Part shown: positions 1 through 64,000 of the stretch, piece after piece
Layout of the letters: every line of letters starts with the position of its first letter
Numbering within the stretch: the first letter of the stretch is position 1
Assembly (NCBI GenBank): GCA_902727855.1
Contig: CACVAS010000170.1
Span: forward strand, 62,001-126,000
Length of the DNA: 64,000 bases
Origin: an uncultured Sulfurovum sp.
GTDB taxonomy: Bacteria; Campylobacterota; Campylobacteria; Campylobacterales; Sulfurovaceae
Reading direction: 5' to 3'
Program-made: the position numbers and the translations under genes
Notes under the pieces: model-generated
Told to the model about the DNA's origin: nothing
What the model saw: only the letters and a program-made list of their open reading frames with translations
Database searches by the model: none

Positions 1-704
1 ATGTTTGAAAAATACTTGTCTGCTTCTTTAAACACATCTTCTGCCTTAATGTCACCAGCGACAATGAGTATAGCATTGTTTGGTTGGTAGTAGCGCTTAT
101 AAAAATCTCTAATATCTTCTATTCTCCATGAAAGAATGTCTTCCATAAAGCCTATGGGTAACCAGTGGTACGGATGATAGGTAAAATGTGTATTAAAAAC
201 TCTAAAGTAAAGATATCCCATAGGATTGTTATCTGTTCTTAATCTACGTTCTTCTGCAACAACGTCACGCTCTTTTTGGAACTCTTCATCTGTAAGTTTT
301 AGGTTATGCATCAGTTCTGAAAATAGATCAAGTGTCATGCCCAAGTTTTGACTTGATGTTTTGATATAATAATGTGTTTTATCAAAACCTGTTGAAGCAT
401 TATTTACGCCACCACGTCCTTTAACTATTTTATCAAATTCGCCTTCTTCTAGTTTTTCTGTAGATTTAAAAGCAAGATGTTCTAGCATATGTGCCATACC
501 GCTCTTACCCATGACTTCATTTCTACTACCAACTTTATAGTAAATATCTGATGTAATCACACCCGAATGATTTTCCATGGGAATGGCAACAATTTGCATA
601 CCATTGTCTAGCGTTTTTGTAAAGTGTTGTGGCAGTGAGTTAGCCATAAGTGCTCCTGTAAATAGTAGGCCTGTAGCCAATGATGTTAATATGCGTTGAA
701 ACAT
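1..704 (-). CDS. M16-family zinc peptidase, N-terminal part (3' end outside window)
   Basis: Encodes a secreted zinc metallopeptidase of family M16 (pitrilysin/PqqL type). The start at 704 is preceded by AAAGGAAC and gives a signal peptide (MFQRILTSLATGLLFTGALMA). The inverted zinc motif HMLEH follows at about residues 73-77 (family pattern HxxEH), with the downstream glutamate region KERDVVAEERRL. About 234 codons are present; family members have 400 or more residues, so the rest lies to the left of the window. It sits 42 bp downstream of pyrD on the same strand. I recall pyrD followed by an M16 protease and then dapA in Campylobacter relatives, so co-transcription is likely. Family assignment is firm; the substrate is unknown. 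Confidence 0.9.
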   Translation of the reverse strand, partial: MFQRILTSLATGLLFTGALMANSLPQHFTKTLDNGMQIVAIPMENHSGVITSDIYYKVGSRNEVMGKSGMAHMLEHLAFKSTEKLEEGEFDKIVKGRGGVNNASTGFDKTHYYIKTSSQNLGMTLDLFSELMHNLKLTDEEFQKERDVVAEERRLRTDNNPMGYLYFRVFNTHFTYHPYHWLPIGFMEDILSWRIEDIRDFYKRYYQPNNAILIVAGDIKAEDVFKEADKYFSN

Positions 705-746
705 GATGTTCCTTTTAAATTGTAGGTCTAAAATTTGACCAATAGT

Positions 747-1811
747 TTATCGCCAATCTGATCCGATAGCTTCTGATATATGACTATACCCATCTTTTTT
801 TAATAAGTGAAGGATACCTTCATTGATTTCTTTAATAAGTGTTGGCCCTTTGTAGACTAACATTGAGTATATTTGGATTAAAGAAGCACCAGCTTTAATA
901 CGTTTATATGCTTCTTCTGCAGAGTCTATACCTCCAACAGAAATGAGTAATGTTTTACCATAAAGTTCTTTACCAATAGCTCTAAAGAGTGTATAAGATT
1001 TGTCTGTGAGTAGTGCCCCTGAGATGCCACCAAAGTCTTTGGCATGTTTTGTTAAAGAGTAGTCTATAGTGGTATTGGTTGCAATGATACCTGCTGCTCC
1101 AGCTTCTACAGCCACCTTACAAAGGGAAATAGCATCTTCAGGTTCCATATCGGGTGCTATTTTTAGTAAAATTGGTTGAGAAGTAATCTCTTTGCCCATT
1201 TTAAATATGGCATTAATAAAGTTCTCATTTTGTAAATCTCTTAATCCTGGTGTATTGGGTGATGAAATATTAATAACAATATAGTCACCATAGTTTTTAA
1301 ATGCCTTAAAGAGTAACTCATAATCATCGAGTGCATCTGCTTCAGCGGTAATTTTATTTTTACCAATGTTAATGCCCATAGGGTAGTCAAAAAAATAAAG
1401 CTTTTTAAGACGTTGTAACATATAGTAGCTACCTTTGTTGTTAAAGCCCATGGCATTTTGAATAGCATTATCTTCTATGAGTCTAAAGAGTCTAGGTTTT
1501 TCATTTCCTGCTTGTGGTTTAGGTGTGACAGTTCCTATTTCTGTAAATCCAAATCCCATAGTAGGCATGGAGGTAATGTACTGGCCATTTTTGTCAAAGC
1601 CAGCACCTAGACCTACAGGATTTTGAAAATGTCGTCCAAATATTTCTTGTTGTAGCATTGGGTGTGTTATAAAATTTTGTTTTGTAATCAAACGTAATAA
1701 AGTAGGGCAGTGAGATATGCTTCTTAGTCCTAAACCTGCAATGGTATGGGCAGTTTCTGGTTCAAGTTTAAAAAGTATTTTTTTGAGTGTGTTGTAAGAA
1801 AAGATGGACAC
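747..1811 (-). CDS. pyrD: Dihydroorotate dehydrogenase (quinone), class 2
   Basis: Catalyses dihydroorotate to orotate in pyrimidine synthesis, passing electrons to the quinone pool at the inner membrane. Its 354 residues fit class 2 enzymes. The N-terminal helix region (LKKILFKLEPETAHTIAGL) matches the membrane-docking extension of this class. The family motifs EIGTVTPKPQ, GFNNKG, NISSPNTPGLR (catalytic Ser in the class 2 loop), KIAPD, ATNTT and the C-terminal phosphate-binding SVGGIDS are all visible. The gene lies between a beta-barrel protein gene and the M16 protease gene on the same strand. pyrF and carB of the same pathway are elsewhere in this window, so the pathway is dispersed. Confidence 0.97.
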   Translation of the reverse strand: MSIFSYNTLKKILFKLEPETAHTIAGLGLRSISHCPTLLRLITKQNFITHPMLQQEIFGRHFQNPVGLGAGFDKNGQYITSMPTMGFGFTEIGTVTPKPQAGNEKPRLFRLIEDNAIQNAMGFNNKGSYYMLQRLKKLYFFDYPMGINIGKNKITAEADALDDYELLFKAFKNYGDYIVINISSPNTPGLRDLQNENFINAIFKMGKEITSQPILLKIAPDMEPEDAISLCKVAVEAGAAGIIATNTTIDYSLTKHAKDFGGISGALLTDKSYTLFRAIGKELYGKTLLISVGGIDSAEEAYKRIKAGASLIQIYSMLVYKGPTLIKEINEGILHLLKKDGYSHISEAIGSDWR

Positions 1812-1909
1812 GTATAATCTCCACAGGTTTAAATTTGATAGCGAAGTGTAAAGCCTTGTTAAGCTCTACTTATTTTAGTCGCATTCTGTAAAGGGATTAT
1901 AGCAGAGTA

Positions 1910-2485
1910 TCAATAAAAGTAGTGTAGTGCAAAAGTGACACCTTGCATAGTATTGAGAAATTCAAAGTCTTCTACCTGATAGTAATAGTATGAAATATCT
2001 GCATCAATTTTATCTGCTACATAAACTGTGAGACCTAGGTTAAGTCCATAATAGTAGCCACTTGTATCTGAGTCTTTTGTTTGCGTTGTAATTACAGTTG
2101 TTGTGACATTATTGTCATCTGTACTTGTTGTGTTAATATCTTCTGTTGAGACAATACCAGTATTTGAGTAGTTTAGTTTACCAATTGTTAAGCCAACGTA
2201 AGGTCTATACTCGGGCATACCAAAGAGTCCATCTGCAATATATCTGTCAACTTCAAGTGAGAAGTTTTCAAAATTGTCTCCTCTTCCATAGGTAAACATC
2301 GTACGCCAATCTTGGGTTTGTCGACCATATCTGACACCAAATGTTTGGTCGATATTATCATCTTCTACAGAACTAATAGATATATCTTGCGTCGAAATTG
2401 TCACACCAATAAACGGATATTCTTCTACTTCTTTAGCAAGAATAGAGGTAAATAATAAAGCAGTTAACAAAAGAATTCGTAACAT
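1910..2485 (-). CDS. Outer-membrane beta-barrel protein (OmpW/OMP_b-brl-like)
   Basis: A 191-residue secreted protein. I chose the ATG at 2485 because TTTGGAGACC precedes it and it begins a clean signal peptide (MLRILLLTALLFTSILA, then KEVEE). The open frame extends 19 codons upstream without signal character. The mature part alternates polar and hydrophobic residues, has many Tyr/Asp/Thr, and ends in an aromatic residue (FALHYFY), as expected for a small outer-membrane barrel. A Thr/Asp/Asn-rich stretch in the middle (INTTSTDDNNVTT) may be an extracellular loop. It lies between msbA and pyrD and may be a lineage-specific addition to that operon. Specific function unknown. Confidence 0.75.
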   Translation of the reverse strand: MLRILLLTALLFTSILAKEVEEYPFIGVTISTQDISISSVEDDNIDQTFGVRYGRQTQDWRTMFTYGRGDNFENFSLEVDRYIADGLFGMPEYRPYVGLTIGKLNYSNTGIVSTEDINTTSTDDNNVTTTVITTQTKDSDTSGYYYGLNLGLTVYVADKIDADISYYYYQVEDFEFLNTMQGVTFALHYFY

Positions 2486-2588
2486 GTGGTCTCCAAAATA
2501 ATTTGAATTTAATTCTAGGTATTGCATGTCTTCACAATACAATATATAGGTAGAATAATATCTATATTTATGTTAAGAGACTCTTACT

Positions 2589-4292
2589 CTATAGTTGTTT
2601 TGAAAGTTTACGATAGATATCACACTCTTCTAAAAGTATATCATGCGTATTTTGACAAACAATTTTTCCATCATCAAAGACAATAATAGTGTCTGCATCT
2701 TCAATGGTACTAAGTCTGTGGGCTACTGTAAATGTAATCATGTAAGGCTTTAAATCAAGTAGTGCTTTTTGTATGAGTGCTTCGCTTTTGTTATCTAGAG
2801 CAGAGGTTGCCTCATCGAGTATAAGTATATCTGGGTTCTTATATAGGGCTCGTGCAAGGGCAATACGTTGTCTTTGTCCACCTGAGAGATTATTACCATT
2901 TTCTGAAAGTTGTGTATATATACCATTTTCAAGCGTTTCAATAAATTCCATTGCATAAGATTTTTGAAGTGCCGCAATCACACGATCCTCATCAATATCT
3001 GTCCCATATGCTATGTTTGCAGCAATTGAGTCATTAAATATATAGATACGTTGAGTGACATAAGCAATTTTGTTGTGTAGTGAACCTAGAGTAAAGTCAT
3101 TGGCATTCTTAGCATTTATAAATATATGACCCGCACTTGGGTCATAAAAACGAACGAGAAGATTGACCAATGATGACTTTCCTGCACCACTGTTACCAAC
3201 TAAAGCGATAGATTGACCTTTTTTGGCTTCTATGGTGATGTCATGTAAAGCTTTTGTTTTATAATAATATAAATCAACATTTTTGAGTTTTATCTCTTGA
3301 ATAGGCTCACTTAATACATCTGAACCAGAAGTGATTTTAGACTGTATCTTAAGTAGTTCATGCATACGTATGTTTGCTGCAATAGCATCTTGAGCATTAT
3401 TATAAAGTTTTGAGATACGTTTGATGGGGGTATACAACATCATCAAAGCTGCTGCAAATGCAAAGAACTCACCTACACTCATATGACCATTTATAACCTC
3501 TTTACCACCAATATATATAACTAAACCAATAGCAATAGAACCTAATATCTCCATAATTGGAGAGGTGAGAGCATTTGTTTTGACCTGTTTCATAATGAAC
3601 TTAAAAACATTTTGATTTTCTTTTGCAAAACGTTTATGTTCATACGCTTGTGTAGAGTTTGACTTAATCACTTCAATATTTGTAAAAATTTCACTCAGTC
3701 TGGTTGTCATACTTGCGGTACTCTCTTGAGAGAGTTTGGAGTACTTACGCATTTTTTTAGAGAGTTTAGATAAAGGAAAAATAGCCAAAGGCATAATAAA
3801 AAGAAAATAAAATGCAAGTTTAGGGTTCGCATAGACAACATATATGGTTAAAGCCATAATTGTGAGTAATTCACGCATAAGATCAGGTATGATTTTGGCA
3901 ACTACAGTTTGGATACGTGTAATATCATTACTAACACGAGAGAGTAGTTCACCTGAGTGTATACTTCTAAAATATGCCATATCTAGATGTGTAATGTGCA
4001 AGACAAGCTTATCTCTTAATTTCCTCACGACATCTTGACCTATGTAAGAGGTGTAGTAGGTTTGAATGTATGCCCCTATACCTTTGAGTGAAAAAACGCC
4101 AAAGAGTAAAAAAGGCATCAGTGCCAACATGTAGGTGTCTTTATTGATAAAAACATCATCCATCACTGGCTTAATAAGGTGTGCACTTCCTGCAGTACCA
4201 ATAGCAACCGCAATCATACCCAGTATGGCAAATATAAATTGTTTTTTATATCCAGCTAGGTAGGGTAAGTATTGCTTTAGAAGGTCTTTCAT
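2589..4292 (-). CDS. msbA: MsbA-type lipid A/multidrug ABC exporter (fused permease-ATPase)
   Basis: A half-transporter of 567 residues: a six-helix membrane domain (about residues 1-310), then an ATPase domain. Visible motifs are Walker A GNSGAGKSS, Q-loop TQRIYIF, signature LSGGQRQR, Walker B ILILDEATSALD and the switch His in TVAHRLST. This type flips lipid A core or other lipids across the inner membrane as a homodimer. Its ATG shares one base with the cysS stop codon (TAATG), implying translational coupling. Placement after cysS and murJ, near envelope genes, fits the MsbA role, but close relatives export drugs, so the symbol rests partly on context. Confidence 0.85.
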   Translation of the reverse strand: MKDLLKQYLPYLAGYKKQFIFAILGMIAVAIGTAGSAHLIKPVMDDVFINKDTYMLALMPFLLFGVFSLKGIGAYIQTYYTSYIGQDVVRKLRDKLVLHITHLDMAYFRSIHSGELLSRVSNDITRIQTVVAKIIPDLMRELLTIMALTIYVVYANPKLAFYFLFIMPLAIFPLSKLSKKMRKYSKLSQESTASMTTRLSEIFTNIEVIKSNSTQAYEHKRFAKENQNVFKFIMKQVKTNALTSPIMEILGSIAIGLVIYIGGKEVINGHMSVGEFFAFAAALMMLYTPIKRISKLYNNAQDAIAANIRMHELLKIQSKITSGSDVLSEPIQEIKLKNVDLYYYKTKALHDITIEAKKGQSIALVGNSGAGKSSLVNLLVRFYDPSAGHIFINAKNANDFTLGSLHNKIAYVTQRIYIFNDSIAANIAYGTDIDEDRVIAALQKSYAMEFIETLENGIYTQLSENGNNLSGGQRQRIALARALYKNPDILILDEATSALDNKSEALIQKALLDLKPYMITFTVAHRLSTIEDADTIIVFDDGKIVCQNTHDILLEECDIYRKLSKQL

Positions 4293-5692
4293 TAAGCTTT
4301 CTCCCAGAGTGTTCCATCTGCTGTATCCATGATGTTTATGCCTAGTGCAGTTAGTTCATTTCTAAGGCTATCTGAGAGCATAAAGTCTTTCTCTTTTTTA
4401 GCTTGTGTGCGTTTTTCAATGAGTGTCTCTACTTGCTCTTTTAGAGCATCACTGACCCCAATTTGAAAGTAAGAAAATGGCTCTTTGCCTCCAAAACCTA
4501 AAAGTGTATTTATAAATTCTAGGTTTGCTAGGGTCTCTTTTTTAAGTGCTTTGTTTTTAGGTTCATCATCTAGTAGATCATTGGTATTGGCTATCATCTC
4601 ATCAATGGTTGCCAGTGCAATAGAAATATTTAAGTCATCTCCCATGGCATCTAGGAGTTGTTGTTTAAATGTTTTATTGACAGATGAAGCTTTGCCTGGG
4701 CTTATACGCTTTTTAAGACGGTAAAGTTTGTCTAGTCTTTTTTTACTTAGTTGTAGTTCAACTTCTGAAAAGTTAAAGTCATTTCTGTAGTGAACAGCAT
4801 TGAGGTAGTAACGTAAGACTTCACCATCGTAAATCTCTAATGCATCTTTTAGGAAAAAACTATTGCCTAAAGATTTAGACATTTTTTCACCATCAATTTG
4901 TACAAAACCATTGTGCATCCAATACTTAGAGAGTTCATGTCCTGTAGCGCAACGACTTTGTGCAGCTTCATTCTCATGATGAGGGAAGAGCAGGTCTGCA
5001 CCACCACCATGTATGTCTATAGTATATTCATCATTGCCTTTAAAGTGTTCTTCTATCATAGCGGAACACTCTATGTGCCAACCGGGTCTACCTTCAGAAA
5101 AATGAGTCTCAAAACAGATATCTTCAGAACCTTTACATGCTTTCCATAAAGCAAAATCTTTTGGATTTCTTTTTTCACTGGTATGCTCTACACGGCTTTG
5201 AGAGATGTTATCTTCTGCTACACGGTGAGAGATGTTTCCATAATGACTGTCTTTAGAGGTATCAAAATAGACATCACCTGTTGAAATAACATAGGCAATA
5301 TCTTTGTCTATGAGGTTTTGTATCATATGCTCTATGGCTTCTAATGACTCTGTGGCTTTTGGTTCTATTTTTGGACGCTGTACACCTATGGCTTCCATTT
5401 CTGTAAGGTACCTATTTATGTAAAAAGAGGTTATCTCTTCCATAGTCTTACCAGTTTCTTCTACTTTTTTGATGATTTTATCATCAATATCTGTAAAGTT
5501 TTTACCCATGGTGACTGCATAGTTATGTGCTTTAAGTGTGCGAGAGAGTAAGTCAAAAGCTAGTGATGACCTAGCATGTCCTAAGTGAGCATCATCATAA
5601 ACAGTAGGTCCACACACATAAATAGATGCCTTGTTAGGAAATATAGGTTCAAAAGGAAGTTTCTTTTTTTGTACGCTGTCATAGATATGCAT
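4292..5692 (-). CDS. cysS: Cysteinyl-tRNA synthetase
   Basis: Class I synthetase charging tRNA-Cys; 466 residues, close to the family norm of about 460. The zinc and substrate-cysteine site is visible as C27 (CGPTVYD), C209 (HIEC) and H238/E242 (FPHHENE). The HIGH-like motif is HLGH at 36-39 and the KMSKS loop is at 270-274. The C-terminal helical part includes the FMLSDSLRNEL motif typical of this family. The stop codon overlaps the msbA start, and murJ lies 43 bp upstream, so murJ-cysS-msbA is probably one transcription unit. Confidence 0.97.
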   Translation of the reverse strand: MHIYDSVQKKKLPFEPIFPNKASIYVCGPTVYDDAHLGHARSSLAFDLLSRTLKAHNYAVTMGKNFTDIDDKIIKKVEETGKTMEEITSFYINRYLTEMEAIGVQRPKIEPKATESLEAIEHMIQNLIDKDIAYVISTGDVYFDTSKDSHYGNISHRVAEDNISQSRVEHTSEKRNPKDFALWKACKGSEDICFETHFSEGRPGWHIECSAMIEEHFKGNDEYTIDIHGGGADLLFPHHENEAAQSRCATGHELSKYWMHNGFVQIDGEKMSKSLGNSFFLKDALEIYDGEVLRYYLNAVHYRNDFNFSEVELQLSKKRLDKLYRLKKRISPGKASSVNKTFKQQLLDAMGDDLNISIALATIDEMIANTNDLLDDEPKNKALKKETLANLEFINTLLGFGGKEPFSYFQIGVSDALKEQVETLIEKRTQAKKEKDFMLSDSLRNELTALGINIMDTADGTLWEKA

Positions 5693-5735
5693 TTTTAGTT
5701 AACCTTGGTTTTATTCTATTGTGATTATAGCCAAT

Positions 5736-7142
5736 TTATCTGATGAGTGTGAGTATCCAACTGTTTAAGAAGTAGATGAGTAGACTAAAAATAAACATAG
5801 CAACAACAAAATAAAACGATTTTTTAGACTTTACAATAGCCATAAATCTATCTACTCCTACCTCTTTTACTGTGAGTATAAACAAGACCCAACCACCAAT
5901 ACTTCCTGCAAGGGCTAAACCAGATGCTCCCATAGGCTTCATAAGTAGAAGAGATGCAACAATATTGACAACTACAGAAATTGTGGCTATTTTGGCAGCT
6001 TGTCCTTGACGGTATGAAGCATAAAGAAAAAGAGAAAAAAGTTTTGCAAGCCCTAAAGGTAAAAGACCAAGCATAAACATACTCAATACTTCAGCAGTAG
6101 CTACTGTTTGCAGTGCATTAAATTGATTTCGTTCAAAAAGAAGCCATATAATGGGTTGGGAGAGTAGCATACCACCTAAAGTAGCAAACCCTAATAGAAA
6201 GCTAAGTAACCAGAACCCTTTATCTAGGTTACTGTAGGCTGTTTGTTCATCATTGTTTTTTAATGCTTTTGAGATACTGGGAAAGAGTGCCGTCGCTGTT
6301 GCAATGGCAAACAGACCAAGAGGAAGTTGAAACAATCGTTGTGCATAGGCAAGGTAAGAGACTGAACCCGTGATGAGAAATGATGCCAATATAGTACTTA
6401 CAAAACTGTTTATCTGCATACTAGAACCACCCCAAACAGCAGGTATGAAAAGCTTGGTAAACTTCTTTTTTTCTTCCTGTGTATTTTTATGTTTTCTATA
6501 TTTCCAACCACCCACCAAGAGCCTAGTAAGTTTTAGTTTATGCAGTGCTATTAGATGTACTAAAACCTGTAATGCACCACCTACCAATACGGAGATACTT
6601 AGAGCATAGGCTATAGTTTTTGGGTCATCCTTCATAAAAATAAGCAGGGCAACTATCATAGATAGATTTAAAAGTACAGTAGACATGGCAGTGGTAACAA
6701 AGTGTTCTTTATACTGTAAAAGTGTAGCTATAAATGTAACGATAAATATAAGATACAAGTACCAAAAGTTTATGGCTGTTAGGGGTGCAGTATCTGCTAT
6801 GCGTGTAGCGTCCCACCCTAAGGCTTGAAGTTTAGTAATGAACTCAGGTGCAAAAGTAACTACCAAAGAACCAAAAATAATAAAAAGAGAAAACCTTAAA
6901 AATATAGCTGTAGAAAAAACCCCTTTTTGCCGTGAAGCAACAAATGAAGGCATAAAAGCCTGAGTAAATGCCCCTTCAGCAAAGATATTTCTAAAGAGGT
7001 TTGGCAACCTATTTGCAAGAAAAAATATATCACTCCAATAACTAGCACCCAATACAGATGCCATGACGACATCACGCAAAAATCCAAAAATACGTGAAAG
7101 GAGTATACCAAAGGAGTTGGTGAAGATAGATTTTAGTTTCAT
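5736..7142 (-). CDS. murJ: Lipid II flippase, MurJ/MviN family
   Basis: A polytopic membrane protein of 468 residues with about 13-14 hydrophobic segments (MOP exporter superfamily). It opens with FTNSFGILLSRIFGFLRDVVMA, a family hallmark, followed by SDIFFLANRLPNLFRNIFAEGAFTQAF-type sequence, both read here in pieces. It moves lipid II to the periplasmic face for peptidoglycan synthesis. Other wall genes nearby (a NlpC/P60 protein, an L,D-transpeptidase, murF) support this. The gap to cysS is 43 bp on the same strand. A run of T and A before the ATG contains no strong -35 box. Confidence 0.93.
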   Translation of the reverse strand: MKLKSIFTNSFGILLSRIFGFLRDVVMASVLGASYWSDIFFLANRLPNLFRNIFAEGAFTQAFMPSFVASRQKGVFSTAIFLRFSLFIIFGSLVVTFAPEFITKLQALGWDATRIADTAPLTAINFWYLYLIFIVTFIATLLQYKEHFVTTAMSTVLLNLSMIVALLIFMKDDPKTIAYALSISVLVGGALQVLVHLIALHKLKLTRLLVGGWKYRKHKNTQEEKKKFTKLFIPAVWGGSSMQINSFVSTILASFLITGSVSYLAYAQRLFQLPLGLFAIATATALFPSISKALKNNDEQTAYSNLDKGFWLLSFLLGFATLGGMLLSQPIIWLLFERNQFNALQTVATAEVLSMFMLGLLPLGLAKLFSLFLYASYRQGQAAKIATISVVVNIVASLLLMKPMGASGLALAGSIGGWVLFILTVKEVGVDRFMAIVKSKKSFYFVVAMFIFSLLIYFLNSWILTLIR

Positions 7143-7191
7143 GGGTTTCTTTTTTTCTTTTTTTATAGAATATATTTTACCATTATTATGA

Positions 7192-7665
7192 CTATTTTAT
7201 CTTTTTAAAGCAACAACGTTTGTATTTTTGATTTGAACCACAAATACATGCAGCGTTACGCAAAAAATCTACTTTATCTTCATAGATTTCACCATCCACA
7301 TATTTGTACATATCATTAATTTTAGTAAAGGTAGACTTTTCGTGGTGTAGGTGCTGCTTGTTTTCAAAGATATAGTAAGCTTTAAACTCCACTATATCAT
7401 GACTTGAAGAGATGATTTCTAAGTGTTGCCAAAAGCTATTGTCTGCCCAGTCTTGTATAAACTTTAACTCTTCATCACTCCATGTATGGTCATGTGTGGT
7501 TGCTTGTAAGTAGTTGACATCTCCCAGACAGTAGGCACTGTAGCGTGAACGCATGAGTGCAAGAGCACTTGAGGGCACACTGTCTACACGTAAAAAAGGT
7601 TCACAGCATTGAGAAAATTCTAAACCACTTTTACAGTAACACTTACCATTTAAATTACCATTCAT
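7192..7665 (-). CDS. ychJ: YchJ/SEC-C zinc-motif protein
   Basis: A 157-residue protein of the UPF0225/YchJ family. The start at 7665 follows AAAAGGATACCG and begins MNGNLNGKC; the open frame runs 68 codons further but overlaps the divergent ruvA gene and shows no homology there. An N-terminal Cys cluster (KCYCKSGLEFSQCC), the conserved LMRSRYSAY segment and a C-terminal SEC-C zinc motif (CICGSNQKYKRCC) match YchJ order exactly. SEC-C motifs bind zinc and recur in SecA C-termini. The cellular role of YchJ is not established. Confidence 0.9.
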   Translation of the reverse strand: MNGNLNGKCYCKSGLEFSQCCEPFLRVDSVPSSALALMRSRYSAYCLGDVNYLQATTHDHTWSDEELKFIQDWADNSFWQHLEIISSSHDIVEFKAYYIFENKQHLHHEKSTFTKINDMYKYVDGEIYEDKVDFLRNAACICGSNQKYKRCCFKKIK

Positions 7666-7782
7666 CGGTATCCTTTTAAATATATCTGGCATGATAACAT
7701 GAATAGTATGACAATTTGACATTTTTTTCTGACATAGGAGTAAACTCTTGATATACTGCATAAAATCTTTAAAGGATAGTAG

Positions 7783-8340
7783 ATGATAGTAGGAATAGAA
7801 GGGAATATTGAACGTAAAGACCCTACATTTGTACATGTGAATGTCAATGGGCTTATTTATGAAGTTCATGTCTCTTTAAATACATCTAATGCAATAGAAG
7901 AGACAAAAGTTAAACTTTTTGTCACACAAATAGTAAGAGAAGATAGCAACCAACTCTTTGGATTTATGGATCTCAATGAAAAACGTATGTTTGATACCGT
8001 ACTTAAAATAAATGGGGTAGGCCCTAAGGTTGGACTGGCAATTTGTTCTACTTTTACAGCTAGTACCTTTGCAAAAGTAGTCTCTTCAAAAGATGTTGGT
8101 ATGTTAAAGCGTGTACCCGGCATTGGTCCTAAAGCTGCAAGTAGAATACTTGTTGAACTAGCAGACTTCATAGTCGATGGCAATGAAGAGGAAAACATCT
8201 CTTCGAGTTTAGGTGATGCAGTGATGGCACTAGAGAGTTTAGGGTTTAAAAAAGAAGCTATTAAAAAAGCACTTGCAGGTTCAAGTGGTGATACAAGCTC
8301 ACTTGTAAAAGAGGGACTTAAAAAACTTCAAAGACTTTAA
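7783..8340 (+). CDS. ruvA: Holliday junction DNA helicase subunit RuvA
   Basis: Binds four-way junctions as a tetramer and loads the RuvB motor for branch migration. The 185 residues (E. coli about 203) show an N-terminal OB-fold ([19 protein letters not shown]), two helix-hairpin-helix motifs ([11 protein letters not shown] and [16 protein letters not shown]), and the C-terminal RuvB-contacting domain ([20 protein letters not shown]). The start follows AAAGGATAGTAG. The gene is divergent from ychJ and convergent with the next gene with only 5 bp between stops. ruvB is not in this window. Confidence 0.97.
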
Positions 8341-8345
8341 CTCTT

Positions 8346-9023
8346 TTAACCTTGAGGTAAGACTCTTGATGCAGAGACAAATTTTTTGGCATAGTATCCT
8401 GTATGTAGAGGCGAGATAATAATACCTTTTTTCTTGGATGCAGCATGTATAAATTGTCCATCACCAAGATAAATGCCCACATGTGTGACAGGTATACCCC
8501 GTTTTTTGTCTGTTAAGAAAAAGACTAAGTCACCTTTTTGTAAATGCTTTTTACTGATGGGAGTACCTCTTTTAGATTGTGAAAGAGCTGTACGCGGTAG
8601 GTTAATATGGTGTTTTTTATAGAGGTACTGTACATAACCAGAACAATCAAAGCCATGAGGTGTTGTACCACCCCAAATGTATTTACCACCTTTAAAATAT
8701 TTGGCATCTTCTAGAAGAGCATCTTTTTCTGTTTGCGAAAGTACATAACTTCTACCATCACGCTTTGCTTCAATTTGTTTTTTTGTAATGCCAAGGGCTT
8801 TTTGATGCGTCTCATGGCGTACTTTAGCAAGTTTACTGGCACGATGAAGTTCATCATAAATAGCTTGTAAGGAGTATTCTGTTGGGTTTTGTGAAAAAAA
8901 GGCATTTGTCTTATGTGTCAAATATTTTCGTTTAACAACTTTTCCATTAGTGTCGCTAATACTAATGTAGTTAGCACAAAGAAATTGAGATATAAATAAG
9001 AATGTAAAAAAGTTTTTATACAT
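8346..9023 (-). CDS. Secreted NlpC/P60 cysteine peptidase (peptidoglycan hydrolase)
   Basis: A 225-residue secreted protein with a signal peptide (MYKNFFTFLFISQFLCA) and a C-terminal NlpC/P60 domain. The catalytic set is visible: C127 in FDCSGYV, H181 in THVGIYLG and H193 in FIHAA. The domain hydrolyses peptide bonds in wall stems, commonly gamma-D-Glu to diamino acid. The region before it (about residues 25-110) is charged and helical and probably positions the enzyme in the periplasm. It is convergent with ruvA and stands alone on its strand. Confidence 0.92.
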   Translation of the reverse strand: MYKNFFTFLFISQFLCANYISISDTNGKVVKRKYLTHKTNAFFSQNPTEYSLQAIYDELHRASKLAKVRHETHQKALGITKKQIEAKRDGRSYVLSQTEKDALLEDAKYFKGGKYIWGGTTPHGFDCSGYVQYLYKKHHINLPRTALSQSKRGTPISKKHLQKGDLVFFLTDKKRGIPVTHVGIYLGDGQFIHAASKKKGIIISPLHTGYYAKKFVSASRVLPQG

Positions 9024-9121
9024 TATCTATCCAGTTTAGTGTTTTACAATAGTTGATATTATATCATATTAATTATTATATTAATTGACTGATGATGTTA
9101 GGTATTTGCCTTGATTTCATG

Positions 9122-9127
9122 TATAAT
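9122..9127 (+). promoter_or_regulatory. Candidate -10 box of a leaderless promoter (flavoprotein gene)
   Basis: A perfect TATAAT stands seven bases before the ATG at 9135. Transcription would be expected to begin at or next to the A of the start codon. No Shine-Dalgarno sequence lies between. No good -35 is seen at the usual distance, which is normal for the main sigma factor of Campylobacterota. Confidence 0.5.
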
Positions 9128-9134
9128 ACTCAAC

Positions 9135-10277
9135 ATGAAATATAAAGTAATTATTGTTGGGGGTGGGGCGAGTGGACTTATGTTGGCATCTTTACTTCCT
9201 AAAAACACTACACTTGTCATAGAAAGTAATGCAAAACTTGCTGCAAAAGTGCATGTATCTGGTGGAGGTAAGTGTAATATTACCAACAGTAAAATGGGTT
9301 CAGAATATTTTTTAGCAGATAAAGAATTTATTGCTCCTGCATTAAAAAAATTTAATGAAAAGTCATTGTTAAGTTGGCTCTCTAGACAAGGACTGGAACC
9401 CGAGATTCGTAAAGAGACTCAGTACTTTTGTAAAAACAGTTCAAAAGAGTTGGTGACTATACTCGAAAAGGAGAGTAGAAAACAGTCTGTACACTTAAAT
9501 GAAAACGTCTTATCTGCAAGTAAAAAAAGTGGTATTTTTTTTGTGCAAACAAATAAAAATCTTTATGAGTGTCAACATCTTGTTATAGCCTCTGGTGGAC
9601 TTAGTTTCCCAAAATTGGGGGCAAGTAGTGTTGGGTATGACTTGGCAATATCTTTTGGGCATAGTGTGACTAAAGTTGCACCAGCCTTAGTGGGATTTAC
9701 CGTGCAAAAAGAGCAGTTCTTTTTTAAAGAGCTCTCAGGTGCTTCTTGTGATGTAGAAATAGAGGTCAGTAACGAGATTTGTTCAGGCGCTTTGCTTTTC
9801 ACACATAAAGGTATGAGTGGACCAGCAATCTTAGATGCTTCACTTTTTTGGGAGAAAGGAAAAATAAAAATAGACTTTCTACCAGCTTTTAATTGGAAAA
9901 CAATAAAGGACTCAAGGAAGAATATAAGTACATTATTGCCCTTGCCAAAGCGTATTACTAAGGCTTTTTTGGTACAATTTAATCTTTCTGATAAGCCTTT
10001 TAACATGATGAGTGTTGAAGAGATTGAAAAGCTTAAAGTACTTAATCATTATATTTTGTCTCCAGCTGGTACTTTTGGCTACTCTAAGGCTGAAGTTACC
10101 AAGGGTGGTATTGATACAGATGAGATAGAGAAAGAGACAATGATGAGTAAAAAAGAGGAGGCACTTTACTTTTTGGGTGAAGTGTTAAATGTGACAGGTA
10201 AACTAGGTGGCTATAACTTTCAGTGGGCATTCTCTTCAGCCTATGTCTGTAGTAGAGACTTAAAAGGTAAAATATGA
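9135..10277 (+). CDS. BaiN/HI0933-family FAD/NAD(P)-binding oxidoreductase
   Basis: A flavoprotein of 380 residues beginning MKYKVIIVGGGASGLMLA, the FAD dinucleotide-binding fingerprint. The family motif SGGGKCNITN follows, later ASGGLSFPKLGASSVGYD, and a C-terminal flavin motif (GEVLNVTGKLGGYNFQWAF) closes the fold. This family is widespread and mostly uncharacterised. The ATG at 9135 is preceded by TATAAT (9122-9127) with only seven bases between and no ribosome-binding site, so the mRNA may be leaderless. The gene ends in an ATGA overlap with the L,D-transpeptidase gene. Confidence 0.9.
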   Translation: MKYKVIIVGGGASGLMLASLLPKNTTLVIESNAKLAAKVHVSGGGKCNITNSKMGSEYFLADKEFIAPALKKFNEKSLLSWLSRQGLEPEIRKETQYFCKNSSKELVTILEKESRKQSVHLNENVLSASKKSGIFFVQTNKNLYECQHLVIASGGLSFPKLGASSVGYDLAISFGHSVTKVAPALVGFTVQKEQFFFKELSGASCDVEIEVSNEICSGALLFTHKGMSGPAILDASLFWEKGKIKIDFLPAFNWKTIKDSRKNISTLLPLPKRITKAFLVQFNLSDKPFNMMSVEEIEKLKVLNHYILSPAGTFGYSKAEVTKGGIDTDEIEKETMMSKKEEALYFLGEVLNVTGKLGGYNFQWAFSSAYVCSRDLKGKI

Positions 10278-11536
10278 GATATAAAATATTATTGGTGATT
10301 GCTTCACTATTATTTTTAAGTGGTTGTGGAGATTTACTGGGGCCTGACCGTAATGGATGGAAGTCATCTCAAAAAAAAGAATTTTTACAAATTTTAAAAG
10401 ATGATACCTATATGTCTCTATGTAATCAAGAAGCTCTATATACTAGAGTAAAATCTTCAAATAACTCTCGTTTGATGAGTCAACTGCTTGTGTCATATAC
10501 AAAAAATCTTGCTAATTCCTGTATTGATTTAAAAAGTTTTAAACACTATCAAGAAGCCAAGAAAACACAAAAAATCAATACACATTATGATACCAATCAA
10601 GAAAAAATAAATAAATATAGTATCATGCATAAATTGCGTACAGGTCAGACAATTAAACAAATTTTACAGCCTTATGTGCCTAAGTCACCACAATTTATAG
10701 CGTTGAGTAAAAGATACCGTGCATTAAAACAGTCAGGTGCTAAAGTGACAGAAGATCAGTTGCGTAAGATACGTCTAAATATTGAGAGAACAAAACTCAT
10801 GAAAAATGACCTTGGTGTCAATTATGCTCTCATAAATGTACCAGAGTTTACAGTGCGTATGATTGAAAGTAATGTGACAAAGTTAAGTTTTCCTGTTATT
10901 GTTGGAAAGAAAAATTTACAAACCCCTATATTTACAGAGCGCTTAAAATATGTACAAATCAACCCACAATGGAATGTGCCTGATTCTATTATGCGTGAAA
11001 GTTATATTTATGATCTTATGAAAAATCCAAATTGGCTAGAAGAAAATAGAATGCAGTTACATCAAGACTCCTATGATTTAAATTCTCCACAAGTTGACCC
11101 TGCGAGTGTAGATTGGAATTTATATATAGAAGATCAAAAATGTTACATCCCTTATAAGCTTGTTGAAGTTCCTTCTGCTAGAAATGGTTTAGGTCGGGTA
11201 AAGTTTATCTTTCCTAATAAACACTCTGTCTACATGCATGACACGCAAACAAAAAAGTTATTTAAAAGAAGTGTACGAGCCTATAGTCATGGGTGTATTC
11301 GGTTAGCTAAACCTATGACATTGCTCAATTATATTACAGTGAACTATACAGATAAATCGCTTGAACTTGTTGACCAGTGGTATAAATCATTCAAGACAAG
11401 GCATTTAATTTTAACTAAGCCTTTGGAAGTACATACCGCATATTTTACTGCCTATGTCAATGAATTTGGACAGTTAAAGTTATATAATGACATTTATGGG
11501 TTTGATGCATCCCAAAAATTAAATTTTCGATTGTAG
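10274..11536 (+). CDS. Lipoprotein L,D-transpeptidase (YkuD domain, YcbB-like scaffold)
   Basis: A 420-residue lipoprotein: the signal ends in the lipobox LSGC (Cys18). A helical scaffold segment (TIKQILQPYVPKSPQFIAL) precedes the YkuD catalytic domain, as in LdtD/YcbB enzymes. The active site is visible: H322 and SHGCIR with H339, C341 and R343. It would form 3-3 peptidoglycan cross-links or attach proteins to the wall, in the periplasm. The start codon overlaps the flavoprotein stop (ATGA). The following hydrolase and murF genes are on the same strand within 10 bp each, suggesting one envelope operon. Confidence 0.9.
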   Translation: MRYKILLVIASLLFLSGCGDLLGPDRNGWKSSQKKEFLQILKDDTYMSLCNQEALYTRVKSSNNSRLMSQLLVSYTKNLANSCIDLKSFKHYQEAKKTQKINTHYDTNQEKINKYSIMHKLRTGQTIKQILQPYVPKSPQFIALSKRYRALKQSGAKVTEDQLRKIRLNIERTKLMKNDLGVNYALINVPEFTVRMIESNVTKLSFPVIVGKKNLQTPIFTERLKYVQINPQWNVPDSIMRESYIYDLMKNPNWLEENRMQLHQDSYDLNSPQVDPASVDWNLYIEDQKCYIPYKLVEVPSARNGLGRVKFIFPNKHSVYMHDTQTKKLFKRSVRAYSHGCIRLAKPMTLLNYITVNYTDKSLELVDQWYKSFKTRHLILTKPLEVHTAYFTAYVNEFGQLKLYNDIYGFDASQKLNFRL

Positions 11537-11545
11537 TGAGATGTA

Positions 11546-12268
11546 ATGGCATCTAAAGAGATAGTATATAAAGACAAGAGATTTACACTCTCTTATGAAC
11601 TGGTAAATCCTACACAAAGTGAAGCTATACTTATACTTCATGGTTGGGGTAGCAATAAAGAGATAATGAAACAAGCTTTTGGTAGTACACTCTCTAAATA
11701 TAAACATATTTATTTGGATATGCCAGGGTTTGGTAAATCAACCAATGAAATGGTTTTAACAACGAAAGAGTATGCAGAGATAGTGCAACTCTTTTTAGAG
11801 ACTCTGGAAGTTAAAGTAAGTATAGCCATGGGACACTCTTTTGGTGGTAAAGTGGCTACACTTTTAAATACACCTAGGCTTGTCTTACTCTCTTCTGCAG
11901 GTGTAGTGACGGTAAAGCCTTGGTCAGTGAAGATAAAAATAGCTACATTTAAATTATTAAAACCACTAGGTATGAAAAAAATACGTGAACTTTTTGTAGC
12001 CCCTGATGCCCAAGGTATGAGCCATGAGATGTATGAAACATTTAAAAATGTAGTGGATGAAGATTTTGAAGATGCATTTTCAAAGTCTAAAAGTAAAACT
12101 TTATGCTTTTGGGGTAAAGAAGATACGGCAACCCCACTTTATACCGGCGAAAAGATATCTAGTCTCATAGCAGATTCAGCATTCTACCCACTTGATGGTG
12201 ACCATTTTTTCTTTCTAAAGTATAAAGATTTTATTGCACACACTATGAACGAACACTTTAAAGGATAA
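11546..12268 (+). CDS. Alpha/beta-fold hydrolase
   Basis: A 240-residue alpha/beta hydrolase. It shows the oxyanion motif LHGWG, the nucleophile elbow GHSFGG (Ser98), an acid at D193 in WGKEDTATP and the histidine H220 in DGDHFFF, so the catalytic triad is complete. It has no signal peptide and is predicted cytoplasmic. The spacing is 9 bp after the L,D-transpeptidase and 6 bp before murF. From memory, Campylobacter also has an alpha/beta hydrolase directly before murF, so a wall-related role is possible, but the substrate is unknown. Confidence 0.9.
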   Translation: MASKEIVYKDKRFTLSYELVNPTQSEAILILHGWGSNKEIMKQAFGSTLSKYKHIYLDMPGFGKSTNEMVLTTKEYAEIVQLFLETLEVKVSIAMGHSFGGKVATLLNTPRLVLLSSAGVVTVKPWSVKIKIATFKLLKPLGMKKIRELFVAPDAQGMSHEMYETFKNVVDEDFEDAFSKSKSKTLCFWGKEDTATPLYTGEKISSLIADSAFYPLDGDHFFFLKYKDFIAHTMNEHFKG

Positions 12269-12274
12269 TTTAAC

Positions 12275-13732
12275 ATGTTAGCAATAACGAACGCTATTTT
12301 TTATGCACTATTTCTTTTGGCTATGGGCTATTATTTCATTACGAACCTTCAGTGGTACTCTTATAAGCTAAAACGTGTACTGTTTCACCATACAAAAACG
12401 TGGTGGCACTTTGTTTATTTCTTATTTCCTTTTGCATTATATCTCTTTGTAGATGGCGTAAGTGAATATGGATTTATGGTTGTTATTGGGTACTTAGCAC
12501 TACTTTTTTACTGGTATAGAGGACTAGATAAACCACTAGTCTTTACTGGGCGAGTAAAACGTTTTTTTGTGGCTATGCTTCTTGTAGCTATTTTTATTGC
12601 TGTGACCTTTAAACATTTTACAGTGGTATTACCACTCTTTTTAGCCTATTTTATCTCTGTGTTTATAGAAAAAATGTTGTCACAAGGCTACAAAGTAAAA
12701 GCTGAAAATAAGATAGCGTCTATGACAGATATGAAGGTGGTGGGCATTACGGCAAGCTATGGTAAGACAAGCATTAAAAACTATATAGAGCACTTACTCA
12801 AAGCAAAATACAAAACCTATGCAACACCACGTTCGGTTAATACCTTAGGTGGGGTGATGATAGACGTAAACAATGACCTACCAGAAGATACACAGGTGTA
12901 TGTTGTAGAGATGGGGGCAAGAGGTGAAGGTGATATTGCTGAAATTACTACATTTGTTAATCCTCATTATGTTGTAGTAGGGAAAATTGGACCTGCCCAT
13001 ATAGAGTATTTTAGAACGATGGAGAACATACGTAATACTAAAATGGAAATAGTCCAAACAGCTAGACTAGAACAGGCATGGATTCATGAGAGTGCTATGG
13101 TAAAACCTGAGTCCAATGTACATACCTTTGGAACAAAAGAAAACCTAGACATACGCTCTAGTTTACCAGCACCTCAGTTCATTATAGAAAATGTAGAAGC
13201 AACATTGGAAAGTACAAGTTTTACATTGGATGGTGTACGTTACTCTGCAAGTATTCTAGGTGCATTTAATGCTATGAACTTAGCAGCCTCTGTACTTGTA
13301 GCTAAAGAGTTAGGACTTACTGACGCAGAGATACAACAACAACTAAGCACATTAGAGCCAGTTGCACATAGACTACAACGTATAGATGCTGGAGGTAAAG
13401 TGATACTGGATGACAGTTTTAATGGAAATATAGATGGTATGCGGGCTTCATTTGATTTAGCTACTACCTATGAGGGACGTAAAGTGGTCATTACGCCAGG
13501 TCTTGTAGAAGTAGATGACGATCTAAATATAGAAGTAGCAAAGCGAGCCAATGAAGTGTTTGATGTGGTAGTGGTAACGGGTGATTTAAACTATGCTATC
13601 TTTAAAGATCATGTAGAAGCTGATAAGCTTGTAAAACTAGCTACAAAAGCTCAAATGGAAAGTATGCTTGTAGAACACACACAAACAGGAGATCTTATAC
13701 TCTTTGCCAATGATGCACCGAGTTTCGTCTAA
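12275..13732 (+). CDS. murF: MurF-type Mur ligase with N-terminal membrane segments
   Basis: Adds D-Ala-D-Ala to UDP-MurNAc-tripeptide with ATP. Of 485 residues, about the first 145 are mostly hydrophobic with roughly four membrane segments; they replace the soluble N-terminal domain of E. coli MurF. The ATP-binding loop VGITASYGKTS has its Lys at 164. The Mur ligase signature NTLGGV, VVEMGARGEGDI, FNAMNLAAS and DDSFNGN follow, and the end NDAPSFV is typical of MurF in this phylum. GGATAATTTAAC precedes the ATG. No ddl gene for its dipeptide substrate is in the window. Confidence 0.9.
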   Translation: MLAITNAIFYALFLLAMGYYFITNLQWYSYKLKRVLFHHTKTWWHFVYFLFPFALYLFVDGVSEYGFMVVIGYLALLFYWYRGLDKPLVFTGRVKRFFVAMLLVAIFIAVTFKHFTVVLPLFLAYFISVFIEKMLSQGYKVKAENKIASMTDMKVVGITASYGKTSIKNYIEHLLKAKYKTYATPRSVNTLGGVMIDVNNDLPEDTQVYVVEMGARGEGDIAEITTFVNPHYVVVGKIGPAHIEYFRTMENIRNTKMEIVQTARLEQAWIHESAMVKPESNVHTFGTKENLDIRSSLPAPQFIIENVEATLESTSFTLDGVRYSASILGAFNAMNLAASVLVAKELGLTDAEIQQQLSTLEPVAHRLQRIDAGGKVILDDSFNGNIDGMRASFDLATTYEGRKVVITPGLVEVDDDLNIEVAKRANEVFDVVVVTGDLNYAIFKDHVEADKLVKLATKAQMESMLVEHTQTGDLILFANDAPSFV

Positions 13733-13760
13733 TTTTGTAAGAGTAAGATGGAAATTATTT

Positions 13761-14189
13761 TTATAACTTTCTGTCCATCTTCTTGAAAAATAGTTCATGG
13801 TTTGCACTTTTAAGTGTGATGCCATCTACACCATATTTATTTTCTGTTTCAATATAAAACCCTTCTTTAAGTGCTTTATGGAGTTTTTTGCTTACCCATT
13901 GTTGTGTTTTTGTACGACATGCCATCCGTGTGGAACGAATGATGGGGATAGTGGCACTATATTTTGAATATCTTTTTAATAGACCACCTATACGGTTGCA
14001 ACTATCAAACCCTTGCATACGCATCTGTTTGGTGCTAAATTCTACTATGGCTCGTGCTTCACGTACCTCTTTACCATCAAGCACTCTTAGGTGCCAGTTT
14101 CCATTTAGAACTTTGTTGTCTAGGGTAAGTGTTTTTGCCTCTGTATGTGTAAGTATAAGTAGTGTTATAAATAAAATTTTATATATCAT
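13761..14189 (-). CDS. Secreted META/HslJ-like domain protein
   Basis: A 142-residue exported protein: signal peptide (MIYKILFITLLILTHTEA), then a single META/HslJ-type domain. The start LNGNWHLRVLDGKEV and the FDSCNRIGG motif (family pattern GxNxxxG), followed by I-R-STRMAC, match META domains of secreted or outer-membrane proteins. In E. coli HslJ is linked to novobiocin resistance; here the role is unknown. The gene is convergent with murF (28 bp between stops) and divergent from the next gene. Confidence 0.8.
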   Translation of the reverse strand: MIYKILFITLLILTHTEAKTLTLDNKVLNGNWHLRVLDGKEVREARAIVEFSTKQMRMQGFDSCNRIGGLLKRYSKYSATIPIIRSTRMACRTKTQQWVSKKLHKALKEGFYIETENKYGVDGITLKSANHELFFKKMDRKL

Positions 14190-14249
14190 TGTATTGAGTT
14201 TCCTAATTTATTTTAGATAGTATAATGAAACTTATTTAATGGAGAATGT

Positions 14250-15044
14250 ATGAAAGCACTATGGATGTTGTTATTAACACTGAATATACTATGGGGTACA
14301 GAGATTAAACTTACAAAGACTCAGGCAAATTTTATAGCCAAAAAAGTATGGCAAAATGAAGGAGCAGGTAAAGACAAATATTTGGTTTGGTGGAACAAAG
14401 GTGAAGACTTTGCAAGTGTAGGCATAGGACATGCCATATGGTTTCCAAAAGGACATACAGAACGCTTTAGAGAAGTCTTTCCTATGATGTTAAGTTACAT
14501 GGAGTCAAAAGCTGTTCAAATGCCTACATGGCTTAACAGTCAAACAGATTTTCCGTGGCAGACAAAAGAGGCATTTTTTGAAGCCAAGAAGTCTAAGTCT
14601 AAAAAATATATGGAACTTTTTAATTTTTTAAAAAGAACTATGCCTTACCAAGCATCATTTATGGCAGAACGTTTAAACAAAGCACTACCTCAAATGTTAG
14701 AGACTATCACAAGTCATAAAAAAGCCTCACTCATAAAACGTAGGTTTAATCATATTTTATATTATACCAATGGAACCATAGATGAAAGAGGACTCTACAT
14801 ACTCCTCGACTATACAAATTTCAAAGGTGAGGGTACGCTTAAAAGTGAACGTTATAATGCTCAAGGGTGGGGACTTATGCAAGTGTTAGAGCATTTAGAT
14901 GAAAGTAACCCAAATAAATATAAAGCATTTTCAAATAGTGCAAAAGCCATGCTAAGTAGACGCATCAAAAACTCACCTCCTGCACGTGGAGAAGAGAGAT
15001 GGAGAAAAGGTTGGGGTGTAAGGTTAGACACCTACTGGAAGTAA
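14250..15044 (+). CDS. Secreted lysozyme-like hypothetical protein
   Basis: A 264-residue protein with a short signal peptide (MKALWMLLLTLNILWG). Near the N-terminus it reads VWQNEGAGKDKYLVWWNKG followed by SVGIGH. The Glu-Gly, the aromatic stretch and the G-I-G-H box are arranged like the catalytic E...GxGH region of GH24 lysozymes. The rest is helical and ends in Trp/Arg-rich sequence (RWRKGWGVRLDTYW), resembling the end of lysozyme-like folds. I therefore suggest a periplasmic glycosidase or a relative that has lost activity. It borders the integron relic. The motif argument is mine and is not proven. Confidence 0.6.
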   Translation: MKALWMLLLTLNILWGTEIKLTKTQANFIAKKVWQNEGAGKDKYLVWWNKGEDFASVGIGHAIWFPKGHTERFREVFPMMLSYMESKAVQMPTWLNSQTDFPWQTKEAFFEAKKSKSKKYMELFNFLKRTMPYQASFMAERLNKALPQMLETITSHKKASLIKRRFNHILYYTNGTIDERGLYILLDYTNFKGEGTLKSERYNAQGWGLMQVLEHLDESNPNKYKAFSNSAKAMLSRRIKNSPPARGEERWRKGWGVRLDTYWK

Positions 15045-15169
15045 AAGCAAGAGTTTAAACATTAGAACATTAAAAGCTATAAGATAATGATAACTCATTT
15101 TCTATCTCATCTTGACCACCCCATACATAGCTGGCTGGGATATATTTAATACTTTAAGTAATAATATGT

Positions 15170-15303
15170 GAAGAACGACTAAGTTCAGAGACAAGGTAAT
15201 AATCTAACGGTTTTAATATTTGAACTTTTATATATCTTTATACTACATATAAAAGCTTAATATTTTTAGACAATTACCTTGTTGTCTCCTACGATTTGTT
15301 ATC
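15170..15303 (-). repeat. attC-like recombination site at the end of cassette 3 (toxin-antitoxin cassette)
   Basis: Read on the minus strand just after the toxin stop: GATAACAAATCGTAGGAG corresponds to the R''/L'' arm shared with the two other sites. After AT-rich stem sequence (CTTTTATAT pairing with ATATAAAAG) comes AAATATTAAAACC|GTTAGAT (R' at 15208-15202), matching the integron core GTTRRRY. A second, outer pairing (ACAAGGTAAT at 15191-15200 with 15273-15282) ends nearer 15170. The two alternatives leave the outer limit uncertain. The site sits where the last attC of a cassette array should be. Confidence 0.6.
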
Positions 15304-15631
15304 ACTTCCGTTTAATTAATCTTTGAAATAGTATATCTTCTAAATTTCTACTTGAATCTGCTACTAATAAAATATAAACTTTTGTAGTATCTATCTTATA
15401 TATTATTCTCCATCTTTTATGAATTACTTCCCTATATTTCAAAATACCTATTTGTTGTAATTCTGGCACAATCCTTTTTCTTTCTGGGAAAAAATATAAA
15501 TCATTACACTCTTTTTTAATTTCAAAAAATATTTTTTTTGCTATATTTAAACTATCTGTTTTAATATATTCAATAATTGATTCTAAGTCAAATTGGGCAC
15601 TTTTTGTCCATATAACTTCATACTTTTTCAT
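15302..15631 (-). CDS. RelE/ParE-family toxin
   Basis: A 109-residue toxin. The start MKKYEVIWTKSAQFDLESIIEYI matches ParE/RelE (KxxAxxDLxxIxxYI), and YREVIHKRWRIIYKI plus the end-strand VYILLVADSSRNL match the conserved core. ParE toxins poison DNA gyrase, while RelE members cut mRNA; which applies cannot be read here. The ATG lies one base after the antitoxin stop, so the pair is co-translated. The pair lies between two attC-like sites, so I read it as an integron cassette, a common setting for toxin-antitoxin genes. Confidence 0.87.
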   Translation of the reverse strand: MKKYEVIWTKSAQFDLESIIEYIKTDSLNIAKKIFFEIKKECNDLYFFPERKRIVPELQQIGILKYREVIHKRWRIIYKIDTTKVYILLVADSSRNLEDILFQRLIKRK

Positions 15632-15632
15632 T

Positions 15633-15905
15633 TTAACTAAACAATTTTTGCACTAAATCATTAAACATCTCTTCTTGTTCAATAACATTATTGTTTTCAA
15701 TATCGTTTTCACCTTGAACAATTAATTTTAATAAGTTTAAAGAATTTTGTAAATTTTCATAGCTTTTAATATCTTGGACAACTGCTTTTGCTTCACCATT
15801 TTGTGTTATGATTATTGTTCTTTGATTATCATTTACATTATTTATTACATCAGCTGTTTTTGCTTTTAAATAACTAATTGGTTTTATATCTTGGCTTAAA
15901 TACAT
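15633..15905 (-). CDS. Phd/YefM-family antitoxin
   Basis: A 90-residue antitoxin. The N-terminus (IKPISYLKAKTADVINNVND) and TIIITQNGEAKAVVQDIKSYENL match the DNA-binding domain of Phd/YefM proteins, which also repress their own operon. The acidic C-terminus (ENNNVIEQEEMFNDLV) should wrap and neutralise the toxin. AAAGGAAAATAA precedes the ATG. The upstream sequence starts at a GTTGTTC core of an attC-like site (15992-15986), so the operon promoter must lie in the 80 bases inside the cassette or further upstream in the array. Confidence 0.9.
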   Translation of the reverse strand: MYLSQDIKPISYLKAKTADVINNVNDNQRTIIITQNGEAKAVVQDIKSYENLQNSLNLLKLIVQGENDIENNNVIEQEEMFNDLVQKLFS

Positions 15906-15985
15906 TTATTTTCCTTTAAATGGAAGATGATATATTGTATCAAATTTAGATTTAATTTGGTATTAAAGTAGAGCTTTTTTCTGTA

Positions 15986-16051
15986 GAACAACGTTTAAAA
16001 TGAGCAATCAAAAAACCGCGTGCGGGTTTTTGATTGGTCTCCTCTGATTTA
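15986..16051 (-). repeat. attC-like recombination site at the end of cassette 2
   Basis: On the plus strand GAACAAC|GTTTAAAATGAG is followed by an imperfect stem (16005-16019 pairing with 16022-16036, one mismatch) and then TCTCCTCTGATTT. Both flanks match the site at 16539-16610: the R'-side AACGTTTAAWWTGAG differs at two positions, and the L''-side TCTCC...GATTT is shared by all three sites. The R'' core is damaged: the expected GTTA after GATTT reads AACCC, as if three bases were lost. The hairpin could also end transcription. Confidence 0.7.
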
Positions 16052-16525
16052 ACCCAATCCTAACCATGCGACTAAGGCTGCTAGAATTAAGCCAGTACCA
16101 ATTGTCATAACCCATGGATTGTTTAGGAGGGAAAAAATAAAGTTTGATGCTTCATGACCAGGAGCTCTTGTAATGTACTGAGATGTTACATCTTCACCTG
16201 CTACTGCAATATCTCCAGGACTGTAACCATATCCGGGACTGATTATTGTTATTGAATCTGACTGTCTGTTTAGTTCCTCAATCCTCTTAAAACTTTTCTC
16301 TTGAATAATAGAACGCTCGTCTTCACTTTTTTTGTTCGTGCGTATAATTTGAACGCTTTTAATATTTCCAATGCGAACCACGTCTTTGTCACACAATATA
16401 TCTTTACCCTTTTTATATAGTCCAACAAACTTTGTTTTTAATTCTTGTTCTGACAAATCATCTAGTACGCACTGAGGATCTTTTGGCGAGTCTGTGAATG
16501 TAACCAATACATGGTAATAAGGCAT
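16049..16525 (-). CDS. Cassette-borne hypothetical protein with C-terminal membrane anchor
   Basis: A 158-residue protein I do not recognise by function. The start follows CAGGAGTATAA. The N-terminal half is soluble (MPYYHVLVTFTDSPKDPQ; then DLSEQELKTKFVGLYKKGKDILC, a strand-rich pattern). A charged helix (KKSEDERSIIQEKSFKRIEELNRQ) and a Gly-rich link precede a single C-terminal hydrophobic helix (PWVMTIGTGLILAALVAWLGLG), so it is probably tail-anchored. It begins 14 bases after a GTTAGC core and ends inside the next attC-like site, exactly as a gene cassette would. Confidence 0.75.
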   Translation of the reverse strand: MPYYHVLVTFTDSPKDPQCVLDDLSEQELKTKFVGLYKKGKDILCDKDVVRIGNIKSVQIIRTNKKSEDERSIIQEKSFKRIEELNRQSDSITIISPGYGYSPGDIAVAGEDVTSQYITRAPGHEASNFIFSLLNNPWVMTIGTGLILAALVAWLGLG

Positions 16526-16538
16526 TTATACTCCTGTA

Positions 16539-16610
16539 CGCTAACGTTTAATTTGAGAAATAGTTTTGCCCGCTAGGGTAAACTATTTCTCTCCAAGATT
16601 TTGTTAGATA
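16539..16610 (-). repeat. attC (59-base-element-like) site at the end of cassette 1
   Basis: The best-preserved site of the three. On the minus strand TATCTAAC (R'', 16610-16603) directly follows the stop codon of the upstream gene. AAAATCTTGGAG then leads into a perfect 12-bp stem (16555-16566 with 16580-16591), followed by CTCAAATTAAAC|GTTAGCG (R'). R'' is the exact complement of GTTAGATA at the 5' edge of the same cassette (17095-17088), which is the expected relation for one mobile cassette. Length about 72 bp is within the usual attC range. Confidence 0.8.
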
Positions 16611-17054
16611 TTAGACAATTAAATCACCAAAGCCCCAAACAAATGTTCCTATTATTACTAGTGTATGAGCTAATACTTTTATAATTCTTTGATTAGGAGA
16701 TTCTACAGGATATCCAAAAACTTCCTTTTCATTATTTATAACTCTAGAAATGATATTCATTTCAAATATTTCTCTTTGTTTTTCTTTAACTTTAAAAAGT
16801 TTATATTCGACAATTACTGCTAATAAAACCATAATTGATCCAGAACGTGCAAATAATCCAGTAGAGTCGTTTAGTAATGTATTATTATGATATGCAAAGA
16901 TTACAATTAATACTCCCACTAATAAAAGTGACCAGTCTTTCCATGACCAGATTAGTGTAGCAATTGTAATAAATAAAGGTTCTTTTCTTCCATTCATTGC
17001 AATATCTATCATTCTTTTTTGTTGTGGCGATAATTCTTCATTGTCATTTTTCAT
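16611..17054 (-). CDS. Cassette-borne three-helix membrane protein
   Basis: A 147-residue protein of unknown function with three predicted membrane segments (LLLVGVLIVIFAYH; SGSIMVLLAVIVEYKLF; VLAHTLVIIGTFVWGFG). Charged stretches lie at the N-terminus (MKNDNEELSPQQKRMIDIAM) and between helices two and three (KVKEKQREIFEMN). The start follows AAAGGATTAATATTAT. It is the first gene after the presumed attI, and its stop codon touches the R'' core of the attC, a tight fit typical of cassettes. Composition is more AT-rich than flanking housekeeping genes. Confidence 0.75.
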   Translation of the reverse strand: MKNDNEELSPQQKRMIDIAMNGRKEPLFITIATLIWSWKDWSLLLVGVLIVIFAYHNNTLLNDSTGLFARSGSIMVLLAVIVEYKLFKVKEKQREIFEMNIISRVINNEKEVFGYPVESPNQRIIKVLAHTLVIIGTFVWGFGDLIV

Positions 17055-17317
17055 ATAATATTAATCCTTTAAAATAATGAATACTTGTATCTAACTCTAT
17101 ATAGAAAAATAAATGAATACTTAAAATGTTCGTTTATTTCTAAGAAGTATGTCAATATGACATACTTTTTACCATTTTTAGAATTTTGAGCTACTATCCT
17201 TACATATATGGTGTGTTTTTAATGGCTAATTAGCCAATATTTGAACACTTTGTCCGTTTATTTGTTCTTTATACGATAAAAACACATTTTGTTACTTAAA
17301 ATACAAAGGAGTTTACT
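17055..17317. promoter_or_regulatory. Presumed attI / promoter region between cassette array and integrase pseudogene
   Basis: Non-coding, 263 bp. The cassette boundary core reads TATCTAAC on the plus strand (17088-17095), i.e. GTTAGATA on minus. It also holds a perfect 10-bp inverted repeat (AAGTATGTCA at 17145-17154, complement at 17158-17167), a 14-bp palindrome TGGCTAATTAGCCA (17223-17236), a 13-base direct repeat with one mismatch (TGTTCGTTTATTT at 17127, TGTCCGTTTATTT at 17251), and a 10-bp inverted repeat (17212-17221 with 17277-17286). Such paired sites would suit integrase binding and divergent promoters, but which element does what is inference. Confidence 0.55.
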
Positions 17318-17740
17318 GTGAGTATTAAGAAAAAATTATTGGATATTGTGCGTGACAAGATACGTTTTAAACACTATATATTTTTTCACAATAAAGAGCA
17401 TCTTGTAGAGATGGGTAAAGATGAGATCTAAGCGTTTTTAACACATTTGGCTACAGAAAAGCAAGTAAGCCCATCAACACAAAATCAAGCATTTAATACG
17501 ATACTGTTTCTCTATAAAGAGGTATTGGGAGTAAATGTAAGCGAGTGGAATATACAAGCTCTGAGAGCTCAAGAACGGAAACATATACCTGTTGTTCTCA
17601 CTAAAGAAGAAGTCCATAAAGTACTGTAAAACCTTGATGGCATATATAAACTTGTAACGACACTTATGTACGGATGTAGGCTTAGAATGAATGAAGTGTT
17701 AAGTCTACGTATTAAAGATATTGACTTTGGCTTTGATTAA
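17318..17740 (+). pseudogene. intI: Integron integrase (IntI-like tyrosine recombinase), decayed
   Basis: Starts at GTG 17318 after AAAGGAG. The frame reads LLDIVRDKIRFKHY, then AFLTHLATEKQVSPSTQNQAF, LFLYKEVLGVN, HIPVVLTKEEVHKVL, NLDGIYKLVTTLMYG and LRMNEVLSLRIKDIDFGFD. These match IntI proteins in order (compare LTHLA..STQNQA and LPVVLTxxEV). Damage: about 15-19 residues missing after KHY, in-frame stops at 17429-17431 and 17627-17629, a Gly-to-Arg change beside the first catalytic Arg, and truncation at 17740 before the HxxR and Tyr boxes. It cannot be an active recombinase. It diverges from the cassette array, the canonical integron layout. Confidence 0.87.
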
Positions 17741-17748
17741 CTCTATAT

Positions 17749-18030
17749 TTAGTATAGCTCATCTAAAGCTTGAATTTCACGTTTTCGGATTATTTTATCA
17801 GTCATTTTGTCAATCACTATGTAGAAAGGTAAGTAGTCTTTTTCATGATTTGAATACACTATTCTTCCTTTTTTATTTTCTGAATCAAGGTTGAATTGAA
17901 ATTTCATTATTCGTTCTGCTTCTTGGAGTGTCATTCCTAGTTCAATTTGAGACCAACACTTTTTCAAACGGTAATGTCTCATAAACTTAGAAGGTCCAAG
18001 TAATAACAGTGATGACATGAATCTACTCAA
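17749..18030 (-). CDS. Small hypothetical protein next to integrase relic
   Basis: A 93-residue protein I do not recognise. I accept the TTG start at 18030 because GGAGG stands six bases upstream; an ATG at 18018 is the alternative. The first residues are hydrophobic (MSSLLLLGPSKF) but too short to be a clear signal. IELGMTLQEAERIMKFQF recalls the GMTxxEV motif of small BamE/SmpA-type proteins, and KDYLPFYIVIDKMTDKIIRKRE is strand-like. The gene ends 9 bp from the truncation point of the integrase, so it marks the right edge of the integron relic. Confidence 0.6.
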   Translation of the reverse strand: MSRFMSSLLLLGPSKFMRHYRLKKCWSQIELGMTLQEAERIMKFQFNLDSENKKGRIVYSNHEKDYLPFYIVIDKMTDKIIRKREIQALDELY

Positions 18031-18281
18031 GAGAGACCTCCAGTATAACTATTTATTGAATAAAAATTATATCATAACTAATTCTAGTGACTAGGTCATA
18101 AGTCTGTGGAAATTACTATGATTTATGTACACACCACTTATACATGAGCCACATGTATATGGTATTTAGTACTAGACATGTTGGAGCTGAGATAAATAAA
18201 GGTAGGGTGGTCAGCTCTTTAGATATGTAAATTAATTATGTTTCAGCTAAAATAGCACTCATTATAACTAGAAAGAACCTT

Positions 18282-19349
18282 ATGAAATTAATCTACCCTA
18301 TAAACATTAAAAATGAATTTGTTTTTAATGCCTCCGCGCGTGACTTTACTGTAGAAGAGATACCTCTATACGAATTTACAGGTGAGGGTGAACATTTAGT
18401 ATTGCATGTACGTAAAAAAGAGATGACAACATGGGAGATGTTAGATGTCATCTCAAATCATCTAGGTATACGTAGACGAGACATGGGGTATGCAGGGCTT
18501 AAAGATAAACATGCAATGACCATGCAATATATCTCTATATTGGCCATACATGAAGAGAAGTTGAAAGAGTTTACGCATGATAAAATTAAAATACTCTCTA
18601 CCATACGTCATAACAATAAGATACGTGTAGGGCACCTAAAAGGAAACCGTTTTAATATACGTCTTAAAAAAGTACTTGGTGTACAAAAAGACAAACTAGA
18701 CTCAGTACTTAAATGGATAAAGAAAAATGGTGTACCTAACTACTTTGGTAACCAGCGTTTTGGCAATGATGGTGACAACTGGGTAGATGGAAAAAAACTC
18801 ATAGAGGGTACACTCAAAATGCGTGACCGAAAGAAGAGAGAGTTTTTGATGGGTTCTTACCAATCTTATCTGTTTAACAATTGGCTATCTCGTCGTATGG
18901 AAATCAACCATTTGTTAGAAAAGTTTACAGAAAATGAGACAGAACAGGTGTTAGGACTAGAAAAAGGTTCGCTTCAAGGAACAAAGTCTCAACCTAATTT
19001 TTACAAACTTTTAGAAGGTGATGTGATGATGCATTATCCTTATGGACGTATTTTTAATGTAGAAAATTTAGAAGAAGAAGCAAAACGTTTTGAGACCAAA
19101 GACATTGCTCCTGCTGGACTACTTCCTGGCAAAAAAATGAAAACATCCGAATCTGTCTCTGGCATCATTGAAGCACCTTTCATAGAAGAGATGAACCTCA
19201 ATGGTACAAGACGTTATGCTTGGATACAAGTGAGTGAAATCACTAAAAACTATGTTGAAGAAAAAGCCCATTATGAGTTGAGTTTTGTGCTTCCTAAAGG
19301 GTGTTATGCTACCAATGTGTTAGATGTATTACGGGGTGAAGCACTTTAG
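18282..19349 (+). CDS. truD: tRNA pseudouridine synthase D
   Basis: Makes pseudouridine 13 in tRNA. Its 355 residues carry the TruD catalytic motif GYAGLKDKHAMTMQ with the nucleophile Asp75, the N-terminal FxVxExP-like motif (ARDFTVEEIPLYEFTGEGEH), RIRVGHLKGN-type sequence, and NYFGNQRFG (phosphate/RNA contact). FTENETEQVL and PAGLLPGKKM lie in the TruD insert. The gene overlaps the 3' end of the next, convergent gene by 4 bp. The region before the ATG (18031-18281) is non-coding and I see no clear element in it beyond a TATAAC -10-like box. Confidence 0.96.
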   Translation: MKLIYPINIKNEFVFNASARDFTVEEIPLYEFTGEGEHLVLHVRKKEMTTWEMLDVISNHLGIRRRDMGYAGLKDKHAMTMQYISILAIHEEKLKEFTHDKIKILSTIRHNNKIRVGHLKGNRFNIRLKKVLGVQKDKLDSVLKWIKKNGVPNYFGNQRFGNDGDNWVDGKKLIEGTLKMRDRKKREFLMGSYQSYLFNNWLSRRMEINHLLEKFTENETEQVLGLEKGSLQGTKSQPNFYKLLEGDVMMHYPYGRIFNVENLEEEAKRFETKDIAPAGLLPGKKMKTSESVSGIIEAPFIEEMNLNGTRRYAWIQVSEITKNYVEEKAHYELSFVLPKGCYATNVLDVLRGEAL

Positions 19350-19792
19350 AAATGTTTACTCAACAATGCATTGAGTTGATTTGCAAAGGCATGGGCATCT
19401 TTGCTACTAAAGGGTTTTGGGCCTTTTGTCATCTCTCCACTCTCTCGTATACTCTCCATGAGATTTCTCATCGCTAGGTATTGTTTGATGTTGTCTACAC
19501 TATAGAGCTCGCCTCTGTGGTCTATGGCATGGGCATTTTTATTGATGATACGATCTGCTAAGGGTATGTCTGCAGTGATGACCAAGTCGCCCTCGTTACA
19601 CAGTGCTACAATCTGATGGTCTGCTTCATCAGCACCTTGAGAGACAATGATGTACTCTATATATTTGGACTCTCCTATATGTACTTTTTTATTGGCTATG
19701 ACTTTGGTAGGTAGTCCGAGTCTTTCTATGCTTCGTAACACTATGGGTTTTAGTAGGTTTGGGAAGGCGTCAGCATCTATAAAAAGTGTCAT
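19346..19792 (-). CDS. YaiI/YqxD family protein (UPF0178, DUF188)
   Basis: A 148-residue protein of the YaiI/YqxD family, related to PIN-like nuclease folds. Conserved acidic sites are visible: FIDADAFPN at the start, GADEADHQIV in the middle and TADIPLADRII, followed by DHRGELY. Its ATG shares a base with the ywbE stop codon (TAATG), so the two are translationally coupled. It is convergent with truD. Function is not established for the family. Confidence 0.9.
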   Translation of the reverse strand: MTLFIDADAFPNLLKPIVLRSIERLGLPTKVIANKKVHIGESKYIEYIIVSQGADEADHQIVALCNEGDLVITADIPLADRIINKNAHAIDHRGELYSVDNIKQYLAMRNLMESIRESGEMTKGPKPFSSKDAHAFANQLNALLSKHF

Positions 19793-19989
19793 TATTGTAC
19801 AAACTCTTTTACGCGACCCACTTCACCTGAGCTTAAACGTACTTTTATACCATGAGGATGGTTTGAAGCATTAGTAAGGATTTTTTGTACTTTACCGTAG
19901 GTGATGTATCCAGTAGACTGATCTTCTTTTAGCACTATGCCTACATTCATACCATATTTAATATCTGAACGTTTTTGACCAAATGCCAT
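19792..19989 (-). CDS. YwbE family protein
   Basis: A 65-residue protein that matches the YwbE family (DUF2196) nearly end to end: RSDIKYGMNVGIVLKEDQ, TGYITYGKVQKILTNAS and HPHGIKVRLSSGEVGRVKE. Such proteins are about 60-70 residues and of unknown function; the fold looks like a small beta barrel that may bind nucleic acid. It is the upstream partner of the YaiI-like gene (stop/start overlap) and lies 4 bp after the next gene upstream, so three genes form one minus-strand unit. Confidence 0.88.
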   Translation of the reverse strand: MAFGQKRSDIKYGMNVGIVLKEDQSTGYITYGKVQKILTNASNHPHGIKVRLSSGEVGRVKEFVQ

Positions 19990-19993
19990 CGGA

Positions 19994-20491
19994 TTATGCT
20001 TTTGGCTTATAAGTAAGTACTTTTTTCACTGTATCTACTGAACAGAAAAAAAGTGCATCAAATACGGGGTTGAGTTTGGTAGTAGTGTCATCTATGATGT
20101 CAAAAGGTTGAAAGAAAAAGCCTTGACCATCTTCTTTGTTAGCTGGTTTGACTTGAAAGACAATAGGTTTTAATGTACGTACGACATTGAGTATTTTCTT
20201 GTAGTTTTTAGCATCTTTGTCTGGTAGTAGGTTATCTTGCTTACTTTCATGGACACGTGCTTTAAGTAGCTGTTGTAACTTGTCATTGAAAATGACTTTA
20301 TTCCAAGAAATAGTACCTAGTTCTATGTCAAATGTAGAGTTTCCAGATGTTATAGGGTGAGGTTTTGTCTCACGTATCGCTTCTAAAAGCTGTAAAAAGA
20401 AGTTTAATCCACCAAAGTTATTGGCACAAGCTAAAAGTTTTTCATGATGAAGCAATTTATCTTCTTCACTTAGGGTATTAAAATCACACAT
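19994..20491 (-). CDS. Hypothetical protein (about 165 residues)
   Basis: I do not recognise this protein. The ATG at 20491 is favoured over a GTG two codons earlier because AAAGAG stands five bases before it. The sequence is soluble and mixed alpha/beta: an N-terminal helix (LSEEDKLLHHEKLLACANNFGG), a middle with TFDIELGTISWNKVIF, and a C-terminal region (LKPIVFQVKPANKEDGQGFFF ... DALFFCSVDTVKKVLTYKPKA). No membrane segment or signal peptide. It leads the small ywbE/yaiI operon. Confidence 0.7.
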   Translation of the reverse strand: MCDFNTLSEEDKLLHHEKLLACANNFGGLNFFLQLLEAIRETKPHPITSGNSTFDIELGTISWNKVIFNDKLQQLLKARVHESKQDNLLPDKDAKNYKKILNVVRTLKPIVFQVKPANKEDGQGFFFQPFDIIDDTTTKLNPVFDALFFCSVDTVKKVLTYKPKA

Positions 20492-20598
20492 AGGCACTCT
20501 TTAAGTTAATTTTCGTCATTATATCTAATTGAACCCTCAGTTCACAATCGATACACATTTGTTTTTTATAATAGAGAAAATTATCTAAAGGATTTTAA

Positions 20599-21255
20599 AT
20601 GATGAAAAAAACAAAACGTCTTTCACTCTTTGTTGCTCTATCTTCCACGCTGTTTTTTACCGGCTGTGTTCCTGTACATGATGCTTACCCAAATACTTAT
20701 AGAAATCAAATGGGTCCAACGATTGGCGTAAACCTATCAACCTATGGGTATCCTTATTATTATGATAGACCTTATTACTTCTTTAATGGGCTTTATTATT
20801 ATGGTGGGCATTATCGTGATGGATTATATTATTATGGAGATAGAATATTTAGATATGGACATTACTATAATAGAGGAAATAGATACTACAATGGTAGACG
20901 ATATAAAGCACATAATGGTAGACATGGTTACTACAGTAATCAAAAAAACTATAAACGTTCAAGCCATTACAAAAGAATGACTAGAGATAAAAATAGACGC
21001 TTAAATAATGGAAAACACTATAGACAAAACAGAAACCAAAGTACTGTTCGTCAGAATACTACCCGTCAAAATAGTGTTCGTCAAAATACTGTTCGTCATA
21101 GTAAGATACATTCTAACGCTCATAGACAAGCAGACGTAAGACAAGCAAACACGCAAAGAAGCTTATCTGGCGGACACAATACCTATATGCAACAAGTAAG
21201 AATGCGTTCAAACACGCCTACGCATTCAGATAGAGTACAAAGATATCGACAATAA
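20599..21255 (+). CDS. Tyr/Arg/Asn-rich lipoprotein
   Basis: A lipoprotein of 218 residues: the signal ends in FTGC (Cys24, counting from the first of two adjacent ATGs; the second at 20602 is equally possible). AAAGGATTTTAA precedes them. The mature part has a Gly/Tyr-rich block (YGYPYYYDRPYYFFNGLYYYG), then a basic tail with near-repeats of the form VRQNT/TRQNS between about 21035 and 21100. Such basic, aromatic envelope proteins may bind wall or nucleic acid, but I cannot assign a role. The repeats may vary in number between strains. Confidence 0.75.
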   Translation: MMKKTKRLSLFVALSSTLFFTGCVPVHDAYPNTYRNQMGPTIGVNLSTYGYPYYYDRPYYFFNGLYYYGGHYRDGLYYYGDRIFRYGHYYNRGNRYYNGRRYKAHNGRHGYYSNQKNYKRSSHYKRMTRDKNRRLNNGKHYRQNRNQSTVRQNTTRQNSVRQNTVRHSKIHSNAHRQADVRQANTQRSLSGGHNTYMQQVRMRSNTPTHSDRVQRYRQ

Positions 21256-21273
21256 ACAAGGGTATATGTGAGT

Positions 21274-21828
21274 CTACTCTTCTACCAAGACAGAGTAGAC
21301 AGGTGCATTAAAGCCTTGGCGGCCATTTAAAAAGGCTAGTTCCATGATAAAACAAACTTCTACACAGTGTGCTCCCACTTTGTCAATGAGGTTTGCTGCT
21401 GCTTTTGCTGTGCCTCCTGTGGCTATAAGATCATCTATGAGTAAGACTTTTGAAGGCTCTTCCGCTTCTCGTTCATAACTAAAAGCATCTATATGAATTT
21501 CAACTTCATCAAAACCATACTCAAGTGTATATTTTTCTGCTACAGTGGTATAGGGTAGTTTTCCTTTTTTTCTCACTGGTACAAAACCAATACCAAGCCT
21601 ATCTGCCAAAATACTGCCAAATATAAAACCTCGTGCATCTATACCGGCTATAAAGTCTAAATCATAGTTTTTGTATCTTTTTTCAAGATGTGTCATAAGA
21701 GTGTCAAGTGCTTTAGGGTTAGAGAGTAGTGTACTAATGTCTTTAAAAATAATACCTGGTTTTGGAAAGTCAGGTATATCTCTAATACTATCTAGGATTA
21801 TTTGTTTATCTGTTGGAGTGAGTGTCAT
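21274..21828 (-). CDS. apt: Adenine phosphoribosyltransferase
   Basis: Purine salvage enzyme: adenine plus PRPP gives AMP. Its 184 residues match the family throughout. [15 protein letters not shown] is the N-terminal signature, [11 protein letters not shown] the base/dimer region, and [17 protein letters not shown] the PRPP-binding loop with its acidic pair. It ends 18 bp from the Tyr-rich lipoprotein gene and is transcribed towards it. Confidence 0.97.
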
Positions 21829-21909
21829 GGTGTATCCTATGAATGATGATTGATTATTGTACCATAGCTTGAATGAAGTGTGGGAGTAGGCATGAATATC
21901 AACCTAAGT

Positions 21910-22686
21910 TTATTTAGCGTTTATTGCAATGAGTACACCATCCCAAAATTGAATACGTGCTCTAATAGCATGTAATGCAGCTTCTTCTGCTTCTGCAATT
22001 TTGGCTTCACTTCCTTCACATAATAGGTCTAACATACGTAATGACATAGGACCATGATGGTCACTATCAAGTTCTATATGTCTATCGAGATAGTAGTGAA
22101 AAACTTGTGCTTGCTCACGAGGGACATTCATTTTTTCTAAAAGTGCACGGAACATTTCAGGAATGATATGCTCTCTACCTAAAGCAAACACTGCTGCAAC
22201 TACATGAGGTTTCTGACTATCTATGAAGTCAAAGGAGATTTGCATAAATGATTTTGCTACTGTAGGTATGGGCATAGTCTCTTTTGCTATATCAAAAGAA
22301 TCAGAGGCAACTTTAGCTATAAATGTCTTTACCTCTTGGCTACTACCTTCTTTTACCTCTTCCATCGCTTGAGTATAGAGATTAAAATGGCTTGTATAGG
22401 TGACTGTTCCATCTTCAAGGGGGAGTCCTTCATCTGATTCTTCTTCAAGTACAATGTCATTGATAAAACGTTGTACTGCGGCATCTCCAAAAGGAAGCCA
22501 AGGCGGTTTAGCAGGTGCAATTTCATTTTGTAAATATTTTACTAGTGACATAAAATCCCAAACAGAGTAGACATGATGTTGCATAAAAATGGATAAATCG
22601 TTCATATCTTTCACCGCATCATATATTGGATGTGCAGCGAGTTCTTCTCTTAGTCGTGTTACATTTTCAAGTGGAAAATTTGGCAT
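21910..22686 (-). CDS. DUF3050 family protein (heme-oxygenase-like fold)
   Basis: A 258-residue protein I assign to DUF3050. The start FPLENVTRLREELAAHPIYDAV and the FMQHHVYSVWDFMSLVKYLQ helix are characteristic. The conserved Glu/His/Asp set (E in VLEEESDEGLP; YLDRHIELDSDHHG) is arranged like metal ligands in heme-oxygenase-like di-iron proteins. It is all-helical with no membrane segments. Known relatives of this fold include oxidases acting on amino acids or fatty acids; the substrate here cannot be read. It stands alone, with about 200 bp of featureless sequence upstream (22687-22884). Confidence 0.75.
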   Translation of the reverse strand: MPNFPLENVTRLREELAAHPIYDAVKDMNDLSIFMQHHVYSVWDFMSLVKYLQNEIAPAKPPWLPFGDAAVQRFINDIVLEEESDEGLPLEDGTVTYTSHFNLYTQAMEEVKEGSSQEVKTFIAKVASDSFDIAKETMPIPTVAKSFMQISFDFIDSQKPHVVAAVFALGREHIIPEMFRALLEKMNVPREQAQVFHYYLDRHIELDSDHHGPMSLRMLDLLCEGSEAKIAEAEEAALHAIRARIQFWDGVLIAINAK

Positions 22687-22884
22687 AATATTATCTTTCG
22701 CATTAGATTTAAATTTTGAGAATTATGCAATACCTATGATAAGATAAACATGAATTTATTGAAATAAATTATCATGATTATTAAAATGGATTTAATTGTG
22801 AATAAATGATTAAAGTGATAAGCTATTAATCAGTATATATTGGGTGTATTGGTACTATGTGTGAGATGGAGTAAATAATTATAT

Positions 22885-23349
22885 TTACTCTAAATTAGTA
22901 CCAAGAGAACAACCTTCTATCTTGACAACACGACCAGCATGTCTGCCACCTTCAAACTCTGTAGATACGAAAACTTCTATCATGTCTTCAATGACACCTT
23001 TTCCAACCACACGCTCACCAAAACAAAGTATATTAGCATCATTATGTTGGCGTGTAAGTTTAGCCGTATACGTGTCATGACAGAGTGCAGCTCTAATACC
23101 TGCTACTTTGTTAGCAGCAATGCTTATGCCTATTCCTGTACCACAGATGAGTATGCCAAAGCTTCCTTCATCTTCGAGTACTGCATGGGCACATTTTTTT
23201 GCAAAGTCTGGGTAGTCTACACGGTCTGCAGAATCTGGCCCAAGGTCTATAATCTCATGCCCAAGATCTTGAACAAAATCTTTTACGTAGGCTTTAAGTG
23301 CGTATCCTGCATGGTCAGTGGCTATATAAAACTTTTTATGACTTGACAT
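22885..23349 (-). CDS. rpiB: Ribose-5-phosphate isomerase B
   Basis: Interconverts ribose-5-phosphate and ribulose-5-phosphate. Its 154 residues carry all RpiB landmarks: ATDHAGYALK at the start (D12), DYPDFAKK, the catalytic cysteine C69 in ILICGTGIGISIAANK, and RQHNDANILCFGERV (H102). It is 14 bp downstream of lepB on the same strand, making folD-lepB-rpiB a likely unit. No rpiA-like gene is in this window. Confidence 0.96.
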   Translation of the reverse strand: MSSHKKFYIATDHAGYALKAYVKDFVQDLGHEIIDLGPDSADRVDYPDFAKKCAHAVLEDEGSFGILICGTGIGISIAANKVAGIRAALCHDTYTAKLTRQHNDANILCFGERVVGKGVIEDMIEVFVSTEFEGGRHAGRVVKIEGCSLGTNLE

Positions 23350-23363
23350 GTAATATAATCCTT

Positions 23364-24323
23364 TTACTCTATAGGTTGTTCATATTGAAGTGTATCTATA
23401 CGTCTACCGATACGCCCCCAACGAATAGTATAACGTTGCTTGTCCCAAAGTGCTTCACATTCAGATGAACCTATATCCATTTGAGGACAAATACGACTTA
23501 GTTTGTCATGGTCTTTCCCTGAACCGTGTTGGTCACCATGCATGACTTTTTGGTATGAACGGAATTCTAAGCTCATATAGATTAACCAAGGTTTTCCTAC
23601 AATGTTCTTATAGGGTACTGCACCCCAAAAACGGCTATCGTTGGAGTTATCTCTGTTATCTCCTACCATATAGTAGTGGTCAGGTGCTACTTTTGTATAA
23701 AATAGATTTTTGCCAAGTTCTTCTATATATTGTGGTTTCATATCTATAGGGTTGTTTGCCTGATAGTGTGCATTTAAGAGTTCAAATGAGTTACTATTGT
23801 ACTCTGGTTTGTATTGAATACCAGGATAAGTACTCATATATGGGTTTAGTACCCAAAGTTTATTGTTAAGTTTTACAATATTCGCATCTGGATATTTATT
23901 TTTAATTGACGTTTCATCTGTTAGGTTGTGAAAATGGATATAAAGCTTTTTATTGTCAAAAAGTATTTCATCTCCACCTATAGCCACACAACGTTTTACA
24001 AAATGAATTTTAGGTGTTTTAGGGTTACGAAATATAACAATCTCTTCTCTTTGTGGTCTTGGACCTTCTATAAGGTGACCATTGTCATTAAAGTCTGGAA
24101 GTATGGGTACTTCTAACCATGGAAGATGAGGGGTAGGGATACCATAAGAGAATTTCTTTGCAAAAAGGAAGTCACCAATGAGTTGTGTACGTTTCATAGA
24201 ACCTGAAGGTATTACAAAAGATTGTGCAACAAAAAAGATAAGAAAAAGTACTATAATAATAGTACCTGTCCAAGAACTTGCAAAACGACTAAATGCAGAT
24301 AAAAACTTTTTAAATGATTCCAT
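23364..24323 (-). CDS. lepB: Signal peptidase I
   Basis: Membrane serine protease that removes signal peptides after Sec/Tat export. Of 319 residues, an N-terminal helix (GTIIIVLFLIFFVAQSFVIPS) is followed at once by the catalytic SGSM (S42). The general-base lysine is K110 in FVKRCVAIGGDEI. The box DHYYMVGDNRDNSNDSRFWG completes the active site. Length is greater than Gram-positive forms and fits proteobacterial ones with a periplasmic cap. Its ATG overlaps the folD stop by one base (TAATG). Confidence 0.97.
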   Translation of the reverse strand: MESFKKFLSAFSRFASSWTGTIIIVLFLIFFVAQSFVIPSGSMKRTQLIGDFLFAKKFSYGIPTPHLPWLEVPILPDFNDNGHLIEGPRPQREEIVIFRNPKTPKIHFVKRCVAIGGDEILFDNKKLYIHFHNLTDETSIKNKYPDANIVKLNNKLWVLNPYMSTYPGIQYKPEYNSNSFELLNAHYQANNPIDMKPQYIEELGKNLFYTKVAPDHYYMVGDNRDNSNDSRFWGAVPYKNIVGKPWLIYMSLEFRSYQKVMHGDQHGSGKDHDKLSRICPQMDIGSSECEALWDKQRYTIRWGRIGRRIDTLQYEQPIE

Positions 24324-25168
24324 TATATTCTAACCTGCGCAGACTTGAGTGTATTGCTAAGAAGCATAGCAATAGTCATGGGACCTACACCACCGGGTAC
24401 AGGTGTAATGTATGAGCATTTAGGACTGACATTTTCAAAGTCTACATCGCCCACAAGTGAACCATCTTCAATACGGTTAATACCAATATCTATTACTATT
24501 GCGCCTTCTTTTACCATATCTTCTTTTATAAGTCCAGGAACACCTACACCTACAACAACAATATCTGCTTTAGAGGTATGTGATTTGAGATCTTTTGTAC
24601 ATATATGTGTTACGGTCACTGTGGCATCTGCATTAAGAAGTAGAGAAGCCATAGGCTTACCTACTATGTTAGAAGCACCTACAACACAGACATTTTTACC
24701 TTTTAGGTCTATCTTGTATTCCTCAAACATTTTCATTACACCCAGTGGTGTACATGCTACAAAGCTATCTAGGTTTGTAACCAATCTACCTACATTATAG
24801 GCATGAAATCCATCTACATCTTTTTTGGGGTCTATGACTTCAAGAATAGCATTTGTATCAACATGTTTAGGTAATGGCAGTTGTACCAATATACCATCTA
24901 TACGTGGGTTGTCATTAATCATTTCTATTGTAGCAACAATTTCATCTTGGCTTATCGTGTCTGGCATATTGTGAGTAATAGAATAAAAGCCTACTTTTTC
25001 ACATGCTTTTGCTTTCATTTTGACATAAGCATGGCTTGCAGGGTCATCACCGATTAATATAACGGCTAGTCCAGGAACAATATTTTTTTCTTGTTTAAGT
25101 TTTTCTACTTCTGAGGTAATTGAAGATTGTACTTTATTGGCTAAGGATTTTCCATCGATGAGTTGCAT
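24323..25168 (-). CDS. folD: Bifunctional methylenetetrahydrofolate dehydrogenase/cyclohydrolase
   Basis: One-carbon enzyme converting 5,10-methylene-THF to 10-formyl-THF using NADP. Its 281 residues fit the family. Catalytic Tyr48 and Lys52 lie in SHAYVKMKAKACEKVG; GILVQLPLPKHVD, VDGFHAYNVGRL, the NADP loop VGASNIVGKPMASLLLN and the C-terminal TPVPGGVGPMTIAMLL are all intact. It heads the folD-lepB-rpiB unit. metF, the next enzyme in the folate route, lies at 48-49 kb. Confidence 0.97.
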   Translation of the reverse strand: MQLIDGKSLANKVQSSITSEVEKLKQEKNIVPGLAVILIGDDPASHAYVKMKAKACEKVGFYSITHNMPDTISQDEIVATIEMINDNPRIDGILVQLPLPKHVDTNAILEVIDPKKDVDGFHAYNVGRLVTNLDSFVACTPLGVMKMFEEYKIDLKGKNVCVVGASNIVGKPMASLLLNADATVTVTHICTKDLKSHTSKADIVVVGVGVPGLIKEDMVKEGAIVIDIGINRIEDGSLVGDVDFENVSPKCSYITPVPGGVGPMTIAMLLSNTLKSAQVRI

Positions 25169-25227
25169 AATACTCTCTTTAAAATTTTTAGGTATTATAT
25201 CAAAAATTATTTATGGAGAGTAAATAT

Positions 25228-25569
25228 ATGCGTTTCATCTGGTTATTTTTACCAATACTTTTATTTTCTGAAGTAAAAGAAATGGAAAGTTTTATTACCG
25301 AGTATGAATATGGTGAAATGTTATATAATAATCCTAGAGGTATTAGTTGCGCGCAATGTCATGGACCTTTTGGAGAAGGTAAGAAAATAGTACACTATAA
25401 AGAAAATGGTGAGACTTTAACGATTATGGGTGCAGATATACGTAACAAAAGTTTAAATGAGATGTTGAAATCTATAGGAATATACCATGAGGTAATGCCT
25501 CGATATTACTTAACAGATGATGAAGTAAAATCTATATATGAGTTTTTAAAAGAGAAGAATAAGAAATAA
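25228..25569 (+). CDS. Small periplasmic c-type cytochrome
   Basis: A 113-residue exported cytochrome c. I chose the ATG at 25228 because GGAGAG stands seven bases upstream and it begins the signal peptide (MRFIWLFLPILLFS). The heme site is CAQCH (C41, C44, H45), and the likely sixth ligand is Met90 in EVMPRYYL, followed by the terminal helix TDDEVKSIYEFLKEK. One heme, class I type. It would carry electrons in the periplasm; partners are not adjacent. A strong hairpin follows at 25588. Confidence 0.9.
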   Translation: MRFIWLFLPILLFSEVKEMESFITEYEYGEMLYNNPRGISCAQCHGPFGEGKKIVHYKENGETLTIMGADIRNKSLNEMLKSIGIYHEVMPRYYLTDDEVKSIYEFLKEKNKK

Positions 25570-25587
25570 ATGAAGAAAATAAATACT

Positions 25588-25612
25588 TTTTGTAGGCATG
25601 AAGCCTACAAAA
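25588..25612. terminator. Bidirectional transcription terminator
   Basis: A perfect 10-bp stem (TTTTGTAGGC with GCCTACAAAA) around the loop ATGAA, flanked by A/T runs on both sides. It lies between the convergent cytochrome and cold-shock genes and would serve both. Confidence 0.85.
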
Positions 25613-25618
25613 GAGTGC

Positions 25619-25837
25619 TTATAGCGCTGTTACATTTTCAGCTTGTGGGCCTTTTTGACCTTCGCCAATTTCAAATGTTACTGCTTGACCTTCGTTAAGA
25701 GTCACACGACCACCCGCTTCATTATTTACTTGACGGAAGTGTACAAATACATCATCTCCACCATCATTTTGTTGAATAAATCCATAACCTTTTTCATCGT
25801 TGAACCATTTTACAGTTCCATTTACTAATGCTGCCAT
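25619..25837 (-). CDS. Cold-shock domain protein
   Basis: A 72-residue CspA-type RNA chaperone. The ATG at 25837 ([12 protein letters not shown]) follows CAAAGGTACAAAA; the frame continues nine codons upstream without conservation. RNP-1 (KGYGFIQQ) and RNP-2 (DVFVHFRQV) motifs are intact, and [10 protein letters not shown] ends the protein as usual. A long structured leader lies upstream (25838-25960). It is the only member of the family in this window. Confidence 0.96.
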
Positions 25838-25965
25838 TTTTGTACCTTTGGGTAATATTTTCACTTATTATTTAAGTGGATTTCAAATCAGAAGAGGTCT
25901 TTCGGGGTCTAGCCTAACACTTAACACACGAGAGATGAACTCGAAACTCATCTTTCATCGTGTAT
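25838..25965 (-). promoter_or_regulatory. Long structured 5' leader of the cold-shock gene
   Basis: A -10-like TACAAT (minus strand, 25971-25966) would give a leader of about 120 bases. At its 5' end CACGA...AGATGA pairs with TCATCT...TCGTG (25927-25962) as a bulged hairpin. Nearer the start codon CACTT pairs with AAGTG. Long folded leaders act as thermosensors in E. coli cspA; the parallel here is inference. Confidence 0.5.
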
Positions 25966-26093
25966 ATTGTATCTCATTTTTTAATGTTAAAGCTTATAAA
26001 AGAGTAAAAGTAAGGTGAATTTTATAAAATTAAGAATTTTTATATAAAAAAGTATGTATCACTGCATCTTGCAGTGATACATTTAGATATAGA

Positions 26094-26702
26094 TTAGAAG
26101 TTGTAATTTACACCTAGTGTAAATGAGTTAGTCGCAACATCTTGTCCTTGTGCACCGCCATCAAAGTCGTCAGCATCATAAAGTCTTCTATAGTCTACAA
26201 AGAACTCTGTGTCCATGACTGTGAAGTTTGTACCTATACCATATTGGAAACCATTTTCTGTGAATGTGTCTATACCATTGTCTAGTTTTGTTTGACCATA
26301 ACCAACAAGTCCATACATACCAAATCCACCAATAGCAAATTGTGGTTTAAGGTAAATGGCTGTATTTGACAATGAACTATCTTCCATGTCTTCATCAATA
26401 TTCCATGTTTTATAGTTAATATCGTCTAGTGATCTAGTATATCTAGCCTCAACAGCTAAAAATGGATTTACATTGTACCCAACATTAACACTTATACCAT
26501 TACCCATAAACTCTTCATCTGGAGTATCTGTCATAAGTTGCATACAAGAGTAACCTAAACCAGCATAAAAACCTGATGTTGATACTTCAGGAATTTTGAT
26601 TTCTGGTATATTTATTTTTGGTTCAACTTCGGCTAAGTCTCCACCAGCCATTGCGATTGTAGTGCTTAAAAGTAAAGCTGAAAGTGATAATTTAATGTTC
26701 AT
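26094..26702 (-). CDS. OmpA-like outer-membrane beta-barrel protein
   Basis: A 202-residue exported barrel. The ATG at 26702 follows AAGGAATTATT and starts a signal peptide (MNIKLSLSALLLSTTIAMA). A short Pro/Ile/Glu linker (VEPKINIPEIKIPEV) leads into GFYAGLGYSC, then barrel strands such as NPFLAVEARYTRSL, AIYLKPQF, GMYGLVGYGQ and a terminal strand ending in Phe (NSFTLGVNYNF), the usual outer-membrane sorting end. It resembles small surface-antigen or OmpA-barrel proteins of this phylum. Ligands and role unknown. Confidence 0.82.
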   Translation of the reverse strand: MNIKLSLSALLLSTTIAMAGGDLAEVEPKINIPEIKIPEVSTSGFYAGLGYSCMQLMTDTPDEEFMGNGISVNVGYNVNPFLAVEARYTRSLDDINYKTWNIDEDMEDSSLSNTAIYLKPQFAIGGFGMYGLVGYGQTKLDNGIDTFTENGFQYGIGTNFTVMDTEFFVDYRRLYDADDFDGGAQGQDVATNSFTLGVNYNF

Positions 26703-26760
26703 AATAATTCCTTGATTTATTTGGCTGGAATTATACATGAAAATACTTAATATATGTTAG

Positions 26761-27090
26761 TTAGCCTATCTTTAAGCCTAATGCAAACCCTGCAACTGTA
26801 CTAATACCTTTTGAAAACTGAAAATTTGAAAGTCTGTCTTTAAGAAAAATGACGAACTCTTTAAATTTAGAAAATAGGTTTGTTACAGTATTTTCTAAAC
26901 TAGCCTCATTAATACTCATCATACCTTTGTTTTCTAGGACAAAAATAGCGATAATATAAAGTCCCAATAATAAAAGTAGTAGTTTAAAACTCTTTTTTAA
27001 TGTATATCCCACAGCAAGCCCTATGAGGAATCCAGTTCCCATGTCTAAATAGGGTATAAGTGTCTCTTGTTGTGTTGTAGTCTCTTCCAC
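26761..27090 (-). CDS. FUN14-family small membrane protein
   Basis: A 109-residue membrane protein. The first hydrophobic block (DMGTGFLIGLAVGYTLKKSFKLLLLLLG) contains the GFxxGYxxKK pattern of FUN14 proteins, and the end (VAGFALGLKIG) is the matching second glycine-rich segment. Between them SLENTVTNLFSKFKEFV is an amphipathic stretch. Bacterial and archaeal FUN14 proteins are uncharacterised. It is transcribed in the same direction as its neighbours, with 58 bp to the barrel gene. Confidence 0.7.
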   Translation of the reverse strand: MEETTTQQETLIPYLDMGTGFLIGLAVGYTLKKSFKLLLLLLGLYIIAIFVLENKGMMSINEASLENTVTNLFSKFKEFVIFLKDRLSNFQFSKGISTVAGFALGLKIG

Positions 27091-27163
27091 GTGCTTCCTT
27101 CAATAAAAAAATTAAAATATAATATTATTTAGGAAGTATATCGGCTTTATGTAAATGTATCTT

Positions 27164-27604
27164 CTACCCTTGCCAACCAAAATCAGATAGTAGTGTATAG
27201 ACAACCGCTATGATCATTAATGATAATACTCTATGAATCGTATTGATAGCTATGAGTTTTACTGAGTGAGAATTATAAAACCCATCAGCAATCATGTGTA
27301 TGCCTACAATCCCTAAACCTATGGTAAAAGAGAGCATAAGTGCATGACTCACAGTGAGCATACCTGTTGCATGCAATAAATATGCCATTACAAAAGCAGA
27401 GACAAAACCGGTCATAAAGTCAATAATCATCGCTTTAGCCATAGAACCACTATCTTTCATTGCCTGCTCTTTTGCATCATTTATGTGCATCTCTTTTTTC
27501 CAAGCTTTACCAAAAAGTACGGTATACCAAAAGCCACCAAACATAAATGCCACAACATTTGCCATAAATACACCCAAATAACTCATATGTGCTATATCTA
27601 CCAT
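27164..27604 (-). CDS. DUF1761 family membrane protein
   Basis: A 146-residue protein with four hydrophobic helices. The start (SYLGVFMANVVAFMFGGFWYTVLFGKAW) with its FGGFWYxxLFGKxW motif is the hallmark of DUF1761. Later helices include MIIDFMTGFVSAFVMAYLL and LMLSFTIGLGIVGIHMIAD. The family is of unknown function. AAAGGAAATAAA precedes the start. nadE lies upstream on the coordinate map with its stop 31 bp away and the same strand. Confidence 0.8.
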   Translation of the reverse strand: MVDIAHMSYLGVFMANVVAFMFGGFWYTVLFGKAWKKEMHINDAKEQAMKDSGSMAKAMIIDFMTGFVSAFVMAYLLHATGMLTVSHALMLSFTIGLGIVGIHMIADGFYNSHSVKLIAINTIHRVLSLMIIAVVYTLLSDFGWQG

Positions 27605-27634
27605 TTTATTTCCTTTAAATTAATATTGTTCTAT

Positions 27635-29527
27635 TTATAAACTTTCTATCCATATATCAAAATCCACATCACTAGCCATCTTCCAATCTGCTCTAGGACT
27701 TAGTGAAATCGTACCCACTTTAGGCCCATCTGGCATACAGGAACGTTTGAATTGTTGGGTGAAAAAGCGGCGTAAAAATATTTTTAGCCATTTATTGATG
27801 GTTGTTTCATCGTATTTATCTTTAAATGCTAGGGTTGCTAGGTGTAGTATTTTAGATGGTTTTGCACCGTACTTAATGAAGTGGTATAAAAAGAAGTCAT
27901 GAAGTTCATAAGGCCCTACGATGTTCTCTGTCTCTTGGACTATCTCGTCACTTTCATGTGGGAGTAGTTCTGGGCTTATAGGCGTAGCTAAGATGTCATC
28001 TATGATGTCTGCTAACTCTCTGATGGATTTAAAATACTCTATGACGTACTGTATGAGCGTTTTTGGTATGCCCGAGTTAAGCGCATACATACTCATGTGG
28101 TCACCGTTGTAGGTAGACCATCCAAGTGCTATCTCACTGAGGTCACCAGTACCGATGACAAGTCCACCTTCTTTGTTTGCCATGTTCATGAGTATAGAGG
28201 TTCTTGCACGTGCTTGTACGTTTTCATACGTGACGCTGTGCTCGTCTTTGTCATGTTCTATGGCTTCAAACTCTTTGAGTGATAGTTCTGTGATGTCTAC
28301 AGTCTTGAGTGTGACACCTAAAGCCTCACATAGTTTTACTGCATTAGACCTGGTACGTGTAGTAGTACCAAAACCTGGCATAGTCACTGCAATGATGTTT
28401 TTAACATCCCAACCCATCATCTCAAAGGCTTTGTGTGTAGAGAGTAAGGCAAGTGTAGAGTCTAGTCCCCCACTTATGCCTATGAGAGCTTTTTTGATGT
28501 GTGCATGGCTCATACGTTTGATGAGCCCGTGAGATTGTATTTGGACTATCTCATCACAGCGGTGTTTTTTGTCTGCATGACGTGAAGGCACAAAAGGCAT
28601 AGGGTTTATAAACCGTTCTATACTGCTCATAGAAGGAAGTGTATCTACCTTGATGACTCTGGTTTTCTTACGTCTACCATCGCCATAGCTAGACTCGTTA
28701 ACTCTTAGCCATTTAAGACGTTCTAAATCTACGTCGGCAGTAATGAGATGAGACTCTAAAGCAAAACGTTCATTCTGGACTAGGGTAGAGCCATACTCGC
28801 TAATGATAGCATGTCCACCAAAGACAGTGTCCGTTGTACTCTCACCCACTCCCGCACTAGCGTAGACATAGGCAGCCATACATCGTCCACTTTGTGTACG
28901 GACTAGCTCTTCACGGTACTCATGTTTCCCTATGAGTTCGTTACTTGCACTTAGGTTAAAGAGTAAGTTTGCACCATTACTTGCCATGTGATTAGAAGGA
29001 GGGGTCACTGCCCAAAGGTCTTCACATATCTCTACACCAAAGGTCATATCATATTTGTCAGTGAAGAGCAGGTCTACCCCAAAAGGGACCTCTTTTGCTA
29101 GTAAATCTGTAGTCGTTCTGGTAATGTCACGACCTGTAGTAAACTGGCGTTTTTCATAGAACTCTTTTTTATTAGGAAGGTATGATTTTGGTACAACACC
29201 TAGTATGTTTCCATTTTGTATGACTACGGCACAGTTATAGAGTCTATCTGTTTCAAATAAAGCTATGCCAATAATGGTGATGGTATGTACATTTTTTGTT
29301 CGTTCTAAAATGGTATGTAAAGAGTCATTTTGAGAGCTAATTAGAGTTTGATTGAGTAGAAGGTCACTGGCAGTGTATCCTGTAAGCGTGAGCTCTGGAA
29401 ATACAATGACAGAAACCTCTTTTTGATGTGCTTCATAAATGAGTTTCAATACCTCATTAGCATTTTTAGCAGCGTTACCTACAACGGTTCTATTGATAGC
29501 AGATGCAACTCTATAATATCCAAACAT
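27635..29527 (-). CDS. nadE: Glutamine-dependent NAD+ synthetase
   Basis: Converts nicotinic acid adenine dinucleotide to NAD with glutamine as nitrogen donor. About 630 residues in two domains. The N-terminal CN-hydrolase glutaminase has its triad visible (Glu in VFPELTLTGY, Lys in LPNKKEFYEKRQF, Cys in VEICEDLWA). The C-terminal synthetase has the P-loop GISGGLDSTLALL and GTGDLSEIALGW. I favour the ATG at 29527 because AAGGA then stands five bases upstream; an ATG two codons earlier overlaps that site. Upstream lies a paired REP element. Confidence 0.95.
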   Translation of the reverse strand: MFGYYRVASAINRTVVGNAAKNANEVLKLIYEAHQKEVSVIVFPELTLTGYTASDLLLNQTLISSQNDSLHTILERTKNVHTITIIGIALFETDRLYNCAVVIQNGNILGVVPKSYLPNKKEFYEKRQFTTGRDITRTTTDLLAKEVPFGVDLLFTDKYDMTFGVEICEDLWAVTPPSNHMASNGANLLFNLSASNELIGKHEYREELVRTQSGRCMAAYVYASAGVGESTTDTVFGGHAIISEYGSTLVQNERFALESHLITADVDLERLKWLRVNESSYGDGRRKKTRVIKVDTLPSMSSIERFINPMPFVPSRHADKKHRCDEIVQIQSHGLIKRMSHAHIKKALIGISGGLDSTLALLSTHKAFEMMGWDVKNIIAVTMPGFGTTTRTRSNAVKLCEALGVTLKTVDITELSLKEFEAIEHDKDEHSVTYENVQARARTSILMNMANKEGGLVIGTGDLSEIALGWSTYNGDHMSMYALNSGIPKTLIQYVIEYFKSIRELADIIDDILATPISPELLPHESDEIVQETENIVGPYELHDFFLYHFIKYGAKPSKILHLATLAFKDKYDETTINKWLKIFLRRFFTQQFKRSCMPDGPKVGTISLSPRADWKMASDVDFDIWIESL

Positions 29528-29539
29528 ATTCATCCTTGT

Positions 29540-29605
29540 GTAGGGTGCGTTTGCTAACGCACCTTTGATATTTGACCGATTGGTGCGTTAGCAAACGCAC
29601 CCTAC
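29540..29605. repeat. Paired REP element (BIME-like), GTAG-headed
   Basis: Two 24-bp arms (29540-29563 and 29582-29605) are perfect inverted copies around an 18-base centre. Each arm begins GTAGGG and is itself a hairpin (GGTGCGTT, loop TGCT, AACGCACC). A GTAG head next to a hairpin is the mark of REP sequences moved by RAYT transposases. It lies between ppiB and nadE, where it could also slow or end transcription. Confidence 0.75.
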
Positions 29606-29614
29606 GAAGAAAAA

Positions 29615-30136
29615 TTATGCTTTTGAAGCTACTACTTCAATAGAAATAATATCATCTCCACCATCGATTTGGTCTAGTACCATGTAAGAATCAGTATCAT
29701 CTTCTTCAATTGCACCAAATACTGTGTGTACACCATCAAGGTGTGGTGTTGGTACAAAAGTGATGAAGAACTGGCTTCCCCCAGTGTTTGGTCCAGCGTG
29801 AGCCATAGAAAGTGTTCCACGTCTGTGTGGTTCTGTACTTGTGTCAGTCTCACAGTCTATTTGCCAGTCTGGTCCACCTGTTCCTGCCATTGAAGGGTTG
29901 TCTTTAGAATGTGGACATCCACCTTGAGCCATAAACCCTGGGATTACTCTGTGGAACTTAAGGTCATTGTAAAATCCTATTTCGCTAAGGTGAGCAAAGT
30001 TTGCTACTGTGTTGGGAGCATCTTGTGTGTAAAGTTTAGCCCAGATTACACCTTTTGAAGTAGTAAATTTAGCATAGTTGTATGTGTCCATAACGCTTTG
30101 AACAACGTCATATCTTTTTGATTCTTTTCCAAACAT
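29615..30136 (-). CDS. ppiB: Cyclophilin-type peptidyl-prolyl cis-trans isomerase
   Basis: Cytoplasmic proline isomerase of 173 residues. Cyclophilin motifs are plain: [35 protein letters not shown] and [10 protein letters not shown]. The N-terminus ([12 protein letters not shown]) resembles the short extension of Campylobacter PpiB, so I keep the full frame; AAGGAC lies eleven bases before the ATG. There is no signal peptide. It is divergent from pyrF with about 65 bp between starts. Confidence 0.93.
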
Positions 30137-30201
30137 GTGTGTTTAGTCCTTGTTTATTGATTTTAAGGTATTATTATACCAATATTTATTTAGGGGTTGT
30201 T

Positions 30202-30897
30202 ATGGAGTTATGTGTTGCACTCGATTTACCATCAGCAGAAGAAAACTTGGCACTTGCAGAGTCACTAAAAGGCTATAACGTGTGGATGAAAGTAGGTTTC
30301 AGAGCGTATATTCGTGATGGTAAACCATTCATAGAGGCACTTAAAAGCATTAATCCTGAGTTTAAAATATTTTTAGATCTAAAACTTTATGACATACCAA
30401 ACACTATGGCAGATGCTGCTGAAGAGATAGCTAAAATTGGTGTGGATATGTTTAACCTTCATGCTAGTGCAGGCTCAGTAGCGATGAAAACAGTGATGGA
30501 TAGACTCTCATCTTATGACAATCGTCCTCTGGTACTGGCGGTAACAGCGCTTACATCTTTTGATGAAGAAAACTTTCAATCAGTCTATGAAAAAAGCATA
30601 GATGAAAAGGCAGAACAGTTTGCAAAAATGTCTTATGAAAATGGCTTAGATGGTGTGGTTTGTTCTACTTTTGAGAGTCAAGCCATTAAAAACGTAACCT
30701 CTAGTGAATTTTTAACACTTTGTCCAGGTATACGCCCTTTTGGAGAAGATGCTGGTGATCAACAACGTGTGGCTACATTAGAGATAGCACATAAAGAAAA
30801 TGTAGACTATCCTGTAGTAGGGCGTCCCATATACAAGGATGAAAACCCAGAAAGAAAAGTAAAAGAAATTTTAAAAGTGATAACTACTTTTCAATAA
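30202..30897 (+). CDS. pyrF: Orotidine 5'-phosphate decarboxylase
   Basis: Final step of UMP synthesis. The ATG at 30202 follows TAGGGGTTGTT; the frame is open 28 codons upstream without conservation. The 231 residues carry the catalytic Lys/Asp array in [16 protein letters not shown], the [11 protein letters not shown] start, and the phosphate loop [17 protein letters not shown] with VVGRPIYK near the end. pyrD and carB of the same pathway are at opposite ends of the window. Its last 14 bases overlap a small minus-strand gene. Confidence 0.97.
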
Positions 30898-31006
30898 CTT
30901 TTTTTTCTTTTGTCATAGAAACAGCATTGTCCATACCTTGAATCATAAGATAGACGCCTCCAGCAAAAAGAGCTAGTACAATGAGGGGTGCAAGTTTTTG
31001 AAACAT
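30884..31006 (-). CDS. Small single-helix membrane protein (40 residues)
   Basis: A short frame, [25 protein letters not shown] followed by a charged tail ending KEKKVIEK (given here in two parts). TTAAGGATTGATTGT precedes the ATG, a good ribosome site. One hydrophobic helix with a short basic/acidic tail suggests an inner-membrane small protein. The gene overlaps the 3' end of pyrF by 14 bp in the opposite direction. I do not know the function. Its signals look real, but such short frames need support from conservation. Confidence 0.6.
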
Positions 31007-31088
31007 ACAATCAATCCTTAATTTTTAAGCATCATACCACAAAGTTAATTATTTTTCATTATAATTATATATACAAAAGGGAGAATTT

Positions 31089-31547
31089 ATGAGTGGGAAG
31101 AAAGATATAAACCGTATACGAGAACTAATTTTTGGTAAAGATATAGAACGTTTTGATGAAGCATTTAGCACTATCAATGGTGAATTAGAGCATATGAAGT
31201 CTGAACAAAATATGTTTGAAAAAAGAATGTTAAAACAGTTTACCCAAATGGAAACAGTGATGAATGACCTAAAAGAAACGCAGTCAGATATTGCGAAAGG
31301 TTTACGTTATCAAGGTCATAAAATGGATCTTTATGTAGAAGAGATGGACATGTCTCTTAAAAAATCTTTAGAACAATCATCAAATGAACTGAAGCAACTT
31401 AAAAATGAGTTAAAAATGCATATTGAAGCGAAATTAACTCAGATGAATAGAGTTAAAATTTCTCATAATGAATTATCTGAAATATTTTCTTCTCTTTCTA
31501 CAGAATTAAAAGTGACAGACAATACTGATACATATGCAAGAAAATAA
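31089..31547 (+). CDS. Coiled-coil protein heading the GTPase module
   Basis: A 152-residue, nearly all-helical protein with long heptad-like stretches (LEHMKSEQNMFEKRMLKQF; KKSLEQSSNELKQLKNEL). No membrane segment. The N-terminal motif RIRELIFGKDIERFDEAF resembles LKSLLFEEEMDTFKNLEEKI at the start of the next protein, so both may share a docking element. AAAGGGAGAATTT precedes the ATG. The next gene begins 14 bp before this one ends, implying coupled expression. Function is inferred only from the module: perhaps a scaffold or regulator of the GTPase. Confidence 0.75.
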   Translation: MSGKKDINRIRELIFGKDIERFDEAFSTINGELEHMKSEQNMFEKRMLKQFTQMETVMNDLKETQSDIAKGLRYQGHKMDLYVEEMDMSLKKSLEQSSNELKQLKNELKMHIEAKLTQMNRVKISHNELSEIFSSLSTELKVTDNTDTYARK

Positions 31548-33414
31548 TACTGAAATAGGTGAATTAAAGTCTCTACTCTTTGAAGAAGAGATGGATACAT
31601 TTAAGAATCTTGAAGAAAAAATAAGTAACCTTAGTTTTGAGCTTAACAACACAGAACAAATTATTACCAGAATATCTCCTCTTTTTAATGACGTACTTAG
31701 AGAGAAACTACAACAAAAAGATAGTCAAACTATAGAAATATATGCAAACTCTTTAGCTGAGATTATCAATAAAAGTGCCAAGCAAGACCTTCCTAATTTA
31801 AGTCGTTCCCTTCAAAGTGTTATCTCTCCTGCTATTGCAAAAGAAATCGATGATAATAAAGACAAAATGGTTGATGCACTTTACCCCATTATGGGTTCTA
31901 TGATTTCTAAGTATGTGAGTAATGCGATACAAGAGATGATGGATACAATTAATAAAAAGATTGATGAAGGTCTTTCTGTTGATAAGTATAAACGTAAAAT
32001 TAAATCTAGGGTATCAGGTGTCAGTGAAACAGAACTTCTTTTAGAAGAAAATAATGATGCTCTTATGTCATCTATTTTTGTCATACATAAAGAGAGTGGT
32101 TTACTGATTGCAGAAGCACATTTAGAAAATCAGGAGATAAATGATCCTCATATGGTAGCTTCTATGGCATCTGCTATTAAAGATTTTATTAATGATTGGA
32201 TAAGTCAAAATGAAGAACCAGATGAAGTTCAACTGCTAAGCTATGGGAATGCTACACTCTATATAGAAAGTGCTGGTACAGTGTACCAAATTGTTTTTTT
32301 AGAGAGTGAACCTGATCATATACAACGTAAGTCTATACAAAGTTTCTTTAGTAAAATTGTGAAGAATTACAGCCATTTCTTTCCTACTTTTGATGGTGAT
32401 GACAGTGCTGTAGAGATTAAGCATATACAAAAAGAGATGCAGCTATTTTTAAACCAGCAACATAAAAAAAATGCGTACAAGCATAAAAAAAAGAGTAATA
32501 TTGCTAAATATATTTTATTTGGATTATTGGTATTGTTTTTAGTTTATCTAGGGATTCAACTGAAACAACAGTACGATAACTATAGGCTGGAGCAAACTAT
32601 TTTAGCCAAAACCAATGAAGAGGTAAGGATAGATACTAATGAAAACATCCTTCAAGTCAATGGGTATGTTCGGTCGCAAGAGCATTATAATTTAATTGAA
32701 AATATTTTAAATAAAGAGGGTGACTACACTATCATCAACAAAATGTATTTACCCTTAGCTGAAATAGAAAAAAAAGTTTTAAAAGAGAATACTGCTTTAG
32801 TTACCTTATCTAAAAACTTGACCCTTAAAGTAGATAGCCTTAGCAATGATTTGAATAAGTTACAACTTGAGTTAGATAAACTCAAACAAGTAAAAAGTAC
32901 AAATAATACAATGAATATAGAAACCTATACAAAAGGTATATTAAGCAATAATTTTAGACATATAAAAAGTTTTAATGCAGATAACGCTTCATTTACTTTT
33001 AATAATCCATTACTTTTTGAAATAGGTAAACCTACTTTGAGTTTAGAAGCTTTAGAAGAATTAGGTATACTATGTAAGGAATACATTGAGGTGTTACTAA
33101 ATGATACGAATATCGCACCATATATTAAGTCTATTAATATTGAATCATATACTGATTCAGAAGGTGACACTATTTTAAATAAAGAGTTGTCCTATGCTAG
33201 GGCAAAACAGTTAAAAAAGTATTTACTCGCTTTCAAAGGTTATAATTTAAAGCATGAAGTCATAGATAAGCTAGATACTTTATTACATATTAAAGGTATG
33301 GGAAGTAGTGATCTTATATATACAAATGGTATAGAAGACCGTACTGATTCTAGACGAATAAAAGTGAATTTTACATATGATTATAAAAAAATGGCAAAGA
33401 AGTTAACGTTATGA
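31534..33414 (+). CDS. Trans-envelope protein: roadblock/longin-like region, one TM helix, OmpA domain
   Basis: A 626-residue protein. Residues 1-180 are helical (FEEEMDTFKNLEEKIS; DALYPIMGSMISKYVSNAIQ). About 182-290 form an alpha/beta region beginning SSIFVIHKESGLLIAEA, which looks like the roadblock/longin-type domains that bind Ras-like GTPases. A single helix (YILFGLLVLFLVYLGIQL, about 324-342) crosses the inner membrane, a BON-like stretch follows (ILQVNGYVRSQEHYNLIENIL), then a coiled coil, then an OmpA peptidoglycan-binding domain (ESYTDSEGDTILNKELSYARA). It would link a cytoplasmic GTPase to the cell wall. Relatives beside Rab-like GTPases exist in other bacteria as far as I recall; none has a settled function. 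Confidence 0.75.
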   Translation: MQENNTEIGELKSLLFEEEMDTFKNLEEKISNLSFELNNTEQIITRISPLFNDVLREKLQQKDSQTIEIYANSLAEIINKSAKQDLPNLSRSLQSVISPAIAKEIDDNKDKMVDALYPIMGSMISKYVSNAIQEMMDTINKKIDEGLSVDKYKRKIKSRVSGVSETELLLEENNDALMSSIFVIHKESGLLIAEAHLENQEINDPHMVASMASAIKDFINDWISQNEEPDEVQLLSYGNATLYIESAGTVYQIVFLESEPDHIQRKSIQSFFSKIVKNYSHFFPTFDGDDSAVEIKHIQKEMQLFLNQQHKKNAYKHKKKSNIAKYILFGLLVLFLVYLGIQLKQQYDNYRLEQTILAKTNEEVRIDTNENILQVNGYVRSQEHYNLIENILNKEGDYTIINKMYLPLAEIEKKVLKENTALVTLSKNLTLKVDSLSNDLNKLQLELDKLKQVKSTNNTMNIETYTKGILSNNFRHIKSFNADNASFTFNNPLLFEIGKPTLSLEALEELGILCKEYIEVLLNDTNIAPYIKSINIESYTDSEGDTILNKELSYARAKQLKKYLLAFKGYNLKHEVIDKLDTLLHIKGMGSSDLIYTNGIEDRTDSRRIKVNFTYDYKKMAKKLTL

Positions 33415-33418
33415 AAAG

Positions 33419-33892
33419 ATGATAAGAAAAAAAATATTGTTACTAGGTGATTTTGCTGTAGGTAAAACAAGTTTAATAAGAAGATATGTAGACAATGCTT
33501 TTGACGATTCATATCTTACTACTATTGGTGTTAAAATTTCTAAGAAACTTTTTGTGATGAATGAGATTGAAGTTGAAATGATTATTTGGGATGTTGAAGG
33601 AACAACGCCAACGAAAGTAATCCCTTTGCATTACTTAAAGGGTGCAAGTGGGGCTATTTTTGTTACAGATGTCAACAGAAGTGAAACCCTTTTAAGTTTA
33701 GAAACACATAAAAATGACTTTTTCTCCCAAAATCCAGAAGCTTCTTTTGTTGTAGCTCACAACAAGGCTGACTTGCTCTCGACAGAACAGAAAAAGCAAT
33801 ATGAGAATGATGAAGACACATTTTTAACGTCTGCAAAAGACAATATTAATGTAGAAAATATTTTTTCTGCATTATTTGATAAGATGCTATGA
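33419..33892 (+). CDS. Rab/Ras-like small GTPase
   Basis: A 157-residue small GTPase with all five G boxes: G1 GDFAVGKTS, G2/Rab-like switch I LTTIGVKI, G3 WDVEGT, G4 NKAD and G5 TSAKD. No lipidation cysteine is present at the C-terminus. Two catalytic positions differ from Ras: Phe at the G12 equivalent and Thr where Gln61 would follow DxxG, so intrinsic GTP hydrolysis should be slow without a helper protein. The start lies 4 bp after the OmpA gene, and the stop overlaps the next start (ATGA). Confidence 0.88.
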   Translation: MIRKKILLLGDFAVGKTSLIRRYVDNAFDDSYLTTIGVKISKKLFVMNEIEVEMIIWDVEGTTPTKVIPLHYLKGASGAIFVTDVNRSETLLSLETHKNDFFSQNPEASFVVAHNKADLLSTEQKKQYENDEDTFLTSAKDNINVENIFSALFDKML

Positions 33893-35097
33893 ATTCACTT
33901 ATGTCTAAAAATGATAAAGAGATTTTGTTAGATATATTTTTATCTAAAAATATGTTTGAATATATTGTTTTAGATCACGAATTAAATATAGAGAATTGCT
34001 CTAAAAATACTCATATGTATGTAGATTGTATTTTATCTAAGGGTGATACAATATTTTCCTCTTTCCCAGAACTGGTTGGTTATGAGGAAGAATTAGAAAA
34101 TGTTTTAAATCATCATAGTAGAGAGTTCACGCTTGAAACTGTGTATAAAAATAAATATTATGTTACGATTACTATAGAACCCTATGGTAGTAATAAATTG
34201 TTATTATTTATGAAAAATATCACAGATATTTTAGTATCAAAACAACAAATTTTACAATACAGTAATGAATCTCTTTTGTTAAATGCAACGTTGCAAAAAA
34301 TATTAGATAGTCAAAATGCCTATGTTTTTGTGGTTTATAAGGAAAAAATAACATTTGTCAATAAAAGATTTACAGAATATTTTGATGTAAATGTTCTAGA
34401 TAGTAAAACTGGAGATAAGTTAAAAATTTATCAATATTTAGATATTAGAATAAATGGATATGATGAACTATTTATACACTTACAAAATAAAGAAGAGACT
34501 ATTGTTATTAACAATGATACATTTATTTTGAAAGCGTCTATTGTAGAGTCTACACATCAACTTTTTACCTTAACTAAAGTGACTGATATATCTAACAAAC
34601 TACAATTTGACCCTTTAACTTCTGCCTATAGGAAAGAGTTTTTTCACAAACAATTAGATCAATTTATGTCACTTGAAGAAGAAGGAGTGTTGGTTTTATT
34701 TGATATTGATGATTTTAAACAAATTGAAGAAGGGTATGGAAATGAAGTTGCAAACAGTGTATTGCAAGAGTTTGCTATGTTAATTAAAGATAATATTAGA
34801 GATAAGGATACTTTTGCTCGTTGGAGAGAGGAAGAATTTTTACTTCTTTTACGAAATATATCTTTAGATCAAGCTATGATAAAAATAAAAAGTCTTTCTG
34901 ATATTGTTTCAGAATATATGTATCCGTCTGTGAGTCGTTTAACATGTTGTATAGGCTTAGCTTCGAAATGTGAGAATGATACAGCTGATTCTTTATTACT
35001 TCGTGCAGATCAAGCACTTTTTGAAGCTAAAAAAGCTGGAAAAAACCATATTGTTAAAAAAATATTAAAAAGTAAAAATAAGACTTCTAAAAGATAG
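33889..35097 (+). CDS. PAS-domain protein with degenerate GGDEF domain
   Basis: A 402-residue cytoplasmic protein. The N-terminal half has one or two PAS-like segments (FEYIVLDHELNIENCSKN; AYVFVVYKEKITFVNKRF). The C-terminal half is a GGDEF domain (DPLTSAYRKEFFHKQLD; VLVLFDIDDFKQIEEGYG). The signature loop reads RWREEEFLLLL, so both glycines of GG(D/E)EF are replaced. Diguanylate cyclase activity is therefore unlikely, and it may bind nucleotide or act as a signalling adaptor. The start overlaps the GTPase stop, placing it in the same module. Confidence 0.85.
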   Translation: MNSLMSKNDKEILLDIFLSKNMFEYIVLDHELNIENCSKNTHMYVDCILSKGDTIFSSFPELVGYEEELENVLNHHSREFTLETVYKNKYYVTITIEPYGSNKLLLFMKNITDILVSKQQILQYSNESLLLNATLQKILDSQNAYVFVVYKEKITFVNKRFTEYFDVNVLDSKTGDKLKIYQYLDIRINGYDELFIHLQNKEETIVINNDTFILKASIVESTHQLFTLTKVTDISNKLQFDPLTSAYRKEFFHKQLDQFMSLEEEGVLVLFDIDDFKQIEEGYGNEVANSVLQEFAMLIKDNIRDKDTFARWREEEFLLLLRNISLDQAMIKIKSLSDIVSEYMYPSVSRLTCCIGLASKCENDTADSLLLRADQALFEAKKAGKNHIVKKILKSKNKTSKR

Positions 35098-35152
35098 TTA
35101 TTTAAGCTTTGTTTTAAGCCAAACTTATTATAATCTCACCCACAAAACATAT

Positions 35153-35243
35153 GGAGAGTTGGGAGAGCTGGTTTAATCCGCGCCCCTGCTAAGGGTGTGT
35201 AGCTTCACGGCTACCGAGGGTTCGAATCCCTCACTCTCCGCCA
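35153..35243 (+). tRNA. tRNA-Ser (anticodon GCU)
   Basis: A 91-base tRNA with encoded CCA. The acceptor GGAGAGT pairs with ACTCTCC. The anticodon stem CGCCC/GGGTG holds the loop CTGCTAA (anticodon GCT). A long variable arm (GTAGCTTCACGGCTAC hairpin) marks it as serine class, and GAGGGTTCGAATCCCTC is the T arm. It reads AGC/AGU codons. A run of T follows and may end transcription. Confidence 0.97.
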
Positions 35244-35326
35244 CTTTTTTAATAACTTTCAATCTAATATTTTTTATAATTTCATGACAATTTGAGACCT
35301 TTTTTTCATATCGAGTATGATTGTAC

Positions 35327-35332
35327 TATACT
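35327..35332 (+). promoter_or_regulatory. Candidate -10 box of a leaderless promoter (Y-family polymerase)
   Basis: TATACT stands six bases before the ATG at 35339. The ORF upstream begins only at a TTG with no homology. No usual ribosome site separates the box and start, so transcription may begin at the start codon. Confidence 0.45.
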
Positions 35333-35338
35333 TATGGG

Positions 35339-36604
35339 ATGTTTCTTCATATAGATATAGATAGTTTTTTTGCCTCAGCAGAACGTAGTAGAGATGACAC
35401 ATTAAAAGGGATACCTATGTGTGTAGGATCTCGCTCGAATTTGGAAATATTTAATAAAAAACGTACATATATACGGCTCATAAATGATAATGCTGGTGCT
35501 TTTGTTGCACCTGTTTTTTATAGTCAACAAGAGAAAACGTTTGAGAATTATTTTGTAGATACTATAGATGGCAAAAAAAAGATACGAGGTATAGTTACCA
35601 CAGCATCGTATGAAGCTAGAGCTTGTGGAGTGAAGACAGCCATGCCGATATCTCAGGCACTTCAGCTTTGTCCTAGTATGGTAGTTATACCTTCCAATTA
35701 CCCACTTTATCATAAACTGTCACACGGTATACATGCCTTTATGATGGCACATATGCCAAAGGTGGAGCAGTTTAGTATAGATGAGTTCTTTTGTGATGTC
35801 AGTGGATGGAAAAGTGATGCAGAAGTCTATGACTTTTCAAAAATGATTCAGGCTAAGATTTTGTCCCATTTTGATATACCTGTCTCTATAGGCATCTCTA
35901 AATCAAAATGGATAGCGAAGTTAGCCACAGAGTCTGCTAAACCTTATGGTGTCTATGAAGTAAAAGATATAGATGCCTATATTGAGAATATACCTATTGC
36001 GGAGTTTCCTGGTATTGGTAGAGGGTTTCAAGCTAGGTTGGCAAAATATTACATTTCTACATTGGGTGACATTAAAAGGCATAAATCTCTTTTTTATTCT
36101 TGGAAAAAACCAGGTATCCAACTTTATGGACGCGTAACAGGAATATCTGATGAAGGTATCAGTGAAAGAGGTGAACGAAAATCTATAGGTATTAGTAGAA
36201 CTTTTGACGCCATAGACAATAAAAATGAAATACATAGACGTATTATGATTATGGCCCGGCATATTGTCTATATGACACTAGATATTGGCGCGAACCCTAC
36301 AACATATTATTTGAAAATTAATTATGAATATGGCATAAAAAAAAAGCAGAGTAGAACGGTAGATAGGCTTTTTTCCGAAAAACTATTTAAACAGATGCTA
36401 TCTAAAATGTTTTATGACATGGCATTAGATAAGGGGGCGATAAAGCTTTCTATTAATGTATCGAACTTCACCTCTGGGCATCCTAAGACACTGTCACTAT
36501 TGAACCTTGATGAAGATATTTCCGAAAAAGAATTAAGTGAAAATATCCAAAAACTTAGAGAAAGTTTTGGATTAGATATTATTAAAACAGGGAATGAACT
36601 TTAA
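35339..36604 (+). CDS. Y-family translesion DNA polymerase (DinB/UmuC-like)
   Basis: A 421-residue polymerase starting MFLHIDIDSFFASAE, which carries the first metal-binding Asp. VTTASYEARACGVKTAMPISQA and the catalytic pair in FSIDEFFCDVSGW follow, then SIGISKSKWIAKLATESAKP and a helix-hairpin-helix segment (PGIGRGFQARLAKY). An insert of about 45 residues (roughly 36-80) lies between PMCVGSRSN and IRGIVTTASYEA, absent from E. coli DinB. It should copy past damaged bases with low fidelity. No LexA-like operator is apparent. The gene's stop codon lies in a 30-bp repeat duplicated at 36719. Confidence 0.88.
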   Translation: MFLHIDIDSFFASAERSRDDTLKGIPMCVGSRSNLEIFNKKRTYIRLINDNAGAFVAPVFYSQQEKTFENYFVDTIDGKKKIRGIVTTASYEARACGVKTAMPISQALQLCPSMVVIPSNYPLYHKLSHGIHAFMMAHMPKVEQFSIDEFFCDVSGWKSDAEVYDFSKMIQAKILSHFDIPVSIGISKSKWIAKLATESAKPYGVYEVKDIDAYIENIPIAEFPGIGRGFQARLAKYYISTLGDIKRHKSLFYSWKKPGIQLYGRVTGISDEGISERGERKSIGISRTFDAIDNKNEIHRRIMIMARHIVYMTLDIGANPTTYYLKINYEYGIKKKQSRTVDRLFSEKLFKQMLSKMFYDMALDKGAIKLSINVSNFTSGHPKTLSLLNLDEDISEKELSENIQKLRESFGLDIIKTGNEL

Positions 36605-36748
36605 AATACTATTTGTCCATCATGTTGCACATATTATAGGACACAAAATGAACAAAGTACATCTTTGCTACGTTGTCACTGGGACAACTTCAGCAGTTGG
36701 CTCAAATGACTAGTCATTTTTAAAATACTATTTGTCCATCATGTTGCA
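36600..36748. repeat. Direct repeat of 30 bp, 119 bp apart
   Basis: Positions 36600-36629 and 36719-36748 are identical (they begin TTTAAAATACTATTTGTCCA). The right copy encodes the last residues (MQHDGQIVF) and stop of the Sel1 gene; the left copy overlaps the polymerase stop. The 89 bases between hold no gene. It looks like a partial duplication of the Sel1 3' end. Confidence 0.85.
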
Positions 36749-37304
36749 TACGTTTTATAATACCTTGGGCCATTTTGTGACCTTGGTAGGCTGCTTTTCT
36801 ACACCACTCTATGGCTTTTTCTTTGTCTTCTTCACATCCAAGCCCCATATCGTAGAGTGCCCCTAAGTTAAACTGTGCTTTTGCATTGCCTGCACTGGCA
36901 GCTTTTGAAAAGAGTATAAATGCTTTTTTATAGTCTTGATGTACCCCACGACCCTCTTTAAACATGGCACCTAGGTTATTAAAAGCATCAATATTACCAC
37001 GTTTTGCGGCTTCTTCATACCAAAATGCTGCCTCACTCTCATTTGCTTCACAGCCTTCACCATTTTCAAGCATAAGAGCTACTTCAAACTGTGCTACAGG
37101 TACTTCTCTCGTTGCTGCTTCTAGGTAGTATTGATAAGCTTTCTTGGCGTCTTGATTGACTCCGTAGCCTCTAAAGTATAAAAACCCTAGGTAATAGAAT
37201 GCTGTGGGCTCTTTTTGCTGTTCTAAAGCAGTGTAAAGTTCTAGTGCTTTGTCATACTCTTTGGCTACTAGTGCATCATAGGCTTCTTGTTGTTGTGCTG
37301 TCAT
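36720..37304 (-). CDS. Sel1-repeat (TPR-like) protein
   Basis: A 194-residue soluble protein built of about four to five Sel1 repeats, each with the pattern AxxxLGxxYxxGxGVxxDxxKAxxYxxxAA: FYYLGFLYFRGYGVNQDAKK, VALMLENGEGCEANES, AFNNLGAMFKEGRGVHQDYK and FNLGALYDMGLGCEEDKEK. No signal peptide, so it is likely cytoplasmic. Sel1 proteins act as protein-binding scaffolds. It is convergent with the polymerase gene. Its final codons are duplicated 119 bp away. Confidence 0.9.
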   Translation of the reverse strand: MTAQQQEAYDALVAKEYDKALELYTALEQQKEPTAFYYLGFLYFRGYGVNQDAKKAYQYYLEAATREVPVAQFEVALMLENGEGCEANESEAAFWYEEAAKRGNIDAFNNLGAMFKEGRGVHQDYKKAFILFSKAASAGNAKAQFNLGALYDMGLGCEEDKEKAIEWCRKAAYQGHKMAQGIIKRMQHDGQIVF

Positions 37305-37857
37305 ATCTCTATCCTAGGGTTATTTGTTGTGATTTTAGCATAAGTAGCTTGCAAAAGATTTTCTAAGAGAATGTTGTAAGGTTATTGGGCTGAAATGATA
37401 CTTATTTGCCTAAAGTTGTCAGTCTACGCTCTTCCTCTACCGTGAGAAACCTATACCATTGCTAGGATGAACTAGCTGAAGAATTGTCACACTAATTAAA
37501 AGTCTCAACTAAATAAAGATAAGGAAGTGGCGTATACTAAGTTTCATGAAGGGCAATTAAACTTGGAATTATAAAGATACCTTGTAGCCTTGGGTGGAGG
37601 AGATTTATTAGTGGTCGATACCATCGACCCTACAAGCCCTCGTAGGTTTGATGTAATTGAATAGGGGCAGGGTGTAGTGTTTTATAGAATATTTAGTTGA
37701 ATATGCATGAACCGTAGGGTGTTGTACCCTTACAACACCATTTATATAGATACCAAACAATGTTCAAACATTGGTGTTGTCGTGGGACAACACCCTACGC
37801 AAAATTCTATATGCATTCCCACCCAGGATAGATGGATATGAGAGAAAGAAGTAATAT
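37305..37857. repeat. 553-bp non-coding region with three GTAG-headed REP hairpins
   Basis: No gene is supported here. It contains a single REP hairpin at 37613-37633 (GGTCGAT, ACC, ATCGACC, then CTAC) and a BIME-like pair at 37713-37799. In the pair, arm 37713-37740 starts CGTAGGGTGTTGT and arm 37772-37799 ends ACAACACCCTACG. Each arm folds internally (GTGTTGT with ACAACAC) and the two arms pair with each other imperfectly. The heads match the element at 29540. The remaining sequence (37305-37560) shows nothing I can name. Confidence 0.65.
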
Positions 37858-38328
37858 TTATTTGTTTGAGGTAAGATTGAAAAAAAAGTTTTGAAACTCC
37901 TCACAATAGTAATCATTTGTTGGTATTTGTTTCCACGCATTTGAAAAAGCAGGTTTATTAAAAGAAGATTGCATCCCTTGCTTCCATAAATTCCATACGT
38001 GTTCATCAATTAGTTTTTCTTTTGAAAGGAAATATTCCTCAGAGCATAAATCAAAATATGCTCTAAACCAACGTAGATTTTCTTCTTGATGCTTTGATGT
38101 TATATCATAAGAATCTGATTCTATGTCAATTGGTAAATTAATAATGATATCTTGATACCTTTGTGTATAAGCATAAAATGTTTGTAATTTAAACTGTTTT
38201 TTTTGTGTTCTATGTTGTAAGTAAATAGTCAACACACCTAGAAAGAGTGTAAATATACCAACAACCATTCCAACAAAGAGTGATAATTCTTGGAAATTTA
38301 AACTACCTATTTTTTCTATAATATTCAT
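37858..38328 (-). CDS. Hypothetical protein with one N-terminal membrane helix
   Basis: A 156-residue protein. A hydrophobic segment (LSLFVGMVVGIFTLFLGVLTIYL, about residues 16-38) is followed by a basic stop-transfer (QHRTQKKQFK) and a soluble, aromatic-rich helical domain (FYAYTQRYQDIIINLP; NLRWFRAYFDLCSEEYFLSKEKLID; VWNLWKQGMQSSF). The layout resembles DUF4760-like proteins, though I am unsure. The soluble part should face the cytoplasm. The upstream valS gene is on the same strand 25 bp away. Confidence 0.65.
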   Translation of the reverse strand: MNIIEKIGSLNFQELSLFVGMVVGIFTLFLGVLTIYLQHRTQKKQFKLQTFYAYTQRYQDIIINLPIDIESDSYDITSKHQEENLRWFRAYFDLCSEEYFLSKEKLIDEHVWNLWKQGMQSSFNKPAFSNAWKQIPTNDYYCEEFQNFFFNLTSNK

Positions 38329-38353
38329 GTTTTACCCTTTTAACCTTTAGTTA

Positions 38354-40996
38354 TTACATCCCAAACCCACTCAACTCAGACTGCACCTTAACCATCTTAT
38401 GCTCAGCATCTACCAATGCCTGTTTGTTTTCTGCTATGACTGCTTCAGGAGCATTTGCGACAAATCTTTCATTGTTTAACATACCATTTAGTTTAGCTAT
38501 CTCTTTTTCTAGTTTTTCTTTCTGACGAGTGAGTTTCGTGATAATAGGTGTCATATCAATCTCACCTGTTGGTAAGTAGACTTCTAAATTGTCTGAGACA
38601 TCTGTAATACTGTCAGCTACTTTTGCATCTACAAACTCTATGTCTAAGACTTTAGCAAGTTTTTCTATAAATGGTTTTGCCATCTGTGTGTCTATTTGGT
38701 TATCTAGTTTGATGTAGGCTTTGTCTATTTTGCTATTACCCATATCTATCACTACTTTAGCACGACGAAGTGCCGTGATAGACTCTTCTATAATAGCAAA
38801 CATATTTTCAGCTTCTTTGTCTTCCTTAATCTCTTTAGGAAAATGCATAACCATCAAAGACTCTCCCTCTTCAAGTGAAGTACCTGAGAGTTTATGGTAA
38901 AGATGATCAGAGATAAATGGCATGAATGGACTTACCATTTTAAGTGTTTCTTTAAAGATAGAACCTAATTCAGGGATGCTCTTTTTGTCTGCTTTAGAGT
39001 ATTCAATCCCCCAATCACAAAACTCATTCCATACGAAGTTATAGAGTGACTTTGCTGCGTCAGAGAAGTTGTATGTATCTAAACTTGTTCTTACTTTTTC
39101 AACGGCAAGTCCAAGTCTTGATTGCATGTATCGTCCAAGAGGAGTGACTACTTCTATCTCTTTTAAATCTTTAAAGGTATCGACGTTTAGTTGTAAATAG
39201 TTTGTTGCATTATAAAGTTTATTGGTAAAGTTCCTAAACTGCTCTAGGTTCTTTTCACCAAGCTTTATGTCGCGACCTTGCACAGCAAGGTAGGCAAGAG
39301 TAAAACGAATGATATCAGCAGAGTGTGCTTCAACCATGTCTAGTGGGTCTATCACATTACCTTTGGACTTTGACATTTTTGCACCATGTTCATCACGAAC
39401 GAGAGCGTGCATATAGATGTCTTCAAAAGGTAGCTTTCCTTGGAAATGTTCCCCCATCATCATCATACGCGCTACCCAAAAGAACATAATGTCAAACCCA
39501 GTAATAAGTAGAGAGTTAGGGTAGAAGTCTGCCATATCTGTGTCATTATATAACGCTTCTAGCTTACCATTATTACTCCAACCAAGAGGACTCATAGCCC
39601 ATAAAGCAGAAGAGAACCAAGTGTCCAGTACATCAGGGTCTTGCGTGAGTTTTTTAGAACTACACTTTGGACAACCATCTGGTTCATCTGCTTTGTCTGC
39701 CCATGTATGGTTACAGTCATCACAAGTAAATACAGGGATTCTATGTCCCCACCACAGTTGACGAGAGATACACCACGGACGTAATTCATCCATCCATGCA
39801 GTATATGAATTTATCCAGTGAGGAGGGTGAAAGTTATTGTTGGCTTTGGTTTTATCTATAGAGTTTTGTGCCATCTCTGAACTCAAAAACCATTGTGTTG
39901 AGATAAACGGTTCAACAATGTTTTTACATCTATAACAGTGACCTACTTGATGTACATGATCTTCTATTTTGACAATGTGTCCAGTATCTTCTAGCGCTTG
40001 AACAATGACAGGACGCGCTTCAAGACGTTCTAGTCCTTTAAACGCTCCACAGTACTCATTTAAAATACCCTGTTCATCAAACACTTTAATAAATTCTAAA
40101 TTGTGACGCTTACCAACAGCGTAGTCATTTTGGTCATGTGCAGGCGTTACTTTAACCACACCAGTACCAAACTCCATGTCCACATGGCTATCGGTAATGA
40201 CTTTTATGGTTCTGTCTGTCAGTGGAAGTAGTACATCTTTACCTACAATGTCTGTATATCGATTGTCATCAGGGTGCACCATAATAGCTGTATCACCAAA
40301 GTATGTCTCTGGTCTTGTTGTTGCGACTTCAAGTTCTCCTGAACCATCTGCAAACTTATATATCATCGTGTAGAATTTACCGTTTACTTCTTCATGTTCT
40401 ACTTCTATGTCTGAGAGTGCACCATCATGGGTACACCAATTGACCATGTAGTTGTTTTGTGTGATATGGCCATCATCATAGAGGGATACAAAAGCCTCCT
40501 TGACAGCTTCTTTAAGACCTTCATCCATAGTAAAACGTTCACGTTTCCAAGCAGGAGTAACACCGAGCTTTCTCATTTGATGGACAATGTTTCCACCAGA
40601 TGTCTCTTTTTGAAGCCAAGCACGTTCTAAAAATTTTTCTCGTCCAAGTGCTTCTTTGGTTGTACCTTCAGCTAAAAGCTGCTTCTCAACGATGTTTTGT
40701 GTTGCAATACCTGCATGGTCAGTGCCAGGTTGCCAAAGTGTTTTAAAACCATCCATACGCTTATAACGGGTAATGATGTCTTGAAGTGTAAAAGTAAGTG
40801 CATGACCTATGTGCAGGCTACCTGTAACGTTGGGTGGTGGCATCATGATAGAGAAGGTTTTTATTTTGCCATTCTCATCTGCTTCTTGAATGCTCTTATT
40901 GCCATCTATCTCAAAGTATCCACGTGCTTCACAAAGTGCATAGTAGTTGTCTTCTACTTCTTTTGGGTTGTATCCAGCTTTTGTCTTTTCGCTCAT
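38354..40996 (-). CDS. valS: Valyl-tRNA synthetase
   Basis: Class I synthetase of 880 residues. It carries the HIGH motif in PPPNVTGSLHIGHALTFTLQD, the editing domain (VATTRPETYFGDTAIMVHPD), a zinc-like Cys cluster (FTCDDCNHTW...GCPKCSSKK), DPDVLDTWFSSALWA, and the KMSKS loop in HGAKMSKSKGNVIDP. It ends with the ValS C-terminal coiled coil (LTRQKEKLEKEIAKLNGML). Length matches other ValS proteins. The start at 40996 has a modest ribosome site. Confidence 0.98.
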   Translation of the reverse strand: MSEKTKAGYNPKEVEDNYYALCEARGYFEIDGNKSIQEADENGKIKTFSIMMPPPNVTGSLHIGHALTFTLQDIITRYKRMDGFKTLWQPGTDHAGIATQNIVEKQLLAEGTTKEALGREKFLERAWLQKETSGGNIVHQMRKLGVTPAWKRERFTMDEGLKEAVKEAFVSLYDDGHITQNNYMVNWCTHDGALSDIEVEHEEVNGKFYTMIYKFADGSGELEVATTRPETYFGDTAIMVHPDDNRYTDIVGKDVLLPLTDRTIKVITDSHVDMEFGTGVVKVTPAHDQNDYAVGKRHNLEFIKVFDEQGILNEYCGAFKGLERLEARPVIVQALEDTGHIVKIEDHVHQVGHCYRCKNIVEPFISTQWFLSSEMAQNSIDKTKANNNFHPPHWINSYTAWMDELRPWCISRQLWWGHRIPVFTCDDCNHTWADKADEPDGCPKCSSKKLTQDPDVLDTWFSSALWAMSPLGWSNNGKLEALYNDTDMADFYPNSLLITGFDIMFFWVARMMMMGEHFQGKLPFEDIYMHALVRDEHGAKMSKSKGNVIDPLDMVEAHSADIIRFTLAYLAVQGRDIKLGEKNLEQFRNFTNKLYNATNYLQLNVDTFKDLKEIEVVTPLGRYMQSRLGLAVEKVRTSLDTYNFSDAAKSLYNFVWNEFCDWGIEYSKADKKSIPELGSIFKETLKMVSPFMPFISDHLYHKLSGTSLEEGESLMVMHFPKEIKEDKEAENMFAIIEESITALRRAKVVIDMGNSKIDKAYIKLDNQIDTQMAKPFIEKLAKVLDIEFVDAKVADSITDVSDNLEVYLPTGEIDMTPIITKLTRQKEKLEKEIAKLNGMLNNERFVANAPEAVIAENKQALVDAEHKMVKVQSELSGFGM

Positions 40997-41054
40997 AGTT
41001 GCATCCTATGTATTGTAATATTGTCGCGATTATAGCGTAAGGGTGCTTTTTCTT

Positions 41055-42194
41055 TTATGACAATCTAGACTTAAACGCTTCATACCCAAACTGACGGATT
41101 ATTTCTACAGTGCCATCTTTTTTTTCTATGGCGATACTAGGGAGTTTGATGCCATTAAAAGTAGTAGCTTTGACCATGGTGTAGTGCATTTGGTCTTCAA
41201 AAATGATTTGATCTCCAATGTTTAATGGCGTGTCAAAAGAGTAGTCTCCCATGATGTCACCTGCTAAACAAGTGTTGCCTGCAAGTCTATAGGTGTGAGG
41301 TTTTTCACCTGCTTTGCCAGCACCTCTAACCTCTGCACGGTAGGGCATGATAATAGTATCGGGCATATGCGCTTCTGCAGAGGTGTCGAGTATGGCAATT
41401 TGCATGCCATTGTCTACAATGTCAAGTACGGTACTTACCAGTGTACCCGTCTCCCATGCAACTGCCTCGCCTGGCTCAAGGTAGACTTGTACACTATACT
41501 TGTCTTTAAAATGGTTAATGATACGAATAAGTTTTTCGACATCATAGCCTTTACGGGTAATATGATGTCCTCCACCAAAGTTTATCCATTTCATTTTTTT
41601 TATGTATTGACCAAACTTTTTTTCAAAATGTTCTAAGACCATTTCTAAGGCATTTGCACCTTGTTCGCAGAGTGCATGAAAATGTAAACCATCACAAGTA
41701 TCTAGCAGTGTTTCATCAAAGTTAGCAAGTGTCGTACCCAAACGAGAGTAGAGCCCACAGGGGTTATATATCTCTTTAGGAGACTCTGAATACTCAGGGT
41801 TTATACGTAAACCTAAAGAAATATTGGGATTGTATGATTTAACTTTCTTTGCAAAATGATGAAATTGATCTGGAGAGTTAAAAACAATATGATGAGAGAG
41901 TGTAGCAATCTCTTCAATTTCATCTTCTTTAAATGCAGGTGCATAGGTATGTACTTCTTTTTGAAAAGTTTCAGATGCTAACTGGGCTTCATGTATACCA
42001 CTGGCACAACAGCCATCGAGTATGGGTGAGAGCATTGGAAAACTTTTCCATAAAGCATACCCTTTGAGTGCTAAGAGTATTTTAGCATTTGTTTTCTCTT
42101 TGATGTAGGCTAAAGTATTGAGATTTGTTTGAAGCTTTTCTTCATTAAGAAGCCAACAAGGGGAGGGTAGAGAAGCATTGTATAGAGTATTCAT
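41055..42194 (-). CDS. nspC: Carboxynorspermidine decarboxylase
   Basis: PLP enzyme of the alanine-racemase/ornithine-decarboxylase fold that makes norspermidine or spermidine from the carboxy precursor. The 379-residue form starts at the ATG at 42194 (MNTLYNASLPSPCWLLNEEKL); the frame further upstream runs into a MITE-like element. The PLP lysine lies in ILLALKGYALW. HFHALCEQGA, FGGGHHITRKGYD, EPGEAVAW and RLAGNTCLAGD are NspC motifs, with the active-site Cys in the last. No ribosome site precedes the ATG; TATAAT lies six bases upstream. The carboxyspermidine dehydrogenase partner is not in the window. Confidence 0.93.
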   Translation of the reverse strand: MNTLYNASLPSPCWLLNEEKLQTNLNTLAYIKEKTNAKILLALKGYALWKSFPMLSPILDGCCASGIHEAQLASETFQKEVHTYAPAFKEDEIEEIATLSHHIVFNSPDQFHHFAKKVKSYNPNISLGLRINPEYSESPKEIYNPCGLYSRLGTTLANFDETLLDTCDGLHFHALCEQGANALEMVLEHFEKKFGQYIKKMKWINFGGGHHITRKGYDVEKLIRIINHFKDKYSVQVYLEPGEAVAWETGTLVSTVLDIVDNGMQIAILDTSAEAHMPDTIIMPYRAEVRGAGKAGEKPHTYRLAGNTCLAGDIMGDYSFDTPLNIGDQIIFEDQMHYTMVKATTFNGIKLPSIAIEKKDGTVEIIRQFGYEAFKSRLS

Positions 42195-42200
42195 GAGGAA

Positions 42201-42206
42201 ATTATA
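42201..42206 (-). promoter_or_regulatory. Candidate -10 box of a leaderless nspC promoter
   Basis: TATAAT on the minus strand ends six bases before the nspC ATG. Everything further upstream belongs to the MITE-like element starting at 42211, so any -35 contact would lie in its terminal repeat. Confidence 0.5.
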
Positions 42207-42210
42207 ACAG

Positions 42211-42479
42211 TAGAACCCTCTGATTAACTTAAGGTGTTCATAACATTTATAGCTTTTTCTTAGACAAGGCACTCAGTCGAAGGGCTAGCCATAGCTAACT
42301 CGAGAGTGAGTAACGCAGTATAAGGTAAAGCTAGAAATGCCCTTTGGGTGGGATTTGCAAACGCAATCTTTCATCAGATATTTGTTCAACTTAGCTAAGG
42401 CTAGGTTTTACAAATCTCTAACAAAATATTACATTTGCAAAACCCATTATGAATGCCTTAAGTTAATTAGAGGGTTCTA
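42211..42479. mobile_element. MITE-like non-autonomous element, 269 bp
   Basis: Terminal inverted repeats of 31 bp (42211-42241 and 42449-42479) differ at three positions and begin TAGAACCCTCT. If the outer TA is read as a duplicated target, the element spans 42213-42477, as in IS630/mariner-type insertions. The interior has no significant ORF but has internal complementarity (TGGGATTTGCAAAC with ATTTGCAAAACCCA). It separates nspC from the divergent ExbB/MotA gene and makes up most of this 377-bp gap. The parent transposon cannot be named. Confidence 0.7.
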
Positions 42480-42571
42480 TTCTTTATAAAACTTGTTTAA
42501 TTAACAAAAAGTTTATTTTATTTGATGTATAATCAAGACAATCAAACCCAAATTATGCCCTAGGATACCTC

Positions 42572-43696
42572 ATGCACCAGTTCGATAGTTCAACAGAAAC
42601 TTCTTGTATTTCACACTCATTTGCTATTTTACTCATACCTTTTTTATTTTTACTAGGTGTAATATTAGCTTTTTTTCAAGTTTTTCCGTTAAATGTTGAA
42701 GCTCATACCCTGCTTATAGTCGCATTTATATTTGTGGTATTTGTCTTTTTTGTAAAACATAATGCAAACTATGCAGTGTGTCACATGAGAGGCACATTTT
42801 CTAAAATGGAAGAAGAGTTGCATACTGCACTGCGTGATAATGCATTGACAATTATGGGAAAAACAAAGTCAACGCTTCATGTTAAAGACTTTATCTCTGA
42901 ATATTATCAAGATATACGTAATGACAATTTTGCACGTGTTGCCTCTTCTGTATTTCCAATGCTTGGTATTTTAGGTACATTTATTGCCATCGCGTTGTCG
43001 ATGCCAGATTTTTCAGTAGAAAATACAGCAGCACTGGATCATGAGATTTCAGTTTTACTCTCAGGTATTGGTACAGCATTTTATGCGTCTATTTACGGGA
43101 TTATGCTTTCACTTATATGGACATATTTTGAAAAAAGAGGTATGGCAAAAGTAGATAAACAGATACTTGAACTAGAAAAAATATATGGTTCTAGAGTATG
43201 GAAAAATGCAGAACTTTTAAAGCATCAACATATGCAAAGTGCACTGAAAGATCAAGAGATAGTTGAAACGTTAAAAGAAACATTTAACATTGACTTCATC
43301 AAACAGTTGAATGCACAGCACCTTGAGAATTATAAAGCTATTGCAGAAGAGACCAATAATAGCTTTACAAAACTCTCTGTCAATATGGAAGAGACATCCA
43401 AAGTCTTAACACAGACACTTGAGCGTGTGTATGGGAAAAAAGAGACAACCAATGCACTCTTACATATGCAAGATAATTTTACGGCTTTTAATAGCAACAC
43501 ACAAGTACTACAACACACGATGAATCGTTTTGATGAAACGATGAACCATACCTTTGGGGAGATAGACAGAGAATTGGGGCAAGCTGTAGAAAAGCTTGGT
43601 ACATTTGCACGTATTATCTCTGAACAGAATCAGCTTATACTCAATAACATTGCAACACTGAAAGAAAATGAAAAAAAATTAAACGGAAAAAAGTAA
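42572..43696 (+). CDS. ExbB/TolQ/MotA-like proton-channel protein (ZorA-like)
   Basis: A 374-residue membrane protein. It has two N-terminal helices (about 12-34 and 41-60), then the MotA/TolQ/ExbB core: VASSVFPMLGILGTFIAIALSM (about 127-147) and LLSGIGTAFYASIYGIMLSLIWTYFEKRG (about 167-195), given here in parts. A cytoplasmic, helical tail of about 170 residues follows, ending in a coiled coil. It would form the pore of a proton-driven motor with the next protein. GGATACCTC precedes the ATG. The layout resembles ZorA of Zorya, but the tail is shorter and no ZorC/D/E gene is near. Confidence 0.8.
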   Translation: MHQFDSSTETSCISHSFAILLIPFLFLLGVILAFFQVFPLNVEAHTLLIVAFIFVVFVFFVKHNANYAVCHMRGTFSKMEEELHTALRDNALTIMGKTKSTLHVKDFISEYYQDIRNDNFARVASSVFPMLGILGTFIAIALSMPDFSVENTAALDHEISVLLSGIGTAFYASIYGIMLSLIWTYFEKRGMAKVDKQILELEKIYGSRVWKNAELLKHQHMQSALKDQEIVETLKETFNIDFIKQLNAQHLENYKAIAEETNNSFTKLSVNMEETSKVLTQTLERVYGKKETTNALLHMQDNFTAFNSNTQVLQHTMNRFDETMNHTFGEIDRELGQAVEKLGTFARIISEQNQLILNNIATLKENEKKLNGKK

Positions 43697-43700
43697 TTTA

Positions 43701-45065
43701 ATGTTTCAAACTAACCAATCAGATTCTGACAGTAACTTTTGGATCTCATATGCAGATCTTATGGCTGGACTCTTGTTTGTATTTATCTTACTCATAGGTG
43801 CAATTGTTTCAAAGTCTGCTATACTTAAAGAAGAACTCCATGAGAAAAAAGACTCTTTGGCAAGTACTTTAGCGCTTATTGAGAAGAAGCAAAAAGATCT
43901 TGTAGAGAAAGAGACACTACTCACAAAAAGCAACAGTGACTTAGCCAATATAAGTATACGTGCCAAAGAACAAGAAAATACACTTTCAATGACAAATAAA
44001 AAGTTAGCAGAAAAAAGTACTGCTCTTGAAAATACTTTAGCCTTATTGAGTGAGAAAGAGAGTTACATCTTAAAAAAAGATAAATTACTTGCTGCACAAC
44101 AAGAAGAGACAGCAAAAACAAAAGAAAACTTAAGTCAAAAAGAAAAAGCATTACAAGAGGAAAATGCACGTTTGGCTCAATCTAAACTACTTCTTTCAGA
44201 AAATGAACGAGTGCTTAAACTTAAACTTAAAGAGATAGACAAATTAAATAAAATGCTTTTAGATGCAAATATGAAAGCCGATACATTAAATGGAAAGATT
44301 GTTGTTGTGCAGGCACTGTATAATAAAAGTGAAGATGACCTACAAAAGACAAAAGAACAGTTAGATGAAGAGAAAAAAACACTTGAAGATTATGAAGGTA
44401 AAGTAGTTGTCTTGTCCAATGAACTAAGTGATGCAAAAGATTCTGTAAAAATAAAAGATGAAAAATTACTCACTTTACTTACAGCAATGGATGATAAAAA
44501 AACAAAATATGATGACTTAATCGCAAACTTTCAAAAACAAAAAGCGAAGATTAAATCTTTGACTGGTATGAAATTACAGGTACTTTCATCACTCAAAAAA
44601 GCATTGGGTTCTAAAATTAATATAGACAAAAAAACAGGTTCACTCAAATTGGCTTCAAACATCTTCTTTTCTGTAGGTCAAGCTAAGTTAAAAGATGAAG
44701 CTAAGGTGGAGTTAAAGTCAGCATTTGAAGAGTACATTGGTACTTTAGTGAAAGATGAAAACATTAGACCACATTTAAGTAAAATCATCATTGAAGGACA
44801 TACTGACTCTGATGGTGGATACATTTATAACTTACAACTATCACAAAATCGTGCACTTGCTGTTATGTCATATTTACTGACATTGGATTTTTCTAAAAAA
44901 TACAATATTCAACCACTCATGACTGCTTCAGGTAGGGCATACTTAGACCCAATAGAAAAAAATGGTGTAGAAGACAAAGAGGCTTCAAGACGAATAGAAA
45001 TTAAGTTTAGACTTAAAAATGAAGATGCTATGAGTGAAATAGAGAAGGTTTTAGATGCTGAGTAA
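43701..45065 (+). CDS. MotB/ZorB-like protein: TM with Asp, long coiled coil, OmpA domain
   Basis: A 454-residue partner of the preceding gene. SNFWISYADLMAGLLFVFILLIGAI holds Asp19 at the proton-relay position of MotB/ZorB (read as SNFWISYADLM, then the helix). About 270 residues of nearly uninterrupted coiled coil follow, rich in Lys/Glu/Leu. The C-terminal OmpA domain (about 315-445) contains IIEGHTDSDGGYIYNLQLSQNRA. As a stator it would anchor the channel to peptidoglycan; the very long coiled coil is unusual for MotB. The start lies 4 bp after the previous stop. Confidence 0.82.
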   Translation: MFQTNQSDSDSNFWISYADLMAGLLFVFILLIGAIVSKSAILKEELHEKKDSLASTLALIEKKQKDLVEKETLLTKSNSDLANISIRAKEQENTLSMTNKKLAEKSTALENTLALLSEKESYILKKDKLLAAQQEETAKTKENLSQKEKALQEENARLAQSKLLLSENERVLKLKLKEIDKLNKMLLDANMKADTLNGKIVVVQALYNKSEDDLQKTKEQLDEEKKTLEDYEGKVVVLSNELSDAKDSVKIKDEKLLTLLTAMDDKKTKYDDLIANFQKQKAKIKSLTGMKLQVLSSLKKALGSKINIDKKTGSLKLASNIFFSVGQAKLKDEAKVELKSAFEEYIGTLVKDENIRPHLSKIIIEGHTDSDGGYIYNLQLSQNRALAVMSYLLTLDFSKKYNIQPLMTASGRAYLDPIEKNGVEDKEASRRIEIKFRLKNEDAMSEIEKVLDAE

Positions 45066-45252
45066 AAAAACAGACTCAAAGTTGCAGATGGAGTCCTTTA
45101 AGATAAAGCATATTAAGAAGTCTCTACTTACCATAGATGTCTATTTGGAGTCAGCAAAAGTACATAAAAATAGAAATGAATACTATAAAAAAACTGTCTT
45201 TAAAAAACCAAGTTTATGGGATAAGATATTGTTATTTATTGGAGTTACATAA
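45055..45252 (+). CDS. Small basic protein coupled to the stator genes
   Basis: A 65-residue, Lys-rich protein (MLSKKTDSKLQMESFKIKHI ... KKPSLWDKILLFIGVT). It starts 11 bp inside the end of the OmpA gene, after GAAGGTTTTAG, so it is coupled to it. The last residues are hydrophobic and may touch the membrane. I do not recognise the family. The overlap and ribosome site argue that it is real and may regulate or complete the stator pair. Confidence 0.6.
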   Translation: MLSKKTDSKLQMESFKIKHIKKSLLTIDVYLESAKVHKNRNEYYKKTVFKKPSLWDKILLFIGVT

Positions 45253-45288
45253 AAAGGAGATAGATATATATAATCTTAACTTTCGCAC

Positions 45289-46296
45289 CTAATACCAAAT
45301 TAAATTTAAATCATACATGTAAAATAAGTCTTGGTATAAATTATTCGTATCGGTATCATCATTGGTTGTATATTGTCGCCAGAGTCCATCATTACTCACA
45401 ATATTATTTCCATCACACCACGCTACCCAGTTAGCCCCTCCAGAGCTTTGGTAGGTATAGGTAAAGGTATAATTTCTACCTACTGCACAATCTGCAGCGT
45501 CAGAAATTACTATATCATCTCCAGAAATTTCTGCGTCAAAACAGCTATTTGGATTATGTACTTTAGCAATTTTTCCAGAAATTTCTAAATCTTTATCAAG
45601 AGACTGATCAGCATCTTTTTGTATTGCCTCAATGGTTACGTTGCTTGCTACTGGTGGGTTCGCCACAGAAACACAAGAGGCAGGATTGCTTGGGTTGTTG
45701 GGTTTGTAGCTAGCGTTACAACTCTGTATTATACAACTCCCATACGCCGTACCGTTCCATGTTTTTTGACCTGTACCGTTGGTGACCGAACAGGTTTGAG
45801 TATTCCTCACACACTCGGTGTTGCTTGCATTTTTGTGGTGTGTTGAATTACAGCTCAAACTTTCCGAAAAAGTCCAATCACTTTGACAGGTAAAAGTTTT
45901 GGTTCCACCGGTAAGCGATTGCGTATACGAATTTCCCTGCACCACATTCCCACCACCTGGTTTGTCACATACGGCTTTAAAATTTAGTCGGTATTGATTA
46001 TTAGGACCAGCTGAAAGACCTGTTGCTACCGCATCATCAAATTGAATTTTCTTAGTACTCGTTATTGTTACACAAGTATTAAAAGTAGAAGACGTATCAA
46101 AGCTAATTGTATTAGATGCAGTATAAGTAGACGGAGATGGAACTATATTATGAAAAAACCCCTCTCTATAAAGTCCATTCGCATCAACCTCTATATCTTT
46201 ATTAGAACAACTTGATGCAAACGACACAGAAGAAAAAGAAGTCAGAAAAAAAATTCCAAGCCCCAAAAATTGCAGTGCTGCCAATAGATTTCGCAT
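45289..46296 (-). CDS. Secreted cysteine-rich surface protein
   Basis: A 335-residue exported protein. I take the ATG at 46296, which begins a signal peptide (MRNLLAALQFLGLGIFFLTS). The frame extends 45 codons upstream, but that part is translated repeat DNA. The mature protein is rich in Ser/Thr/Asn with paired Cys blocks (FTCQSDWTFSESLSC; QTCSVTNGTGQKTWNGTAYG, then SCIIQSCNASYKPNN), a pattern common in large surface proteins of this group. The C-terminal part (GANWVAWCDGN...) is not recognised. Compared with long relatives it may be a fragment. Confidence 0.65.
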   Translation of the reverse strand: MRNLLAALQFLGLGIFFLTSFSSVSFASSCSNKDIEVDANGLYREGFFHNIVPSPSTYTASNTISFDTSSTFNTCVTITSTKKIQFDDAVATGLSAGPNNQYRLNFKAVCDKPGGGNVVQGNSYTQSLTGGTKTFTCQSDWTFSESLSCNSTHHKNASNTECVRNTQTCSVTNGTGQKTWNGTAYGSCIIQSCNASYKPNNPSNPASCVSVANPPVASNVTIEAIQKDADQSLDKDLEISGKIAKVHNPNSCFDAEISGDDIVISDAADCAVGRNYTFTYTYQSSGGANWVAWCDGNNIVSNDGLWRQYTTNDDTDTNNLYQDLFYMYDLNLIWY

Positions 46297-46367
46297 ATAT
46301 CGATATTTATGTGTGTATAGTTCTAGTATACGCGAAAACCCAGAAAATTTCCAGAAAAAATCACAAT

Positions 46368-46631
46368 GGACATTGAGCGGAGTCGAAATGGAAGAGCTCA
46401 TCCTCCACTCATGCTTCGACAGGCTCAGCAACCGCTACAAAAAACTCACTCCGTCATTCCCGCGGAGGCGGGAATCCCCAAGAAAAAGAAACAATCACTC
46501 AAAACACCATTCTCTTATAAAACCCAGAAAAAAAAATACCGGACATTGAGCGGAGAACTCCCCTGAGCCTGTCGAACGGGTCGAAATGGAAGAGCTTATG
46601 CTTCGACCAACTCAGCAACCGCTTACAAAAA
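46368..46631. repeat. Two copies of a dispersed repeat plus a GC-rich hairpin
   Basis: Copies at 46368-46444 and 46541-46631 share GGACATTGAGCGGAG, TCGAAATGGAAGAGCT, ATGCTTCGAC and CTCAGCAACCGCT. The second also has the inserted CCTGAGCCTGTCGAA segment, common in many bacterial genomes. Between them at 46456-46475 is a hairpin (ATTCCCGC, GGAG, GCGGGAAT). The whole gap 46297-46798 is non-coding; ORFs across it are repeat translations. Confidence 0.75.
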
Positions 46632-46711
46632 AAGAGAGAATTTTCTCTCAGTAAAAACACCTAATTGCACGATAAGATTCCTGACTACTCGGGAATGACG
46701 CACAAAAAAAG

Positions 46712-46769
46712 CCAGAAAATTCTTTCCCTCCCCCTGTGAATGGGAAACGAGGGGGTTAGAATTTTCTGG
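46712..46769 (-). terminator. Strong hairpin terminator downstream of the TSP3 protein gene
   Basis: A perfect 12-bp outer stem (CCAGAAAATTCT with AGAATTTTCTGG) encloses an inner CCCCCT/AGGGGG stem. On the minus strand it is followed by seven T. It lies 29 bp after the stop of the gene at 46799. Confidence 0.8.
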
Positions 46770-46798
46770 ATTTTTGTTTCTTTCACGTGTGCATATGC

Positions 46799-47341
46799 CT
46801 AACTACATACCTCTCTCTCTTCATAAATAGGTTGACCTGTTTCAAAGTCATAACCTACCAAAACCTGCTCAGTATTACAATCCGTAATATTCGGGTCATT
46901 TGGTCGGGCATCAGCGTTGTTTCCTACTCCGTCTCCGTCACTATCTGCATTTTCGTTTGGATTGTTTGGAAAGGCGTCGTTGATGTCTGGCACTCCATCT
47001 CCATCGGTATCGACTGGTGTCAATATATGACTAGTCACTATCCCCATCACAGAAGCTATCATTTGATTGTATGCGTCTACGAGGTTTTGTACTTCTGCTT
47101 GGGTATCTACATCTTTAAAAGAGAGGGCTTTGACTTTGGCATTGATGGCATGGAGGTTGTGGCTACCTACATCTGCTATGTTGGCATAATGGTAGTCTTC
47201 TAGTGTAGGAGGAGTGTTAGCATCTTCTGCGTAAGTAGCTATGGTGATGAGGGCATCTTGTGGTGTTTGTGTGTAGCCTTGCGTTACGCTTAGCAGTAGA
47301 AGCGTAAATGTAAAACGTTTTAACATAGCTTTTTTCAACAT
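46799..47341 (-). CDS. Secreted protein with thrombospondin type 3-like calcium repeats
   Basis: A 180-residue exported protein: signal peptide (MLKRFTFTLLLLSVTQGYTQ, after a five-residue start) with GAGGGAAAACC before the ATG. A helical middle (HNLHAINAKVKALSFKDVDT) is followed by two Asp-rich calcium motifs, DTDGDGVPDINDAFPNNPN and DSDGDGVGNNADARPNDPN. Such repeats bind Ca2+ and often link surface domains. It ends YEEREVCS, rather abruptly. It is next to the Cys-rich secreted protein on the same strand, across a repeat region. Confidence 0.8.
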   Translation of the reverse strand: MLKKAMLKRFTFTLLLLSVTQGYTQTPQDALITIATYAEDANTPPTLEDYHYANIADVGSHNLHAINAKVKALSFKDVDTQAEVQNLVDAYNQMIASVMGIVTSHILTPVDTDGDGVPDINDAFPNNPNENADSDGDGVGNNADARPNDPNITDCNTEQVLVGYDFETGQPIYEEREVCS

Positions 47342-47516
47342 GGTTTTCCCTCTTGATGACTTAAATAGATTTAAAGTATAGCATCATAATATAAATGTAG
47401 ATGGGGTTATGTTAGTTTATATTTTTTCCTTTGTAATTAAAAGTAAAATCTTTTTTAAGCCAAAAAGACTATAATATTCACAAGTAAATTAACTAGTAAA
47501 TAAAAGGAGTTGTATC

Positions 47517-47813
47517 ATGGTAAAATATTCAGAAAATGAACTTTTTTCCATAACAGACTTTACAAAACAAATAAGTAGCCTTTTGAAAGCCATTAAAAAT
47601 AATAGTCTTGAAAAGATAGGGGTCTTAAAAAATAATCGTTTAGAAGTGGTTGTTTTGTCTACGGAAGAGTATAGTCGGTTAAAGAAAATAGAAGAAGAGT
47701 CTAAGAGTGCTAGATGGATATATTGGAAAGATGAAGAGTTAGATAACTTTGGTAAAATTGCCATAGGCTTGAGCCGTCATGATTACGATAGTGAGGACTA
47801 TTCCAAGTGGTAG
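47517..47813 (+). CDS. Antitoxin (Phd/RelB-like) of a type II pair
   Basis: A 98-residue protein. FSITDFTKQISSLLKAIKNN and KIGVLKNNRLEVVVLSTEEYSRL follow the Phd/YefM pattern (a short helix, strand pair, then EEYxRL). The C-terminal part is acidic and aromatic (WIYWKDEELDNFG; HDYDSEDYSKW), suited to wrap a toxin. AAAAGGAGTTGTATC precedes the ATG, and a TATAAT box lies upstream near 47471. The toxin gene starts 7 bp before this one ends. No attC-like site flanks this pair, unlike the pair at 15.3-15.9 kb. Confidence 0.82.
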   Translation: MVKYSENELFSITDFTKQISSLLKAIKNNSLEKIGVLKNNRLEVVVLSTEEYSRLKKIEEESKSARWIYWKDEELDNFGKIAIGLSRHDYDSEDYSKW

Positions 47814-48136
47814 GGTCTATCTATTTTATTGAGATGCCTTATTCTGACTTTAGACAGTTTAAAGGGCGACCAGTATTGGTTTTTAAAATTATTGATAAAA
47901 ATGATGTCTTAGTTTTACCCCTAACTACCAATCTTCACAGAGAAGGTATTGTGATTACCAATGATGATATTGAAACTGGCTCTTTAAAAAAAGAGTCAGT
48001 GGTTATTGTCCCTAAGCTTACTGCTATAGATGCTTCATTAATTTCAGAGAGTAATAGTATTGCTACTTTGAAGAATGAAACATCTGTGAAGATTTTAAAA
48101 GATATTTGTAAAAAGTTTGAGTGTAAAAATTTGTAA
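47807..48136 (+). CDS. MazF/PemK-like toxin
   Basis: A 109-residue protein starting at GTG 47807, inside the antitoxin gene. IYFIEMPYSDFRQFKGRPVLVFKIID, DVLVLPLTTN and SVVIVPKLTAID follow the MazF/PemK fold: an Arg-Pro after a Gly, a beta strand, then a P-x-T segment (quoted in parts). Such toxins cut mRNA. The length fits. The family fit is fair rather than perfect: the usual GEIWxVxFP start is replaced by GSIYFIEMPYS. Confidence 0.78.
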   Translation: MVGSIYFIEMPYSDFRQFKGRPVLVFKIIDKNDVLVLPLTTNLHREGIVITNDDIETGSLKKESVVIVPKLTAIDASLISESNSIATLKNETSVKILKDICKKFECKNL

Positions 48137-48151
48137 GCTTAGACATAGGGT

Positions 48152-49072
48152 TTAGCCAATGAGTTTAGCACATAAGTCAAATCTATTATGTGTCATGAGG
48201 TGTACTTTTCCATGTTCTGTCATGATATCATCAAAAATAGCTTTGGAAATGTTATAGCCTACTTCTTTCTCTTTTTCTACACCATCCATAGCTGCTAAGT
48301 TCATGTCATCAATAATTTCTTTAGGTACATGAATACCCGGTACTTTATCGTTGATAAAGTTTGCTGTTCTTGTTGATACTATGGGGAACTGTCCTAAAAC
48401 CAATTGTGCTTCTTTTGCGGTATCTCTGATGCTTAATTCCCTAGCCTCATCAAATATTTCTAAAAGTTCTTTTGCTCCTTCTAAATCATAGACAGGTTGG
48501 GTAATGATGGCACGTGCACCATAGTTGAGCTTTTTTATCATACGTTTTTGAAGTTTCTTATTGTCCCTAGCATAAGAGTTTGCTACTGCAAAAGGGTAGA
48601 TAGGTTTTGGTCTAGGGGTCAATACCTTATTGGAGTAGTCTACACCATTATTTAAATGGTAAATAATACTAAGTAGTAAGGAAGAGTCACGTTCTACTAC
48701 ACCTTTGACTTCTGGTTGATCTGAAAACTTCGCAGGGTCACCAGTAAGTGCAAGAATACATCTTAAATCAAAATCATTTGCTCCTAGCAATGTTGACTGC
48801 AATGAAAGCTTGTTTTTATCTCTCATACTCATGGTAGCAATGACCGGCTTACCAAACTCTTGTTGTATCTTAATGGCTGAGAGAACACCAGACATTTTTA
48901 GTTTAGCAAGAGGGTTGTCTGTACATGAAAAGCCAGATATTTTTTCATGTAGATTATGCTTTCGTATATCATCTATTAGACCATCTATAGAAGCACCATG
49001 TGGAGGGTTGACTTCTACAGTGATAAACTTATCTGTATCACTACATAAAAAATCACAAAATTCTTTAAACAT
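48152..49072 (-). CDS. metF: Methylenetetrahydrofolate reductase family protein
   Basis: Reduces 5,10-methylene-THF to 5-methyl-THF for methionine synthesis. The 306 residues have the TIM-barrel landmarks of the family: TVEVNPPHGAS, FSCTDNPLA, ILALTGDPAKFSDQPEVKG (FAD and folate region), AVANSYARDN and ARAIITQPVYDLE. The NPPHG variant near the start differs from E. coli MetF (FEFFPP), so this belongs to the shorter, divergent branch of MTHFR seen in several anaerobes and Campylobacterota. It is convergent with the toxin gene with 15 bp between. Confidence 0.83.
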   Translation of the reverse strand: MFKEFCDFLCSDTDKFITVEVNPPHGASIDGLIDDIRKHNLHEKISGFSCTDNPLAKLKMSGVLSAIKIQQEFGKPVIATMSMRDKNKLSLQSTLLGANDFDLRCILALTGDPAKFSDQPEVKGVVERDSSLLLSIIYHLNNGVDYSNKVLTPRPKPIYPFAVANSYARDNKKLQKRMIKKLNYGARAIITQPVYDLEGAKELLEIFDEARELSIRDTAKEAQLVLGQFPIVSTRTANFINDKVPGIHVPKEIIDDMNLAAMDGVEKEKEVGYNISKAIFDDIMTEHGKVHLMTHNRFDLCAKLIG

Positions 49073-49139
49073 ACATTATCCTAATATTATTTCTTTGTTT
49101 TTATGGCTATAATTCTATCTAAATAATACATAGAGGTAT

Positions 49140-49766
49140 ATGATGTCTAAACTAGCAGTCTTTGATTTTGATTCAACACTTATGGATGGTGAGACCATTG
49201 ATTTTTTTGCAGAAGAACTTGGTTTTAAAGATCAAGTTGTAGCTATTACAGACCGTGCCATGGCAGGAGAATTAGACTTTTATGCCTCATTGGTTGAACG
49301 TGTTGCATTACTTAAAGGTCTTCCTCATAGTAAAGTAGAACAAATATGTACAAGTTTGCCTATCATGCCAGGAGCTACAGAGGTAGTTCAAGGTTTAAAA
49401 GAACGTGGTTACACAGTTGTGTGTTTTTCTGGTGGCTTTAGAGACGCAACCGAGCCAGCATGTAAAAAGTTAGATATAGATGCAGACTTTTCCAACTTTT
49501 TACACGCAGAAGATGGCATACTCACTGGTGCAGTAGGTGGTGAGATGATGTACTCAGAAGCCAAAGGTGACATGATAAAACGTTTACAAGCCTTACTAGG
49601 TGTAAGCCGTGAAGATACCTTAGTGGTAGGAGATGGAGCTAACGATTTGAGTATGTTTGCTCATGCAGACACACGTGTAGCATTTTGTGCAAAACCCATC
49701 CTACGTGAAGCAGCATCACATTGTGTAGATGTGAAAGATTTAAGAGAGATTTTGAAGATAGTGTAA
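49140..49766 (+). CDS. serB: Phosphoserine phosphatase (HAD family)
   Basis: A 208-residue HAD phosphatase. The catalytic motif is DFDSTLMDGE, motif II lies in VCFSGGF, and motif III/IV in VVGDGANDLSMFAHADTRVAF. The capping helices (ELGFKDQVVAITDRAMAGELDF) match SerB. It would complete serine synthesis. Two adjacent ATGs (49140, 49143) can serve as the start; TAGAGGTAT precedes them. The divergent gene metF starts 67 bp away. Confidence 0.92.
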   Translation: MMSKLAVFDFDSTLMDGETIDFFAEELGFKDQVVAITDRAMAGELDFYASLVERVALLKGLPHSKVEQICTSLPIMPGATEVVQGLKERGYTVVCFSGGFRDATEPACKKLDIDADFSNFLHAEDGILTGAVGGEMMYSEAKGDMIKRLQALLGVSREDTLVVGDGANDLSMFAHADTRVAFCAKPILREAASHCVDVKDLREILKIV

Positions 49767-49811
49767 AGTTAATTTTATTATTTACAATGATATTTTTTAT
49801 AAAGGAACATA

Positions 49812-51587
49812 ATGAAATCTACATGTAGCATAAGTAGCATACTCAAACAAATACTTAGCTACAGAAAAGAAGTCATATTAGGAAATATTATAGCCATCAC
49901 CGCTACGCTTTTAGTGGTACTTATCCCTTTATTTATTCCTCTTTTGGTTGATGAATTACTTTTGGGTAAGGAGCATGGGTTTATTGATTTTATTCGTCAA
50001 TATATTTTCACTTCAGATGTCAAAGGTTATGTTCTGTTTGTTTTGGCAATTATTTTATTACTAAGGGTATTTAGTACGCTTTTGTCTATACTACAGACTA
50101 AAATATTTGTTTCCATATCAAAAAATATTACCTATAAAATGAGAGACTCTCTACTGCAACATCTTAAAAATGTATCACTCAAAGAGTATGAAATGATGAG
50201 AGTAGGGGCAGTGACATCTAAACTTGTAACTGATGTTGAGACTATAGATGGTTTTATAAGCAGTACCATTTCTAAACTCATAGTCGCAGTGTTGCTACTT
50301 TTCTTCTCTGCGGTAGTATTGCTATGGATACATTGGCAATTGGCCATTTTCATACTTATTACTAACCCTGTTGTTGTATTGTTTACTGTGAAATTAGCTC
50401 GAAACATAGGGGAACTAAAAAAAGAAGAAAACAAAGCTATTGAACTGTTCCAGTCAAGTCTTACTGAAACGTTAGAACTATTTCACCAAATACGTGCTGC
50501 CAATAAAGAGGAATATTTTTTTGAAATGAGTCGTATAAAGGCTGATGAACTTAAAGAACACTCTATTAACTATGGGTATAAATCAGATGCTGCAATGAAG
50601 TACTCTTATCTGGTTTTTTTAGCGGGTTATGAGATATTTAGAGCTGTGAGTATTTTGGCAGTGGCGTATTCTGACCTTTCTGTAGGATTGATGTTAGCTA
50701 TATTTTCCTACCTTTGGGTGATGGTGAATCCGACACATGACATTATTAATTTTCAGTATGTACTCTCAACAGCAAAAGCAGCATGTAAACGTATAAATAG
50801 TGTCTATGAGATGGAACAAGAACCAAACATTGAACAAAAAATAAATCCTTTTATGGGTCAGAATGCTATAGATATAGAGATTAATAATCTATCATTTTCC
50901 TATAATAAAGAATATAATATTTTAAATAATGTGAATATGAAAATAGAAAAAGGGTCTAAAGTTGCTATTGTGGGTGCAAGTGGATCAGGTAAAACAACAT
51001 TGTCAAATATACTTGTTGGGTTTTACCCATTAAGCGATGGAGAAATAGTCTATGCAGGTGTCTCAAATAGGGAATTAAAGCTTTCAACAATTCGTGAACA
51101 TATTCACTTAATCTTGCAACATCCTAAACTTTTTAATGATACAATGCTGTTTAATCTAACGTTAGGTAAAGAGTACAGTGATGCTAAAATTGAAAAAGCA
51201 TTAAAAATTGCACAACTCGATGATGTAATAGAACGTTTAGATTTAGGGCTTAATACACTTGTTGGAAAAGATGGTATTAAGCTTAGTGGAGGACAAAGAC
51301 AAAGAGTTGCTATTGCTAGGATGATTTTAAGTGATCCTAAGGTGGTCATTTTTGATGAGTCTACTTCAGCACTAGATGTACATACTGAAGTAAATCTGTT
51401 TGAGGCATTGCAACCTTTTTTAGAAAATAAAACGGTAATTACTATTGCACATAGACTGAGTACTATTAAAAGTGCAGAGTTTATTTATGTTTTAGAAGAT
51501 GGAATTGTAGTAGACAGTGGCACTCCCAAATCACTACTCTCTAAAGATGCAAAAAATAACAATGGTTATTTTAGCTCAATGATATAA
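49812..51587 (+). CDS. ABC transporter, fused permease and ATPase (multidrug/lipid type)
   Basis: A 591-residue half-transporter: six membrane helices in the first 320 residues, then an ATPase with Walker A GASGSGKTTLSN, Q-loop LQHPKLFND, signature LSGGQRQRVA, Walker B VVIFDESTSALD and the switch His in TIAHRLST. It forms a homodimeric exporter. Substrate cannot be read. The stop is 10 bp from uppP, so the two may be co-transcribed, hinting at an envelope role. It is distinct from the MsbA-like protein at 2.6-4.3 kb. Confidence 0.92.
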   Translation: MKSTCSISSILKQILSYRKEVILGNIIAITATLLVVLIPLFIPLLVDELLLGKEHGFIDFIRQYIFTSDVKGYVLFVLAIILLLRVFSTLLSILQTKIFVSISKNITYKMRDSLLQHLKNVSLKEYEMMRVGAVTSKLVTDVETIDGFISSTISKLIVAVLLLFFSAVVLLWIHWQLAIFILITNPVVVLFTVKLARNIGELKKEENKAIELFQSSLTETLELFHQIRAANKEEYFFEMSRIKADELKEHSINYGYKSDAAMKYSYLVFLAGYEIFRAVSILAVAYSDLSVGLMLAIFSYLWVMVNPTHDIINFQYVLSTAKAACKRINSVYEMEQEPNIEQKINPFMGQNAIDIEINNLSFSYNKEYNILNNVNMKIEKGSKVAIVGASGSGKTTLSNILVGFYPLSDGEIVYAGVSNRELKLSTIREHIHLILQHPKLFNDTMLFNLTLGKEYSDAKIEKALKIAQLDDVIERLDLGLNTLVGKDGIKLSGGQRQRVAIARMILSDPKVVIFDESTSALDVHTEVNLFEALQPFLENKTVITIAHRLSTIKSAEFIYVLEDGIVVDSGTPKSLLSKDAKNNNGYFSSMI

Positions 51588-51597
51588 GGAAAAATAT

Positions 51598-52362
51598 TTG
51601 GATATCTTTCAAGCGATAATTATAGGAATTATTGAAGGTTTCACAGAGTTTCTACCTATCTCCTCCACGGGACATATGATAGTTGCTTCTGAGTTTTTAG
51701 GTCTACCCCAAGACACTTTAACAAAAGCATATGAAGTGATTATTCAGTTTGCAGCTATCTTGGCTGTGATGATTATTTATAAAGAAAAAATTACATTTAA
51801 AAAAGTAGACTTATGGGTTAAGCTTTTTGTTGCTTTCCTCCCTTTAGCCATAGTCGGCTATATTTTCAAAGATCATATTAAAGCACTTTTTAATGTGCAG
51901 ACTGTTGCATGGATGTTCATCATCGGTGGGATTATTTTTTTAATTGTAGAGCATTTTTACACAGAGAAAGAGCACCATGTATCAGATGTAGAAGCTGTGA
52001 GTATGACTCAAGCATTTTGGGTAGGTTTTGCACAAATATTTTCACTCATACCTGGTACGAGTAGAGCAGGTGCGACCATTATAGGTGGACTACTTTCTGG
52101 ACTTGATAGAAAAACATCTATGGAGTTTTCCTTTTTATTGGCTATACCAGTAATGACAGCTGTAAGTGGATATGATTTACTAAAGCATTATAAAGAATTT
52201 GCTGATGCCAACTGGATAGCATTTAGTATTGGCTTTATTACGGCATTTATAGTGGCATATCTAACCATAAAATTGTTTCTTGCATTTATTCAACGTTTCA
52301 CTTTTGTCGCATTTGGAATTTATAGAATAATTTTTGGAATCGTATTATTGATGATAATATAA
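51598..52362 (+). CDS. uppP: Undecaprenyl-diphosphate phosphatase (BacA/UppP)
   Basis: Recycles the lipid carrier for wall synthesis and gives bacitracin tolerance. The 254-residue membrane protein begins at a TTG (51598) after AAGGAAAAATAT; the N-terminal IIIGIIEGFTEFLPISSTGHM needs this start. The active-site motifs EGxTEFLPISSTGH and PGTSRAGATI are both intact, with about seven to eight membrane helices. It follows an ABC exporter gene by 10 bp. A palindromic hairpin follows the stop. Confidence 0.96.
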   Translation: MDIFQAIIIGIIEGFTEFLPISSTGHMIVASEFLGLPQDTLTKAYEVIIQFAAILAVMIIYKEKITFKKVDLWVKLFVAFLPLAIVGYIFKDHIKALFNVQTVAWMFIIGGIIFLIVEHFYTEKEHHVSDVEAVSMTQAFWVGFAQIFSLIPGTSRAGATIIGGLLSGLDRKTSMEFSFLLAIPVMTAVSGYDLLKHYKEFADANWIAFSIGFITAFIVAYLTIKLFLAFIQRFTFVAFGIYRIIFGIVLLMII

Positions 52363-52363
52363 T

Positions 52364-52400
52364 ATTTTGATGTATTTTTTAACGGAAATACATCAAAAAT
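52364..52400 (+). terminator. Hairpin after uppP
   Basis: ATTTTGATGTATTT pairs with AAATACATCAAAA over 13 bp, with an eight-base loop. It is AT-rich and lacks a clear U-run, so it may be a weak terminator. The remaining gap to the helicase gene holds nothing obvious. Confidence 0.5.
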
Positions 52401-52539
52401 ATTTGTGGATTAATATCTGCAAATTGATAGAAAAAAAAGATGAATTTATAGAGTCTCTTATGAGGGTTTCTATTAAGTTCAAAATAATTTTGGACAAATT
52501 AACGTAAGGGTGGATGAACTATTTACCCAAAGGCAAAAT

Positions 52540-53922
52540 ATGAAATTTACAGAATTTGATTTTCACAAAGACCTTGCTAAAGGTGTGAAAATTGCAGGGT
52601 TTAAAGAACCCAGTCCTATTCAAGAGCAGGCTATACCTATAATAAGTTCGGGTTCTGATCTTGTAGGACAAGCACATACCGGAACAGGAAAAACAGCAGC
52701 TTTTGGATTACCAATGATGGATAAACTAGCTAAAGGTGAGATAGAGAGAGCTTTAGTGATTACACCTACAAGAGAACTTGCTACGCAAGTAGCAGATGAA
52801 CTTTATCATTTAGGACGCTTCGCAGGTATACGTACATTAACCGTTTATGGTGGTGTTGGATATGGTAGACAAATAGCGCTCATACACAAAGGTGTACAGA
52901 TTGTTGTGGCTACGCCAGGTAGACTTAAAGACCTTTACAAAAAAGGGAAGATTGATGTGCTTAATCCTGAAATAGTTGTACTTGATGAAGCAGATGAGAT
53001 GCTAGACATGGGTTTTCTAGAAGAGATAAAAGAGATATTTGAATACATTCCTCAAAATCGTCAAACACTGTTATTTTCTGCAACGATGCCTGAACCCATT
53101 AAAGAATTGGCAAGTGATATTTTGTATAATCCTCAGTTCTTGTCAGTAGTGGGTGATGAAGAGACAACTAATAATGTTATTGAACAGCGTTATTATATGA
53201 TTAATGAAAATCAAAGAGATGATGCTCTTGTTAAATTACTTGAGACTGAAGAGACCAATAAATGTATTGTGTTTTGTCGTATGAAACGTGAAGTAGATAG
53301 AGTCACAGAGCATTTACAAGCACTTGGTTTCTCAGCAGCAGGACTACATGGTGATTTGGAGCAAATAGACAGAGAAGTAGTGATTAAAGGTTATAGACGT
53401 GGACAAACAAAGATTATGGTTGCTACAGATGTAGCAGCACGTGGACTTGATGTTAAAGATGTGACACATGTAATCAATTTTCATATTCCATTTGACCCTC
53501 AATCGTATGTACATCGTATTGGTCGAACAGGTCGTGCAGGAAAAAGTGGCCAGGCTATTACACTGGTCACTACTGAAGAGTTTAGAGAGCTCCAGCGTAT
53601 TCAAAAAGAGGTTGGTGCACAGATGCGTTTAGCTACTTTACAAGGTGGAGAGGGGCTAGATGAATCTGGTCAAGAGTATCTTGCTGAACAAATCAGAGAT
53701 ATACATATTCATAATAATGCAAGTGATATGATTGCATACATGGGAGATATGGATAGAGAGATACTATTAGAAAAACTTATGTCTAGACTTATTGTAGAAG
53801 AGCAACAAAATACTGGGACACAAATAGGTTTTGACCAAGATACTGTGGATGAAATGATGGAAGGATATTCGGCAGAAAAAAAGGTTACTCGTAATAACAA
53901 TCGTAGAAGAAAAAGAAGATAA
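52540..53922 (+). CDS. DEAD-box ATP-dependent RNA helicase
   Basis: A 460-residue helicase; the ATG at 52540 is preceded by CAAAGGCAAAAT, while an upstream GTG at 52510 would add ten residues. Motifs in order are Q-motif PSPIQEQAIP, I AHTGTGKT, Ia PTRELA, GG, Ib TPGR, II DEAD, III SAT, IV FCRM, V TDVAARGLD and VI HRIGRTGRAG. The C-terminal extension is helical and ends in a basic tail (KKVTRNNNRRRKRR) for RNA binding. It is probably involved in ribosome assembly or RNA decay, like CsdA/RhlE relatives. Confidence 0.95.
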   Translation: MKFTEFDFHKDLAKGVKIAGFKEPSPIQEQAIPIISSGSDLVGQAHTGTGKTAAFGLPMMDKLAKGEIERALVITPTRELATQVADELYHLGRFAGIRTLTVYGGVGYGRQIALIHKGVQIVVATPGRLKDLYKKGKIDVLNPEIVVLDEADEMLDMGFLEEIKEIFEYIPQNRQTLLFSATMPEPIKELASDILYNPQFLSVVGDEETTNNVIEQRYYMINENQRDDALVKLLETEETNKCIVFCRMKREVDRVTEHLQALGFSAAGLHGDLEQIDREVVIKGYRRGQTKIMVATDVAARGLDVKDVTHVINFHIPFDPQSYVHRIGRTGRAGKSGQAITLVTTEEFRELQRIQKEVGAQMRLATLQGGEGLDESGQEYLAEQIRDIHIHNNASDMIAYMGDMDREILLEKLMSRLIVEEQQNTGTQIGFDQDTVDEMMEGYSAEKKVTRNNNRRRKRR

Positions 53923-53993
53923 ATATCTCTTTTTATCTGCTATCAAGCAAAAATATTTTAGAATTTTGCATTACATTATAAAAGTGAGACAAA

Positions 53994-54227
53994 ATGGAAG
54001 ATGTAAATCTTATAGGCGAAAGTATTAAGTTTATGGTATTGGGGATGAGCGTTGTTTTCCTTTTTCTTTTAATACTTGTTCAAGTAGTAAAATTACAGGC
54101 AGCAATCATTGGAAAATTTTTTCCAGAAGTTGAGCCAGAAATCAAATCAACAACTTCAGTTGATAATGATGAAGCACAACGTACAGCAGCGATTATTGCA
54201 GCTGTCACAGAATTTCGAAAAAAATAA
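53994..54227 (+). CDS. oadG: Oxaloacetate decarboxylase-type gamma subunit
   Basis: A 77-residue protein with one membrane helix (FMVLGMSVVFLFLLILVQVVKL), which carries the GMxxVFxFL signature of OadG, and a polar tail ending AAIIAAVTEFRKK, typical of the gamma subunit that binds the alpha subunit. It opens a three-gene set with oadA (18 bp away) and oadB (3 bp after oadA). In a sodium-pumping decarboxylase the gamma subunit holds the complex together. The 71-bp gap before it contains TATAAA-like sequence. Confidence 0.88.
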   Translation: MEDVNLIGESIKFMVLGMSVVFLFLLILVQVVKLQAAIIGKFFPEVEPEIKSTTSVDNDEAQRTAAIIAAVTEFRKK

Positions 54228-54245
54228 TCAAAATAAGGTATCATA

Positions 54246-56030
54246 ATGGCAAAAAAATATATTGATATAATGGATACAACCTTTAGAGACGGTTTCCAAT
54301 CTGTCTTTGGTGGTCGTGTTCTTATGGATGACTTTTTTCCTGCAGTTGAAGCAGCGAAAAATGCAGGGATAAATCACTTCGAGTTTGGTGGAGGAGCAAG
54401 ATTCCAATCACTCTATTTTTATTTACAAGAAAATGCATTTGATATGATGGATGGTTTTAGAGAAATTGTTGGACCAGATGCAAACCTTCAAGTACTTTCT
54501 CGTGGTATTAACACCGTTATGCTTGACACAGGTTCACGTGAGATGATTGATTTATTTGCAAAAATGTTTAAAAAGCATGGTACAACTACCGTACGTAACT
54601 TTGATGCACTCAACGATGTAAATAATCTTGCATTTTCAGCAGAAATGATTAAAAAACATGGACTCAACCATGAAGTGGTAGTAACAATGATGGATTTACC
54701 TCCAGGTTGTAAGGGTGCACATGATGTTAATTTTTATGAACAAACACTTAGAAGTATATTAGATTCAGGTATTGATTTTGATTCTGTTTGTTTTAAAGAT
54801 GCATCAGGAACTGCAAATCCTCATAAAGTCTATGAAACTATTTCAATGGCTAGAAAACTTTTGGGTGACTCTACACACTTAAGACTTCATACCCATGAAA
54901 CAGCAGGTGTCTCTGTGGCAGCATACCTTGCAGCACTTGACGCTGGAGCAAATGGTATAGACTTAGCTGCTTCACCAGTCTCTGGAGGTACGTCTCAGCC
55001 AGATATTTTGACTATGCTTCATGCAACAAAAGGTACTGAATATAATCTTGGTGATTTAAAGCTAGATAAAGTGCTTAAATATGAAGAGAGAGTAAAAGAG
55101 TGTCTTTCTGAATATATGATTCCTCCTGAAGCAACACAAGTTTCACCTCTTATACCATTCTCTCCTATGCCTGGTGGGGCTCTAACTGCAAATACTCAGA
55201 TGATGAGAGACTCTGGAGACTTAGAAAAGTTTGACGAAGTAATAGCAGCTATGAAAGAGGTAGTAGAGCGTGGTGGGTATGGTACCTCAGTAACACCTGT
55301 GAGTCAATTTTATTGGCAACAGGCATATGCAAATGTAATGTTTGGTCCATGGAAACAAATAGCTCCAGGTTATGGACGTATGGTACTCGGTTACTTTGGT
55401 AAAACACCTGTCCAACCAGACAAAGAAATTATTGAGTTTGCATCTCAAAAACTTAAACTTGATCCGACAACTGAAAACCCTTTAGATATAGCTGACCGTG
55501 ATGAAACTAAATCTATTTCTCATTGGACAAAAGTATTGGAAGAACAAGGATTAGAAGTAACAGATGAAAATATTTTCATTGCAGGTGCATGTGATAAAAA
55601 AGGTATTTCGTTCTTGAAGGGTGAAGGCCCTCTCATGATAAGAAAAGGTAAAAATAATTGTAGTGGAGATGAAGAAATGGCAGGAAATTATACAGTAGTA
55701 GTTGATGGTAAACAATATAGTGTTCAAGTTGCAGAAGGTGAAGGTGATATACAAGTAGCGCCAGTTGCACAAACAAATGCAGTAGCTGAAACTGCTGTAC
55801 CTGCTGGTAGTGCAGGTGCGGTAAATATTAACTCTGAGACGCCAGGTAATGTATGGAAAGTTTTAGTAAACCCAGGTGACACGGTCAAAGAAGGTGATAA
55901 AATAATGATTCTTGAAGCAATGAAAATGGAAATAGACATTGTTGCTCCAAAAGATGGAAAAGTTGCAAGTATTAATGTAAATGTTAATGATGCTGTTGCT
56001 GATCAACAACTTCTAGCCACAATGGAGTAA
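54246..56030 (+). CDS. oadA: Biotin-dependent carboxyltransferase: oxaloacetate decarboxylase alpha / pyruvate carboxylase B
   Basis: A 594-residue protein. The carboxyltransferase barrel has DTTFRDGFQSVFGGR, RNFDALNDVNNL, CFKDASGTANP and LRLHTHETAG (metal His pair). A conserved middle domain (PGGALTANTQM) follows. The biotin carrier domain ends it, with the biotinyl Lys in LEAMKMEI. The alpha subunit transfers CO2 from oxaloacetate to biotin. Since OadG and OadB flank it, decarboxylation coupled to Na+ export is the natural reading. Campylobacter has a similar protein called PycB beside pckA, so a carboxylase role remains possible. Confidence 0.88.
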   Translation: MAKKYIDIMDTTFRDGFQSVFGGRVLMDDFFPAVEAAKNAGINHFEFGGGARFQSLYFYLQENAFDMMDGFREIVGPDANLQVLSRGINTVMLDTGSREMIDLFAKMFKKHGTTTVRNFDALNDVNNLAFSAEMIKKHGLNHEVVVTMMDLPPGCKGAHDVNFYEQTLRSILDSGIDFDSVCFKDASGTANPHKVYETISMARKLLGDSTHLRLHTHETAGVSVAAYLAALDAGANGIDLAASPVSGGTSQPDILTMLHATKGTEYNLGDLKLDKVLKYEERVKECLSEYMIPPEATQVSPLIPFSPMPGGALTANTQMMRDSGDLEKFDEVIAAMKEVVERGGYGTSVTPVSQFYWQQAYANVMFGPWKQIAPGYGRMVLGYFGKTPVQPDKEIIEFASQKLKLDPTTENPLDIADRDETKSISHWTKVLEEQGLEVTDENIFIAGACDKKGISFLKGEGPLMIRKGKNNCSGDEEMAGNYTVVVDGKQYSVQVAEGEGDIQVAPVAQTNAVAETAVPAGSAGAVNINSETPGNVWKVLVNPGDTVKEGDKIMILEAMKMEIDIVAPKDGKVASINVNVNDAVADQQLLATME

Positions 56031-56033
56031 TCC

Positions 56034-57344
56034 ATGAGTTTTAAACAGATATTTATCTCCTTGTTGATTGCTGTTATGGCATCAACTTCTTTACTACATG
56101 CTTCAGCTACTGAGGCACCTATTGCTGTACAAAAAGAGTATGAATCCAAATCCATTACTGAACTAATGAGTAGTTTTTGGGAAACAACGGGTATTAGTGC
56201 GATTATTAACCTAGATGATGGTGAGATGACTGCTGAACCTAAGGCAGAAGATGAAAGATTGATGACGGCATTCGAGTCTTCAATCGGTCGTGTCATTATG
56301 ATTATCATTGTGTTTATTCTCTTTTATCTTGCGATAGCAAAGAACTTTGAACCACTGTTGCTTATCCCTATTGCTTTTGGTGGTCTTCTGGCCAATATTC
56401 CTTTAGCAAATATGGGTGGGGAACATGGCATGCTTGGTATTATTTATAATATGGGTATTGCAAATGAATTCTTCCCTCTACTTATCTTTATGGGTGTAGG
56501 TGCTATGACAGACTTTGGTCCACTTTTGGCCAATCCTAAAACAGCAATCTTGGGTGGTGCAGCACAATTTGGTATCTTTGGTTCACTCATTGGGGCAGTG
56601 GCTATTGGATTTTCTTTACAAGAGGCTTCAGCAATCTCAATTATTGGTGGAGCGGATGGCCCAACATCGATTTTCATTGCAAACAGACTAGCCCCTGAAA
56701 TGTTAGGTGCCATAGCTGTTGCAGCGTACTCATATATGGCACTTGTTCCAGTGATACAACCTCCAATTATGAAACTCTTAACAACAAAAGAAGAGAGACA
56801 GATTAAAATGAAGGTACAAAGAAAAGTTAACCCTAAAGAGAAGCTTGTATTTCCTATTGTTGTGATAATGCTTGCAATGCTTATTTTACCTGAGTCTGCC
56901 CCACTCATTGGTGCTTTTGCTTTTGGTAACTTTGCAAAAGAATCTGGTGTGGTTGATAGATTAAGTGATACGATGCAAAATTCATTGATTAATGTTGTAA
57001 CTATATTCCTTGGTCTAGGCGTTGGGTCAAAATTAGCTGCAGACAAATTTTTAGTCATTGAAACAATGGGAGTTATGATTATTGGTCTTATTGCATTCTC
57101 AGCAGGTACAGCGGTGGGTGTATTGATGGCTAAACTTATGAATAAGTTTTCAAAAGATCCTATTAACCCACTTATTGGTGCAGCGGGTGTTTCGGCTGTT
57201 CCTATGTCTGCGAGAGTCGTCTCTAAAGTAGGTTCAGATGAAAAGCCTGGTAATATTCTATTGATGCATGCAATGGGACCAAATGTTGCAGGTGTTATTG
57301 GTTCTGCTGTTGCAGCAGGTGTTTTACTTTCAATTTTTAAATAG
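56034..57344 (+). CDS. oadB: Sodium-pumping decarboxylase beta subunit
   Basis: A polytopic membrane protein of 436 residues. An N-terminal signal-like helix and a linker (about 1-75) precede the conserved OadB core: [45 protein letters not shown] (Na+/carboxybiotin site), [14 protein letters not shown] and [19 protein letters not shown]. It decarboxylates carboxybiotin and exports Na+. The gene begins 3 bp after oadA. An AT-rich palindrome lies between it and pckA. Confidence 0.93.
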
Positions 57345-57356
57345 GAAATTGATAAA

Positions 57357-57396
57357 AACGTATCTAAATTAATAAAATTTATTATTTAGATACGTT
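57357..57396. promoter_or_regulatory. 40-bp near-perfect palindrome between oadB and pckA
   Basis: A 13-bp perfect stem (AACGTATCTAAAT with ATTTAGATACGTT) plus inner pairing (AATAAA/TTTATT) spans almost the whole 40 bases. There is no G/C clamp or U-run as in usual terminators. It could be an operator, an mRNA processing site or a weak terminator. Confidence 0.5.
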
Positions 57397-57477
57397 ACAA
57401 TTAAACTATAAATCAAGAAATTACGATTTTTTGATTTATGCTTTAGCATGAAAATTATAAGTACAAAAGAGGATACC

Positions 57478-59070
57478 ATGAGTACCAAAACGCCCAACGG
57501 ACTTGAAAACCTAGGATTAAATAATATTGGTGATGTATATTACAATCTAAGTTATGATGAGTTGCAAGAGCATGAAATAAATAATGGTGAGTGTAAAATC
57601 TCTACAACTGGTGCAGCAATGTGTGATACAGGTATCTTCACTGGACGAAGTCCAAAGGATAAGTATTTTGTAGATCAATCTCCATCTAATGAAAATATTG
57701 CTTGGGGCGATGTAAATGCTAAGATCGAGAAAAAAATATATGATGAATTGCTTGACCTTACATTATCTCAACTTTCTGGTAAGAATATCTATGTGACTGA
57801 TGTATATGCAGGTGCATCTGCTGCATCTAAACGTTCAGTTAGATTTGTATCTGAAGTATCATGGCAAGCACATTTTGTAAAAAATATGTTTATCCGTCCT
57901 ACAGAGTCTGAACTCGAAAAATTTGAACCAGAATTTACAGTCTACAATGCATGTAAAACTGTCAATGATAAGTACAAAGAACATGGTATGAACTCTGATG
58001 TATATGTATTGTTTAATGTTGAAGAGAATACGGCAATTATTGGTGGTACGTGGTATGGTGGTGAGATGAAAAAAGGCATTTTTTCTATGATGAACTACTG
58101 GTTGCCACTAGAAGGTAAGCTATCTATGCATTGTTCTGCAAATGTAGGAAGTGATAATGATGTTTGTCTCTTCTTTGGACTTTCTGGTACAGGTAAAACA
58201 ACACTTTCCACCGACCCTAATCGTGCACTCATTGGTGATGATGAGCATGGATGGGATAATCATGGAGTCTTTAATTTTGAAGGTGGATGTTATGCTAAAG
58301 TGATTAACCTTGACCCAAAATCAGAGCCAGAAATATTTGGAGCTATTAAGAAAGATGCACTTTTAGAAAATGTTGTTGCAGATGAAAATGGTCTTGTAGA
58401 TTATGAAAATGGATCTAAAACCGAAAATACACGTGTCTCTTACCCCATAGAACATATTGTAAACCATAAAGAAGATTTACAAGCTGGGCATCCAAACAAT
58501 ATTATTTTCTTATCTGCAGATGCCTTTGGTGTATTACCTCCTGTTTCAAAATTAACGAAGGAACAGGCAATGTATTACTTCTTGTCAGGATATACAGCAA
58601 AGGTTGCTGGAACTGAGCGTGGTATTACTGAGCCTGTTGCTACTTTTTCTGCATGTTTTGGTGAAGCTTTCTTGCCTCTTCATCCTACGGTGTATGCAAA
58701 ACTTCTTGGTGAAAAAATTGATGAGCATGGGGTAAATGTATATCTAGTAAATACAGGATGGACAGGTGGCCCATATGGTACAGGTAAGCGTATGAGTATT
58801 AAAGATACTAGGGCTTGTATAGATGGCATTTTAAGTGGTTCTATCAATAATGCTGAGTTTGATACTTTACCATTATTTAATCTACAAATACCTAAAACAC
58901 TTGATGGTGTTAAGGACAATGGAGTGCTTAATCCAAGAGGAACATGGGAAGATAAAGATGAATACGATGCAATGCTTGCAAAACTTGCAGGTATGTTTAA
59001 AGAGAATTTTCACCGTTATGATGACAATGGTGGTGAATTTGATTTTGCATCAGCTGGTCCACAAATTTAA
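57478..59070 (+). CDS. pckA: Phosphoenolpyruvate carboxykinase (ATP)
   Basis: Interconverts oxaloacetate and PEP with ATP. The ATG at 57478 follows AAAGAGGATACC; the frame is open ten codons upstream. About 530 residues. [13 protein letters not shown] (substrate Arg), [12 protein letters not shown] (P-loop), [22 protein letters not shown] (metal site, read in parts) and [13 protein letters not shown] with RMSIKDTR are all present. Its position after oadGAB puts three oxaloacetate/PEP/pyruvate enzymes together, useful for gluconeogenesis and for carbon flow in organisms with a reductive TCA cycle. Confidence 0.97.
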
Positions 59071-59085
59071 TAAAAAGGAACAAAT

Positions 59086-59274
59086 ATGGATTTTAATAAA
59101 ATGAGGGCTTTTTGTAGCCCATTTAGAATAGTAATTGGATTAGCACTTATAGCATATGCAGTATATTCTGGGAATAATTGGTTCTACTTAGGTGTAATTC
59201 CTTTAATTGCAGGTCTTACAAAGTTTTGTCCAGCGTGTATTATTTCTAAGAAATGTGATACACCTACAAAATAA
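59086..59274 (+). CDS. DUF2892 (YgaP-type) small membrane protein
   Basis: A 62-residue membrane protein with two short hydrophobic helices (FRIVIGLALIAYAVYSGN; WFYLGVIPLIAGLTKF) and a CPACxxxxxC motif near the C-terminus (KFCPACIISKKC). This matches DUF2892 proteins, the membrane part of rhodanese YgaP. The Cys set could bind metal or take part in sulfur transfer. AAAAAGGAACAAAT precedes the ATG. It lies 15 bp after pckA. Confidence 0.82.
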   Translation: MDFNKMRAFCSPFRIVIGLALIAYAVYSGNNWFYLGVIPLIAGLTKFCPACIISKKCDTPTK

Positions 59275-59283
59275 TACATTAAC

Positions 59284-59310
59284 AAAAGGGTGTAGTAAGA
59301 TACCCCTTTT
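59284..59310. terminator. Bidirectional terminator
   Basis: AAAAGGG pairs with CCCCTTTT around a short loop, with A- and T-runs on each side. It lies between the convergent DUF2892 and DUF3817 genes. Confidence 0.7.
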
Positions 59311-59319
59311 ACTTATCTT

Positions 59320-59604
59320 TTATAGCTTTTTTGCTAATTCTTTATCTGTGTAGAACGAACCGAAAGGTATCAATGAAAGCACTGTGTAGCTGATTGTCTC
59401 TTTCCACGTAAAGTTTGCCTCTTTTTTTGCTTCTAGAATTTGATAGATAAATGCAAATACCAATAATCCATGTAACATACCAACAATTTTTGTTGCCATC
59501 GGATAGCCAAAATAATACTTCATAGGCATTGCTATAAAAAGTAATATTAGAAATGAGATCCCCTCAATTTTATTAATGAATTTAAATTTTTTTAATTCAG
59601 ACAT
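59320..59604 (-). CDS. DUF3817 family membrane protein
   Basis: A 94-residue membrane protein. FKFINKIEGISFLILLFIAMPMKYYFG, VGMLHGLLVFAFIYQI (the GxxHGxLxxxY motif) and SLIPFGSFYTDKEL match DUF3817, a family of small integral membrane proteins of unknown role (segments quoted in parts). TAGGAGAAAAT precedes the ATG. It shares GATATACTTCCTAAA upstream with the FUN14-like gene, probably a common promoter form. 59605-59756 downstream of the next gene shows no other feature. Confidence 0.85.
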   Translation of the reverse strand: MSELKKFKFINKIEGISFLILLFIAMPMKYYFGYPMATKIVGMLHGLLVFAFIYQILEAKKEANFTWKETISYTVLSLIPFGSFYTDKELAKKL

Positions 59605-59756
59605 ATTTTCTCCTATATGTGGTTTAGGAAGTATATCAAAAGTTATTTATGATTGAGAATATTTAAGGTATTTTTCTACGCTTCTTTAAAACTTTAATTC
59701 AAATAGCTCAAGAACGTAAGATAAATATAATCATCTTTATATTTTTATAATGATAA

Positions 59757-60191
59757 TTAACGTATTCTTTTTAAGTGATGATTACGTAGTTTATATATTT
59801 TTGAGGCACTATTTTCATTATGTAAAGGTTCAACGATGATATCTGCAGCATCTCTTGCAAATATTTCATCATAAGATTCATTACTAAGGTTAGCAGAGGT
59901 GGTATAAACCCATTTTAGTCGGTTTAAGAGTAGTAGATGATGCTTGTCTTTAATAACACGATATGAGAGGCCATTTGGCATGATAAATGTTGATTTTTTA
60001 GCACGTCTTACTCTATTTTTATGAGAAGAAGGTACACGTGTAAACGTTTTTAAAGTTTGAAGTGAATTCACTGCTTTGATATAATGTTTATATGAAGGAC
60101 GTTTCTTTATTATGGTCAGTTTACTCTTGTTTTGTGAGACAAAGCCAATGGTAGTATCTGTTTGAGTAAGGAAAACTTTTTCATTTAACAT
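59757..60191 (-). CDS. Short YrdC/Sua5-like protein
   Basis: A 144-residue protein from the ATG at 60191 (MLNEKVFLTQTDTTIGFVSQ). The TQTDTTIGFV start corresponds to PTDTxYGL of YrdC/Sua5 proteins, and KRPSYKHYIKAVNS, VPSSHKNRVRRAKKSTFI, SYRVIKD and YTTSANLSNE follow YrdC order. True Sua5/YrdC enzymes (about 190 residues and more) make threonylcarbamoyl-adenylate for tRNA t6A37. This one is short, so it could be a minimal enzyme or a related regulator. It stands between two minus-strand genes with its own upstream gap. Confidence 0.75.
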   Translation of the reverse strand: MLNEKVFLTQTDTTIGFVSQNKSKLTIIKKRPSYKHYIKAVNSLQTLKTFTRVPSSHKNRVRRAKKSTFIMPNGLSYRVIKDKHHLLLLNRLKWVYTTSANLSNESYDEIFARDAADIIVEPLHNENSASKIYKLRNHHLKRIR

Positions 60192-60295
60192 ATGTTTTAT
60201 TCCTATGTTTATCAAATATTTTTAATATTGGTGGCAATAGATTGTACATAAATTTTAAGGAGAAGTGGTTGATACCTCTCTCTTAAAAGAAATTA

Positions 60296-63200
60296 CTATA
60301 ATAAGTAGTCTTGTATAGCTTTTGCTTTTAATGCTCCACCTTGCTCTTTTAACTCTTTAATGGCCATGGCAGTTGCTTTTGCTGCTGCTAATGTTGTAAA
60401 ATAAGCTACATTATTGGAAAGGACAGATTGTCTAATAGTCTTTGCATCAGTTTTACTTGATGAGTTATTTGATGTATTAATGGCAATGTCAATCTTTTCA
60501 TTTTTAATCATATCATCAATATTTGGGCGACCTTCACTAATTTTAAGTACTTTTGTAGATTGGACACCAGCATCTTCAAGTGCTTTATGAGTACCTGATG
60601 TTGCGACTATCTCAAAGCCTAAGTTTGTAAACATTTTTCCAACTTCACCAGCATGTTCTTTGTCTGTGTCTGTCAGTGAGACAAATATTGTACCACCAAC
60701 GGGAATATTATTTTTTGATGCAAATTGTGATTTGGCAAAGGACATACCAAAGTTATCAGATATTCCCATCACTTCACCTGTTGATTTCATTTCAGGTCCT
60801 AAGATAAGGTCTGAACCTGGCAATTTATTGAAAGGGAAAACAGCCTCTTTAACAGCTACATGCCCTTTCAGTTTAGGCTCCATAATTTTTTTATCGAAGT
60901 TCACTACATTAAATGTATCATAGAATTTAAGAGACTCTTTCAAATCACCTTGTATCATGACTCTTGTAGCTACTTTAGCCAATGGAACACCAGTAGCTTT
61001 AGAGACAAATGGTACAGTACGAGAAGCTCTAGGGTTAACTTCAATAAGATAAATTTCACCTTTATGTATGGCATATTGAATGTTCATTAGCCCAACAACA
61101 CCTAAGCCAAGAGCAATTTTAGCTGTTTGTTCTTTGACCTCTTCTTGAAGTGCATCTGAAATAGAAACTGGAGGTAATGAACAGGCAGAATCCCCCGAGT
61201 GTATACCCGCTTCTTCAATATGTTGCATGACTGAGCCAATATAGACATCTTTTCCATCACAAATAGCATCAACATCTAGCTCAATAGCATTATCAAGGAA
61301 CTTATCAATAAGTACTGGTGCGTCATTGGAAACACTGACTGCTTCATCCATATACTGTTTTAATTCATTATCGGAGTAGACAGTTTTCATACCACGACCA
61401 CCCAGTACAAATGATGGCCGTACTAGTACAGGATACCCAATACGATTCGCAACGACAAGTGCAGCATCTTTTTCTACTACCGTATCATTATCAGGTTGCT
61501 TTAATCCAAGTTCATTGATAAAGTCAGAGAATAATTCTCTATCTTCTGCAAGATCAATCACTTTTGCGGTGGTTCCAGATATCTTAGCACCAATAGCAGT
61601 GAGATTTTTAGCTAATTTTAGGGGTGTTTGTCCACCAAAGTGAACAATAACGCCATCGGGTTTTTCAAGTTCAATGACATTTCTAACATGTTCAAAATCA
61701 ATAGGCTCAAAGTAGAGAATATCTGATGTGTCATAATCAGTAGATACAGTCTCTGGATTACAGTTATACATAATGGATTTTACATTCATATCTTTAAGTG
61801 CAAATGCTGCATGTACACAACAGTAATCAAATTCGATACCTTGACCAATACGGTTAGGCCCTCCACCAATAACAAGTACTTTTTTGCCTTCGACAGATTC
61901 AGGTGGCACCGTTTGATCACTGAGCTTGTCAAAGTGTGGAAGTTTTGTAATATTAGTACTAGAATATAGATAGGGTGTAAGTGCTTTAAATTCAGCAGAA
62001 CAAGTATCAACCTCATTATATTCTAGATTGATAGATAACTTTTCTCGGGCATTATAGATATCATTTTCTGTAAGATTAAGCCCCTCTTTTTTATTGATGA
62101 CTTCTGCTATCATTAAATCAGAAAATCCATCAGATTTGACTTCACGTAGTCGAGTTGCATCTGACAAAAGTGCAATGTCCATCTCTTTTTCTACTTGAGC
62201 CAATTCTTCAAGTTGATATAGAAACCATCTGTCAATTTTAGATAAGTCAAAGATGGAATCAACACTCATACCACGTCTTAATCCTTCAAATACATAAAGC
62301 ATACGGCTTTCATTTGGACGTCTTATCTCACGCACAAGTTCTTCACCATCACATTTGATTGGATTAAATCCAATAAGCCCAGTTTCAAGTGAACAAAGGG
62401 CTTTTTGGAAAGACTCTTTAAATGTACGTCCTATACTCATTGCTTCACCTACAGATTTCATAGCTGTTGTAAGTGTAGAGTCTGCAAGAGGAAACTTCTC
62501 AAAAGTAAACCTAGGTAGTTTAGTGACAATATAGTCAATCACTGGTTCAAAAGATGCAGGTGTGCCTGTAATATCGTTGGTGATTTCATCTAGTGTAAAA
62601 CCAACAGCTAAGAGTGTTGCAACTTTTGCTATAGGATAACCTGTCGCCTTAGATGCAAGTGCGGATGATCGACTGACTCTAGGGTTCATTTCTATAACAA
62701 TCATACGTCCTGTATCTGGATTGATAGAAAATTGTACATTTGAACCACCTGTATCTACACCTACCTCACGTAATATTTTGAAAGAAGCATCTCTCATATG
62801 CTGATACTCTTTGTCTGTAAGTGTAAGTGCTGGAGCAATAGTAATTGAATCTCCAGTATGTACACCCATAGGATCAAAGTTTTCTATGGAACAGATAATA
62901 ATACAATTGTCTGCCTTGTCACGAATGACTTCCATCTCATATTCTTTCCAACCTAAAAGAGACTCTTCAATAAGTATTTCTGTAATAGGTGAGGCTTCAA
63001 GCCCACCATTGACAATATCTTTGTACTCTTCCATGTTATATGCTACACCAGAACCAGCACCAGCCATGGTAAATGAAGCTCTAATTATGAGTGGGAAACC
63101 AATATCTTTTGCTACTTCAAGAGCCTCATCCATATTGTAGGCATATTGTGAAATAGGTAAATCCATACCAATTTTCAGCATTGCCTCTTTAAACTCTTGG

Positions 63201-63580
63201 CGATCTTCACCTTTTTTTATGGCTGCAGGGTTAGCACCCAAAAACTTTACACCATTAAGCATACCAGACTCATGCAGTTCCATAGCTACATTGAGTGCTG
63301 TTTGTCCACCCATCGTTGGCAATATAGCATCTACATTTTCTTGTTTAATAATTTTAGAGATTATTTCAGGGGTGATAGGTTCAATGTAAGTTCTGTCTGC
63401 AAACTCAGGGTCTGTCATAATAGTAGCAGGGTTTGAGTTGATAAGTACAACTCTATATCCTAGTTCTTTTAGTGTTTTGGCTGCTTGTGTACCAGAGTAG
63501 TCAAATTCACAGGCTTGACCTATAACAATAGGACCAGACCCAATAAGTAGAATAGTTTTGATGTCATTTCGTTTTGGCAT
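60296..63580 (-). CDS. carB: Carbamoyl-phosphate synthase large subunit
   Basis: Makes carbamoyl phosphate for arginine and pyrimidines from ammonia delivered by CarA. The ATG at 63580 ([17 protein letters not shown]) follows AGGTGACCTTTTT. About 1094 residues contain two homologous ATP-grasp halves. The first has [31 protein letters not shown] and [19 protein letters not shown]. The second has [28 protein letters not shown] and [17 protein letters not shown] (quoted in parts). An MGS-like allosteric domain closes it ([14 protein letters not shown]). carA is not in the window. Confidence 0.97.
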
Positions 63581-63628
63581 AAAAAGGTCACCTTTAGAGT
63601 AAAAAATACCCTTAATTTTTAGTACGTA

Positions 63629-63634
63629 ATTATA
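63629..63634 (-). promoter_or_regulatory. Candidate -10 box for carB
   Basis: TATAAT on the minus strand about 48 bases before the carB ATG. A short stem (GGGGCT with AGCCTC) just upstream at about 63641-63658 would end transcription of the preceding gene. Confidence 0.45.
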
Positions 63635-63657
63635 TGTCAATGAGGCTCAAAAGCCCC

Positions 63658-63999
63658 TTAAAATAGGTCTAAAGTATTTGTTTTAGGTTTGGGTTTTACT
63701 CTAGGTTTTCTTATTTTAGGTTTGGTGACTCTAGGTTTTCTTTTGATACGTTTTTTAGTGATTTTCTTTTCTGGTTTTATTACTTTTTTCGGTACAGAAG
63801 TTTGGGTACTTTCATTCACTTCAAGAGGTTCGATGATTTCTTCTTGTGTTTGATCAACTCTTGATGGTATACTTGAAATGAGGGGCTGGGTATAATTATT
63901 GTCTATAGTTGATGAATTGTTAGAAATGTTATTTTCTTTTTTTACAATTTTGTTGACCTTAAATGGTTTTAGTCGTGTCGCATTCGAGTCAAAACCTTC
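63658..63999 (-). CDS. Lys/Pro-rich C-terminal part of an unidentified protein (5' end outside window)
   Basis: An open frame enters from the right edge and ends at TAA 63658, giving 113 residues. The middle is Asn/Ser/Gln-rich (KENNISNNSSTIDNNYTQP), then acidic (EEIIEPLEVNES), and the end is a repetitive basic tail with R/K-K-P units (RKPRVTKPKIRKPRVKPKPK, then TNTLDLF). Low-complexity basic tails of this kind bind nucleic acid or the membrane surface. I cannot name the protein without its N-terminus. It is upstream of carB on the same strand. Confidence 0.6.
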   Translation of the reverse strand, partial: EGFDSNATRLKPFKVNKIVKKENNISNNSSTIDNNYTQPLISSIPSRVDQTQEEIIEPLEVNESTQTSVPKKVIKPEKKITKKRIKRKPRVTKPKIRKPRVKPKPKTNTLDLF

Positions 64000-64000
64000 T

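What the first reader, a model, noticed from the sequence alone, without database searches (positions are those of the whole stretch)
15170..17740. Decayed integron: intI pseudogene, attI region and three cassettes in a Campylobacterota-like genome
The integrase-like frame at 17318-17740 matches IntI in order (LTHLA..STQNQA, PVVLTKEEV, LRxxEVLxLRxKDIDF) but carries two in-frame stops, an internal deletion and a truncation. It diverges from a minus-strand array of gene, hairpin, gene, hairpin, toxin-antitoxin, hairpin. The three hairpins share arms (TCTCC...GATTT on one side, AACGTTTAA..TGAG on the other in two of them), and cores read GTTAGAT or GTTAGC. That is the full canonical layout. Integrons are well known in gamma-, beta- and deltaproteobacteria; how often they occur in this phylum needs a search. 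The cassettes are frozen unless an integrase elsewhere acts on them.
Basis: partly seen in the sequence, partly recalled or inferred. Interest (0 to 1): 0.8.

Follow-up and report, generated by a model that had tools for sequence, protein, structure and literature searches.

The report
Dead chromosomal integron in Sulfurovum-like bacterium
A gene-capture element (integron) in a Sulfurovum-like bacterium has lost its integrase but still carries three captured gene cassettes; such elements, and their decay, are already known, so this is a well-documented but ordinary fossil.

Summary
The pseudogene matches the integron-integrase profile at 142 bits; the best non-integron family, XerA, reaches 50. 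It is 81% identical to IntI of three relatives. It is longer than reported: it runs from 17318 to 18230, because the C-terminal end of intI survives beyond a replaced middle. It ends 51 nt before truD; an open intI in relative G036 ends 54 nt before truD. A covariance model trained on 17 attC sites of relatives only finds attC1 (63.9 bits) and attC2 (26.6 bits) on the predicted strand. attC3 is a weak hit there (14.7 bits, E 1.1) but the best two-arm hit in the window (29.7; best of 100 simulated sequences 24.8). The attI core block of relatives is not intact, and attC2's R'' box is damaged. IntI exceeds the family cut-off in 34 of 397 genomes of the phylum. Integrons in Campylobacterota and intI pseudogenes are in print (PMC8618304, PMC2426708). 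Verdict: a real, decayed sedentary chromosomal integron; a new member of a known kind; modest interest.

The parts
17318..18230 (+). intI pseudogene: 15-codon internal deletion, four in-frame stops in the N-terminal half, middle replaced, C-terminal end retained
   Evidence: TIGR02249 142 bits; comparison with relatives
17759..18093 (.). block inside the pseudogene with no detectable similarity to intI; the minus-strand ORF 17749-18030 lies mostly in it
   Evidence: that ORF matches only the window's own genome among 100 searched
17096..17317 (-). intI-proximal attI-side region, 84% identical to relative G020 over about 224 nt
17089..17095 (-). core-like GTTAGAT, close to where similarity to relatives' attI side stops; start of cassette 1 (inferred)
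   Evidence: relatives' 19-nt core block not found with up to 3 mismatches
16611..17054 (-). cassette 1 gene, 147 aa, unknown function (looks membrane-embedded by eye)
   Evidence: no match in 397 phylum genomes other than its own
16539..16609 (-). attC1
   Evidence: CM R2 63.9 bits; similar to attC sites of G056, G041, G039 and G052
16049..16525 (-). cassette 2 gene, 158 aa, unknown function
   Evidence: one homologue besides its own in 397 phylum genomes: a decayed copy in G243, another family, beside attC-like sequence
15986..16054 (-). attC2, R'' box damaged by a 3-nt gap; overlaps the stop of the cassette 2 gene
   Evidence: CM R2 26.6 bits; G243 counterpart shows the box whole
15633..15905 (-). 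cassette 3, Phd/YefM antitoxin
   Evidence: PF02604 54.4 bits; TIGR01552 48.8 bits, over its cut-off
15302..15631 (-). cassette 3, ParE toxin
   Evidence: PF05016 54.8 bits; TIGR02385 20.6 bits, below its cut-off
15170..15304 (-). attC3, long form (135 nt), end of the array
   Evidence: two-arm score 29.7, best in the window; CM R2 partial, 14.7 bits, E 1.1 over the window
18282..19349 (+). truD, downstream neighbour of intI, as in G036
14250..15044 (+). conserved gene of unknown function on the other flank; in G019 it is followed by one gene (TRAP-transporter-like by eye) and then truD, without IntI

Best explanation
A sedentary chromosomal integron just upstream of truD in a Sulfurovum-like lineage, whose integrase has decayed. 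In the past (inferred from the family) IntI recombined folded single-stranded attC sites with attI and lined up cassettes pointing away from intI. What is left is three cassettes: a gene for a small protein that looks membrane-embedded, a gene of unknown function, and a Phd-ParE toxin-antitoxin pair, each followed by an attC. The integrase lost codons, gained stops and had its middle replaced; the attI core is no longer intact and the R'' box of attC2 is damaged. The cassettes are now held as ordinary chromosomal genes. Shown: sequence, homology, site-model hits, and the intI-truD neighbourhood in G036. Inferred: past activity, age at this site, present immobility, cassette expression.
For: IntI profile 142 bits against 49.9 (XerA), 32.7 (XerD) and 29.4 (XerC); 81% identity to IntI of G057, G020 and G025; attC model from relatives only, E 3.8e-12 and 0.0019 for two sites over the whole window, E-values rough; two-arm test for attC3 and attC1; intI ends 51 nt before truD here and 54 nt before it in G036; attI side 84% identical to G020, similarity stopping beside a GTT core; decayed cassette 2 homologue beside attC-like sequence in another family; ParE- and Phd-ParE-like genes near attC sites past IntI in G052 and G016.
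Against: attC3 is a weak CM hit and rests on the two-arm test, whose arm lengths I chose after seeing the alignment. attC2 is absent from the two-arm list. The relatives' attI core block is not found. The IntI-specific patch falls in the lost middle, so it cannot be checked in the window. Cassette 1 has no homologue in the 397 genomes searched, so its mobility is unproved. IntI beside truD was seen in only 4 of 30 truD loci examined (window, G036, and G009 and G016 at 2.7 and 4.0 kb), and part of the intI-truD spacer is also present in G019, which has no intI there, so the age at this site rests mainly on G036.
Confidence: 0.94

Rival explanations
1. Remnant of a phage or Xer-type tyrosine recombinase beside unrelated genes whose terminator hairpins look like attC.
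For: The hairpins at 16555-16591 and 16002-16039 are strong stems; one scores as terminator-like on the plus strand, and the region has 3 terminator-like sites where shuffles give 0.9; Xer profiles also match.
Against: IntI beats the best Xer family by 92 bits. The sites match relatives' attC in R and L boxes as well as in the stem, all three on one strand.
Confidence: 0.02
2. The array is still mobile in trans: an intact integrase elsewhere in the genome, missing from this draft, moves the cassettes.
For: The assembly has 170 contigs; several relatives' intI lie near contig ends; further attC matches exist on contig C117.
Against: No match over the family's cut-off in the draft, completeness 100%; attI core not intact and attC2 damaged.
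Confidence: 0.07
3. Two separate remnants brought together: attC cassettes without an integrase (a CALIN) that ended up beside an intI relic.
For: The relatives' attI core block is missing and similarity breaks about where the cassettes begin.
Against: Divergent order and intI-to-cassette spacing resemble relatives' integrons, and attC1 is of the same type as attC sites of genomes with intI, including G052 whose IntI is over the cut-off.
Confidence: 0.07

Closest known systems
Sedentary chromosomal integrons of Campylobacterota (Sulfurovum, Sulfurimonas and relatives)
   Same: IntI family, divergent array, attC type; truD as neighbour in G036
   Different: Integrase, attI core and attC2 are damaged here
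intI pseudogenes ('pseudo-integrons') of Nemergut et al. 2008 (PMC2426708; abstract and passages seen)
   Same: intI inactivated by stops and deletion while the element remains; the paper reports nearly one third of its intI genes as pseudogenes
   Different: Here the middle of the gene is also replaced by unrelated DNA
CALIN elements (clusters of attC lacking an integrase; PMC8618304, passages seen)
   Same: attC-bounded cassettes without a working integrase; loss of a recognisable intI is one of the origins that paper cites
   Different: The dead intI is still beside the array, so the origin is visible

Membership tests
Integron | integron-type integrase gene | tested here: met
   TIGR02249 142 bits and 81% identity to relatives' IntI; as a pseudogene only, below the curated cut-off of 265 bits
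Integron | IntI-specific additional patch (motif recalled) | tested here: inconclusive
   relatives carry a stretch that fits it; in the window it would fall in the replaced middle
Integron | attC sites after the cassette genes, one orientation | tested here: met
   minus strand: 63.9 and 26.6 bits, and 14.7 bits partial with E 1.1; the last supported
Integron | attI site next to intI | tested here: inconclusive
   intI-proximal region conserved; relatives' core block not found; at most a diverged TATATAGAGTT remains before the core (read by eye)
Integron | array diverging from intI | tested here: met
Active integron | intact integrase | tested here: not met
   stops, deletion, replaced middle
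Mobile integron (class 1-5 type) | carried by a transposon or plasmid | not tested
   a 170,687-base contig with truD as neighbour suggests chromosome; no transposon or plasmid search was made
Phage or Xer integrase remnant | best profile match to Xer or phage integrase rather than IntI | tested here: not met
   (NCBIfam); Pfam gives only the general tyrosine-recombinase domains

The most novel reading that the evidence does not exclude
In Sulfurovum-like bacteria and their order, integrase loss is recurrent and cassettes outlive it, scattered over the chromosome: of 100 genomes (the window's own included), 24 have attC matches without any IntI match at E 1e-20 or better, and one single-contig genome (G024) has attC sites in at least five separate places with no IntI over the cut-off. 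In the window, cassette 1 may have joined at a secondary G|TT site inside attI, or a deletion of about 40 nt may have removed the core.
Probability: 0.35. Interest if true: 0.45.

Novelty: new member of a known kind. Interest (0 to 1): 0.27.

Why it matters
It confirms from raw sequence a fossil integron in Campylobacterota, shows damage to all three component types (intI, attI, attC), and points to a lineage with both intact and dead integrons in which the tempo of integrase loss could be measured. It does not change what an integron is.

Tried and rejected
Rfam at gathering thresholds gave only a tRNA in the window; no attC family was hit. A strict RYYYAAC/GTTRRRY scan reported none of the three sites. 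Model R1 was built with the outer pairs set two columns off, my error; over 30 sources it still gave attC1 28.1 bits (E 0.0026) and attC2 15.1 bits (E 3.6), but I rely on R2. Of R2's 17 training sites, 7 come from the scans from the R1 search; the R1 search also covered the window, but window hits were not used. One row of A3 (L041:12438-12509) was dropped because it distorted the alignment. The other candidates, some of a different attC-like type, went into no model (13 sites were aligned only). attC2 is not in the two-arm list.

PADLOC found nothing for the five proteins of the region; PHROGs matched toxin and antitoxin, and cassette 1 and orf 17749-18030 only at E about 0.01. Sigma-70-like sites are fewer than in shuffles (10 against 16.9), so no cassette promoter is claimed. 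Orf 17749-18030 matched none of the other 99 genomes; I treat it as a likely chance frame in foreign DNA. Shared spacer sequence before truD was first taken as evidence of common placement; G019 has part of it without intI, so I dropped that argument. E 1e-20 is not specific for IntI: 4 of 14 control genomes match at that level, none over the cut-off.

Paper searches: (no paper). From these I saw passages of PMC8618304, PMC10295459, PMC2426708 and PMC9024848; all other papers only as listings. I make no claim that this locus or this attI block is unpublished.

Full report
Observation. The minus strand from 17054 to 15170 holds a gene (147 aa), a hairpin, a gene (158 aa), a hairpin, a Phd antitoxin and ParE toxin, and a hairpin; the plus strand from 17318 holds a broken tyrosine-recombinase frame.

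The integrase. The frame, read with X at stops, scores 142.1 bits with TIGR02249 (integron integrase) and 90.6 with NF011946 (also integron integrase), against 49.9 for XerA, 32.7 for XerD and 29.4 for XerC. The best BLAST identities, 81%, are to IntI of G057, G020 and G025. Lesions: 15 codons missing near the N terminus, with an 8-nt direct repeat at the ends of that stretch in the two relatives tested, and four in-frame stops in the profile match. Before them about 335 nt have no detectable similarity to intI, where relatives have about 393.

Place. The pseudogene ends 51 nt before truD; in G036 an open intI frame ends 54 nt before truD. In G009 and G016 IntI lies 2.7 and 4.0 kb from truD in the same orientation; the G016 match ends at profile position 279 of 315. 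Of 30 truD loci (L082-L111, flanks of 1.5 kb or less), IntI was seen in 2, the window's own and G036. In 8 further stretches reaching 3.1 to 7.7 kb upstream of truD (G019, G012, G007, G022, G003, G020, G031, G006) none was seen. In G019 the flanking gene 14250 and truD enclose one gene, TRAP-transporter-like by eye, and no IntI; part of the spacer before truD is shared even there. So placement beside truD is a minority state, and its age rests mainly on G036.

attC sites. Model R2 was built from 17 attC sites of eight relatives; none comes from the window or its genome. Over the whole window it gives four matches at E up to 10: attC1 63.9 bits, attC2 26.6, the opposite strand of attC1 18.3, and the 5' half of attC3 14.7 (E 1.1). 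In the 2.5 kb region without filters the same four lead, and the next is 9.7 bits. attC3 has a longer stem than the model. A test of the two arms alone, trained on the same 17 sites, puts attC3 first (29.7) and attC1 second (27.8) in 64 kb; the third is 15.3, and the best of 100 Markov-simulated sequences is 24.8. attC2 is not in that list: its R'' box has a 3-nt gap. In G243 (another family of the order) a decayed homologue of cassette 2, 77% identical over 279 alignment columns with 10% gaps, is followed by the first half of an attC with the box whole; a complete attC (70 bits) lies further upstream with another frame between. This supports, but does not prove, cassette movement between families. 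A ParE-like gene (31% identity) lies between two attC sites of G052, and a Phd-ParE-like pair (52% and 45%) about 8 kb past IntI in G016, between attC matches.

attI. The 224 nt next to intI are 84% identical to G020, and 82% to G031 over 221 columns; similarity stops within a few nt of GAG|TTAGAT. Relatives go on for about 40 nt to a conserved block ending AATAAATAGTT, seen in all 10 relatives printed. Its longer form GTTCSTTGAATAAATAGTT is absent from the window with up to 3 mismatches; CTTGAATAAATAGTT is exact in 20 of 226 loci held, some overlapping. In the window TATATAGAGTT precedes the core (8 of 11 letters shared, by eye), so a deletion leaving a diverged core is as possible as full loss.

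The rest of the genome. Apart from the pseudogene the best IntI-profile match is 60 bits, against a cut-off of 265. Other attC matches: C117 with 43.9 and 33.5 bits, plus 22.6 bits directly after a YefM-YoeB-like pair (identified by eye); C170:50152, 31.9 bits; C30, 21.7 bits. The draft has 9% contamination, so C117 may not belong to the same organism.

How common. IntI is over the curated cut-off in 23 of 100 genomes and matches at E 1e-20 in 39 of 100, the window's genome among the latter; at that E-value 4 of 14 control genomes also match, so only the 23 are firm. In the phylum sample 34 of 397 are over the cut-off, 39 of 397 match at E 1e-60, and 0 of 14 controls. attC by R2 at E 0.001: 54 of 100; eight of these genomes supplied training sites. 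Comparing the lists by hand: 30 have both, 24 attC only, 9 IntI match only. None of the 24 supplied training sites; G029, G050 and G058 rest on one weak match each, and many are drafts in which intI could be missing. Of the 9, G085 is probably another recombinase. In five of the 24 with one to five contigs, 0 of 5 are over the cut-off, though G050 keeps short C-terminal matches; in G024 attC sites lie in all five separate stretches that I fetched at listed hits.

Print. PMC8618304 (passages seen) lists Campylobacterota among phyla with integrons. PMC2426708 (abstract and passages seen) finds integrons in epsilonproteobacteria and nearly one third of intI genes as pseudogenes. PMC10295459 (passages and Table 1 seen) lists two CALINs in Sulfurovum sp. 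NBC37-1. In PMC9024848 (passages seen) the words 'epsilon' and 'campylobacter' do not occur in the held main text. The kind is therefore known; the locus is one more member.

Mechanism. Past cassette capture by IntI at attI and attC is inferred from the family; present immobility is inferred from the broken parts. The toxin-antitoxin cassette may have helped to keep the array, as proposed for other integrons (recalled), untested here.

Noticed in passing
L116:7768-8472 and 11123-11193 (G000:C117:160767-164192): Small attC cluster elsewhere in the same draft genome, with a YefM-YoeB-like pair (by eye) between two attC matches; one search reports no IntI match on that contig.
   Followed up: partly
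L119:1501-1570 (G000:C170:50152-50221, about 12 kb before the window): Lone attC match of 31.9 bits at the end of a 131-aa minus-strand frame.
   Followed up: no
upstream of intI in relatives, e.g. L040:1843-1857, L045:5303-5317: A conserved attI block, CTTGAATAAATAGTT, exact in 20 of 226 loci held (some loci overlap).
   Followed up: partly
L228-L232 (G024): Single-contig genome with attC sites in five separate stretches and no IntI over the cut-off.
   Followed up: partly
window 17749-18030, minus strand: 93-aa frame mostly inside the replaced middle of intI; no match in the other 99 genomes searched.
   Followed up: yes

Follow-up and report, generated by a model that had tools for sequence, protein, structure and literature searches.

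The window analysed here, a stretch of 64,000 nucleotides from an uncultured Sulfurovum sp., contains four open reading frames between positions 31089 and 35097, all intact, all on the + strand and nearly abutting one another, with spacings of -14 bases between genes 1 and 2, +4 between genes 2 and 3 and -4 between genes 3 and 4. A first-pass annotation, made from the letters alone, had read them as a coiled-coil protein, a trans-envelope protein with a roadblock/longin-like region and an OmpA domain, a Rab/Ras-like GTPase and a PAS/degenerate GGDEF protein. These four identities were borne out by the ORF calls, by Pfam matches and, for the longin, by structure prediction. The features are as follows:

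31089..31547, + strand: gene 1, coiled-coil protein, 152 aa
31534..33414, + strand: gene 2, longin-TM-OmpA trans-envelope protein, 626 aa, comprising a helical N-terminus, the predicted longin domain, a transmembrane (TM) helix, a periplasmic coiled-coil region and the OmpA domain
32062..32478, + strand: predicted longin domain of gene 2, residues 177-315 (AlphaFold2 model, PDB structural matches)
32500..32556, + strand: sole TM helix of gene 2, residues 323-341 by hydropathy (helix 323-344 in the model)
33016..33342, + strand: OmpA/MotB-type domain of gene 2, residues 495-603 (Pfam match)
33419..33892, + strand: gene 3, Rab/Ras-like small GTPase of the Group 1 Rup type, 157 aa
33889..35097, + strand: gene 4, output protein, 402 aa, comprising a PAS domain, a helix, a second PAS-like region and a degenerate GGDEF domain
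33946..34335, + strand: front end of gene 4, PAS fold (residues ~20-111) plus helix (residues 112-149), common to the output proteins
34798..34809, + strand: RxxD c-di-GMP inhibitory-site motif of gene 4, RDKD, residues 304-307
34825..34839, + strand: degenerate GG(D/E)EF signature of gene 4, REEEF, residues 313-317

Upstream of the operon lies pyrF (OMPdecase, E 2e-59), and a tRNA-Ser follows it. As pyrF was also found near the operon in 13 fetched loci, at 77-89% identity, the operon occupies a site that is common to relatives. The gene order itself recurs in Sulfurovum-related and other Campylobacterota genomes, in Nostoc and on rhizobial plasmids and thus, considering both this recurrence and the common pyrF site, the four-gene arrangement is not a product of chance. 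The nearest relatives of the GTPase come from metagenome assemblies labelled Sulfurovum. The host assembly comprises 3.1 Mb in 170 contigs, with a tool estimate of 100% completeness and 9.07% contamination.

Gene 3 matches the Pfam Ras family (E 1e-24), with Rab35 and Rab3 as top PDB matches, and its 157 aa fall under the limit of 240 aa for small Ras-family Rup GTPases. The G1 (GxxxxGKTS), G4 (NKxD) and G5 (SA(K/R)) motifs are kept in the 53 GTPases compared and are intact in gene 3. G3 reads WDxEG and lacks the catalytic Gln: position 62 is occupied by A, G, K, S, T or R, with Q in 0 of the 53 sequences, and the G3 Asp, D58, is kept in 53 of 53. Wuichet and Sogaard-Andersen described in 2014 how Group 1 Rup genes neighbour one gene for a coiled-coil protein and another for a domain of unknown function (DUF), after which a TM helix and OmpA frequently come. 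The neighbourhood also contains an output module that bears an invariant N-terminal Gln and is in most cases either a histidine kinase or a fusion of diguanylate cyclase and phosphodiesterase (PMC4316618). Group 1 Rup are without the G3 Gln, which, as the authors suggested, could be supplied in trans, and none of 71 Rup was coupled to MglB (PMC4316618). Judged by its gene set and motifs, the operon is a member of the Group 1 Rup kind, every membership feature tested having been found. The four-gene set was therefore rejected as an undescribed system, and the suggestion of the first-pass annotation that it may be a separate one does not stand as new, since the Group 1 Rup neighbourhood, reported in 2014, consists of the same four genes (PMC4316618).

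The cytoplasmic part of gene 2 retrieved no solved relative and no longin in a profile search against PDB sequences, and its longin region has no Pfam match. In a single AlphaFold2 model of residues 1-345, computed with 41 sequences and of moderate confidence (mean pLDDT 69.7, pTM 0.48), residues 178-318 adopt a beta-beta-alpha-beta-beta-beta-alpha(-alpha) topology, as in longin domains, with the first helix of the domain (~201-230) being of low confidence (pLDDT 52-56). Structural comparison of this domain model gave VIA-align Z scores of 13.2 for Trs23 (TRAPP), 12.9 for VAMP7 and 12.7 for Sec22b (the latter two over 119 and 125 residues, at 2.7-2.9 A), followed by Fuzzy (12.1), a Lokiarchaeal longin (11.6) and Mon1-Ccz1 (11.4), and Foldseek also returned MglB and other roadblock proteins. 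By the model, the region 182-290, initially read as roadblock/longin-like, does belong to the longin/roadblock class, and its best structural matches are longins. A viral structure search found nothing useful, and neither did a literature search on bacterial longins among open-licence papers. Based on the predicted structure, the DUF of the 2014 Group 1 Rup paper is likely a longin domain, an assignment that is new here. The modelled domain may act as a regulator of the GTPase, a function that the fold alone does not imply, given that longin domains also occur in proteins without GTPase regulation. Roadblock/longin dimers serve as small-GTPase platforms, and longins have other roles too (PMC10933270).

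The single TM helix and the OmpA domain that had been proposed for gene 2 were both recovered, the first by hydropathy and the second by a Pfam match (E 9e-8). In a direct alignment, the OmpA residues D541 and R556 are kept in 40/43 and 42/43 sequences, respectively; we take these to be the usual peptidoglycan-binding pair of OmpA-like domains, and the domain is predicted to bind peptidoglycan. Among PADLOC models, the closest one to the OmpA domain is ZorB. As for gene 1, no Pfam family was matched above the cut-off. The protein is cytoplasmic and keeps an N-terminal motif, INRIRELIFG, which reads VDQIRDLIFGxQ in relatives. A motif common to the N-termini of genes 1 and 2 is too weak to be claimed, with an E of 0.016 in the unanchored comparison and of 1.3e-4 in the anchored one, in which the motif-chosen windows favour the alignment.

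The N-terminal PAS fold of gene 4 reached structural Z scores of up to 11.6 (photoactive yellow protein), with other PAS domains close behind. Within this front end, Q123 is present in 48 and N126 in all 49 of 49 output proteins aligned, in diguanylate cyclase and histidine kinase outputs alike, and E61 and G64 are kept in 50/50 across the same two output types. The GGDEF domain is recognized by Pfam (E 6e-28). Of 24 GGDEF positions that are fixed in 31 relatives sharing the front end, nine differ in the window protein (E280, E281, N285, A288, N289, R313, E314, C354 and F378). The substitutions include N280E and D289N, which by motif are the counterparts of the Asn and Asp that bind guanine in PleD, and the change of GG to RE, which turns the GGEEF or GGDEF signature of the relatives into REEEF. 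The RDKD motif, five residues ahead of the signature, is kept. On these residues, the active site appears dead, with its substrate-binding residues lost, and thus gene 4 is more likely a c-di-GMP-sensing or protein-binding adaptor than a cyclase. The inactive GGDEF inferred at first reading therefore holds for the window protein but not as a trait of the system: by alignment, it is confined to the window protein, all 31 aligned relatives keeping their active-site positions, which is a new observation as well.

Taken as a whole, a wall-anchored small-GTPase signalling relay is the best explanation for the Group 1 Rup operon, with a probability that we put at roughly 50%. The OmpA domain of gene 2 would grip peptidoglycan, with the protein crossing the inner membrane once, and on the cytoplasmic side its longin domain would hold the GTPase and shift its nucleotide state, in the way longin platforms act on Rabs. 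Gene 1 would be a coiled-coil partner of gene 2. Once switched, the GTPase would act on gene 4 at its PAS-helix front end, where the helix with Q123 and N126 may be the docking surface for the GTPase, or Q123 may supply the catalytic Gln that the GTPase lacks; the idea of a glutamine supplied by the output protein comes from the 2014 paper (PMC4316618). The role of Q123 could be structural instead. That the GTPase is a switch and is coupled to peptidoglycan is our inference, as are the direction of the signal, the GEF or GAP role and the function of the glutamine.

The relay may be altered in this genome, given the strong divergence of genes 1 and 4. The short gene 1 protein shares only 20-24% identity with six relatives, which are themselves 59-98% identical to each other, and gene 4 is 38-46% identical to its relatives, whereas the neighbours pyrF, ppi and nadE reach 74-89%. 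Such divergence and the degenerate GGDEF domain fit an output that was retuned or partly relaxed in this lineage. Taken further, they could mean that the operon of this genome is a decaying remnant, with intact frames under relaxed selection and no working relay. This seems very improbable to us, as the four open frames overlap or almost touch, the N-terminal half of gene 2 is 63-68% identical to its relatives, and the residues of the GTPase G1-G5 motifs, of Q123/N126, of the longin region, of the OmpA domain and of the I-site are kept.

The relay as we propose it has a GTPase that acts through a front end shared among different enzymes. In Campylobacterota, the PAS-helix front end precedes either a GGDEF domain or a histidine kinase, and in Nostoc, a hybrid kinase. 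On the rhizobial plasmids, the gene 3' of the GTPase is that of a class III cyclase, which, considering that its match to the front end is weak (domain E 0.002-0.005), is probably a further output. In four more distant relatives (L150-L153), a GGDEF protein is present and the front end is not detectable. Along the GTPase tree, the output type changes 4 times, versus 11-17 times in 200 label shuffles. Moreover, four genomes (G487, G475, G483 and G458) carry two GTPases with different outputs, and in each case the kinase clade contains one of the two and the cyclase clade the other, suggesting a specific pairing between GTPase and output. Thus, one PAS-helix front end serves interchangeable outputs, and the GTPase clade tracks the output type, both being new observations of this work.

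The same conservation pattern would be compatible with a flow in the reverse direction, in which gene 4 would use its PAS domain to sense a ligand or redox state and would act via Q123 as a GAP, the GTPase would direct where or when the longin-OmpA protein engages the wall, and the enzyme would be secondary. This reading draws on a conserved front end behind which the enzyme domain is swapped, on the absence of the G3 Gln from all GTPases examined, and on the window protein, where the enzyme lost its active-site residues and the motifs of front end and GTPase were kept; if the enzyme were merely a secondary output, its loss in the window would be explained. We nevertheless regard the reverse flow as rather unlikely, as swappable outputs usually signal a shared input that feeds different outputs, and the cyclase active site, being kept in the 31 aligned relatives, matters there.

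Returning to the wall-anchored relay, its core components were screened across the 175 genomes of the family to which the window belongs, with the cytoplasmic half as query for gene 2. This half was found in 38 genomes and the GTPase in 39, with both present in 35 (Fisher p=8e-29, a value that ignores common ancestry). Frequent occurrence of the genes on their own had been named beforehand as a sign against the module; the survey contradicts it, as the core genes stand together in 35 genomes, against totals of 38 and 39 taken singly. Of the seven non-overlapping matches, several are on short contigs or at the end of a contig. Regarding linkage, 52 of the 54 fetched cases have an output gene directly 3' of the GTPase, and 41 of the 54 have gene 2 directly 5' of it. 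In G488, G495, G501 and G403, the GTPase-output pair is located apart from the pair of genes 1 and 2, yet both pairs are in the genome. In a search of 72,556 plasmid records, four matched the gene 2 half and exactly these four matched the GTPase; the three of them that were inspected all have the four-gene order. The longin-OmpA and GTPase genes hence co-occur even where they are unlinked, which is also new here.

The genome survey bears as well on a spatial role in place of a switch relay, in which the wall-bound longin-OmpA protein and the coiled coil mark a site to which the GTPase recruits the signalling protein, for instance in the control of type IV pili, as MglA does in Myxococcus. A layout of wall-anchored protein plus coiled coil is typical of scaffolds, and PilT-family ATPases were found in 175/175 genomes of the family, with the flagellar FliG in almost none; given this near absence of FliG, a flagellar stator is an unlikely context for the MotB-like OmpA domain. 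However, the operon is found in only about one-fifth of the genomes, and the PilT family is universal, so that the operon is no core pilus regulator, and some of the PilT-family matches may be to secretion ATPases of other kinds. We thus consider a landmark of this sort improbable.

For the wall-anchored relay, a tentative but plausible extension is that the longin DUF, tethered to peptidoglycan, acts on a Rab-like GTPase as exchange factor or GAP and would be the bacterial equivalent of the eukaryotic Rab regulators TRAPP and Mon1-Ccz1, with interchangeable second-messenger or kinase outputs behind one PAS-helix adaptor. The predicted longin beside the GTPase offers a concrete candidate regulator, purifiable and assayable, in bacteria and not in Asgard archaea, and this neighbourhood bears on the age of the longin-GTPase partnership. 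The swapping of outputs, in turn, provides a natural test set for one GTPase front end that drives different enzymes. Group 1 Rup operons, first described in 2014, are little-studied bacterial signalling operons, and in the open-licence literature we found no experimental work on these operons and, for the time after 2014, no work on Rup.

Compared with known systems, the operon is closest to the Group 1 Rup neighbourhood, with which it shares the four genes, the missing G3 Gln, an output with an invariant N-terminal Gln, the DUF-TM-OmpA architecture and the absence of MglB. It differs from the published description in that the DUF is predicted to be a longin, that a class III nucleotidyl cyclase stands in the output position beside the rhizobial Rup genes, and that the GGDEF of the window is degenerate with its RxxD motif kept. 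With MglA/MglB of Myxococcus xanthus, it has in common a small GTPase and a protein of the roadblock/longin class. MglB, however, is a soluble roadblock protein, whereas the domain here is longin-like and fused to TM-OmpA, and MglA has Thr78 replacing the conserved G3 residue (PMC3000849), whereas the GTPases here keep D58. Membership in the MglA/MglB system was rejected, since Robl_LC7 (PF03259) has no match anywhere in the genome and the G3 Asp is universal among the GTPases compared, and the separateness from MglA/MglB that the first-pass annotation had proposed is thereby upheld. The eukaryotic longin platforms (TRAPP core, Mon1-Ccz1, Fuzzy-Inturned) resemble the operon in the placement of a longin, here a predicted one, beside a Rab-like GTPase; this is a predicted likeness only, with no sequence match, and the anchor is the cell wall here and a membrane organelle there. 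Finally, the actinobacterial conservon (CvnA-D) likewise joins a small GTPase and a sensor-type signalling protein in one operon, but it uses MglB-type and MglA-type partners together with a DUF, and no OmpA protein.

The fetched loci include other arrangements of the GTPase and its output gene. At locus L106 (genome and contig G476:C76), the PAS-GGDEF output gene directly follows gene 2, the GTPase being absent from between them, and a pair consisting of a GTPase and a histidine kinase is found ~8 kb beyond. At L103 (G487:C92), a single gene 2 is followed by a tandem of two GTPase-output pairs, with a histidine kinase as the output of one and a GGDEF as that of the other. L144 (G358:C69) holds gene 2 and a GTPase whose branch is very long, and no output gene is recognised there. 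At L155, on a Mesorhizobium plasmid, the homologue of gene 2 reaches 1021 aa and carries several near-identical periplasmic repeats N-terminal to the OmpA domain.

Within the window, a tiny ORF occupies the interval between pyrF and the operon, and a tRNA gene lies immediately past the operon, preceding a polymerase gene. A further OmpA-encoding pair is found elsewhere.

30909-31010, - strand, tiny ORF (protein of ~38 aa with one hydrophobic stretch)
35153-35243, tRNA-Ser (GCT)
35321-36604, Y-family DNA polymerase gene
42572-45065, gene pair, ExbB/MotA-like (374 aa) and long coiled-coil OmpA (454 aa)

The OmpA domain of this pair shares 36% identity with that of gene 2. In a comparison of these two genes with PADLOC models, the Zorya models ZorA (E 2e-16) and ZorB (E 4e-55) were matched.
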